The notes beneath the pieces were generated by a model, which made no database searches, was not told the origin of the DNA, and saw nothing but the letters and a program-made list of their open reading frames with translations. Shown here piece by piece: positions 1 through 34,085 of a DNA stretch of 34,085 nt. Numbering within the stretch: the stretch's first letter is position 1; every line of letters begins with the position of its first letter. The DNA is taken from the IMG/VR virus record IMGVR_UViG_3300046389_000068, positions 1-34,085 of that record; one strand, 5' to 3'. The translations under genes were made by a program, and so were the position numbers. This DNA is from a virus.

Positions 1-3000
1 TGATCATCCCCACCATCAAACACCATAGGATTATTACTTCTGACTAATGGATGTTGAAAGCCATACTCTTGTCCAGTTGCCCAAGTGATTCCACTTCCTG
101 TACCATGATTCTGACCAATCTCATACAAGTTAATATTTCTTATATATGCAGAATCTCCATCAGTTGAAGGATTTAAATATTGATCAGCATCATGTAGATA
201 GATTCTTAATTCATTTTCTGATGCAGTAAATATTATATCTTCATCTGTCCAAGCATCTGTTGTTCTAAAGGTTTGACCTTCAATACCAAGTCCTTCTAAA
301 TCTCCATTAGAACTCAATACGTAATATGAAAAAGTCATTCTATATGTTTTGCCAGAGGTAACTGTATTTGTATTTTTAACATACCTTGTTGCCCCATCTG
401 CTCCTTTGGTAAACATTCTTAAACTGTCATTTAAACCACCAATATTATCTGTATTACCAGCAACACCCAGATATGTAGCACCACTTACTCCCCATCCATC
501 TTCATCAGAACTAAAATCACTTTCATATATATTTTTACTTACAGGAGAGCCATCTAATATTGCAACTCCAGAACCTTCTTGCATTGGCATATCTAACTTT
601 AATGATGATGAAGATATACCAGTAGGTAAGGTTAATTCTGGCTTTGTGTATAATTCTCTTACTTGATCTTGGGTTAAGGCTGTGTTAAAGATTTTTACTC
701 CAGACATCATGCCATTAAAAAATTCACCATTACCAATTGGATTTGAACCTATATAAGCAGTTGTACCAGAATAAGATGTAAGAGTTACGCTTCCAGTTCC
801 ATCAGATGAGCCATTTAGATATACAATTACTGAACCATTAGAAGCAACTGTACAAACTCCATGATACCAGACTCCAGTTGATAAAGTTGTTGATCCAGAA
901 ACATTATCGTTATAATGAGATACTGATAACTTGCCACCACTTGAAATCATTAATGACCTTTTTTCAGAAGTTGCTTGATCTCCAAAAGAAAATAAACTTA
1001 CCCAAGCAGAAACACTATCTGCTTTAAAATAACAAGATATTGAATATCCAGATGATGAGCTTGTTTGCCCAATAGTAGGAAAGTTTGAAATTTGTACTTT
1101 ATCATTCGTACCATCAAAGCTAACTGCATTACCACCATAGACTTCTCCATAGTTTAATGGATCAGCTACACCACTTGGTGAGGATGTATATCCTGTGTTG
1201 GTGGTTGCACCATAGATAGAACCTTCGTTGTCTCCTTGTGAGTCTGTGGCTTGTATTTCTTTTACAACTATATTATCTATTGATCCAGTAAATGATGTTG
1301 TTGCTTCAAAGAAAAAGATAGCACCACTACCACTTCCAAATAGTTCAACTTCAATAGAAGCATTAGAATTATAATATCCACTCACTCCTTCACTTGTAGC
1401 AGAATTACCAGCTCGTACTCTTACACTCCCAGCAGAGTGATTAGATAGATCAAAAGTGATATTATATTTCCTACCAGCAACTAATCCTATATCTTGAAAT
1501 AAATATGATGCACCACCTTGCGATCCATCACAACTTGCAAGTCCATTAGCAATACTCCATCCAGTTCCCTTTGTCCAATTACTATCAGTAGCAAAATCGC
1601 CATTTGTAACTAAATCACTTCCTAAAGATGTACTCCCAAGATCATACCAGCTTACAAGGTTAGTTTTTAAGGCACTTGTTAATGTGCTATAAGAAGAGAA
1701 CATAATATCTTGTATCTGGCTTTGGGTTTTTGCATCCGAATAAATAGCTACATTTGCAAGAGAGCCTGTATAAAATCCACTATTAGAAGCAATCCTAAAA
1801 GCACCAAGAGTAGTTTCAGAGCCAACAGTAACTCCCCAATTTGAATCAGTTGAGGTAACACTTGTTCCATCTACATATAAAGTTCCTGTTGTTCCACTCC
1901 GAGTAACAGCAATATGATGCCAATTACCAGCTGTAATAGTTGCAGTTGAAGTTAAATCTACAGTACCAGATAATCTTGCTTGTGTAAGTATTGTTCCATT
2001 AGAATTAATTTTTAATACAATATAATTTGCATTTGAACTTGGTGTGCCAATGTACAATGGATAATAATCTGCAAGAGTATTTGTTTTAAACCAACCAGCA
2101 AAAGTCAAAGCACCATTTCCAATAGTAGATGCAAGGCTTGGCAAACTAATATAGTCATCTGTAGCAAAAGAGGTACTACCACTTGCTAATGCTACTGCAC
2201 CTTTTGGTGTGGCTTTATCTTGGATTCTTGGTAAGAAAGGAGAACTGGCAGAATAGGCATCTGTTAAGGTTGTTGCACCATAAATAGAACCATTGTTAGT
2301 TCCTGTTGAATCTGGTGAAACTACTTCTTGAACTTTAACATCAACAAACTCATAGTCTGAACCATTATTAAGTGCATTAATTATTCCAATAGATAAATCT
2401 ACTGTAGATGCAGAAGTTATATCTACTGTATATTCTGTTAAGGTTGATGAAGGAGTTATATTTTTACCTATACCAGATACACTACCAGAAGTAAATTCAG
2501 AACCAAATTGAACAGTTGTTGCTGTACCACTATTTAATCTTGCCTTTAATGTAACCTTATAAGCTAAACCTACTGTAAAAACATTAGGTAGTCTTACGCT
2601 TTGATTTCCACTTGAAAAATTTATATATAGTCTATCAGCTACTGTTGAATTAACATTAAAAGTTGGTGATCCAAGTTGTGTTACCCAATTATTAGAACCA
2701 GACATATCGCTATCTGTTCCTGTTACTATTTCACTTCCAAATCCTGTTTCTTTTAAATTATACCAACTAACAAGACTGGTTAATTCAGTACCTTTTAAAT
2801 CTGCATATTGTCCTTTCCAGTAGATACTTTCTATTTCAGATAAAGATAAAGCACGATTCCAAATGCCGACATTTGCTATAGAGCCATTTAAATATGCAAC
2901 GTCACTATAGCTTTGTTTTCCAAGCACTAAATTTTGAGAAACAGAAACAGTTTGAGATGTAGAGGCAGAAGCTACTAAAGAACCATTTAAATATAGCTTT

Positions 3001-3392
3001 TGAGTAGTACCATCATAAGTACAAGCTATATGATGCCAAGTATTTAAACTTGGACTTGATAGACTTACATCACTTGAATTTAATTGATAAATAAGGCTAC
3101 TATCATATATAAGCCGAATACCATCATCATTTGCATCTCTATTATCAAAAACTACTCCACCTGTGGCTGATGCATTTACCCATGCAGATATAGTATGATT
3201 TGTATTGCTAAATGTTGTTCCTGTATTTATATAATCATCAGTACCATCAAAAGAGGTAGCACCAGATAGGAGTAGTTCTGGACTATTGTCATAAAAACGA
3301 TAATAAAGCTTGAGTGAGTCTTTTATGTAAGAAAGAAATGCACCTACATTTTTACCTGCCCCTTTAATTAAAGACAGCCCTAGACCAAGCAT
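1..3392 (-). CDS. Multi-LamG tail fibre/adhesin, N-terminal 1130 codons (runs off left edge)
   Basis: An open frame starts at the ATG at 3392, four bases past the stop of the preceding gene, and stays open to base 1. Three concanavalin A-like LamG domains are visible, each with an FDGTDDYI-like entry strand and a WHHIA.T.DG..LYLNG-like core, at roughly residues 48-190, 395-545 and 755-900. Between them lie carbohydrate-binding-like modules at about 215-350, 585-700 and 950-1080 (for example VTNGDFATDSNW). Such domains bind glycans, so a receptor-binding fibre or virion adhesin is likely. Its place after the capsid genes in the late unit supports a virion protein. The last codon is split by the window edge; see the entry at the right edge for its probable continuation. 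Confidence 0.85.
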   Translation of the reverse strand, partial: MLGLGLSLIKGAGKNVGAFLSYIKDSLKLYYRFYDNSPELLLSGATSFDGTDDYINTGTTFSNTNHTISAWVNASATGGVVFDNRDANDDGIRLIYDSSLIYQLNSSDVSLSSPSLNTWHHIACTYDGTTQKLYLNGSLVASASTSQTVSVSQNLVLGKQSYSDVAYLNGSIANVGIWNRALSLSEIESIYWKGQYADLKGTELTSLVSWYNLKETGFGSEIVTGTDSDMSGSNNWVTQLGSPTFNVNSTVADRLYINFSSGNQSVRLPNVFTVGLAYKVTLKARLNSGTATTVQFGSEFTSGSVSGIGKNITPSSTLTEYTVDITSASTVDLSIGIINALNNGSDYEFVDVKVQEVVSPDSTGTNNGSIYGATTLTDAYSASSPFLPRIQDKATPKGAVALASGSTSFATDDYISLPSLASTIGNGALTFAGWFKTNTLADYYPLYIGTPSSNANYIVLKINSNGTILTQARLSGTVDLTSTATITAGNWHHIAVTRSGTTGTLYVDGTSVTSTDSNWGVTVGSETTLGAFRIASNSGFYTGSLANVAIYSDAKTQSQIQDIMFSSYSTLTSALKTNLVSWYDLGSTSLGSDLVTNGDFATDSNWTKGTGWSIANGLASCDGSQGGASYLFQDIGLVAGRKYNITFDLSNHSAGSVRVRAGNSATSEGVSGYYNSNASIEVELFGSGSGAIFFFEATTSFTGSIDNIVVKEIQATDSQGDNEGSIYGATTNTGYTSSPSGVADPLNYGEVYGGNAVSFDGTNDKVQISNFPTIGQTSSSSGYSISCYFKADSVSAWVSLFSFGDQATSEKRSLMISSGGKLSVSHYNDNVSGSTTLSTGVWYHGVCTVASNGSVIVYLNGSSDGTGSVTLTSYSGTTAYIGSNPIGNGEFFNGMMSGVKIFNTALTQDQVRELYTKPELTLPTGISSSSLKLDMPMQEGSGVAILDGSPVSKNIYESDFSSDEDGWGVSGATYLGVAGNTDNIGGLNDSLRMFTKGADGATRYVKNTNTVTSGKTYRMTFSYYVLSSNGDLEGLGIEGQTFRTTDAWTDEDIIFTASENELRIYLHDADQYLNPSTDGDSAYIRNINLYEIGQNHGTGSGITWATGQEYGFQHPLVRSNNPMVFDGGDD

Positions 3393-3395
3393 CTG

Positions 3396-3695
3396 CTAAC
3401 CTAAGTAAATTATTACAGTACCACTAGCAAGAGTAAATCCTGTCCAGCGACCAAAAACTGTCATCCCTTGTGGAAATGTATTGGATGAGTCTATTGCATC
3501 CCCACTACCACCACTTGTTCCTATATAACTTGAGCTTTCAGGTGTAAGAGTTGTAAAAGTTGAATCAGCTAAAAATTGTATTGCGACAATAGTTTTACCA
3601 GTAATAGCAGTTGTTCCATCTTCAAAGATGCAACCACCTTGACCTAGACCTACATTATTTGATTCAATTACACTAAAGTGTTGTATACCAGCCAT
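3396..3695 (-). CDS. Small virion protein, possible capsid decoration protein
   Basis: This 99-residue protein has a strong ribosome binding site (AAGGAG, then seven bases, then ATG). It is rich in Gly, Ser and Thr with alternating hydrophobic residues, suggesting a beta-sandwich. Its end (FGRWTGFTLASGTVIIYLG) looks like the last strands of such a fold. It lies between the major capsid gene and the fibre gene, where decoration or head-fibre proteins often occur. A hairpin separates it from the capsid gene. No catalytic motif is seen. The decoration role is inferred from size and position; a fibre-attachment protein is an alternative. Confidence 0.6.
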   Translation of the reverse strand: MAGIQHFSVIESNNVGLGQGGCIFEDGTTAITGKTIVAIQFLADSTFTTLTPESSSYIGTSGGSGDAIDSSNTFPQGMTVFGRWTGFTLASGTVIIYLG

Positions 3696-3763
3696 CTTGT
3701 TTCTCCTTCATGCCTTACCGAGCTTGGCAAATCTCATGGGCATATTGTTTAAATTTTATTACT

Positions 3764-3793
3764 CTATAGGGGGAAAATAAATTCCCCCCATAG
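3764..3793 (-). terminator. Hairpin between capsid gene and next gene
   Basis: Arms at 3764-3775 (CTATAGGGGGAA) and 3782-3793 (TTCCCCCCATAG) pair over 12 positions with one mismatch around a 6-base AT loop. It starts 18 bases after the capsid stop on the minus strand. The bases that follow on that strand are AT-rich but not a clean U-run. It may therefore be a leaky terminator or a stabilising hairpin that sets high capsid mRNA levels while allowing read-through into the fibre gene. Confidence 0.5.
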
Positions 3794-3810
3794 ATTCCTA
3801 TTTGCAGTAA

Positions 3811-4863
3811 TTATGCTTCGTAATCTACTAAAGCAAAGATTCTACGTTCTCCATCTGCATCTGCATTTCTAACAGCACCACCATATACAGACTCGCAAGT
3901 TACGAGTGTAGATAAGTAAGAGTGCCTGTAAGAAGCCTGCATTTTAGCTTCTTTAGAAAAAGCATAGTAAAGTGCAGATTCATGAATTGCATATCCATAT
4001 ACAATATCATTATTATTTGTTCCATCAGTTTCAAGATCAGCAAGAGCCTTGATTCCTTTGGTAACATCAGCACTTACATCAGCTCCACCAGAAGCAGAAC
4101 CCATATAAGGTGATTGTGCAATCCAAACTGGCATCCCTAAAATAGCTCCAGCATTACCAGTTTTGCCAAAATCAGCACCTAGTGTAGCTTGAGTACCTTG
4201 TGAGTAGCTAGTTAGAGAGTTTAAGCTTGCATACATATCTGGAGATAGTACCAAGTTCCAACCTTCTGTATCGCCTGTTTCTCCAAGTATTAATCCCATT
4301 AATGAGGTTAAGTTAGCTTGTGAAAGAACTGAACCAGCAGTAGCTACGTGCATTGAAGTGTTGGCATCTGCACCAACTGCACCAGTCGCACTAGAAAGAA
4401 GTCCTTGCAAGTTATTAGCAATTTGATAGTGTAAGAAGTTATCAAAACCTCTAGCACAAGCATACGCTAACTGTTTTGCATAAATTTCCATCAAGTCATA
4501 GTTAGACTGAACATTAACAATGTCTGGAATGTAAGCAGAACCTACATTATACTCAGAAACAGTTAAAGAAGTCTCATCACTTGTCATACTACCAGCACTT
4601 GTTACATCACTAGCTATTTCACCACCCTGCGTAAAAGCACTAAGTGCTGGAACACCAATATGTGGTAAATGAATCTTATCGCCTTGATTCGTAATTTCTG
4701 GTGACAAATCAATACCGACATTCTTCATCATTATTTTTTTCTGGAAAGCTTCTAAAATAGCCTGCCCCCAGACTTCAGGGATAAACTGGTCAGCAATATT
4801 TGGTGTTACTGCTCCAGTACCTCCTGAGTGTACGTTTGTATCAAATGGATCGGAAAAAGCCAT
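3811..4863 (-). CDS. Major capsid protein (HK97-fold type)
   Basis: A 350-residue protein with AAGGAG upstream of the ATG. It opens with a short N-arm and a segment typical of coat proteins (NIADQFIPEVWGQAILEAFQ). A central region with DIVNVQSNYDLMEIYAKQLAYA resembles the long spine helix plus P-domain of HK97-fold coat proteins. The C-terminal part has a typical A-domain pattern (GWNLVLSPDMYASL, ILGMPVWIAQSPYM, AIHESALYYAFSKEA). The gene directly follows a coiled-coil scaffold gene, the standard scaffold-capsid order. The call rests on length, pattern and order. Confidence 0.85.
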   Translation of the reverse strand: MAFSDPFDTNVHSGGTGAVTPNIADQFIPEVWGQAILEAFQKKIMMKNVGIDLSPEITNQGDKIHLPHIGVPALSAFTQGGEIASDVTSAGSMTSDETSLTVSEYNVGSAYIPDIVNVQSNYDLMEIYAKQLAYACARGFDNFLHYQIANNLQGLLSSATGAVGADANTSMHVATAGSVLSQANLTSLMGLILGETGDTEGWNLVLSPDMYASLNSLTSYSQGTQATLGADFGKTGNAGAILGMPVWIAQSPYMGSASGGADVSADVTKGIKALADLETDGTNNNDIVYGYAIHESALYYAFSKEAKMQASYRHSYLSTLVTCESVYGGAVRNADADGERRIFALVDYEA

Positions 4864-4880
4864 TATCTTTACTCCTTAAG

Positions 4881-5387
4881 TTATCTTTTAAAATTATTGA
4901 GAATAGAACTCCAATTATCTCTTCTTTCTTCTTTAGATATATTTTTAAAATCAACATCTTTCCTAGAAACAGTTCCAATATTATTTTGTGGATTGTTCTT
5001 AGATGATAATAACTCTTCAACTACATCTAAAAGAGAGTCTGTAGGTAAATTGGCGAATTTTTCTCTTTTATCTTCTGGCAGTTTTAATAAAGCATCGTTC
5101 CTTAATCTATTATCTTGAGATTCAAACTGGGTTTTTATTACCTTTAGTTCGCTATTTTCTTTTGATAATACTGAATTTAGTTCAGATAATTTACCTTGTT
5201 CTTCAAGTTCTGCCCTTTGCTTTTCCTCTACTATAGTTTTCATCTCATTTAACTTTATTTCAAGTTCTTTTTTTTGCGAGATTACTTCGTTTAGCCTTGA
5301 GCGTGGAATAGCATCTTGTACATTGTTTTCGACTTGTGTGTCGGTTTCCTGTTTTACATCTGGCTCGATGTTTTGTTCTTCGGACAT
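4881..5387 (-). CDS. Capsid scaffolding protein
   Basis: A 168-residue highly charged protein, first gene of the leftward late unit. The N-terminus is acidic and probably disordered. Residues about 30-95 form a clear coiled coil with heptad Leu/Ile spacing and many Glu/Lys. The C-terminus is basic (SSILNNFKR), as in scaffolds whose basic tail contacts the coat protein. It sits just upstream of the capsid gene with an 18-base gap. The start is supported by AGAGG six to eight bases upstream. Scaffolds guide procapsid assembly and leave before DNA packaging; no protease is seen nearby. Confidence 0.8.
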   Translation of the reverse strand: MSEEQNIEPDVKQETDTQVENNVQDAIPRSRLNEVISQKKELEIKLNEMKTIVEEKQRAELEEQGKLSELNSVLSKENSELKVIKTQFESQDNRLRNDALLKLPEDKREKFANLPTDSLLDVVEELLSSKNNPQNNIGTVSRKDVDFKNISKEERRDNWSSILNNFKR

Positions 5388-5472
5388 TTTTACCTCTTAA
5401 GTGAGTTGGTTAATTGCAAGAATAAACCTTGCATTAAATAGATAGTATAATGTAAGTTATAAAAGTGATCTA
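5388..5472. promoter_or_regulatory. Divergent control region between late minus and packaging plus units
   Basis: The only space between scaffold (minus) and terL (plus). A TATAAT at 5446-5451 faces terL, and its overlapping complement gives TATACT facing the scaffold gene, so back-to-back -10 elements are possible. No good -35 box is present for either. An inverted repeat TGCAAG (5415-5420) / CTTGCA (5428-5433) with a 7-base centre lies beside them and TGCAAG recurs at 5474. It may be an operator or activator site for late genes. Seen: motifs. Inferred: function. Confidence 0.4.
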
Positions 5473-6786
5473 ATGCAAGAAAAAAATTACGAATTTAAAA
5501 AAAGATGGTTTGACTATTTAGGATACAAGCCACACAATGGGCAATTAGCACTTCATTACCCTCAGAAACAGGACGCTAGATTTCAAGTAGTAGTCTGTGG
5601 AAGAAGATTTGGGAAAACTTGGGCAAGTGCTATGGAAGCAACCTTTGTTGCATCTCAGCCTAATAAGCGTATTTGGCTTGTAGGGATGTCCTACAGAAAA
5701 GCTAGATTAATCTTTAGAGAAGTGTGGCAACGAATGGTTATAGGTCATGGAGAAGATGTGGATAAAGCATCTGAGAAGGATATGTACATCCGTTTTAAAT
5801 GGGGTACTACTGTTGAGGGAATGTCGGCAGATAATCCAGATTCTCTTGTGGGTGAAGGTTGCGACCTCTTGGTTATAGATGAGGTAGCCAAGATGAATAA
5901 AAAGATTTGGGATATGTATCTATCTCCAACAGTTGCAGGCAGAAAAGGAAAGGTTATTTTTATTACAACACCAGAGGGAAGAAACTGGATATATGATTTA
6001 TTTAAATTAGGGTCGAATGATCCGTTATGGGAAAGTCACTCATCTCCATCTTGGGTAAATCAGCATGAGTTCCCACAAGGATTGAATGATCCTGCTATTG
6101 TAGAAAGAAAAAGAAATATGTCAAAAGAATTATTCGGTCAAGAGTTTGGAGCAGAGTTTTCAGTATTTGAGGGAAAGGTTTGGGATTTTAATCGTGACCT
6201 TGATGTAGGAGAGTTTCCTTATAATCCTAATTTACCTGCATATTGCACTATTGACTTTGGCTATCGTATGCCAGCAGTCATATTTTGTCAAACTTACTGG
6301 GAAAATGGTATTGAGCATATTAAAATTTTTGATTCAATTTTGCATAAGAAAAATGTTAAAACAGAAGATTTAATTAAAATGATTAAAACTAAAGGTTATC
6401 CCATAGTTAGTTATTATGGTGATCCTGCTGGTGCAAATGTTCAAGGACAAAGTGGAGCAGGAGATATGGAAATTTTTAGGCGTAGTGGAATCGGAGTAGT
6501 ATCAACGAGAGATAGAATGAGTAGAAATATTATAGCTAGTGTCGCATATACAAGAGGATTTTTTGAAAGTGCTAATGGTATTAGGAGAATCCATGTAGAT
6601 AAAAGATGCTTAGATGTAATAGAAGATTTTGAAGAGTATAGGTATCCTGAAAGTCAAGATGGTAAACCTATAAAAGAAGAACCTATTAAAGATGGATACC
6701 ATGACCATGGTAATGATGCTTTTAGGTATTTTATTATTAATAGATTTCCAATGAAAAACACAGAAATGAAAAGGATTCAAAGATGA
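5473..6786 (+). CDS. terL: Terminase large subunit (TerL)
   Basis: A 437-residue packaging motor. The ATPase domain has Walker A GRRFGKT (43-49), Walker B LLVIDE (132-137) and the coupling motif ITTPEG (164-169). The nuclease domain shows the RNase H-like acidic residues: D261 in TIDFGY, D317 in YYGDP, and D411/D415 in the terminal HDHGNDAFRY. Length and motif order fit a full-length terminase that pumps and cuts concatemeric DNA at the portal. The gene overlaps portal by ATGA, so the two are translationally coupled. The ribosome binding site is weak. The small subunit is not adjacent but about 3 kb away on the other strand. Confidence 0.97.
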   Translation: MQEKNYEFKKRWFDYLGYKPHNGQLALHYPQKQDARFQVVVCGRRFGKTWASAMEATFVASQPNKRIWLVGMSYRKARLIFREVWQRMVIGHGEDVDKASEKDMYIRFKWGTTVEGMSADNPDSLVGEGCDLLVIDEVAKMNKKIWDMYLSPTVAGRKGKVIFITTPEGRNWIYDLFKLGSNDPLWESHSSPSWVNQHEFPQGLNDPAIVERKRNMSKELFGQEFGAEFSVFEGKVWDFNRDLDVGEFPYNPNLPAYCTIDFGYRMPAVIFCQTYWENGIEHIKIFDSILHKKNVKTEDLIKMIKTKGYPIVSYYGDPAGANVQGQSGAGDMEIFRRSGIGVVSTRDRMSRNIIASVAYTRGFFESANGIRRIHVDKRCLDVIEDFEEYRYPESQDGKPIKEEPIKDGYHDHGNDAFRYFIINRFPMKNTEMKRIQR

Positions 6787-8090
6787 TTGAACAAATGCTG
6801 AAAGAAAAATTATTAGAAGCAAAACTAATGATGTCACATGAAAGAAGAAGTGAAATAAGAAAATATCTTGACTATTATTCTGGGTTGTCTACAGATCAAT
6901 ATATTAATACTTATTTTAATGGAGATGCTTTTTCAGAAATACCACCTACTTTAACAAATTTTACAAGAAAATTTATTAATAAAATTAGTAGAATATATAC
7001 ATTGGGTGCTAAACGAAATGTTGGGGAGAAAACAGAGCAATACGAAGCATTAATTCCTGCAAAAGATGTAAGGATGAAACATTCAGAAAGAATGACTAGG
7101 TTGTTAGGAACAATAGCAAATAGGATATACTGGGCAGATGGAAAGTTTGATTACAGACCTTTGTATTACTTTGAGTCTTATTTTGAAGAAAATCCATTTG
7201 AACCAGCAGGGATTATTTATCCATTATTAAATAATGTATCAGACCTTTCCAATGCAGATTCTTTGCAATGGGAATATTGGACTAATGATAGGTACGGAAT
7301 TATGGATGAAGCAGGTAAAACATTAGATGAGCAGGATAATCCTTATGGGGTATTACCCTTTGTTTTTACTCACAGAGAAGATCAGATTGATTCTTTTTTT
7401 GTAGAAGGTGCTTCTGATATTGTTAATTGTAATGAGCAAATAAACATTGCACTAACGGAAATGAATCTTGGAATGAGATTCAATATGTTTGGTCAGCCAT
7501 GGGTTACAGGGTTAAGAGCAGATCAAAGTATGCTTAGAGCAGGCTCAAATACAATCCTAGATATGGGTGAAGATGGTGCTTACAATATAACAAGCCCAAA
7601 TGGTAATATAGAAGAGGCTATTAATAATATTAAATTTCAAATGGAATTAGTTGCATCAAATAATCATCTATGGATACAATGGGCAGAAAGTGGTGGTGAA
7701 GTCCCTAGTGGTATATCACTTATGATTAAAGACATGGAGCGTAAAGAGGATTATTACGATGATATAGCTTTATGGAGATTATACGAACAAGACTTTTATA
7801 GGGTAGAGCGTGCTATAGCAGAATATAATGGTATTGCATTACCAGAAGAGTTTGGCGTAGACTTCCAAGAGGTAGAATACCCAAAGACAGTTCAAGATCA
7901 GATTTTCAAAGATGAGTTTGATATAAAAAATAATCTCGTAACTAGAGCTAAAATTATGGTTAGAGATAATAAAGACTTAACAATTGAACAGGCACAGGCA
8001 ATTATAGATGAAAACAAAAAAGCAAACAAAAAAGAAGGAACTGAGTCACTCTTTACTAACTTCCGTAAAGAAACTGGACAAGATCAATAA
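6783..8090 (+). CDS. Portal protein
   Basis: A 435-residue protein starting inside the terL stop (ATGA). Size, its place after TerL, and the content fit a portal: an N-terminal region with RKFINKISRIYTLGAKRN, a central VEGASDIVNCNEQINIALTEMNLGMRF-type helix region, and a charged Lys/Glu-rich C-terminus. Portals form the dodecameric ring through which TerL moves DNA and to which neck proteins bind. The C-terminal coding end overlaps the next small reading frame by about 80 bases. Confidence 0.88.
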   Translation: MIEQMLKEKLLEAKLMMSHERRSEIRKYLDYYSGLSTDQYINTYFNGDAFSEIPPTLTNFTRKFINKISRIYTLGAKRNVGEKTEQYEALIPAKDVRMKHSERMTRLLGTIANRIYWADGKFDYRPLYYFESYFEENPFEPAGIIYPLLNNVSDLSNADSLQWEYWTNDRYGIMDEAGKTLDEQDNPYGVLPFVFTHREDQIDSFFVEGASDIVNCNEQINIALTEMNLGMRFNMFGQPWVTGLRADQSMLRAGSNTILDMGEDGAYNITSPNGNIEEAINNIKFQMELVASNNHLWIQWAESGGEVPSGISLMIKDMERKEDYYDDIALWRLYEQDFYRVERAIAEYNGIALPEEFGVDFQEVEYPKTVQDQIFKDEFDIKNNLVTRAKIMVRDNKDLTIEQAQAIIDENKKANKKEGTESLFTNFRKETGQDQ

Positions 8091-8253
8091 TGTTGAATTT
8101 GAGTTTGATGGAGATTTAGACTTTATTATTAAAAACCCTTTAGCTTGGGCAGATAGTCAAGTTAAACGAGCTGTTCTTGAAAATACAGATAAGTACCTAG
8201 AATCTAAAGCACTAGGAAGGGAGTTTTGGGATGAAGTTGAAAGTAAAAGTTAA
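8008..8253 (+). CDS. Small unknown protein overlapping the portal end
   Basis: An 81-codon frame whose only ATG (8008) lies inside the portal gene and lacks a clear ribosome binding site. The part after the portal stop (VEFEFDGDLDFIIKNPLAWADSQ) looks like real coding sequence and fills an otherwise empty gap before the neck gene. The portal stop is followed by TAATG, but that ATG is in a different frame and dies after eight codons. The true start could be a non-ATG codon such as CTG at 8074. Possibly a small neck or head-assembly protein, by position only. Confidence 0.55.
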   Translation: MKTKKQTKKKELSHSLLTSVKKLDKINNVEFEFDGDLDFIIKNPLAWADSQVKRAVLENTDKYLESKALGREFWDEVESKS

Positions 8254-8656
8254 TTTTGATTTTGGAAAAATGGCTAGAGCTATTCCTGAAGCTATTTCAA
8301 AGTATACTGAAGGATTTGCAGTTGAATCAGCAGAAGCATCAAAAAAAAATATAGACTCTGGTCTTAAACCTAACTTGGAAGATTCCACTAGGCAGATAAG
8401 AAGTAAAAGGAGTCAGCCCGACAATCCACCATTAAAAGCTAGTGGAGCATTGTACAATAGTATTAAACAGGAGGGAAATAAATTAACAATGTTACCCTAT
8501 GGTAATTTACACCATAAAGGTTTTACAACAGGAAGTTCCTCTTGGATTCCAAATAAAAAAGTTCCAGCAAGACCTTTCGTATCAACTTCAGTAAAGAATA
8601 GAAAAAAAATAACAACTCAATTTATGCGAGTTCTTAAAAAAGCATTAAGGAAATAA
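8231..8656 (+). CDS. Neck/tail-completion protein (HK97 gp10 or Mu gpG-like)
   Basis: A 141-residue basic protein with AAGGGAG upstream of its ATG. It has a helical N-terminus, then LKASGALYNSI followed by beta-type sequence and the hallmark KKVPARPFV near residues 110-120, as in gp10-like neck proteins and Mu gpG-like virion morphogenesis proteins. These proteins act at the head-tail junction. Its place after portal and before MuF supports this. It overlaps the preceding small gene by 23 bases. Confidence 0.75.
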   Translation: MKLKVKVNFDFGKMARAIPEAISKYTEGFAVESAEASKKNIDSGLKPNLEDSTRQIRSKRSQPDNPPLKASGALYNSIKQEGNKLTMLPYGNLHHKGFTTGSSSWIPNKKVPARPFVSTSVKNRKKITTQFMRVLKKALRK

Positions 8657-8657
8657 A

Positions 8658-9125
8658 ATGCCAAAAAGCAAGGAGAAATTAGATGAAAAAGACAGAAGAG
8701 TATTACTTTCAATTGCTACTACAATGTCTCATGATGTTAGAATCTTCGGTGAACGAATTAGACAAGAAATTGGAAGGCTCGTTGGAGCTGGGGTCAATGA
8801 ACAATCAATTGCTGGGATTCTTAGCCAAGACTTTAGCACCTACGGCAGAATCTTCGGAGAGTTTAGAAATGCCATTAAACGTGGAATTGTGGGAGGAATT
8901 AATCAAGCATTCAGGCGATCTGGGGATATGGGGGGAAAGCTGAAATGGGTTGCAATATCTAAGAACGTCTGTAGTGATTGTGAGAAAAGAGCTGGAGAAA
9001 TTGATACTTGGGAGGGTTGGGAAGCTCGAGGTATGCCAGCCAGTGGATGGAGTGTGTGTAAAGAATATTGTTATTGTCAATTAATGCCTGCTGATATGGA
9101 TGTTAAGGATAGCATGAAATTATGA
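8658..9125 (+). CDS. MuF-like minor head protein
   Basis: A 155-residue protein with a helical N-terminal half (residues 1-95) and a C-terminal MuF-like domain: WVAISKNVCSDCEKRAGE, then GMPASGW and CKEYCYCQLMP. Four or five cysteines can bind zinc (CSDC and C..YCYC). MuF domains are found in minor capsid proteins next to portals and may be injected with DNA. It is much shorter than Mu gpF, so it is close to a stand-alone domain. One base separates it from the neck gene, and it is coupled by ATGA to the next gene. Confidence 0.8.
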   Translation: MPKSKEKLDEKDRRVLLSIATTMSHDVRIFGERIRQEIGRLVGAGVNEQSIAGILSQDFSTYGRIFGEFRNAIKRGIVGGINQAFRRSGDMGGKLKWVAISKNVCSDCEKRAGEIDTWEGWEARGMPASGWSVCKEYCYCQLMPADMDVKDSMKL

Positions 9126-9283
9126 AAAAATACTTAATTATGCAATGTCTTTGTTTAGGGTGTAATTGGTTTTGGGAGGTAGTATCTACTAAATTCAATA
9201 ACAAGAAAGAACAATGCCCTGAATGTAAAGGATTCTCTGTAAAGACAGCTCTTAAGAAACCCATAGTCTCAGAAGAGGCATAG
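9122..9283 (+). CDS. Zinc-ribbon microprotein
   Basis: A 53-residue protein starting within the MuF stop (ATGA). Two knuckles C11-x2-C14 and C32-x2-C35 give a treble-clef or ribbon zinc site. The C-terminal tail is charged. It is the last gene of the packaging unit. Function unknown; such ribbons often bind nucleic acid or stabilise a partner protein. Translational coupling to the MuF gene suggests a head or packaging role. Confidence 0.65.
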   Translation: MKKYLIMQCLCLGCNWFWEVVSTKFNNKKEQCPECKGFSVKTALKKPIVSEEA

Positions 9284-9390
9284 TTATTAGATATATCTAT
9301 TATATATATGTAATATATATGTACCTCATCTCAGCCCAACAAACTGCTAAATAATGGCATTTAAAGTGCATATATTAGATATACCCCATA
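9284..9390. other. Convergent intergenic AT-rich region
   Basis: This lies between the end of the packaging unit (plus) and the end of terS (minus). It holds the perfect palindrome TAGATATATCTA (9288-9299), a tandem ATATATGTA motif at about 9304-9322, and a second ATTAGATATA near 9374. No GC-rich terminator hairpin is visible. It may contain weak bidirectional transcript ends, but nothing decisive is seen. Confidence 0.4.
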
Positions 9391-10053
9391 TCATACAAGA
9401 ACACTAGTCTTTACGTTTAATGCTTTTTCTCTTGCTTCTACTTTGTCCTGCCACATTTTTCTTTGAGCTTTTGTTTGTCTACCTTGTGCTGGTTTTTTCA
9501 CCCCTACGGCTTCTGCTCGTTCTCTCCAATGCCTAGCCTCTCTCCGTTTCTTATTCCTAGCTTGTTTATCCTTTAGCTGTTTCATCTCTTGCCGTTTTGA
9601 GAGATTCTTTGGGGGTAATATGGGACGTTCTGGTAAGACTGTGAACTCAGGCTCGACTTCTTCAACTTCTGCATCAATTACGGCAATTTCTTGCATATCT
9701 GATGATTGAGTATTTAAGAACTTTTCAAATGGACTCTGATTATTTGCTACTTCCACTCTCTTAATGAGTTTACCAGAATGTTCTAGCACTAATCTACCAG
9801 CTTGAACATTACCAGCCTCTGCTTCTCGTATCATACTATGTAATACATTGGGCAGTTTAGCTCCAAATGTGACCATATACTTCTGATAAAATACCTCTAC
9901 AAACTCAGGGTCTTTCATCCAGTTATGGAGTGTAGCTTTTGTCACTCCGATTTCATTGGCAAGTTCTTCCATTTTAGTATTCGGATTGGATACAAGTATA
10001 TCAATTGTCCTAGCTTTCTCAGGTTTCCAGTTTGTGGGTAAATTAACACTCAT
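9391..10053 (-). CDS. terS: Terminase small subunit (TerS)
   Basis: A 220-residue protein. The ATG at 10053 has AAAAAGGA nine bases upstream; an earlier in-frame ATG at 10182 adds 43 unlikely residues and no binding site. Residues 17-46 form a helix-turn-helix (NPNTKMEELANEIGVTKATL) of the type in phBC6A51-like small terminases, followed by a helical oligomerisation region (VLHSMIREAEAGNVQAGRLVLEH) and a long basic tail rich in Lys, Arg and Gln. TerS binds the packaging site and loads TerL. It is placed alone, on the strand opposite to TerL, beside the phased repeat array, which is a good candidate for its site. Confidence 0.8.
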   Translation of the reverse strand: MSVNLPTNWKPEKARTIDILVSNPNTKMEELANEIGVTKATLHNWMKDPEFVEVFYQKYMVTFGAKLPNVLHSMIREAEAGNVQAGRLVLEHSGKLIKRVEVANNQSPFEKFLNTQSSDMQEIAVIDAEVEEVEPEFTVLPERPILPPKNLSKRQEMKQLKDKQARNKKRREARHWRERAEAVGVKKPAQGRQTKAQRKMWQDKVEAREKALNVKTSVLV

Positions 10054-10081
10054 TTCATATAGTCCTTTTTGGTTATGGTAT

Positions 10082-10111
10082 ATTATACAACCACTTGGTA
10101 CTTTTATACAA
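10082..10111 (-). promoter_or_regulatory. Putative promoter of terS
   Basis: On the minus strand TTGTAT (10111-10106) is followed after 18 bases by a perfect TATAAT (10087-10082), about 28 bases before the terS ATG. The -10 lies in the near-palindrome GTATATTATAC. Just upstream is the inverted repeat AGACT/AGTCT (about 10113-10126), a possible operator. Motif-based call only. Confidence 0.5.
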
Positions 10112-10296
10112 GAGACTTTATAGTCTATTATTTCATCTAAATCCAAATAAGGCATAATACATAGTATAAGACATACAAACATAAAACGGAGTTTTATTGG
10201 ACTTTCTTTTCAAAACTTTTTTTCTCAGCCCCATGCAAGACTTTGTTTTCATTTTATTTATGAGGAATGGCAGTTAACCAACACCTAAAAATCTTC

Positions 10297-10424
10297 ATAC
10301 GCCCCCATGAGCGTTTTGAGCGTGGCGTAGCCTGTGAGTAGGAGCGATATGAGCGTTTTAAAATTGGCGTAGTGCTGGCGTAGTGGTATTTACTTTTGGC
10401 GTATAGTGTGAGATGATTACGCCA
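10297..10424. repeat. Helically phased TGGCGTA / GAGCG repeat array
   Basis: TGGCGTA starts at 10323, 10365, 10376 and 10397, with an inverted copy TACGCCA at 10418-10424. The steps are 42, 11, 21 and 21 bases, all near multiples of 10.5, so the sites face the same side of the helix. GAGCG occurs at 10309, 10318, 10342 and 10351, giving two pairs 9 bases apart. ATGAGCGTTTT at 10307 and 10349 makes a 42-base unit. This is what a multi-subunit DNA-binding protein site looks like: packaging site for TerS (as in lambda cosB or SPP1 pac), replication iterons, or a control region. It is GC-richer than its surroundings. Confidence 0.7.
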
Positions 10425-10741
10425 ACCATTTAAATTACTACTCAAAAAAAATAAAATTGAAAACTTTTAAAGAATGCCAAATTTAAAATTGTTGTTGTTG
10501 TTCCCCCACTAATTGAGACTCATTATCATTAGATCGCATTTGGCTCTAAAATGCACCAAATTCGAGAGATATTGAATAGTCATAGATGTATTAATTAAAT
10601 GCTCTGATCTAGCCACCAGCAGAGTTTCACGAGGGTGAACATTCCTTAAAATTGCCCCGTTTTAAAGATTATTAAAAAAAGATGGTTTCTTATTGAGAAA
10701 GCATTAGGAATAATAAAAAAAAATAGTATAGGGGGAAAATA
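10425..10741. other. Non-coding region between phased array and early genes
   Basis: No credible gene on either strand: all frames are short and lack ribosome binding sites. Visible items are a (GTT)4 run near 10487-10500, an inverted repeat CTCTG/CAGAG (about 10602-10624), a small hairpin TTCAC-GAGG-GTGAA (10626-10639), and a copy of TATAGGGGGAAAATAAA (10727-10743) that also occurs in the capsid hairpin at 3765-3781. With the array next to it, this is the largest non-coding block of the genome and a natural place for a packaging site, an origin or an early control region. Confidence 0.5.
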
Positions 10742-10750
10742 AAATAAAAT

Positions 10751-10766
10751 TTGTTAAACTTTAACA
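10751..10766. repeat. Palindrome family, site 1
   Basis: TGTTAAA-C-TTTAACA (10752-10766), core GTTAAAsTTTAAC. Together with its flanks a 27-base stretch (10742-10768) is identical to 11352-11378, so it forms direct repeats around the gene at 10849. It lies 12 bases before a TTGACA. Candidate operator for the early promoter. Confidence 0.75.
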
Positions 10767-10778
10767 GAAAAAAAAGTA

Positions 10779-10810
10779 TTGACAAGGCCAAATATTATAA
10801 CCAATTTAAG
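10779..10810 (+). promoter_or_regulatory. Putative early promoter region
   Basis: A perfect TTGACA at 10779-10784 lies just after a palindrome and about 65 bases before the first early gene. The -10 is unclear: TATAAC (10797) is too close, and AATTTA/TTTAAG (10803-10810) are at 18-20 bases but weak. The position makes a promoter likely even though its -10 cannot be fixed by eye. Confidence 0.4.
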
Positions 10811-10848
10811 CCATGTTATTTAATTACAAATCAAATAAAGGATACGAA

Positions 10849-11367
10849 ATGTCGAATACTACATATAGTTTTAAGAAACCCACTAAAAGCGAAATAAAAG
10901 ATGTTTTAGAGCATGGTGTAATTGCCCAGCAATCATTGGACAAGATCACAACAACAATAAAAGCTGACATCTTCCACAGGAATGAAAAAAATCAAACTAA
11001 ATTAACAGAAACTTTTAATAATATCATGGAATCTGAAGATTCTCAATTAAAAATAGATGTTAAACGTTTTATTCGTAAACAATTGCAAACCATCATAAAA
11101 GCAAAAGCCAGCCAAGAACAGCTTTTGAACGGTAAAGAAAAAACCCATTCCATAACAGTAAAAAAAGTTAATAATTCTATGATAGATAATGTTGACGGAA
11201 TATATAAAGGCAATTTTAATGAATCTGATTATGGAAGATATGTTGTAGTAATTCAAGAAAAGCCAAAAGCTAAAGAAAAAACATTGGAAGAGTGTTTGCA
11301 GGAATTAATGAAAAAACATGAAGCTGATAAAAATCAAGTACTGGAGGCATTAAATAAAATTTGTTAA
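10849..11367 (+). CDS. Unknown early protein, charged and helical
   Basis: A 172-residue Lys/Glu-rich protein, first gene of the early unit. The ATG at 10849 has AAAGGA six bases upstream; an in-frame ATG at 10813 has no binding site. The N-terminal half is helical (KSEIKDVLEHGVIAQQSL), with a short beta-like middle (DYGRYVVVIQEKP) and a helical tail. No family is recognised. Its TAA stop lies within a palindrome, and the gene is bracketed by 27-base direct repeats, as if it were an exchangeable cassette. First early genes often target host functions, but nothing here shows a function. Confidence 0.75.
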   Translation: MSNTTYSFKKPTKSEIKDVLEHGVIAQQSLDKITTTIKADIFHRNEKNQTKLTETFNNIMESEDSQLKIDVKRFIRKQLQTIIKAKASQEQLLNGKEKTHSITVKKVNNSMIDNVDGIYKGNFNESDYGRYVVVIQEKPKAKEKTLEECLQELMKKHEADKNQVLEALNKIC

Positions 11368-11376
11368 ACTTTAACA
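11361..11376. repeat. Palindrome family, site 2
   Basis: TGTTAAA-C-TTTAACA (11362-11376). It supplies the TAA stop (11365-11367) of the upstream gene and is followed after five bases by the tRNA-like element. Same 27-base context as site 1. Confidence 0.75.
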
Positions 11377-11381
11377 GATTT

Positions 11382-11425
11382 GGGCAAATGGTTTTAGTTA
11401 GGTTCGATTCCTAACCTGCCCACCA
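11382..11425 (+). ncRNA. tRNA-like minihelix with encoded CCA (anticodon-less)
   Basis: A perfect T-arm is present: stem TTAGG (11398-11402) / CCTAA (11410-11414) with the canonical loop TTCGATT (11403-11409). After a 7-base acceptor strand ending in TGCCC (11417-11421) come a discriminator A and an encoded CCA (11423-11425). GGGCA at 11382-11386 pairs with TGCCC. Only about ten bases separate the acceptor 5' strand from the T-arm, so there is no anticodon arm and no true D-arm. It may be a deleted tRNA gene, a functional tRNA mimic that guides RNA cleavage, or a leftover attachment core. No integrase is seen. Confidence 0.65.
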
Positions 11426-11439
11426 AAAAAGGAAAAAAC

Positions 11440-11970
11440 ATGGTAACATATAACGACATAAAAAAAGATCAAGAATATAAAAATGACAGAGGCTGTTGCA
11501 CCGTTGTTGCTACTGCTATAGCTTGCCAAATACCTTTTAAAACGGCTCAAAATTACCTGTTTGAGCTAGGCAGGAAAAGACATCAAGGGTTTCACTTTTA
11601 CAGACATTTCAAAGCCATTGGAAAACAATTTGGGTATGATATAAAGACATATAGTCCTAAATTTGTAATGTATAAAGGGTTTTATTTTCAAGATAAAGAA
11701 TCTAATTCTTTAAACAAAAAACCATTAAAGAAAGCCACTTCTTTAACTGTTAATAATTGTATAAAACATTTACCAAGTGTAGGGACATTCGTACTTCATA
11801 TTAATGGACATGTCGCAACATTAAAAGATGGGGTTATTCAGGACTGGAGCCGAGGAAGACGATTTAGCATTTACAGGGTTTATAAATTTGAGAAAATACA
11901 AAAAATAAAAAAGAAAAATAAAACTAGCAAAATGTCTTCAGGTTATAATTTTTCACAGTTTATTAAATAA
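11440..11970 (+). CDS. Putative papain-like cysteine protease
   Basis: A 176-residue protein with AAAGGA upstream. The N-terminal motif DRGCCTVVATAIA (16-28) looks like a nucleophile helix with C20 (or C19). GHVATLKDGVIQDW (123-136) gives a catalytic His (H124) and Asp (D135). Order and spacing match papain-like or C39-like peptidases, including compact phage versions. The tail is Lys-rich. Being early and away from virion genes, it could act on host proteins or remove a small modifier; a virion maturation role is less likely. Catalysis is inferred from motif only; a transglutaminase-like activity is the main alternative. Confidence 0.6.
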   Translation: MVTYNDIKKDQEYKNDRGCCTVVATAIACQIPFKTAQNYLFELGRKRHQGFHFYRHFKAIGKQFGYDIKTYSPKFVMYKGFYFQDKESNSLNKKPLKKATSLTVNNCIKHLPSVGTFVLHINGHVATLKDGVIQDWSRGRRFSIYRVYKFEKIQKIKKKNKTSKMSSGYNFSQFIK

Positions 11971-11980
11971 AGGAATAAAA

Positions 11981-12070
11981 ATGGATCACAAAAAAACAGA
12001 TACAGTATATATTTATTTAAATATAATGGTTATGATACTAATTTTAATTAATGTAATAATAAGCAAATAA
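11981..12070 (+). CDS. 29-residue membrane peptide
   Basis: ATG with AAAGGA six bases upstream. The peptide has a short polar start (MDHKKTDT) and a single hydrophobic helix (VYIYLNIMVMILILINVII) ending in SK. The gene fits between neighbours with 10- to 12-base gaps, so it is probably translated. Its topology is like small phage inner-membrane peptides. Role unknown. Confidence 0.55.
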   Translation: MDHKKTDTVYIYLNIMVMILILINVIISK

Positions 12071-12082
12071 AAAGGAAAAATA

Positions 12083-12691
12083 ATGTTAACTCAAAATAGC
12101 AAATTAAAAAAGACTTCAAAACATTTCAATAAAAGAGTGTTTAATTTTGGAATCCCTGCCTTAAAATCAAATACAGGAAAAATTACTTGTCCTTTAGCTG
12201 GTGAGTGTGCCAAATATTGCTATGCTCAAAAAGGTGCGTATATTTGGTCTAATGTTTCTCCAGCTTTTGAACGTAGGCTACAAGCTACAATGCAAGCTGA
12301 TTTTTCTCAGGTGATGGTGAAAGAGATTATAAAAAAGAAAGCCGATTATATCAGAGTCCATGATTCAGGGGACTATTACTCAAAAGAGTATCTAAATAAA
12401 TGGCTAGAAATTGCGAAAAAGTTACCTAATGTTAAGTTTTATTCATATACTAATAATGTAAACCAAATACAAAAAATGTATAAAAATAATAAAATCCCTA
12501 AAAATTATGATTTTATTTTTTCCGATGGCGGTAAGCAAAAAGACATGATACAACAAAAAGACAGACATTCCAAAGTGTTTAAAACCTTAGAAGATATGAA
12601 AAAAGCAGGATACAAAGACTCTAGTAACTACGATTTATACGCCACTAAATGGCATAATAAAAGCCATAAAGTCGGCTTAGTATATCACTAG
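12083..12691 (+). CDS. GP88-like cysteine-motif protein
   Basis: A 202-residue protein with AAAGGA upstream. It has the signature C36-x5-C42-x3-C46-YA followed by R-x-x-ATM, then IRVHDSGDYYS and NVKFYSYTN. This pattern matches the Gene product 88 (GP88) family of phages and mobile elements, which has a TIM-barrel-like look with a possible metal or Fe-S site; it is not a standard CxxxCxxC radical-SAM motif. Function is unknown in the family. It sits in the early region with small unknown genes. A palindrome half-site (CTTTAACAA, 12693-12701) follows its stop. Confidence 0.65.
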   Translation: MLTQNSKLKKTSKHFNKRVFNFGIPALKSNTGKITCPLAGECAKYCYAQKGAYIWSNVSPAFERRLQATMQADFSQVMVKEIIKKKADYIRVHDSGDYYSKEYLNKWLEIAKKLPNVKFYSYTNNVNQIQKMYKNNKIPKNYDFIFSDGGKQKDMIQQKDRHSKVFKTLEDMKKAGYKDSSNYDLYATKWHNKSHKVGLVYH

Positions 12692-12718
12692 ACTTTAACA
12701 ACATAAAACCTCGATTTT

Positions 12719-12734
12719 GCCCCTTTTTAGGGGC
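12719..12734 (+). terminator. Short GC hairpin after the GP88-like gene
   Basis: GCCCC (12719-12723) and GGGGC (12730-12734) pair around a 6-base loop, followed by TTTAGGGG. The U-run is short, so it would be a weak terminator. On the other strand the hairpin is followed by AAAA, which is not terminator-like. It lies in the 90-base gap after the gene. Confidence 0.4.
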
Positions 12735-12780
12735 TTTAGGGGTACAAGCAGGATTTAGTAACAATAAAAAAGGGGACATA

Positions 12781-12861
12781 ATGAAGTTAATTATTAAGAT
12801 TATAGAAATATATATTCTATATATTTTTACAATTAGTTTATTAATCAGAATAATATTTTAA
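12781..12861 (+). CDS. 26-residue membrane peptide
   Basis: ATG with AAGGGGA about five bases upstream. The peptide is almost wholly hydrophobic (MKLIIKIIEIYILYIFTISL then LIRIIF), one membrane helix. Its TAA stop (12859-12861) shares a base with the next palindrome. It resembles the 29-residue peptide at 11981 in type but not in sequence. Role unknown. Confidence 0.5.
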   Translation: MKLIIKIIEIYILYIFTISLLIRIIF

Positions 12862-12883
12862 AATTGTTAAACTTTAACAATTT
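12861..12883. repeat. Palindrome family, site 3
   Basis: Perfect 11-base arms AAATTGTTAAA (12861-12871) and TTTAACAATTT (12873-12883) with centre C. It overlaps the stop of the upstream peptide by one base and is followed by TT, then a gene start 24 bases on. Confidence 0.85.
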
Positions 12884-12907
12884 TTAACCAAAAAAAAGGG
12901 GTTATAA

Positions 12908-13135
12908 ATGAAATCAAGAATATTAAGCAAGAAAATTACTCAGCAAATTTTAAGAAATTTAAAGCATAATAATTATGAAGTTGAAAAAGTAGATGACGGC
13001 TTTTATAAATGTTATGATTATACTTTAGATGATAACCATGAAGTTGTAAAAAAACCAGTTTTTTATGCTATGATGGGCAGAAATGATTACCTATGTAGAT
13101 ATAATCCTTTATATTTTGACAAAGAAAGTTCTTGA
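12908..13135 (+). CDS. Unknown 75-residue early protein
   Basis: A small protein with AAAGGGG upstream. It begins basic and helical (KKITQQILRNLKHNNYEV) and continues with a beta-like aromatic part (FYKCYDYTL, VFYAMMGRNDYLCRY). No family is recognised. The end of the gene contains a TTGACA that may be part of a promoter for the following genes. Confidence 0.65.
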   Translation: MKSRILSKKITQQILRNLKHNNYEVEKVDDGFYKCYDYTLDDNHEVVKKPVFYAMMGRNDYLCRYNPLYFDKESS

Positions 13136-13158
13136 CATTTATATACAAGGGTTATAAT
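13132..13158 (+). promoter_or_regulatory. Promoter with consensus hexamers and short spacer
   Basis: TTGACA (13132-13137) and TATAAT (13153-13158) are both perfect but the spacer is 15 bases, shorter than the usual 17. It overlaps the stop of the preceding gene and points at the gene starting at 13186. It may be a second early or middle promoter. Confidence 0.55.
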
Positions 13159-13185
13159 TTCAAACTTAACAAGGAGAACGGACAT

Positions 13186-13365
13186 ATGGAATTAATACTG
13201 GCAGTTATATTTACGGCTTTAATTTATGCCGTAGCTTATATTAAATCAGAGAGTAATATATTCCAATATAAGTATGAGAGAGAAATGCGAAATACTGATT
13301 ATTGGAGAAACGAGGCTTTAAGGCTTCAAAGGAGAGAAAATGAATATAGAAATAAAAGAAGATGA
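13186..13365 (+). CDS. Small membrane-anchored coiled-coil protein
   Basis: A 59-residue protein. The ATG at 13186 has AAGGAG nine bases upstream; an in-frame TTG at 13132 would overlap the promoter and has no site. Residues 2-18 form one membrane helix (ELILAVIFTALIYAVAYI), then a charged helix rich in Arg/Glu/Tyr. It looks like a small inner-membrane protein with a cytoplasmic tail, perhaps a host-membrane effector. It overlaps the next gene by 26 bases. Confidence 0.6.
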   Translation: MELILAVIFTALIYAVAYIKSESNIFQYKYEREMRNTDYWRNEALRLQRRENEYRNKRR

Positions 13366-13552
13366 TATAATTGAACTTGTAATGACTAGCTGGAGATTAT
13401 TAAAAAAAATAAATCATAGTCATACAAATATAATGCACAACATTGATGGGCGAGGTGATCAAGACATGATCCCATATAAAGACATCGAGAAAGAGTACGA
13501 TGAATTATATAACCTAACGACTAATTTTTTTCATAAAGGAGAGATAAAATGA
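13340..13552 (+). CDS. Unknown 70-residue early protein
   Basis: Starts with AAAGGAGAG just upstream of the ATG. Acidic and helical (IIELVMTSWRLLKKI, then DIEKEYDELYNLTTNFFH). No family is recognised. Coupled to the next gene by ATGA. Confidence 0.6.
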   Translation: MNIEIKEDDIIELVMTSWRLLKKINHSHTNIMHNIDGRGDQDMIPYKDIEKEYDELYNLTTNFFHKGEIK

Positions 13553-13947
13553 GCAGAACTAAACTAGCAATGGATGATGGTTTTTATAATGACGATGATT
13601 ATTTTCATTACCATCAAGTAGAAAAAGTAGAAGAGCGTAAAAAATGCAATTACGACTCTAAAATGGCAGATGAAAGTATAAAACATTGCACTAAATGTAA
13701 TAAGTGCTATGAGCGTACTGTTATGCGAAACTATCGTAAAAAAAATAAGATTGTTATATTTTATGATGACTTCCCTACATTTGGAAAAGAAAAAGAAACT
13801 TGCGTTGTTTGTAGTGGTGGCGAGTATCAAAAAATTATGTATGGTGATATATTTTGTTATAAAATTATTGAGCCAAAACATAAGGTATTTGGAGATAAAA
13901 AGCATCAGAAAATAACAGAGCAGTTACAAGGACTCACTATATTATAA
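13549..13947 (+). CDS. Unknown Cys-rich early protein, possible zinc binding
   Basis: A 132-residue protein starting in the stop of its neighbour (ATGA) with AAAGGAGAG upstream. An acidic, aromatic N-terminus (DDGFYNDDDYFHYH) leads to HCTKCNKC at residues 47-54 and CVVC at 85-88, a likely four-cysteine zinc site. The rest is basic. Zinc sites in such early proteins often bind nucleic acid or host proteins; no family is recognised. Confidence 0.6.
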   Translation: MSRTKLAMDDGFYNDDDYFHYHQVEKVEERKKCNYDSKMADESIKHCTKCNKCYERTVMRNYRKKNKIVIFYDDFPTFGKEKETCVVCSGGEYQKIMYGDIFCYKIIEPKHKVFGDKKHQKITEQLQGLTIL

Positions 13948-13964
13948 TAATGTAGTGATAAAAT

Positions 13965-13989
13965 AAATTTGTTAAAGTTTAACAAATTT
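13965..13989. repeat. Palindrome family, site 4 (longest)
   Basis: Perfect 12-base arms AAATTTGTTAAA (13965-13976) and TTTAACAAATTT (13978-13989) with centre G. It lies 17 bases after one stop and 18 bases before the next ATG, immediately before the ribosome binding site (ATAGGAG). Confidence 0.85.
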
Positions 13990-14007
13990 TACAAATAGGA
14001 GAAGTAA

Positions 14008-14286
14008 ATGAGTAAAAAAATAAATATAGAAAAAGACGCTGAATACTTTAGAGATTTAGTTTTTGACCTATTCGATAAATTTTTAAGTAAATTTGGAAAA
14101 AAAGATATGGTTAAAGCTCAAGAAGTATTAATACCAGTTGTCTTGCATACAATATTAGCTGACAACTTTTGTCATTTTTATAATACAGACGATGAATCTA
14201 TAGATGATTATCTTAAAATGATAAAAGAAATGGTGCTAGAATCTAAGAAAATGAACGAGCAAAACACTATTCACGCTCACGCTTAA
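14008..14286 (+). CDS. Unknown 92-residue early protein
   Basis: TAGGAG lies seven bases before the ATG. Helical and acidic, with a hydrophobic stretch (AQEVLIPVVLHTILADNFCHF) that looks like a buried helix rather than a membrane span. No family is recognised. Followed after 13 bases by a winged-helix gene with the same kind of ribosome binding site (AGGAGAAGTAA). Confidence 0.65.
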   Translation: MSKKINIEKDAEYFRDLVFDLFDKFLSKFGKKDMVKAQEVLIPVVLHTILADNFCHFYNTDDESIDDYLKMIKEMVLESKKMNEQNTIHAHA

Positions 14287-14299
14287 AAAGGAGAAGTAA

Positions 14300-14599
14300 A
14301 TGAGTTACTATAATACAACCAGTATAAAAGGAGATGAATTAAAAACATCTCAAAATAAAGCAGTAAGTCAAGAAAGTGAAATCTTTGATTTATTTACTGA
14401 ACAAATATGGATGTCTCCATCAGATGCCTATTATGAATTTGATGCAAGATTTCCAATTACATCAATTAGAAGAGCATTTAGCAACCTAACTAAAAAAGGT
14501 AAGATTTATAAAACATCTGAGAAGGAGTTAGGTTTATATGGTAGACCTGAACATCTTTGGAAGGTTAAGACAGATGCAGATGAGTTACGAGGTTTATAA
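14300..14599 (+). CDS. Winged-helix protein, possible phage regulator
   Basis: A 99-residue protein with a flexible N-terminus (1-25) and a compact winged helix: ESEIFDLFTEQIWMSPSDAYYEF (helices 1-2), ITSIRRAFSNLTKKGKIY (recognition helix and strand), then a wing (GRPEHLWKV). This type is common in phage genomes and looks like a small DNA-binding regulator. It is the best candidate here for a protein that reads the dispersed palindromes, one of which lies about 310 bases upstream; that link is inference. Coupled to the next gene by TAATG. Confidence 0.6.
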   Translation: MSYYNTTSIKGDELKTSQNKAVSQESEIFDLFTEQIWMSPSDAYYEFDARFPITSIRRAFSNLTKKGKIYKTSEKELGLYGRPEHLWKVKTDADELRGL

Positions 14600-14739
14600 T
14601 GCCGTATCCAATGAAGAAAAAGAAAAAGAAAGATTGGTTTGATACTCATGTTGAAATTATAGGATTAGATGAGAAAACCAATAAATTAGTTAAAGAAAAA
14701 ATAAAGGCTAAATTCCATGTTGAGACTAAACAAAGTTGA
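14599..14739 (+). CDS. Small basic protein
   Basis: A 46-residue protein starting in the stop of the winged-helix gene (TAATG). It opens with a run of lysines (MPYPMKKKKKKDWF), then an ordinary alternating pattern (THVEIIGLDEKTNKLVKEKI). Probably a small accessory protein. No family is recognised. Overlaps the next gene by 23 bases. Confidence 0.5.
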   Translation: MPYPMKKKKKKDWFDTHVEIIGLDEKTNKLVKEKIKAKFHVETKQS

Positions 14740-14935
14740 TCACTCAGAAAAAGGCAAGGTTAAAAAACATTGTGCTAATTATGATGCAGGGTTTAAATGT
14801 ATCGGTGTTATAATTAGTGACAAACTTCAACAAAGAGTTGATTCAGAGTTACAAAACAAACCTTGTTTAATTGCGAATGGAGAGAAATGTAATTATTATA
14901 ATAAATGTGTAAAACCTGTTGCAGATAGCTTATAA
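14717..14935 (+). CDS. Cysteine-rich phage protein, likely zinc-binding
   Basis: A 72-residue protein with HCANYDAGFKCIGV near residue 20 and KPCLIANGEKCNYYNKCVKP near residue 50. The CxNY..G.C.G plus PC...G..C.Y...CV pattern recurs in small proteins next to replication genes of many phages. Five cysteines can bind a zinc ion. It lies before the replication initiator. Function unknown. Confidence 0.6.
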   Translation: MLRLNKVDHSEKGKVKKHCANYDAGFKCIGVIISDKLQQRVDSELQNKPCLIANGEKCNYYNKCVKPVADSL

Positions 14936-14976
14936 TTGTATTATCTTCCAATGCCTAAAAAGGATAAAATATTAAC

Positions 14977-15020
14977 AAGTGGATTCATAGGGGGGTTATT
15001 TCCTTTTCTCCCCTCCACTT
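14977..15020 (+). promoter_or_regulatory. Hairpin in the leader of the initiator gene
   Basis: AAGTGGA (14977-14983) pairs with TCCACTT (15014-15020), and GGGG within 14990-14995 pairs with CCCC (15010-15013), leaving a large loop. The helix ends 16 bases before the initiator ATG, so it does not bury the AAAGGAG but lies next to it. It may control translation or act as an attenuator. A 28-codon frame (14951-15037) runs through it and ends in TAATG at the initiator start, but its own start lacks a binding site. Confidence 0.4.
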
Positions 15021-15036
15021 ATAAAGGAGAACAGTA

Positions 15037-15840
15037 ATGAAATTTGGATACTTCGGGTACATCCCATCTTATATTAGGCACAATACAGATTTGTTGCCTA
15101 TGGTAAAATTAATTTATGCAGAGATTACGGCAACCATGGAACAAGATGGTTATTGTAAGAAAAATAATTCTTACTTTATGAAAGTCTTAGGCATATCAAG
15201 AACTACAATATCAAGGGCAATCACAACCCTAAGAGAATCTAATTTAATATATATAGTGATTGAACAGGAGAAAACAACCAATAGATTTATAAATAGGTTT
15301 ATTACTCTTACCCTACCCCATGTAAGGGTGGGGGTAAACAATCAGATCAATATACCCCATGCTCTTGTGAGACAGGGGGGTACTGAAGTAGAGGGCGATG
15401 TAGTGCCTAATTCATCTAATGAAGGTGAGCAGACAGGAGGTACATTATTATATAATAATAATGATATAAGATATATATATAGTGATCGTGTAGGCACTAT
15501 TGAATGTAATAAATCAATCAATGAAAATCAGTTAGTATATTTGAAAAGAATTGTTTTAGATTTCTATACTACCCAAAGCAAAAACTTTCCCGAAATTGTT
15601 AAATCAGATTGGCACAAAGATAAAAATCTAACCAATGATAGTATTAATGTTTTGTACGATTTAATGACCATAGATAAGTGGGATGAGGGTAAGGTAAGGA
15701 ATGTTATAAATTGGATCGTTAAGGATAGTTTTTGGGCTTCTAGGTGCTATTCCTTACGAGTGCTTAGAGGTAAAGCATCCAATGGTCAAAGAAGGTTTAC
15801 AAATATGTATGCAAGTTACATCGATAAAGGGGGTAAGTAA
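15037..15840 (+). CDS. Replication initiator, phage O/DnaD-like winged helix
   Basis: A 267-residue protein with AAAGGAG eight bases upstream. The N-terminal part (about 1-90) is a helix-turn-helix: LLPMVKLIYAEITATM, YFMKVLGISRTTISRAITTL, then LIYIV as wing. Then come a low-complexity linker (about 95-150) and a C-terminal helical domain with WIVKDSFWASRCYSLRVLRG, which resembles the loader-contact part of phage replication proteins. It directly precedes a primase-helicase. The linker DNA carries a stem-loop and an AT-rich tract, so the gene may hold the origin, as lambda O does. It shares TAATG with the next gene. Confidence 0.75.
   Translation: MKFGYFGYIPSYIRHNTDLLPMVKLIYAEITATMEQDGYCKKNNSYFMKVLGISRTTISRAITTLRESNLIYIVIEQEKTTNRFINRFITLTLPHVRVGVNNQINIPHALVRQGGTEVEGDVVPNSSNEGEQTGGTLLYNNNDIRYIYSDRVGTIECNKSINENQLVYLKRIVLDFYTTQSKNFPEIVKSDWHKDKNLTNDSINVLYDLMTIDKWDEGKVRNVINWIVKDSFWASRCYSLRVLRGKASNGQRRFTNMYASYIDKGGK
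15308..15484 (+). other. Candidate replication origin inside the initiator gene
   Basis: Within the linker region of the initiator: a stem-loop with arms TTACCCTACCC (15308-15318) and GGGTGGGGGTAA (15326-15337), about ten pairs plus one wobble, loop CATGTAA. It is followed by G-rich runs on one strand near 15360-15390 and 15430-15440, then by a very AT-rich tract at 15442-15484. Lambda places iterons and an AT-rich melt region in the O gene. The match is in layout only; clear iterons are not seen. Confidence 0.35.
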
Positions 15841-17513
15841 TGACATTTGAGGAGAATGGAATATCAGTAAGAAATACAAGTGGACAAGAAAAGACACAAT
15901 GTCCAAAGTGTTCACATACTAGAAGAAAGGGTTCTGATCCTTGTCTATCAGTAAACATAGATGAAGGTGTATGGCATTGCCACCATTGTGGCTGGAAAGG
16001 CTCATTAAATAAAATTGTTAAACATTTAACAATTTCAAAACCAATTGTAAAACCCGATCCACCAAAAACAGAGTTACCCGAACAAGTTTACAAATGGTTT
16101 GAAGATCGTGGTATATCAGATACTGTGGTAGATGCTGAGAAGATCGGATACAACAATAGATGGATTCAGTTTCCTTTTTATAAAGATGGAGAAGTGGTTA
16201 ATATTAAATCAAGAACGGCAGATAAAAAGTTTAGGCAATCTAAGAATGCAGAGAAGTGTTTTTATAGATTTGATCACATGAAGGGTATGGAAACTATTAT
16301 TATAACTGAAGGAGAGATGGACGCTTTATCTTTAGTACAAGCAGGATTTACTAATGTTGTAAGTGTTCCCGATGGTGCTACTGCTCCAAACTCTAAACCA
16401 AGCGATCTAAAGTTTAGCTATTTGTTATCAGCAGAAGAACATTTAATGAATGCTAATACTGTTATATTATGTACTGATAATGATGGAGCAGGAAAACATC
16501 TTAGAGATGAATTATCAAGGCGTATAGGTAGAGAGAAGTGTTATCGAGTTACATACCCCGAAGATTGCAAGGATATGAATGAGGTCTTGGTTAAGCATGG
16601 AGAGGAGTGTATATTAGACATAGTTAGTAACACACATCCCTACCCTATTGAGGGTGTAGTTACTATAGAAGATGTTGAAGATGATGCTATTGACTTACTT
16701 GAAAATCCTGAACACCTCGGTTTATCTACTGGTTGGGTTGCTTTAGATGGCACATATAGAGTTAGTCCATCTGAACTTACAGTTGTTACTGGTGTACCTA
16801 ACATGGGTAAATCTGAGTGGCTGGATGCTCTAATGATTAATATGGTACAACATCACTCTTGGAAGTTTGGTGTATTTTCAGCAGAAAACTTTCCAGTAAA
16901 ACACCATTTATTAAAATTAGTTAGTAAATTTAATGGTAAACCTTTTTGGGGTGATGATAAAATGGATAGTGCAACTGCGAGAGCGAGTATGAGAGTTATG
17001 AATGAACATATAAAGTTTATAGGCACTCAAGAAGATTCTGTTACTATTGAATCTATTCTTGAACAGGCTAAGATATTAAACTATAGGTATGGTCTAAATG
17101 GTCTAGTTATTGATCCATGGAATACATTAGAACACAAGTATAGAAAAGGAGAGAATGAGACTAATTATGTATCTAGGGTATTAGCACAGATGAATGCTTT
17201 TGCTAAAGTTAATGAGATACATATTTGGCTTGTGGCTCATCCTAGGAAAATGGAAAATGACCTTAATGGAAAGGTGCAAGTGCCAACATTATATTCCATA
17301 GCTGGTTCTGCGAATTTTTTCAACAAGGCAGACAATGGTATAACTATACATAGGCATAAAAGTGATGACCATGACTATGTTGGGGTTCATGTTCAAAAGG
17401 TTCGTTTTCAATATAAAAATGGTAAACCAAACAAAGCTAAATTAAGCTACGATATAAGGAGTGGTAGATATGGAGAATACTTTGAAGAAGTTAAAGAAAA
17501 TCTATTTGGATAA
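15840..17513 (+). CDS. Primase-helicase (T7 gp4-like)
   Basis: A 557-residue fusion. A zinc-binding primase region has C21-x2-C24 and C47-x2-C50 (CHHCGWKG). The TOPRIM domain has IIITEGEMDAL near residue 155 and CTDNDGAG near 213. A RecA-type helicase follows with Walker A GVPNMGKSE (about 320), Walker B LVIDPWN (about 421) and WLVAHPRK (about 460). It unwinds the fork and makes primers for a host polymerase, since no phage DNA polymerase gene is found. AGGGGG lies before the ATG. A palindrome of the dispersed family lies within its coding region (16012-16035). Confidence 0.93.
   Translation: MTFEENGISVRNTSGQEKTQCPKCSHTRRKGSDPCLSVNIDEGVWHCHHCGWKGSLNKIVKHLTISKPIVKPDPPKTELPEQVYKWFEDRGISDTVVDAEKIGYNNRWIQFPFYKDGEVVNIKSRTADKKFRQSKNAEKCFYRFDHMKGMETIIITEGEMDALSLVQAGFTNVVSVPDGATAPNSKPSDLKFSYLLSAEEHLMNANTVILCTDNDGAGKHLRDELSRRIGREKCYRVTYPEDCKDMNEVLVKHGEECILDIVSNTHPYPIEGVVTIEDVEDDAIDLLENPEHLGLSTGWVALDGTYRVSPSELTVVTGVPNMGKSEWLDALMINMVQHHSWKFGVFSAENFPVKHHLLKLVSKFNGKPFWGDDKMDSATARASMRVMNEHIKFIGTQEDSVTIESILEQAKILNYRYGLNGLVIDPWNTLEHKYRKGENETNYVSRVLAQMNAFAKVNEIHIWLVAHPRKMENDLNGKVQVPTLYSIAGSANFFNKADNGITIHRHKSDDHDYVGVHVQKVRFQYKNGKPNKAKLSYDIRSGRYGEYFEEVKENLFG
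16012..16035. repeat. Palindrome family, site 5 (inside a gene)
   Basis: Arms AAATTGTTAAA (16012-16022) and TTTAACAATTT (16025-16035) are perfect, with a 2-base centre CA. It encodes residues just after the primase zinc ribbon (NKIVKHLTIS). The only copy in the middle of a gene, and the only full one with an even centre. Confidence 0.8.
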
Positions 17514-17688
17514 GGTATATGCAATGCCTGAAGATGCAGGAACAAATATGGACTATGGAATCCGTAAAATGGCTCAAAGAAACCAAGAAGAGTTTGATGA
17601 GGTATGGATTAAGCATAGAGAAGGAAAAGCGACATTCAAAGAATGGGAAACTGCTTTAGATAAATGGTTAAACTCGGAGTTAATATGA
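17470..17688 (+). CDS. Unknown 72-residue protein
   Basis: The ATG at 17470 has AAGGAG eight bases upstream and lies inside the helicase end, a 44-base overlap. The protein is helical with many Lys/Glu and Trp (KATFKEWETALDKWLNSELI). No family is recognised. It shares ATGA with the metallophosphoesterase gene, so it is coupled to both replication neighbours and may be an accessory of either. Confidence 0.65.
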   Translation: MENTLKKLKKIYLDKVYAMPEDAGTNMDYGIRKMAQRNQEEFDEVWIKHREGKATFKEWETALDKWLNSELI

Positions 17689-18449
17689 AAGTTAAAAGAT
17701 ATATCGTAACACCTGACAAGCACTTTCCTATGGCTGATATGAAGGCTATAAGTGTAGTTTGTCAAGCGATAGAGATTATAAAACCCGATGGTTATATTGA
17801 TCTAGGTGATACTGGAGAATGGGAGTCTGTATCTCATTGGCAATGGAAGAAGAAAAAAAGACCACCCTTAGAATATCAGCTACCTTATGTATGTAAGGAG
17901 ATTGAAGAGGTTAATAAAGGTATGGATATAATTGATGAATCTTTAGATAAAGCAAATGTACAGGAACGGCATTTTGTTGAAGGTAACCATGAGGACTGGC
18001 TTAATAGATTTGTAGAGGAAAACCCCTATCTAGCTAAGGATTTTCTTGTACCAAATGCACTTAAATTAAAGGAGAGAGGTTATAAATATCATAGACTCGG
18101 AAAGATGCTCAAAATCGGAAAGCTCAACTTTTATCACGGACATCATTTCGCTGGTGTTCATCATACTCGTAATCACCTCATACGTCTTGGGGGGAATGTT
18201 ATGTATGGACATCATCACGACATACAACAATCTAGCGTCACTCATATAGATGGAGTTAAATCAGCTTGGTCTATAGGATGCCTAAAAGATATGACACCCG
18301 ATAAAAATGAATGGTTAGGTAACAGACAACATAACTGGCAACACGCTTTTGCTATTGTTGATTTTTATCATACTGGATTTTTTACTGTGCATTTAGTTCA
18401 AATAGTAAATGGTAGAACATCTTTGTGGGGGCAAGTTATTAAAGGATAG
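17685..18449 (+). CDS. Metallophosphoesterase (calcineurin-like), possible nuclease
   Basis: A 254-residue protein. The ATG at 17685 has CGGAG upstream and overlaps the previous stop; an in-frame ATG 21 bases earlier is weaker. The metal motifs occur in order: D11-x-H13 (TPDKHF), GDTGE (41-45), GNHED (100-104), then FYHGHHF and MYGHHHD in the C-terminal half. The set is complete, so the enzyme should be active. Phage members act as nucleases like SbcD/Mre11 or as phosphatases. Between helicase and SSB, a role in DNA processing is more likely, but substrate cannot be read from the sequence. Confidence 0.85.
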   Translation: MKVKRYIVTPDKHFPMADMKAISVVCQAIEIIKPDGYIDLGDTGEWESVSHWQWKKKKRPPLEYQLPYVCKEIEEVNKGMDIIDESLDKANVQERHFVEGNHEDWLNRFVEENPYLAKDFLVPNALKLKERGYKYHRLGKMLKIGKLNFYHGHHFAGVHHTRNHLIRLGGNVMYGHHHDIQQSSVTHIDGVKSAWSIGCLKDMTPDKNEWLGNRQHNWQHAFAIVDFYHTGFFTVHLVQIVNGRTSLWGQVIKG

Positions 18450-18502
18450 CACTTGAATCTTATAATGAAGATAGTTAATATCAAACAAGAAATGAGGTAT
18501 AT

Positions 18503-18637
18503 ATGTTTACACAAGGTCGATTTAAAGTAGAATTTCCAGAGTCAATGTCTCAAGCAGATATACTTAAAATACAAGAGCAGGTGATACGTTTATTAGAGCG
18601 TAATCAATGCAAGGTAATTAGAAAAGATGAATCGTGA
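18503..18637 (+). CDS. Small unknown protein (44 residues)
   Basis: A short frame with GAGG seven bases upstream of its ATG. The sequence has a beta-like start (FTQGRFKVEFPESM) and an amphipathic helix (QADILKIQEQVIRLLER). It overlaps the next gene by 11 bases. A TATAAT lies about 40 bases upstream without a -35. No family is recognised. Confidence 0.55.
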   Translation: MFTQGRFKVEFPESMSQADILKIQEQVIRLLERNQCKVIRKDES

Positions 18638-18878
18638 AATCTACTGGGGTACAATTTGTTGGGATGGTTATGATGAGCATACCGAAGGAGAATACACCAT
18701 CACAAGGTATAGTCTTGCTGATCTACTGGAAGGAATAGAATATTATATGGAATACTTTAAAGGTAGGTATCCTTATGTAGAATCTGCTTCTAGGGATATA
18801 GATAACATAGAAACAGACATTACCATCATTGCACAAGAATTTATTAAAAACAAAACAGAGGAAATAAATGGAAAATAA
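18627..18878 (+). CDS. Unknown 83-residue protein
   Basis: An acidic, aromatic protein (REIYWGTICWDGYDEHTEGEY, then LLEGIEYYMEYFKGRYPYV). It overlaps both neighbours by 11 bases, so translation is coupled to the SSB gene. No family is recognised. It may be a partner of the SSB or of the small protein before it. Confidence 0.6.
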   Translation: MNREIYWGTICWDGYDEHTEGEYTITRYSLADLLEGIEYYMEYFKGRYPYVESASRDIDNIETDITIIAQEFIKNKTEEINGK

Positions 18879-19398
18879 TACGTTTAAACTAAACTCAGAA
18901 GAACGACATAATATTGAGTTAATGTACGATGAGCCAAAAATAGGTACAAACACCTATGGTGCATACTACCTTTATGGAGTAAAGAAAAACAAGCAAGATA
19001 TGAGTTTCTTTGCTACAGCCAATTTGCATCAAAAGTTATCTGATTGGGGTAAAGGATCAAAGCTAACTATCGTTAGGGATGAGTATGCCCCTAATAAGTT
19101 TGGCTATAATTTAGAAGTAGTAAATGGAAAGCGTAAAGGCACAACAAGTCCTGCACCTCAAGCTAGTTCTAATACCTCTATAGATAACAGGACTCACGAT
19201 ATACATAAGCAAGTATGTCTAAAGCTGGCAGTAGATTTGTTAGGTGAAGTCAAGGGTGTAATAACAGATGCTCAGTTAATTATGGTTGATGCTAATATGA
19301 ACCATCTACTTAATGTACTAGAAAATACAAGTAGTCAAAAAGTAGATGCTGAGAGTATTGTAGTTGATAGTAATAGCGAAGAAGATTTTCCCTTCTAA
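18868..19398 (+). CDS. Single-stranded DNA-binding protein-like
   Basis: A 176-residue protein with GAGG upstream. The N-terminal 90 residues look like a small beta domain (YGAYYLYGVKKNKQDMSFFA, then SKLTIVRDEY and KFGYNLEVVN), a Ser/Thr/Pro/Ala linker follows, then a helical segment. It ends in SEEDFPF, an acidic aromatic tip of the kind that SSB proteins use to bind replication partners. Position among replication genes supports the call. The OB fold is inferred; identity with a known SSB family is not shown. Confidence 0.65.
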   Translation: MENNTFKLNSEERHNIELMYDEPKIGTNTYGAYYLYGVKKNKQDMSFFATANLHQKLSDWGKGSKLTIVRDEYAPNKFGYNLEVVNGKRKGTTSPAPQASSNTSIDNRTHDIHKQVCLKLAVDLLGEVKGVITDAQLIMVDANMNHLLNVLENTSSQKVDAESIVVDSNSEEDFPF

Positions 19399-19761
19399 AT
19401 GAAAAAAGCCTTATCTAAAAAACTCGACAATGCTTGGTCTAAGAAAGTCCGTGAGTATGGGATGTGCGAAGTCTGCCATAAGACTAATCGGTTAAATGCA
19501 CATCATTTTTATTCACGATCTATCAGAGCAGTTCGTTGGGATGTAGATAATGGTTTTTGTCTCTGTGTTGGATGCCATGTGTTCTCCTCCTCTTTCTCTG
19601 CCCATAAAACCCCTGCTGAATTTGTGGAATGGGCAATAGAAAAGCGTGGCATCCAATGGTACGAAGATTTAAAAGAACGTAAGAATTGTATGACTAAATT
19701 TTCAGACTTTGATGTAAAAGGATTACTAGAGATCATCAATAAGAGAAATGTTAAAGTTTAA
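19399..19761 (+). CDS. HNH protein, NinG-like
   Basis: A 120-residue protein starting directly after the SSB stop. Motifs: C23-x2-C26, then NAHHFYSRS (H35-H36), VDNGFCLC (N51) and C56-x2-C59-H60, a complete HNH/zinc layout. The C-terminal part (KTPAEFVEWAIEKRG) is helical. It resembles NinG (Rap) of lambdoid phages, a Holliday-structure factor, more than homing nucleases. With the NinB-like gene 1.2 kb on, it suggests a nin-like recombination set. The TAA stop lies inside a palindrome. Confidence 0.75.
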   Translation: MKKALSKKLDNAWSKKVREYGMCEVCHKTNRLNAHHFYSRSIRAVRWDVDNGFCLCVGCHVFSSSFSAHKTPAEFVEWAIEKRGIQWYEDLKERKNCMTKFSDFDVKGLLEIINKRNVKV

Positions 19762-19763
19762 CA
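19749..19763. repeat. Palindrome family, site 6
   Basis: TGTTAAA-G-TTTAACA. It contains the stop codon (19759-19761) of the HNH gene and is followed by AAAAGGA, the ribosome binding site of the next gene. Confidence 0.75.
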
Positions 19764-19776
19764 AAAAAGGAAAATT

Positions 19777-20037
19777 ATGAAAAAAGATATTAAAAGATTA
19801 AAAGATTTAAGACAGAAGGTTTCAAATATTTGGAGACATACAGAGATGGAGTTAGACGATTTGTCTAGGGCTGGTTTAAAGAAACAATTGTTTGCAGTAA
19901 GTAGAGATGTAAATGATTTAGTTGTAGAGTTAAGTACAGAAATTGAAACATCCAAGGGTTATACTTGTTCTCATTGTGAATCAGATGAAGTGTCTGTTTG
20001 TGAGCCTTGCTTGGATGATATGGAAGGAAAGATATAA
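19777..20037 (+). CDS. Small helical protein with C-terminal zinc knuckle
   Basis: An 86-residue protein with AAAGGA upstream. A Lys/Arg-rich helical N-terminal part (KDIKRLKDLRQKVSNIW) forms a probable coiled coil. The end has CSHC and CEPC, a possible zinc site. No family is recognised. Coupled to the next gene by TAATG. Confidence 0.6.
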   Translation: MKKDIKRLKDLRQKVSNIWRHTEMELDDLSRAGLKKQLFAVSRDVNDLVVELSTEIETSKGYTCSHCESDEVSVCEPCLDDMEGKI

Positions 20038-20216
20038 TGCCTTATAATGTGATATACTATTCTTGTCTGACCATCGCACAAAGCGTAGGAAAGAATATTC
20101 GCAATCAGTTGAGCCTTAATTGGCTAACTGCGAAAAGAGTGGTAAATGAAACTATTTCTGGGTTGGCGTTTGGAAGTAATATAAGGCATTTGAAAATTAA
20201 AATAACAAGGAGTTAA
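20037..20216 (+). CDS. Unknown 59-residue protein
   Basis: Starts in the stop of its neighbour (TAATG) with AAGGAAAG upstream. Basic, helical (LTIAQSVGKNIRNQLSLNW, then LTAKRVVNETI), with an Ile/Lys/Arg-rich end. The composition resembles a small DNA-binding helix pair, but no motif is decisive. It ends next to the following gene. Confidence 0.5.
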   Translation: MPYNVIYYSCLTIAQSVGKNIRNQLSLNWLTAKRVVNETISGLAFGSNIRHLKIKITRS

Positions 20217-20217
20217 T

Positions 20218-20349
20218 ATGATGAGTTACTATCTATGGGAAGTCTTACAAACACAAGCGTTTGATGTTATATTGCAGACACTTTATATTGTAGGAATATG
20301 GACATTTATTACATTAAGATTAAATAGAATCGAAGAGAAGTTGTCTTGA
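20218..20349 (+). CDS. 43-residue membrane protein
   Basis: AAGGAG lies seven bases before the first of two ATGs. One hydrophobic helix (VILQTLYIVGIWTFITL) is followed by a charged tail (RLNRIEEKLS). It resembles phage holin-like or small anchoring proteins in shape, but sits among early genes. Confidence 0.55.
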   Translation: MMSYYLWEVLQTQAFDVILQTLYIVGIWTFITLRLNRIEEKLS

Positions 20350-20351
20350 TT

Positions 20352-20492
20352 ATGTTTGATATTGCAGGGTGGGTGGCTAATATCCTTATATTAGGACTCG
20401 GTGTATTCTTTTGGGTCATGTCACTAGGGCTATTCCTTTACATCCTTACAGGGGCTGTCAATAAAGTAATGGAGTACAGATATGACAGTTAA
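20352..20492 (+). CDS. 46-residue membrane protein
   Basis: Starts two bases after the previous stop. A long hydrophobic stretch (WVANILILGLGVFFWVMSLG then LFLYILTGA) is enough for one long or two short helices. The tail is short (NKVMEYRYDS). It overlaps the next gene by 11 bases. With its neighbour it makes a pair of tiny membrane proteins, perhaps a two-component membrane effector. Confidence 0.55.
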   Translation: MFDIAGWVANILILGLGVFFWVMSLGLFLYILTGAVNKVMEYRYDS

Positions 20493-20802
20493 GGACTTTA
20501 TTGAATGGGCAGGAACAATGCAGTTTCAAGAAAACAAGATTATGCTTGAAAAAGGTAAAGAGTATACTGTATCCAATAATGATAAGTTTAAAAACTTTAA
20601 AAGTATTGGAGAAAGAATAAACCTTGATGCTGAAACTGTTGCTCTTGTATATTTATTAAAGCACATGGATTCTATTCGTAACTATGTATTGCACGGCAGA
20701 GAATCAAGCGATGAAGATATTATGGGTAGAATACATGATGCAAGAAATTATTTATTATTATTAGGTGGTATAATTGAAGAAAGACGGAACAAGAAAGTAT
20801 GA
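20482..20802 (+). CDS. Unknown helical phage protein, DUF1599-like pattern
   Basis: A 106-residue protein. The segment FKNFKSIGERINLDAETVAL, then LLKHMDSIRNYVLHGRESSDE and RIHDARNYLLLLGGIIEE recalls a helical phage domain seen in nucleotide-metabolism-related proteins (DUF1599-type). The KH.D..R and GR..DA..Y residues could hold a phosphate. The family call is from memory and uncertain. It overlaps the next gene by 29 bases. Confidence 0.5.
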   Translation: MTVKDFIEWAGTMQFQENKIMLEKGKEYTVSNNDKFKNFKSIGERINLDAETVALVYLLKHMDSIRNYVLHGRESSDEDIMGRIHDARNYLLLLGGIIEERRNKKV

Positions 20803-21019
20803 TTCTATTCAATGGGTTATTGATGCCCTTGATAATGAAATAGTAGAAAAGAAGCCAAGAGAGAATCATAAAACAGACGAGATTCGGGCAGATGAGAATT
20901 TATGGTGGTGTCCTGAATGTAAGAAGAAATGGAACTGGTACGAAGGCGAAGTATGGAGTTCTTCAGATGTTAAACTATGGGATGCTAAAGTATGTCCAAA
21001 TTGCGATTCCCCTGCTTAA
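20774..21019 (+). CDS. Zinc-ribbon protein with TTG start
   Basis: An 81-residue protein. The only in-frame start near the beginning is TTG at 20774, with AGGTGG seven to ten bases upstream, which supports a rare start. Residues 44-49 (WWCPEC) and 74-77 (CPNC) make a zinc ribbon. The N-terminal part is helical (SIQWVIDALDNEI). Overlaps the next gene by 28 bases. Possibly a nucleic acid-binding accessory. Confidence 0.6.
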   Translation: MKKDGTRKYDSIQWVIDALDNEIVEKKPRENHKTDEIRADENLWWCPECKKKWNWYEGEVWSSSDVKLWDAKVCPNCDSPA

Positions 21020-21354
21020 TTAAAGATGGCAAGATGACTCTTCAAAATAAAGAAGAGTTTAATAATGTAATTGCCAAGTTAAGTGGGGATTATTATATAG
21101 AGTTGAAAGAAACAGGGGTTCGTTCCTCTCAGCAAAATAACTATTATTGGAAGATCGTTAATATACTTGCCGATGATCTAGGTTATACTGAACAGGAAAT
21201 GCACTCAACACTAAAGAATCACTTCGAGGTGGAGAGTACAAAAACACTCACAACAAAAGAGTTTGCCAAGTTAATAGAACGGATTATAAGATGGTCTGCT
21301 ATTGACTTGGGCATTGTTATACCTGACCCTAAATCTTTACCAAGTCTCAGTTAA
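20992..21354 (+). CDS. NinB-like recombination protein
   Basis: A 120-residue protein. The pattern RSSQQNNYYWKIVNILADDLGYTEQEMH, broken here only for display, with KNHF, TLTTKEFAKLIERI and IVIPDP, is characteristic of NinB-like or related phage recombination proteins that bind single-stranded DNA. It is the last gene of the early unit and its stop (21352-21354) overlaps the end of the late unit by 18 bases. A degenerate palindrome GTTAA-GT-TTAAC (21350-21361) covers the stop. Confidence 0.7.
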   Translation: MSKLRFPCLIKDGKMTLQNKEEFNNVIAKLSGDYYIELKETGVRSSQQNNYYWKIVNILADDLGYTEQEMHSTLKNHFEVESTKTLTTKEFAKLIERIIRWSAIDLGIVIPDPKSLPSLS

Positions 21355-22386
21355 GTTTAACCCAAGATTATATACTCTGTTAGCTACTTGACTAACACTA
21401 AACCCATTATTTGCCAATCTAAATAATCCATAATCTCCTGTTGAAGTAGAGTTTTTATCTATACTGAATAAAAAAGGTAGATGTTGTCCTAATATTTTAT
21501 TATAAAAAGAACTATGTAGGCTTCCAGAATCGTACCAATCAGATGTTCCTGAACTACTTGAGTTTGGTGAAAATATGTTCGTATCGTCTAAATAATTAAA
21601 TTTTAATGAATGGCTAATTCTTCCCGATCTTTCATTGAAAAAATGACCTGAAGTATCTCCTGTAGTCAATGCCCAAGGAGTTACATGACTCCATTGAGGT
21701 TGCCCAAAGTGTGTAGCTTTAGAATAAGTATTCCCACCTAAAGATTCCTGTAGCTTTACTCCACTATATTTTATTGATGTTTTTAAATCTAATTCAGGGC
21801 TATTGGGAAAATCTATATACTCTCCATAGTGTATTCCACCAATTATAACATCTTCAGCAAAGGCTTGACCAGAGCCGTTATCTGGCTCTATATATATTCT
21901 TACAAATCTATTATCTGAAGTCTTAGTAGCCCATGTAATTAATGTCCATCCGTTATTAGCTGGATTAATTTCTCCTGCTGAATCCCCAGCTTCAGCATTT
22001 ATAACTTTATCATGACTCCCTGTGGTTGTCATTGTCGTTGGAGAACTCATATTAGAGTCATCATCTATTTGAACTTTAATAACAGCGTTAGCATCTGCAA
22101 AATTATGATTAAGAATAGCTATATAATTAGACTCAGCTAAAGCATTAGTAGATAGGTTTGTGTCATATTGTATATAAAATCCTGTATCCGTATTGGATAT
22201 TTTAGTAAAAGTAGAAGGCTTCATATCAAACATATTAGATTTTGATCCTGCTTCTGGAGTGATATTTGAATTATCGCTAGTTTTTTTAAAAAGTATACTA
22301 TCTAAATCTCTGTACCCTGTAGCTAAACTATTGCTAATTAAATCTACATAAGCTCTAGGTGTTCCAAATCTATTATATGTACTCAT
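21337..22386 (-). CDS. Tail-tip protein
   Basis: A 349-residue beta-rich protein, last of the late unit. It shows jelly-roll-like segments (ESNYIAILNHNFADANAVIK, WTLITWATKTSDNRFVRIYI) as in phage distal-tail or carbohydrate-binding modules. The C-terminus is GLFRLANNGFSVSQVANRVY followed by a short tail. It shares ATG/stop bases with the preceding tail protein. Its stop lies within the convergent overlap with the NinB-like gene, so the mRNA ends of both units overlap. Role in the tail tip is by position and composition. Confidence 0.6.
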   Translation of the reverse strand: MSTYNRFGTPRAYVDLISNSLATGYRDLDSILFKKTSDNSNITPEAGSKSNMFDMKPSTFTKISNTDTGFYIQYDTNLSTNALAESNYIAILNHNFADANAVIKVQIDDDSNMSSPTTMTTTGSHDKVINAEAGDSAGEINPANNGWTLITWATKTSDNRFVRIYIEPDNGSGQAFAEDVIIGGIHYGEYIDFPNSPELDLKTSIKYSGVKLQESLGGNTYSKATHFGQPQWSHVTPWALTTGDTSGHFFNERSGRISHSLKFNYLDDTNIFSPNSSSSGTSDWYDSGSLHSSFYNKILGQHLPFLFSIDKNSTSTGDYGLFRLANNGFSVSQVANRVYNLGLNLTETW

Positions 22387-24449
22387 TACACTTCCCTTGC
22401 TTTAATTTTAAGACTGTTTAAACTTCTATTAATTTCTACTATTATAAATTTTATATCTGCCCAGCTTTTAGAGTTGTAACCCATTGGTGTTTTTGGAAAC
22501 ATATTTGTATTATCAAAATCAATGATTGCACCTACCTCAACAGCATTTAAAGGATTAGAGTTATTATTTTCAGTTACCCACTTAGAAGGATTTATGATAC
22601 TACAGGAAATCATTAGTTTAATATCTCCCGATATATTATCGTAATAAGTATAAAAATCATCATTAGGGTTTGAAGATGGCGTTGTAGGTATTTCAGGGGA
22701 GACATAGGCATCAAGTTTTACTGATTCAATATTTTCTTTTGTTTGAATGTTCCAGTTAGTCCTAGCAGTAGCATTTTTTGCATTTACTATTTCTCTATAA
22801 GAGTTGTTTGCAGGATGGAGTTTATATGAAATTTCTTGTTCCGTAACTAAAGAAGAAAAAGAAGAGGGCGAGATTTGTATATTGGAAATATCATCTTTAG
22901 ATAAAGTAACATCTGTAGATGAATATGAATCTGCAATAAATAGATATTGAGCAGTTCCGTCAAATCTATATCGAAAAATAAACCCTCCTTCATACTGAAG
23001 TTTATCTAATTCTTCCCTTAAATCTGTCGGCTCAAGTTTCCAATATCTAATTTTCCAATCCTTGGCACTATCTAAATCACTCCAACCTGAAGGTGTTGCC
23101 GTAGATAATCCTGCAAATCTAGTTAGTAAGTCTCTATGAGCCTCATGTATCTCTGTAATAGCATTACTAGAGCCTGAATATGTTTCAGTTAATCCATTTC
23201 CGCTAGAGTAAAAGTGTTTTTCATCTCCTATTCTTTTAAGGTCATTATCATCTTGAGTGTCTATTAGTGTATCTATTGTTATTTTTACGCTATTGACAGA
23301 TAATGTGCCATTTGATCCAGTCACTCTAACAAAAATAAAACTTAATCTCTTACCAATGTCTCTTGTAGCAGAAAGAGTACCTGTACTTTCATTGTAGGAA
23401 GTAGACATAGTGACACCAGAAAAAGTTCCAATTATACCATCATCATCATATACAAATATATTAAATACAGAGCTAGAAGAGTATTTATGTTTAATTCTTA
23501 CTCTGTATAATAAATGTGTAGTCCATTTTTTTGCAATAGTAGCAAAGCCAAGCAATTTATTCCCACTATCAGTTACGGAAACAGTAGAAGCTGTAGACTC
23601 ATCACCATCAAAAGCAAGGTTTGTATTACTAAATTCAGTTCCAGTTCCATTAGGTTCTTTACTTTCATTTGCAAATACTTCCCCAACGGCTCTTCTTTGA
23701 GCGTAATCATCTCCTATTTTTGTTTCTATTACATTATGTCCAGCAAAGTTTTTTGTTTCTTCAATTTTTGCACCACTAGTAGTCATAAAAGGTAAGAATA
23801 CATTATCGCCTTGCCATATGTTAATATAGCTATTACTTCCAGAACTATATGATCTAGGCATCAAAGTTTTAATTGTTTGCTCATCTGCTCCTAATGAAGG
23901 AACTGGAAACAAAACTGTATCACAAAAAGCTGGAGTATTATAAAAGCTATTATTTGGGCTATATTCCCCATAAACAATAGGTACATAAATATTTTTAGAC
24001 TGAGAAGTTATTACATCTTGTGGAAATGTAATAAAATCCCATGGTCTACGAGTTGAAAGAGATAATTCAATTGTAGTCCCATTGAAAGAAATATCAGTTA
24101 GTCTAAATGATCCAATTTGATTTGGAGTGTCATTATTCATCTTAGAATAAACTAATACATCTTGATTTATGTAATTGTTTGTACCTCCAAATAATTCTTC
24201 AGAGATTAAACCATTGTTATAATCAAAGTCTGGTATACTAATAGATATATTGGAGTTTTTAGAGGAAGATTCAGCTAAATTAATTGACTCTCTAATTGAT
24301 GGTTTATTTAAGATTACTCCATTGTAAAAATCATTACTATAAATATCATCTGCAAACGATAAATATAGAAACGATCCTTGCCTATTTGCTAATTTAAATA
24401 ACCAATTCTCTTTTATATTACTATTTTTTATAGAGTTCCCATAAGCCAT
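22386..24449 (-). CDS. Tail-tip / baseplate hub-like protein
   Basis: A 687-residue protein directly after the tape measure, where hub proteins of siphoviruses lie. It begins with a beta domain (WLFKLANRQGSFLYLSFADD, then NGVILNKPSIRES) and includes a jelly-roll-like middle (residues about 240-400, with DNKLLGFATIAKKW-like strands) and a hub-like C-terminal half (ELDKLQYEGGFIFRYRFDGT). Large size and beta content fit a distal-tail/hub that holds the fibre. No hydrolase motif is seen. Confidence 0.65.
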   Translation of the reverse strand: MAYGNSIKNSNIKENWLFKLANRQGSFLYLSFADDIYSNDFYNGVILNKPSIRESINLAESSSKNSNISISIPDFDYNNGLISEELFGGTNNYINQDVLVYSKMNNDTPNQIGSFRLTDISFNGTTIELSLSTRRPWDFITFPQDVITSQSKNIYVPIVYGEYSPNNSFYNTPAFCDTVLFPVPSLGADEQTIKTLMPRSYSSGSNSYINIWQGDNVFLPFMTTSGAKIEETKNFAGHNVIETKIGDDYAQRRAVGEVFANESKEPNGTGTEFSNTNLAFDGDESTASTVSVTDSGNKLLGFATIAKKWTTHLLYRVRIKHKYSSSSVFNIFVYDDDGIIGTFSGVTMSTSYNESTGTLSATRDIGKRLSFIFVRVTGSNGTLSVNSVKITIDTLIDTQDDNDLKRIGDEKHFYSSGNGLTETYSGSSNAITEIHEAHRDLLTRFAGLSTATPSGWSDLDSAKDWKIRYWKLEPTDLREELDKLQYEGGFIFRYRFDGTAQYLFIADSYSSTDVTLSKDDISNIQISPSSFSSLVTEQEISYKLHPANNSYREIVNAKNATARTNWNIQTKENIESVKLDAYVSPEIPTTPSSNPNDDFYTYYDNISGDIKLMISCSIINPSKWVTENNNSNPLNAVEVGAIIDFDNTNMFPKTPMGYNSKSWADIKFIIVEINRSLNSLKIKAREV

Positions 24450-26422
24450 TATGCTAAGTTCATCCTTTGAGCTTTTTGTATTGCTGGAATAATAGTATCA
24501 AGTATTGTTTCATCTACTAAAGGGGCAGATATATTTAAACTAATTCCAGCACCTCCACCTTGATTCATTTGATTAAGTGTTTCTGTGCCTATAGACTCTA
24601 CAGCACTTCTTGACATAACAAACTCCCCTCTTTCTGCTTCAATCATTGTGCCACCTTGGGAGTGCCTGCGACCACCAACCATACCACCTTGTTCAAATTT
24701 CTGAGCCTGTATCTGGTGTACATTGGCTAAACCTTGTGCTATGACTCCAGCCATTGCAATATAGTTAAAGGGGGGTGGGGCAGATTTTAAGGCTACATTA
24801 CCAGCACTATATGTATCAATCATAGCTTGAGCTAGAGCCAGTATTCTAAGTTTTTCAGCGTTTTTAGTCTGTGCTTGTGCTAAAGCAACAAATCCCTTCA
24901 ATGAATTTGTTACGGATTGTGTTTTAATTGTATCTAATTTTTGTTCAGTTAAAGCTATTTTTTCTGCATTCTTATTATACTCGATAGCAAAAGGGATATT
25001 TTCTTCAAGCATTCTACTAAAATTAGCTTGAGTAACTCCATGCTTTTCTAACATTTGACTATGTTCTAAAGCATTCATATTTCTTTCTGCTTCTATAGGA
25101 TGAAGTTGAGAAAGAGTGTTAGCGTGACTTTCTTCTGCTTGTTGAAGGGCATGAGTAAGGGTTAGGGATGTGGCAGATTTATTGTTCAGATTGTCTATCT
25201 CTCCAGCTAATCTTTCAATCTCATCAGCAACATCTCCAGTAGAGTCTGCAAAAACATTTAGCCTGTCTATTACTGCTCCAACTACAAGCATACCAGCAAG
25301 TACAGCAATATTCTTTTTTGAGACTTTATTAAAAGCTAACATAGCTTTACTAGCTATTAAAGTACTTCTAGTTACTGCAACATAAGCCGTTGAAACCCCT
25401 ATTAAAACAGCTCCGTATGCTTTTATTTCTTCTGTATCTATTGAGTCTGCAAATGCCTTAATACCTTTTGCTCCCAACATTACTGCTGGTGCTAATAAAG
25501 AGCCAAACTTCTCACCTAAGTCTCCAACACTATTTGACATTTGAGTCATTGAACCTAAAAACGTTTCAGCACTAGCTTGTGCTTGACCACCATATAAAGC
25601 TGAAATATTTTTTGTAGCACTTTCTAGTCTAGTAACTGATCCTTCTGCTCCTTCAACTTGTATACCGTATCTACTCATAGCGTTAGTAGATGAAAATATA
25701 GACTTGGAAACCATATCTACAGCAGAATTTAAATCCATTCCTTTTGCAGTAGCTAAATCCATTGAAGCCTGAGTCACTCTAGCTATTGCTTTTTCATTAT
25801 CTGTATAAGCCCCTACTAATGACATAGCTACCAATGTTTCTTCATCGCCAAAAGTAGTAACTTTTTGTTGAGCAGATGCAAAAGCTAATAAAGTATTTGA
25901 TCGTTTACCTAAAGCAGTTTCTAATTTTTTTTCTGCTTTTTCTTGCTCTCCATACATTTTTGTTAATCTACCTACTGATGCTCCAAATAATCCAGCACCA
26001 AAACTAGCAAGTAACATTTTTGATCTTAATACAGCAAATGATCCACCAAGTATTCTTGTTCCATGTTCAGTATCTAGTAAACCTTTTTTAACATTTTTTT
26101 GAGTTTTAGACAGCCTTTGCATTTCTGTTCGGACTTTTCTAATAGCAACTTTATTACCCTGCAAGGCTCGAGTCAAGACTCCAGTTTCTAAAGATAAACC
26201 TTTAAAGGATTTTATTCCATTCTTTTTTAACTCTGAATATAATTTTCTATTATTTTCCCTAAGAGCCTCTGTGTTCTTTTTTTGCTTTTGACCTTCACCC
26301 CTTAAGTTAGCCTGAGTTTTAATAAGCTCTTTAGTTGATTTATCTAAGTCATTAATAGCTTTAATAACTTTATCATCACCAGTAGCACTAAATTTAATTT
26401 CTATTGTGTTATTATCTGCCAT
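24449..26422 (-). CDS. Tape measure protein
   Basis: A 657-residue protein. N-terminal 130 residues are Lys/Glu-rich and coiled. Then come hydrophobic helical segments (MLLASFGAGLFGASVGRL, AVLIGVSTAYVAVT, IAVLAGMLVVGAVIDRL) and a helical Ala-rich part. The C-terminus has the typical tape-measure motif FEQGGMVGGRRHSQGGTMI with ERGEFVMSRSAVE. By the usual rule of about 1.5 Å per residue, the tail would be near 100 nm. Its last bases overlap the hub gene by one, and it overlaps the chaperone gene by 11. Confidence 0.9.
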   Translation of the reverse strand: MADNNTIEIKFSATGDDKVIKAINDLDKSTKELIKTQANLRGEGQKQKKNTEALRENNRKLYSELKKNGIKSFKGLSLETGVLTRALQGNKVAIRKVRTEMQRLSKTQKNVKKGLLDTEHGTRILGGSFAVLRSKMLLASFGAGLFGASVGRLTKMYGEQEKAEKKLETALGKRSNTLLAFASAQQKVTTFGDEETLVAMSLVGAYTDNEKAIARVTQASMDLATAKGMDLNSAVDMVSKSIFSSTNAMSRYGIQVEGAEGSVTRLESATKNISALYGGQAQASAETFLGSMTQMSNSVGDLGEKFGSLLAPAVMLGAKGIKAFADSIDTEEIKAYGAVLIGVSTAYVAVTRSTLIASKAMLAFNKVSKKNIAVLAGMLVVGAVIDRLNVFADSTGDVADEIERLAGEIDNLNNKSATSLTLTHALQQAEESHANTLSQLHPIEAERNMNALEHSQMLEKHGVTQANFSRMLEENIPFAIEYNKNAEKIALTEQKLDTIKTQSVTNSLKGFVALAQAQTKNAEKLRILALAQAMIDTYSAGNVALKSAPPPFNYIAMAGVIAQGLANVHQIQAQKFEQGGMVGGRRHSQGGTMIEAERGEFVMSRSAVESIGTETLNQMNQGGGAGISLNISAPLVDETILDTIIPAIQKAQRMNLA

Positions 26423-26795
26423 CTTTCATTACCTTCGCTTTTTGTCTCTCTATTAAATTATTTAATAAAAAACTCTTTTCAACCCACTTTTTAGGCTGTT
26501 CTCCATAAGAGCCATTATATGCAGGAACATTAAAATTTCTTACATACATAAATCTTGATATATCTTGTTGTGCTTTTTGATCCATAATTACATTACTACA
26601 AGCAAAAAAGGGTAGCTGTGCCATTACCGAACTTGCGATATTGAAACTACTACCCTTTTTATTCTCTTCTTTTGTTTCTGCTATTATTAAGTCAATAACT
26701 TCCCATACATCATCTTTTGATGTAAAGGTTCTTGTTTCATATTTTCCCTCGATTAAGACAGGAATTTGAGCCTTATAGGGGTATGTGTGATACAT
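26412..26795 (-). CDS. Tail-assembly chaperone, downstream part (T-like)
   Basis: A 127-residue protein just before the tape measure, position of the lambda T part. It has its own ATG with GAGGGA upstream, but the frame is also open back to the preceding gene, so it can be made as a -1 frameshift fusion. The sequence is mixed helical (DDVWEVIDLIIAETKEENKK) with a basic end. It overlaps the tape measure by 11 bases. Role inferred from position and the frameshift site. Confidence 0.65.
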   Translation of the reverse strand: MYHTYPYKAQIPVLIEGKYETRTFTSKDDVWEVIDLIIAETKEENKKGSSFNIASSVMAQLPFFACSNVIMDQKAQQDISRFMYVRNFNVPAYNGSYGEQPKKWVEKSFLLNNLIERQKAKVMKDGR

Positions 26796-26848
26796 ACATC
26801 CCTCACATTGTTTCTCAATTAGGAAGTTACTTTCTAATGTAAGGGATT

Positions 26849-27103
26849 CTACTCCCCCAAGCGTTGAAACTCTTGAACTGCTAAAGACAACTCATTCTTT
26901 TCATCATCACTAAGTGCTTTGATAAAATCATCATCAGCACCTTTAACACCTTTGCGAATCCAAGCTGTTCTTGCTTTTGCTAAGTTAGTAATAGCTACAA
27001 TTTCATTACCTTCATATCTCATTTGAGGTAAATCATTACAGAAATCAATATCGTCTACTGACATCTCTTTAAGTTCTGCTTCTACTCCAGATTTAAGTTT
27101 CAT
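26849..27103 (-). CDS. Tail-assembly chaperone, upstream part (G-like)
   Basis: An 84-residue helical acidic protein after the tail tube. It begins MKLKSGVEAELKEMSVDDID, a pattern common in tail chaperones of siphoviruses and myoviruses (strand, then helix). It ends in LGE-stop, with the run TTGGGGG just before. Size, location between tube and tape measure, and the shift site support the G-like role. Overlaps the tail tube gene by one base. Confidence 0.7.
   Translation of the reverse strand: MKLKSGVEAELKEMSVDDIDFCNDLPQMRYEGNEIVAITNLAKARTAWIRKGVKGADDDFIKALSDDEKNELSLAVQEFQRLGE
26854..26860 (-). promoter_or_regulatory. Possible -1 frameshift site in the tail chaperone pair
   Basis: On the minus strand the upstream gene ends TTG GGG GAG TAG. 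A -1 slip on GGGGG reads GGA GTA GAA and stays open for about 20 codons into the frame of the downstream gene (ATG at 26795), giving a fusion of about 230 residues. This is the lambda G/GT layout. It is not a classical X-XXY-YYZ heptamer, so slippage would be on a single Gly codon. Independent starts remain possible. Confidence 0.45.
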
Positions 27104-28092
27104 TATGAACTCACATCAAAAGTAATTAAAGCATCAGTTCCATCATCAACGGATTTCATTACAACATTAAGCATCATTATATCACCTTCATTTAATGAAA
27201 CATCTGTTAAAACTGCATTATCAATCAATACTCCATAAGCATTATTGTTAGTAATTACTAAAGAATTACCAGCTAATGCTGATGTTTGAGTATCAAAAGT
27301 GTTAATTAATCCTTTTGTATTTGCATCGTACTTTACAATAGATTCAGCAGTCACTGCAATTTCAGCACCTCTTGATACTACTTGATAGCCAGTAGAACTA
27401 AATCCAGTAAATACTGCTGGGTTTTCTATTGTAGTAGAAAAAGATTGCATAATAGAGTCTGTACCAAACACTTTAATTCCACTTGCAGAGCTTAAAAATA
27501 CATCTGTTGTATTTGCATAAGGGGTAATAGTCGGTTCAGCCGTAGATGCTAAATCTGGAACTTTACCAGTTTGTAGAGTGGCAGAAAACTTATACCTTCC
27601 ACCTTCTGTGGTTGCATCAGCAGATAAAGTAAAACTAGTTACGACACACCCAAAAAACTCCATACCTTGTTGATTTGTAACATCTGATGGTTGCATTACA
27701 AGAGTTAATGAAGAAGCTACATTAGTTAGACTTGCTCCATATATTTGACTAGCTGGTGTAAATCCAGTAGCTACTGATATGTCTGTACTAACATCATTAC
27801 ATATATTTTGTAATAATAATTTATGACCAGCATCTAAGTGCATTGTACCTGAAAGAGAAATTTCAGCTACTCTCATTTTATTATCTTGAAAGAAATCTTC
27901 GTCTTTAAATGTCCTGCCTACTCCACTCCTAATATCAACAACTTGATTAGGGTTTAATGAGGGCATACCTATTGAATCAACATCTAATTGAAGCATTGTT
28001 GTTCCAATTCCAGTATCTCCTGCATTTGAAGCATCGGATACTAATGCTACCTTCCATTCTTTTGGTGAGAATGCTTGTTCTGCTATTGCCAT
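27103..28092 (-). CDS. Major tail (tube) protein
   Basis: A 329-residue beta-rich protein. It begins MAIAEQAFSPKEWKVALVSD, followed by long runs of strands and a Ser/Thr-rich surface (YKFSATLQTGKVP, VVMKSVDDGTDALITFDV). Size and position two genes before the tape measure fit a tail-tube protein. It appears longer than the smallest tubes, with room for an extra surface domain. It starts in the stop of the small gene before it (TAATG). Confidence 0.75.
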   Translation of the reverse strand: MAIAEQAFSPKEWKVALVSDASNAGDTGIGTTMLQLDVDSIGMPSLNPNQVVDIRSGVGRTFKDEDFFQDNKMRVAEISLSGTMHLDAGHKLLLQNICNDVSTDISVATGFTPASQIYGASLTNVASSLTLVMQPSDVTNQQGMEFFGCVVTSFTLSADATTEGGRYKFSATLQTGKVPDLASTAEPTITPYANTTDVFLSSASGIKVFGTDSIMQSFSTTIENPAVFTGFSSTGYQVVSRGAEIAVTAESIVKYDANTKGLINTFDTQTSALAGNSLVITNNNAYGVLIDNAVLTDVSLNEGDIMMLNVVMKSVDDGTDALITFDVSS

Positions 28093-28265
28093 TACTTATC
28101 TCCTTTTTTGGATTTAGAGACATTTACTAAATGCTCTATATTATTTAAATTGCTTACTTCTATTGATTTTCCATTATGTAGATTTTCCCAATCTTCAAGT
28201 GAACAACCACATTCTTTCCAACAATTCGGCAAGATTGTATTTTTATCTTTTAGTTTAATCTTCAT
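28092..28265 (-). CDS. Small unknown protein before the tail tube
   Basis: A 57-residue protein. AAAGGAGAG lies just before its ATG at 28265, and its stop forms TAATG with the tube gene. The sequence has C15, C19 and C21 (NCWKECGC) and a Lys-rich end (SKSKKGDK). The clear ribosome site argues that it is translated. It may help tube assembly; no family is recognised. Confidence 0.6.
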   Translation of the reverse strand: MKIKLKDKNTILPNCWKECGCSLEDWENLHNGKSIEVSNLNNIEHLVNVSKSKKGDK

Positions 28266-28282
28266 ATCTCTCCTTTATTACT

Positions 28283-28717
28283 TTAAGATATATTTCCCAT
28301 ATAAGAGCATTTAAATTCCCATCTAATAACATTAAGTCCCTCTATAGCAGATTCGGCTTCTTGTTTTTCATTAATTCTAGCCGTATCGAATCTCCCATTA
28401 TGAAAGGTGTTATTTTGATTGTTAAAAAATAATGCTTCTATATGCGATACTTGTCTTAGAATATGTTCCCAAGTATCTTTTTTAACCATTTTCTCTTTAA
28501 ATGTATACGAAACATCAAGGATATATTCTCTTGTTTCTGCTGTAGCATTGTATTCAATTAAATCTGATCCTACTGGGTTAAGCCTAATAGATTGACTACC
28601 CATATCTTTGAAATCTCCTGTGTAGACTGGAATACTTCCTGCAAATTCTGCATTTAAGAAAGTACGAATTGTGTCTAAAATCTTTGTTTCCCAAATATTG
28701 ACAAATGTTATAGGCAT
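28283..28717 (-). CDS. Tail terminator-like protein
   Basis: A 144-residue protein after the connector gene. The pattern WETKILDTIRTFLNAEFAGSI, then DMGSQSIRLNP, TREYILDVSYTFK and VIRWEFKCSYMG suits tail terminator or head-tail joining proteins (alpha/beta, about 140 residues). Position between connector and tail tube supports it. Overlaps the connector gene by one base. Confidence 0.6.
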   Translation of the reverse strand: MPITFVNIWETKILDTIRTFLNAEFAGSIPVYTGDFKDMGSQSIRLNPVGSDLIEYNATAETREYILDVSYTFKEKMVKKDTWEHILRQVSHIEALFFNNQNNTFHNGRFDTARINEKQEAESAIEGLNVIRWEFKCSYMGNIS

Positions 28718-29904
28718 TATCTACGAGACATCCTTATGGAATATGGCATCCCTGCATCTAGTGCAGATTCATTCTTGCCAAAAAACTCTATTTCCCATTT
28801 ATCATTAATGGTTGCTGTATCTGCTGTATCTCCTGCAAAACGAATATCAACTCCACTAGCTAACGCTTGATACTGTCCATTAACAATATCTGAGTAATCT
28901 GAACTTTCCCCATTATTCATTCTTTCAGCACCAAGGTTATCTGCATCTTTTCTCCATACCGAATATACAGCAGTTCCTAAGGCTCCTGCTGTTGTAATTT
29001 TAACTCCAATACGATCATAAATATCATGATATTCTCCTCTTGTGTCTACAATACGGATACTACCACTTACAGATACTTCTCTAATTACTCCTTTAGCTGA
29101 ATCACCAGTTACTTGCCAAGATAGTTTCGTACTTCCTTCATTCAACGATAGTATGTTCTTTTCTGACTCTTCAAATAAAGCATCTGATATTTCAGATGTA
29201 GGTTGAGATGCACGAATTAAAAAACTACAAGCTAATAAAGCTGTAGTCCTGACTATAATATAGTCGTAGTTACCATCTTGGTCTTTGAATTGTTCTCTAG
29301 GCAATCTGCCATCTAATCTTGAATCTAAATACTTTCCAGCATTATCAATGTACCTAGTCCTAATACTACTCCAATCATCACCTGACTCAGTAAGGGCATC
29401 ATTTGGACTAAAGGATGTCGTATCAAAATACAAAATAGTATCGGCATCTGTATCATGTAACCATTCTCCATAATTACTCCAACTATGTCTAATATAAATA
29501 TCTACTCCAGAGTTATGAGTAGATGGAGCAGTACCTAATAAACCTCTTGTAACAGTAATTGTATTGCTAGAAATATTCGATACAATCATTTTTTCTGAAC
29601 CAATCTGTATTATATCACAATAGCTAAATACGCTACCATCACTAACATCTATTGCTGTTTCACTAATATCAATAGCTTCAGCAGTATTAGCAGTTGAGTC
29701 TGTATTCCCCTCAGTAACTTTAAATGCAGATAAATCTTTACCATTAACAAATAGTACAGTACATAAACCTACATTATTTGCTTGGTATACAGCACTCCCT
29801 GAATGAGAGTTGAGGGTTGTCCAACCATATATAGCCGTTTTTGTATCAAACTCGTCTATGGAAGGGTATATATCTTTTAAATCTCTGTTCGTGCAGTAAG
29901 CCAT
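28717..29904 (-). CDS. Head-tail connector with inserted domain
   Basis: A 395-residue protein with AGGAG before the ATG. The start (MAYCTNRDLKDIYPSIDEFD) and the segment DNAGKYLDSRLDGRLPREQF, then YDYIIVRTTALLACSFLI at about 185-240 look like the gp6/DUF1320-type connector, split by an insert at about 25-160. The insert carries a small beta domain (SYCDIIQIGSEKMIVSNIS, TVTRGLLGTAPSTHNSG) of a kind common in phage structural proteins. The C-terminal part is beta. So it may be a connector with decoration. Confidence 0.6.
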   Translation of the reverse strand: MAYCTNRDLKDIYPSIDEFDTKTAIYGWTTLNSHSGSAVYQANNVGLCTVLFVNGKDLSAFKVTEGNTDSTANTAEAIDISETAIDVSDGSVFSYCDIIQIGSEKMIVSNISSNTITVTRGLLGTAPSTHNSGVDIYIRHSWSNYGEWLHDTDADTILYFDTTSFSPNDALTESGDDWSSIRTRYIDNAGKYLDSRLDGRLPREQFKDQDGNYDYIIVRTTALLACSFLIRASQPTSEISDALFEESEKNILSLNEGSTKLSWQVTGDSAKGVIREVSVSGSIRIVDTRGEYHDIYDRIGVKITTAGALGTAVYSVWRKDADNLGAERMNNGESSDYSDIVNGQYQALASGVDIRFAGDTADTATINDKWEIEFFGKNESALDAGMPYSIRMSRR

Positions 29905-29944
29905 ATCTCTCCTAATTTATCACTCAAACCTTTCTTATGCAATA

Positions 29945-29967
29945 AAATTGTTAAAGTTTAACAATTT
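29945..29967. repeat. Palindrome family, site 7
   Basis: Perfect 11-base arms AAATTGTTAAA (29945-29955) and TTTAACAATTT (29957-29967), centre G. It overlaps the end of the endolysin stop codon (minus strand) by two bases and precedes the connector gene. The only copy in the late unit. Confidence 0.85.
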
Positions 29968-30358
29968 AATCTAATATTTCTATGTGAACTAAATCCATAA
30001 ATGTTTGGTCTTTAGTTTCTCCATCACTATCCCAATCTCCACCCCATCGAATCTTTAGATTGAGTTGTTTAGCAATTCCTCTAACCATGCCACCCATATA
30101 ATAAAACCTATTACTCTCTTTCCAGTTAATTGGGTAAGGAGCTAAGTCTACTGCTTTACCTAGCTGATGATTACTCTTTTTATTGATACCATCAAGCTTA
30201 CTCTTTCCATCTTTAAAATATTTGTTTTGAGTTTCGGCTGACCTAACTCCTTCAATAATCGTAACATCCATGACTTTGATTAATTCATTTAGTACATTGA
30301 CTAACCTTGAATCTACACCTTTCAATCTTGCACGACTTCTTTTCCCAAACTTATACAT
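29966..30358 (-). CDS. Endolysin, M15-type peptidase (VanY / Ala-Glu endopeptidase-like)
   Basis: A 130-residue peptidase that cuts peptidoglycan cross-links. The zinc site is complete: H64 and D71 in SNHQLGKAVDLAP, and H125 in DLVHIEI with D122. The motif EGVRSAETQNKYFKDGKSKL at 36-55 is typical of T5-like endolysins. No signal peptide is seen, so it needs a holin; holin-like genes lie about 1.1 kb upstream in the unit. It starts in the stop of the tiny basic gene (TAATG). Confidence 0.9.
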   Translation of the reverse strand: MYKFGKRSRARLKGVDSRLVNVLNELIKVMDVTIIEGVRSAETQNKYFKDGKSKLDGINKKSNHQLGKAVDLAPYPINWKESNRFYYMGGMVRGIAKQLNLKIRWGGDWDSDGETKDQTFMDLVHIEILD

Positions 30359-30441
30359 TACTTCTTCTTCTTGCCCTTTACTACTTTTTTCTTCTTCTTT
30401 GGTTTCATCTTACCGAAACTATATCCTTTACCTTTTGGCAT
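30358..30441 (-). CDS. 27-residue lysine-rich microprotein
   Basis: A frame with TAATG links on both sides. The peptide starts MPKGKGYSFGKMKPK and continues with lysines, 15 Lys in 27 residues. It is the third basic product in a row. Being so short it is easy to miss. It may bind DNA or anionic cell surfaces; nothing more can be read. Confidence 0.55.
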   Translation of the reverse strand: MPKGKGYSFGKMKPKKKKKVVKGKKKK

Positions 30442-30839
30442 TATGCTCTCCTTACTTTCTTTGCTGTTTTTTTAGTGTATTTTGCTCTCTGCTTACCTTT
30501 AGCAGTAGCCGTTCTTTTCTTCTTATTCGTATACGCTTTTTGACTAGGGGTAAGTTTCTTTCTTACTTTCTCTGGTAAGTACCTACCTCGTTTCCTTCTT
30601 GGCTTCTTAGCATCTCCTTTGGTTACATAACCCCATTTCTGCTTAGTCCACTTGGATAAAGAGTTCTTAGTAGACTTCCTACCTTTATAACCTCCTCCAG
30701 CTTTTTTGTACCTTGCTGTGGCTATTTGGGCTTTACGAGCAGACCATTGACCTCTTCTACCACCTTTACTGCCAGATTTAACAGAAGAGACAATTCTTTT
30801 CCATAATGCTGGTTTTGTTTTTGTAGCAGTTTTAGCCAT
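30441..30839 (-). CDS. Basic DUF5872-like protein
   Basis: A 132-residue protein, ATG at 30839 in TAATG with the previous gene (a GTG six bases earlier is less likely). It is very rich in Lys/Arg, with SSVKSGSKGGRRGQWSARKA, then ARYKKAGGGYKGRKS and WTKQKWG, a pattern I know from DUF5872 proteins of phages and large viruses. The tail resembles histone-like sequence (KKTAKKVRRA). Probably binds DNA or is packed in the virion; unproven. Confidence 0.65.
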   Translation of the reverse strand: MAKTATKTKPALWKRIVSSVKSGSKGGRRGQWSARKAQIATARYKKAGGGYKGRKSTKNSLSKWTKQKWGYVTKGDAKKPRRKRGRYLPEKVRKKLTPSQKAYTNKKKRTATAKGKQRAKYTKKTAKKVRRA

Positions 30840-31129
30840 TACCACTTAACCTTATTTGCCCAATAACTTCCTGAGAGTTTGCCTCTAGCTATATTCTTAC
30901 GATGCCTTGCCTTAAAGCTCTTTCTCTTTGCTTTCATTCTAGCAGACTCACCCTTTTTAGGTTTACCTGCCGTCTTTGCTCCCTGCTGTCCAAATCTAAT
31001 TAGTTTGGTTTTACCCCCAGATCGTGCAAGCACAACATGAGACTTCTTTGGATGGCTAGGGGTACGCTTCGGTTTATTGTACCCCTTTAGTCCAAACCTT
31101 GATAATCTTGGGTCTTTTTTCTTAGGCAC
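30839..31129 (-). CDS. Basic DUF6321-like protein
   Basis: A 96-residue protein. The pattern KKDPRLSRFGLKGYNKPKRT, then KKSHVVLARSGGKTKLIRFG, and FKARHRKNIARGKLSGSYWA matches DUF6321-like proteins of phages. It is strongly basic with a short beta part. It is linked one base to its neighbours on both sides, forming one translational string with the DUF5872-like and the 27-residue genes. Function unknown; DNA or nucleoid binding is a guess. Confidence 0.65.
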   Translation of the reverse strand: MPKKKDPRLSRFGLKGYNKPKRTPSHPKKSHVVLARSGGKTKLIRFGQQGAKTAGKPKKGESARMKAKRKSFKARHRKNIARGKLSGSYWANKVKW

Positions 31130-31356
31130 TATTTGCCTTTAAAGTATCCACCCATTACATCAGTAACAACATCCATTACTTTTTCAAATAATATTTGCTC
31201 TTTATCTTCTGATACAAAAGGAATATTTATTTTTTCATTTAGTTTAGTTGCTAACATAGATGCAAAATCATCTGATTCAATATGACTCATTGCATCCTCT
31301 TTCATCTTCTCTGCTTGTGCTTCTGCAAGATCAAGCATCATTTTTTTAAAGTCCAT
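31129..31356 (-). CDS. Unknown 75-residue protein
   Basis: An acidic amphipathic-helical protein (FKKMMLDLAEAQAEKMKEDA, then LFEKVMDVVTDVMGGYFKG). It shares TAATG with the upstream TM protein and a base with the DUF6321-like gene. It could be a cytoplasmic partner of the lysis proteins or a small virion protein. No family is recognised. Confidence 0.6.
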   Translation of the reverse strand: MDFKKMMLDLAEAQAEKMKEDAMSHIESDDFASMLATKLNEKINIPFVSEDKEQILFEKVMDVVTDVMGGYFKGK

Positions 31357-31514
31357 TACGACTCCTTTGTCTTTTTGATTTTATAATATAAGTAAATAAT
31401 ATTCATTACAGCAATTACAATACCTAATATGTATGGCAGTAAATCCATAAATACAATAGCCATGCTACCGAAACTCCCTGTTGATACTTTTAAACTATCC
31501 ACGACCGCTCCCAT
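31356..31514 (-). CDS. Small TM protein, holin-like
   Basis: A 52-residue protein starting within the end of the holin-like gene (20-base overlap). One long membrane helix (IVFMDLLPYILGIVIAVMNI, then IYLYY) is followed by a Lys-rich end (KIKKTKES). Short size, one helix and a basic tail fit class II/III holins or antiholins. No ribosome binding site is clear, so it probably depends on translational coupling. Confidence 0.6.
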   Translation of the reverse strand: MGAVVDSLKVSTGSFGSMAIVFMDLLPYILGIVIAVMNIIYLYYKIKKTKES

Positions 31515-31809
31515 TTATTCTACCAGATAGGTAGCTAATTTTATCACTCATGTCATTTACTTCTTTTAATAAATCTTCATTACGCCTATCCCTTGTATCG
31601 TCTGATTTATTCCATCTATCAACAAGTTTTATTAGGATGCTTTCCATGTTTTGCAAAGTCTCTGACTGACCTTTGTTTTCTATCTTTAGGCTTTCTAGCG
31701 TTTCCTGCTGTTTTGTTGATTTCTGTGATAGCGATATTACTAGATAGACAAACATAACTCCCACAATGCCTATCATTCCTGCTTCTGCATAGACTGCCAT
31801 AAAGTCCAT
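31495..31809 (-). CDS. BhlA-like holin candidate
   Basis: A 104-residue protein. One N-terminal membrane helix (MIGIVGVMFVYLVISLS) is followed by a polar coiled coil with Lys, Glu and Arg (LESLKIENKGQSETLQNMES). This is the shape of BhlA/UviB-type holin-like proteins. It lies in a cluster with a lipoprotein and other TM proteins, 1.1 kb before the endolysin. It overlaps its neighbour by one base. Confidence 0.6.
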   Translation of the reverse strand: MDFMAVYAEAGMIGIVGVMFVYLVISLSQKSTKQQETLESLKIENKGQSETLQNMESILIKLVDRWNKSDDTRDRRNEDLLKEVNDMSDKISYLSGRINGSGRG

Positions 31810-32123
31810 TATTTCTTCCTCCTCTTACCCCAGCTTAAAGGATTAATATTCTTTTCGTACCAAGCTACTTTTTCTGCAAGCTCTTCTCTCTCAGTCCTTT
31901 CTTCCACGATGTGTTTATCAAGTAAATCCCCAATGCGTTCATCTGCATTAGCAAAGTTTGTTTCAAGTGTTCCCAATCTAGTCTCAATCCTATAGTAACC
32001 ATAGACGAGAGTACCAACAAGAACAAGAATTTGCCCAAACCACTTAAGGTTAATACTGACAACAGCATTGTCATCCACAATCCCACCTCGATAACTCCTA
32101 GCTGTTTTGACATCTTCACTCAT
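31809..32123 (-). CDS. Membrane-anchored coiled-coil protein, possible spanin partner
   Basis: A 104-residue protein with one membrane helix at about 30-48 (GQILVLVGTLVYGYYRI), then a coiled coil (RLGTLETNFANADERIGDLL) and a basic end (WGKRRKK). It overlaps the lipoprotein gene by eight bases. Inner-membrane coiled-coil protein plus lipoprotein is the layout of a two-component spanin, so i-spanin is a possible role. It may instead be a second holin-like protein. Confidence 0.55.
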   Translation of the reverse strand: MSEDVKTARSYRGGIVDDNAVVSINLKWFGQILVLVGTLVYGYYRIETRLGTLETNFANADERIGDLLDKHIVEERTEREELAEKVAWYEKNINPLSWGKRRKK

Positions 32124-32361
32124 GTTCCTTAACAGATTCCCATTGATTATGTGTAAAACACCAATTATCTGAATTAATTCTCACCCTATCTGCATAGAAA
32201 TGAGATGTAGAATCTTGATCCACAACTTCTAAAAATGTATACATAGAATCTTCTGGACTCAATTCAAAACTACCAACTGACCAACCGCTTGTACAACTAC
32301 TCAGCATAAGAATAGATGACAGTAACATTATAACTCGTACTAACAACTTCAAAGTCTCCAT
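32116..32361 (-). CDS. Small lipoprotein, possible o-spanin
   Basis: An 81-residue protein with a signal peptide (METLKLLVRVIMLLSSILML) and a lipobox L20-S21-S22-C23, so Cys23 would be lipidated. The mature part is mostly polar (ELSPEDSMYTFLEVVDQDST) with one Cys. It lies in the lysis cluster and overlaps the TM/coiled-coil gene. This fits an outer-membrane spanin subunit and thus a Gram-negative host, but it is longer than the tiniest Rz1 and not proline-rich. Confidence 0.55.
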   Translation of the reverse strand: METLKLLVRVIMLLSSILMLSSCTSGWSVGSFELSPEDSMYTFLEVVDQDSTSHFYADRVRINSDNWCFTHNQWESVKEHE

Positions 32362-32381
32362 TTTTTAATTTTTTAATAGTT

Positions 32382-32909
32382 TTATTCACCAACTTCCCAT
32401 GCTGATGAATCTTCAATGTAGGCTTTAACTTCTTCATTTGTGTATGCCTCAACTCCACTTGGTAATGCATTTAATTCTGCCAATGTCCAATCACCTTTTA
32501 TTACAAATTCTGAATCATCTGCACTAATTCTTTGAGCAAAGTAATGAGGATGTCTGGCAATAAGATTCGATACTTTAGCCTCGTGATCTGTAGTCTCATC
32601 TACTACTTGTTCCATGTAAGTATAAGACTCGCTTACTGTTGGATGTCCATTCTCTAAAATATGCTCTCCTATGGCGTGAATTAGGTCTGCCTTTGTTCCA
32701 CTTCCACTTATGGAATGTGTGGTCATAAAGGATTGAATATCAGTTTTTAAATCATCTTCTGTTGGTAGTTCTACCATTACATCACGAGTATCAGTTTTCT
32801 CTACTTCTTTATAGGTAAATGTCTGCCAATCATAACGATCTGTAATTCGCAAACCTAAACCTTGTGATGTGTTTGGTATTTTTAAATAATGTGTGTATTG
32901 ACCTTTCAT
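32382..32909 (-). CDS. Unknown protein with HeH/SAP-like motif
   Basis: A 175-residue acidic protein between fibre and lysis genes. Residues about 50-85 (DIQSFMTTHSISGSGTKADL) resemble the HeH/SAP helix-extension-helix motif, common in phage proteins and often nucleic acid-binding. The rest has no clear family (AELNALPSGVEAYTNEEVKA near the end). It could be a fibre chaperone or a virion-associated protein by position. Confidence 0.6.
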   Translation of the reverse strand: MKGQYTHYLKIPNTSQGLGLRITDRYDWQTFTYKEVEKTDTRDVMVELPTEDDLKTDIQSFMTTHSISGSGTKADLIHAIGEHILENGHPTVSESYTYMEQVVDETTDHEAKVSNLIARHPHYFAQRISADDSEFVIKGDWTLAELNALPSGVEAYTNEEVKAYIEDSSAWEVGE

Positions 32910-32917
32910 ATTAATCC

Positions 32918-34085
32918 TTAATTAGAGTGTGCTGATTTTCCATTGTTGTAATTCTTTAAGACTTCAGTTGCTGATAGTTCTTTAGCGTATAGCCTTACTT
33001 CATCTAATGATCCTGTAAAATAAGCAGAAGAACTTTTACCAATAGTAAGTGCATCAGTATTTAAATCTTGAGTACCACTAATAGATGCTGTTGCATTTTG
33101 TGATCCATCTATATACATTTTTGCAGTAGAACCATTCCAAGTAACAGCTAAATGTTGCCATTGGTCTACTATAACTGCATTATTTGTAGAGTTTACGTAA
33201 TTGTGAGAACTACCAATAACTATATCTAAAGTATATCTACCATTAGTTTCTGCAATATTTAACCTTGGTGATTTTGTTGCTGTGCCTTTTTGTAAAAATA
33301 TTTGATAAACATTTTTTTGTTTAGGTTTTATCCAAGTTTCTATTGTAAAAGCATTAGCAAAATCTAAAGACTCTGAATCCTGTACCGATATATACTCTGC
33401 ACCTTTGAATCTGATACCACTTGATATTGAGTCTGTATCTGTTAGGTAGTATCCTTGTGAATCTCTGCCTTCATTAAGTCCTTCTGGAACTATGATTGAT
33501 GCTGGTGATCCAGATACTGTACCATTGTTAGAGTTTGTACTTCTATCTAACCAAGTAGTAACACCATCATTTCTCCAGTATCCTACTAAATCACTTGAAC
33601 TTGCATAGTTACCACTATCTGCTGTTGGTAGTAAAGGTAATCCAGAATTATATAAGGCTGTTACTTCATTGGCTGTTAAAGCTGAATCCCATACTGATAC
33701 TTCGTTCATTATACCATGTAGGGCAAGAGAGGGATTATAGTAAGAACCTATTACTAATTTTAAACTATCAAAGTCCATATCAGAATCAGAAGGGAAAGTT
33801 CCAGCGTGAGTACCAATTTCACTTCCATTAAGATATAATTTTGTACCACTTGCTCCAAGAGTATCGTAAACAGCTACAATATGATTCCAATCATTACTGG
33901 TAAAACTATTTGATATTCTATATCCACTTACATTTAAGTAATAAAATAATTGATTAGCGCTCACAAATACAGAAAAAACACTTGAAGTGTTTGAATGAGT
34001 AGTAAAATTTAAAACTCCTTGATTTTGTGAAGTATCATCAATTTTAACCCACATAGAAGCTGTTAAACTTCCAGCGTAATTATCT
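32918..34085 (-). CDS. Multi-LamG tail fibre/adhesin, C-terminal 389 residues (enters at right edge)
   Basis: The frame is open from the right edge to a stop at 32918. Two LamG domains are visible. The first begins at the edge (GSLTASMWVKIDDTS, then LYLNGSEIGT and GIMNEVSVWDSAL). The second starts near IRFKGAEYISVQDSE with WQHLAVTWNG, then MYIDGSQN and SLDEVRLYAKELS. The first lacks its FDG strand, which is exactly what ends the left-edge fragment (FDGGDD). The two parts are in the same frame if the map is circular and together give a fibre of about 1519 residues with five LamG domains. An ATG at 34054 is inside the domain and is not the true start. Confidence 0.85.
   Translation of the reverse strand, partial: DNYAGSLTASMWVKIDDTSQNQGVLNFTTHSNTSSVFSVFVSANQLFYYLNVSGYRISNSFTSNDWNHIVAVYDTLGASGTKLYLNGSEIGTHAGTFPSDSDMDFDSLKLVIGSYYNPSLALHGIMNEVSVWDSALTANEVTALYNSGLPLLPTADSGNYASSSDLVGYWRNDGVTTWLDRSTNSNNGTVSGSPASIIVPEGLNEGRDSQGYYLTDTDSISSGIRFKGAEYISVQDSESLDFANAFTIETWIKPKQKNVYQIFLQKGTATKSPRLNIAETNGRYTLDIVIGSSHNYVNSTNNAVIVDQWQHLAVTWNGSTAKMYIDGSQNATASISGTQDLNTDALTIGKSSSAYFTGSLDEVRLYAKELSATEVLKNYNNGKSAHSN

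Follow-up and report, generated by a model that had tools for sequence, protein, structure and literature searches.

What function is served by the array of short, phased repeats that lies upstream of the small terminase gene (terS) of an uncultivated phage? The window, that is, the whole stretch of DNA analysed here, is the 34,085-base record of this phage, which is probably of marine origin. Both ends of the window fall inside one reading frame, as would be expected if the genome were circular or permuted. Family models identify TerL, the capsid protein, a primase-helicase and an initiator-like protein (RepO-like, 15037-15840), and the portal protein was named solely from its position after TerL because it matched no family. 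No DNA match to the window was found among GenBank phages, matches to TerS were weak only, and a search of genome contigs for hosts with TerL gave one weak match.

The gene terS is on the minus strand and the next gene, which is rightward, begins at 10813 or 10849. The interval between them is the largest gap in the list of open reading frames, so that its earlier description as the largest non-coding block is borne out save for a 63-codon open reading frame at 10254-10445. No known RNA family was found at 9900-11600. The start of TerS is best placed at ATG 10053, and not at 10182, since this start is conserved in relatives and the promoter TTGTAT-18-TATAAT is found just upstream of it. Measured from this start codon, the array lies about 245 bp upstream of TerS, in agreement with the ~250 bp given in the preliminary description. 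The structural model of TerS is of low confidence (mean pLDDT 67); its top Foldseek match is 2AO9 (prob 0.99, E 0.06, E-values to this structure not being significant), and a weak sequence match was found too. The features of the locus are collected in Table 1.

Table 1. Positions in the window of the features found in and around the block upstream of terS
Feature	Position	Strand	Remarks
TGGCGTA site 1	10323..10329	+	Invariant in 8 near-identical phages
TGGCGTA site 2	10365..10371	+	Invariant in 8 near-identical phages
TGGCGTA site 3	10376..10382	+	Invariant in 8 near-identical phages
TGGCGTA site 4	10397..10403	+	Invariant in 8 near-identical phages
TGGCGTA site 5, inverted	10418..10424	-	Invariant in 8 near-identical phages
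GAGCG pair 1 (9-bp repeat; GAGCG at 10309/10318)	10309..10322	+	Pair unit recurs in relatives
GAGCG pair 2 (GAGCG at 10342/10351), 33 bp after pair 1	10342..10355	+	33-bp lattice recurs in relatives
Conserved core GGGCGTATG	10296..10304	-	GGGCGKATG once per genome here, in 15/22 records; variants elsewhere
Conserved stretch CATTCCTCATAAATAAAATGAAAACAAAGTCTT, core to terS	10237..10269	-	Alignment of divergent relatives
Small hairpin ATAAAACGGAGTTTTAT	10181..10197		Seen in the sequence; relatives also have ATAAAGC..GCTTTAT
terS promoter	10082..10111	-	-35 TTGTAT 10106-10111, 18-bp spacer, -10 TATAAT 10082-10087; conserved in relatives
terS	9391..10053	-	Start ATG 10053; recognition helix VTKATLHNW = residues 37-45
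Conserved gene, other side of block	10849..11367 (start in the list of open reading frames 10813)	+	Function unassigned

The repeat array in the window

The array is real, and chance falls far short of explaining how its sites are clustered and phased. The spacings of 42, 11, 21 and 21 bp that had been reported for the five TGGCGTA sites are correct, although the inversion of the fifth site had been omitted, and the four GAGCG sites do form two 9-bp pairs, which lie 33 bp apart. Over the whole window, TGGCGTA is matched 7 times versus 0.83 expected, a number reached in none of 100 shuffles. When a sequence of 34 kb was simulated 40 times with a Markov model, no 7-mer appeared five times within 130 bp (maximum 4), and the unit GAGCGN4GAGCG is found twice versus 0.01 expected. 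The helical phasing proposed in the preliminary description was also recovered: coherence at 10.5 bp, a period picked after seeing the data, is R=0.989, and 0 of 20,000 random placements reach this value.

A sixth related site, the core GGGCGTATG, is present at the terS side of the array and had been overlooked. In the window's species, represented by 8 phages, the six GGCGTA-type sites contain no variable column out of 42, versus 11 of 67 columns in the spacers.

Conservation of the block among relatives

Searches of viral contigs with TerS and TerL gave more than 100 loci, whose whole records were then taken, and the comparison set consists of about 35 nonredundant relatives. The gene order is common to these relatives, and the wider block compared among them corresponds to about 10054-10812. 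No relative outside the window's own species has TGGCGTA repeats, single copies being present in a few of them; therefore, the TGGCGTA array would represent no more than a local addition to a site of wider occurrence. Most relatives share the single core GGGCGTATG and the conserved stretch that runs from it to the terS promoter, and the distance from the core to the terS -10 is fixed in the group with short leaders. The core is a candidate cut or core site. The hairpin ATAAAACGGAGTTTTAT shows a compensating change in relatives (seen by eye, uncounted).

GAGCG pairs are present in about half of the lineages and, in each relative searched, are restricted to this block. Across 34 nonredundant blocks, same-strand spacings of 9, 33, 24, 42 and 66 bp dominate.

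Other repeats were also observed upstream of terS. In this region the relative L016, which has no GAGCG pairs, carries a different array of four copies of ACATTGAC at 10-13 bp spacing. In L168, a second repeat, ACTTGAC, is found farther upstream, 270-450 bp before the terS -10, in five copies mostly at ~50-54-bp spacing.

Covariation of GAGCG pairs with the TerS recognition helix

A comparison of the block in related phages for covariation with the helix-turn-helix of TerS had been proposed in the preliminary description. Differences in pair number were compared with differences in the helix across 23 nonredundant lineages. Pair number follows the 7-residue recognition helix (Mantel r 0.62) and not the rest of TerS (r -0.07), the partial p for the helix being 3e-4 once the rest of TerS is removed. 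Sliding windows along TerS give one sharp peak at residues 35-45, with values of about 0 elsewhere, and this peak falls on the second helix of the helix-turn-helix predicted for TerS. When all lineages are taken, the family-wise p over the TerS windows is 6e-4; when the comparison is limited to one clade, it is 0.007. Residues 1-28, whose codons are placed between the array and the helix in the DNA, give an r of 0.04; therefore, the association is not adequately explained by simple linkage or by the transfer of a neighbouring segment along with the array.

Three to four pairs are present in 5/5 lineages of the VST helix class; pairs in the company of a helix of another class are found in the window, L007 and L083. 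Two sister phages differ both in helix and in array, G043 having VAVSTLQRW and three pairs and G020 having VTRATIHNW and none. In a tree from which the helix was left out, the VST class changes at least 4 times, and in the well-supported independent contrasts the array follows the direction of the helix in 3/3 (sign test p 0.25). Independent helix switches number only 3-4. Since three contrasts cannot reach significance and the permutation ignores phylogeny, the covariation is good evidence and not conclusive evidence. In the proposed comparison, pair number tracks the TerS helix across relatives but not within the helix class of the window itself: when only the 18 non-VST lineages are considered, the window being one of them, the association at the helix is absent, so that for this particular phage the argument is made by family.

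Other proteins encoded in the genome were used as controls. The maximum window r is 0.33 for RepO, 0.29 for gene 10813 and 0.37 for TerL, versus 0.58 for TerS. The TerS peak is near the top of genome-wide scans and is not unique: an unfiltered scan of all conserved proteins gives 0.75 for TerL and 0.71 for both TerS and a tail-region gene, and the scan requiring variable windows gives 0.66 for TerL, 0.58 for TerS and 0.51 for the next protein. Residues 392-400 of TerL were considered as a second covarying element and rejected, because on inspection they look clade-specific. The product of gene 10813 was likewise rejected as an array-binding protein, since it has no family match, its predicted fold has no match in the PDB and it shows no covariation.

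The covariation with the TerS helix favours recognition by TerS, and hence a cos or pac site, over replication iterons, which had been the second choice in the preliminary description. In a replication origin, the repeats would be iterons bound by the RepO-like initiator, and it is true that phased direct repeats are found beside AT-rich DNA in a genome that encodes initiator-like and primase-helicase proteins. However, RepO is encoded about 4.7 kb away, variation in its sequence is not matched by that of the array (full-length r 0.17), and inspection by eye revealed no DnaA box. We consider an origin at this position very improbable.

Possible regulatory alternatives and other elements

The repeats could also be operators of a transcriptional control region, bound by a phage or host regulator of terS and of the divergent rightward genes. 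The block lies between divergent genes and contains a Fur-box-like element (TGATAATGAGTCTCA, 10514-10528, minus strand). Sigma-70-like promoters over the core are present, by a count made by eye, in about 9 of the 16 lineages without pairs versus 1 of the 18 with pairs and, in a second phage family, a GAGCG pair, GGCGT and several Fur-box-like palindromes occur together in the 5' region of an unrelated gene. Nevertheless, the covariation is with the TerS helix, RepO and gene 10813, the other two proteins compared that might be connected with the block, showing none, and a conserved promoter dedicated to terS lies 200-240 bp away from the array. On balance, transcriptional control as the main function of the array appears unlikely.

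Tail genes and a metallophosphatase are common to the second phage family and the window, so that the two families might have shared hosts. No shared terminase gene was detected, and the occurrence of a GAGCG pair in a family with different terminase genes counts against the packaging reading. The GAGCG pair, together with Fur-like boxes, in the non-coding DNA of both families could be due to sites for a host nucleoid or regulatory protein, common to unrelated phages of one host. Such sites do not predict that, from one sister phage to the other, array and TerS helix switch together, and most members of the second family have single pairs, without the 33-bp lattice, so we give this explanation little credit.

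Additional elements were observed. The palindrome TGTTAAA(C/G)TTTAACA, or close variants of it, is present in seven copies (10753, 11363, 12866, 13971, 16017, 19750 and 29950), several of them just upstream of rightward genes, and looks like the operator of a phage regulator. Near-identical direct repeats AAAATTTGTTAAACTTTAACAG at 10744-10770 and 11354-11379 flank gene 10813-11367. At 11381-11425 there is a tRNA-like element, made up of an acceptor stem and a T-arm, that ends in CCA and lacks both the D arm and the anticodon arm, which folds at -13.5 kcal/mol (z -1.7) and was not called by ARAGORN or Rfam; among the loci compared, its exact sequence is found only in the window. Members of the second phage family, such as L169, L187 and L199, carry 3-6 Fur-like boxes in a non-coding block.

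The block as a probable packaging-initiation site

The block upstream of terS is rather likely to be a packaging-initiation site, its repeats being recognition elements for TerS; within this reading, TerS binding, the cut and the mode of packaging, cos versus headful, are what we infer. A TerS-binding packaging site had been the first choice of the preliminary description on account of the array. The GAGCG pairs, which follow the helix across relatives, support that choice indirectly; the TGGCGTA array does not support it as stated, as it belongs to the window's own species only.

A TerS oligomer, with several helix-turn-helix domains, would dock on repeats that lie on the same face of the DNA, namely the 9-bp GAGCG pairs on a 33-bp lattice, to which the window's own species would add TGGCGTA at intervals of about 10.5 or 21 bp, with inverted copies at the borders. 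The docked TerS would position TerL to cut near the core GGGCGTATG or near the adjacent conserved stretch. As is the case in SPP1, TerS bound at the block may in addition control the promoter of its own gene.

Contig ends were inspected as candidate physical ends. Among 48 small contigs, about 18 stop at a point 6-377 bp upstream of the TerS start, and gaps beside the core are present in two scaffolds. These contig ends were rejected as physical ends, since their offsets vary by 0-30 nt and borders between conserved and variable DNA break assemblies; ends and gaps fall within about 30 nt and not at one base, and assembly could explain them. Contigs of the relatives break at many places, and two have end overlaps in tail genes. 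Many break points are compatible with permuted genomes, although the assembly of circles would look alike.

Comparison with known packaging systems

In phages lambda, 21 and N15, cosN and cosQ are kept while the R sites of cosB and the recognition helices differ together (PMC4669245). The block described here is similar to a lambda-like cos in that it adjoins terS, combines a conserved core with variable repeats, and has repeats that go with the TerS helix across relatives, though not within the helix class of the window. It differs in that the repeats stand on a 33-bp lattice beyond and over the core; most of them are on its far side and not between core and terS, as the cosN-terS layout of lambda would have it. 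In addition, the contigs of relatives run through the site, cohesive ends being only a candidate here.

The pac site of SPP1 covers the terS promoters and the terS start, and TerS is bound at pacL and pacR (PMC6316719). As in the pac of SPP1 and SF6 (pacL-pacC-pacR), the site is located on or next to the terS promoter and has direct repeats (PMC6316719, PMC4737164): the conserved block spans from the core to the terS -10, and the repeats adjoin it. However, SF6 TerS was reported to bind DNA in vitro regardless of the repeats (PMC4737164), in contrast to the joint change of repeats and recognition helix seen across the present relatives. The conserved block is rich in A-tracts, but the phasing of an SPP1-type bend was rejected, since power is spread over 8-13 bp instead of being specific to 10-11 bp, and no signal was found in the window at 10-10.75 bp. 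The solved structure 2AO9, which is the phage protein phBC6A51 of Bacillus cereus in nine chains, resembles the TerS model, with matches that are not significant. Since cohesive ends are only a candidate, most repeats are beyond the core and phased A-tracts were not found, the site is filed neither as a lambda cos nor as an SPP1 pac. By analogy, it would work like the lambda and SPP1 sites if the packaging reading is right.

Implications for genome recognition by small terminases

Genome recognition by small terminases has been stated to be unresolved: pac-type TerS proteins bind weakly and with no sequence preference in vitro, and packaging needs specificity (PMC9611059). We tentatively suggest that a natural TerS-DNA recognition code is at work in this family, sister phages exchanging helix variants along with the corresponding arrays, whose 33-bp lattice is fixed; this proposal is possible rather than likely. 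If true, such a code would mean that a small terminase, possibly of the ring type, recognises DNA in a sequence-specific manner and at multiple sites. The switching of helix and array among close relatives provides ready-made matched and mismatched pairs with which the question of recognition may be addressed.
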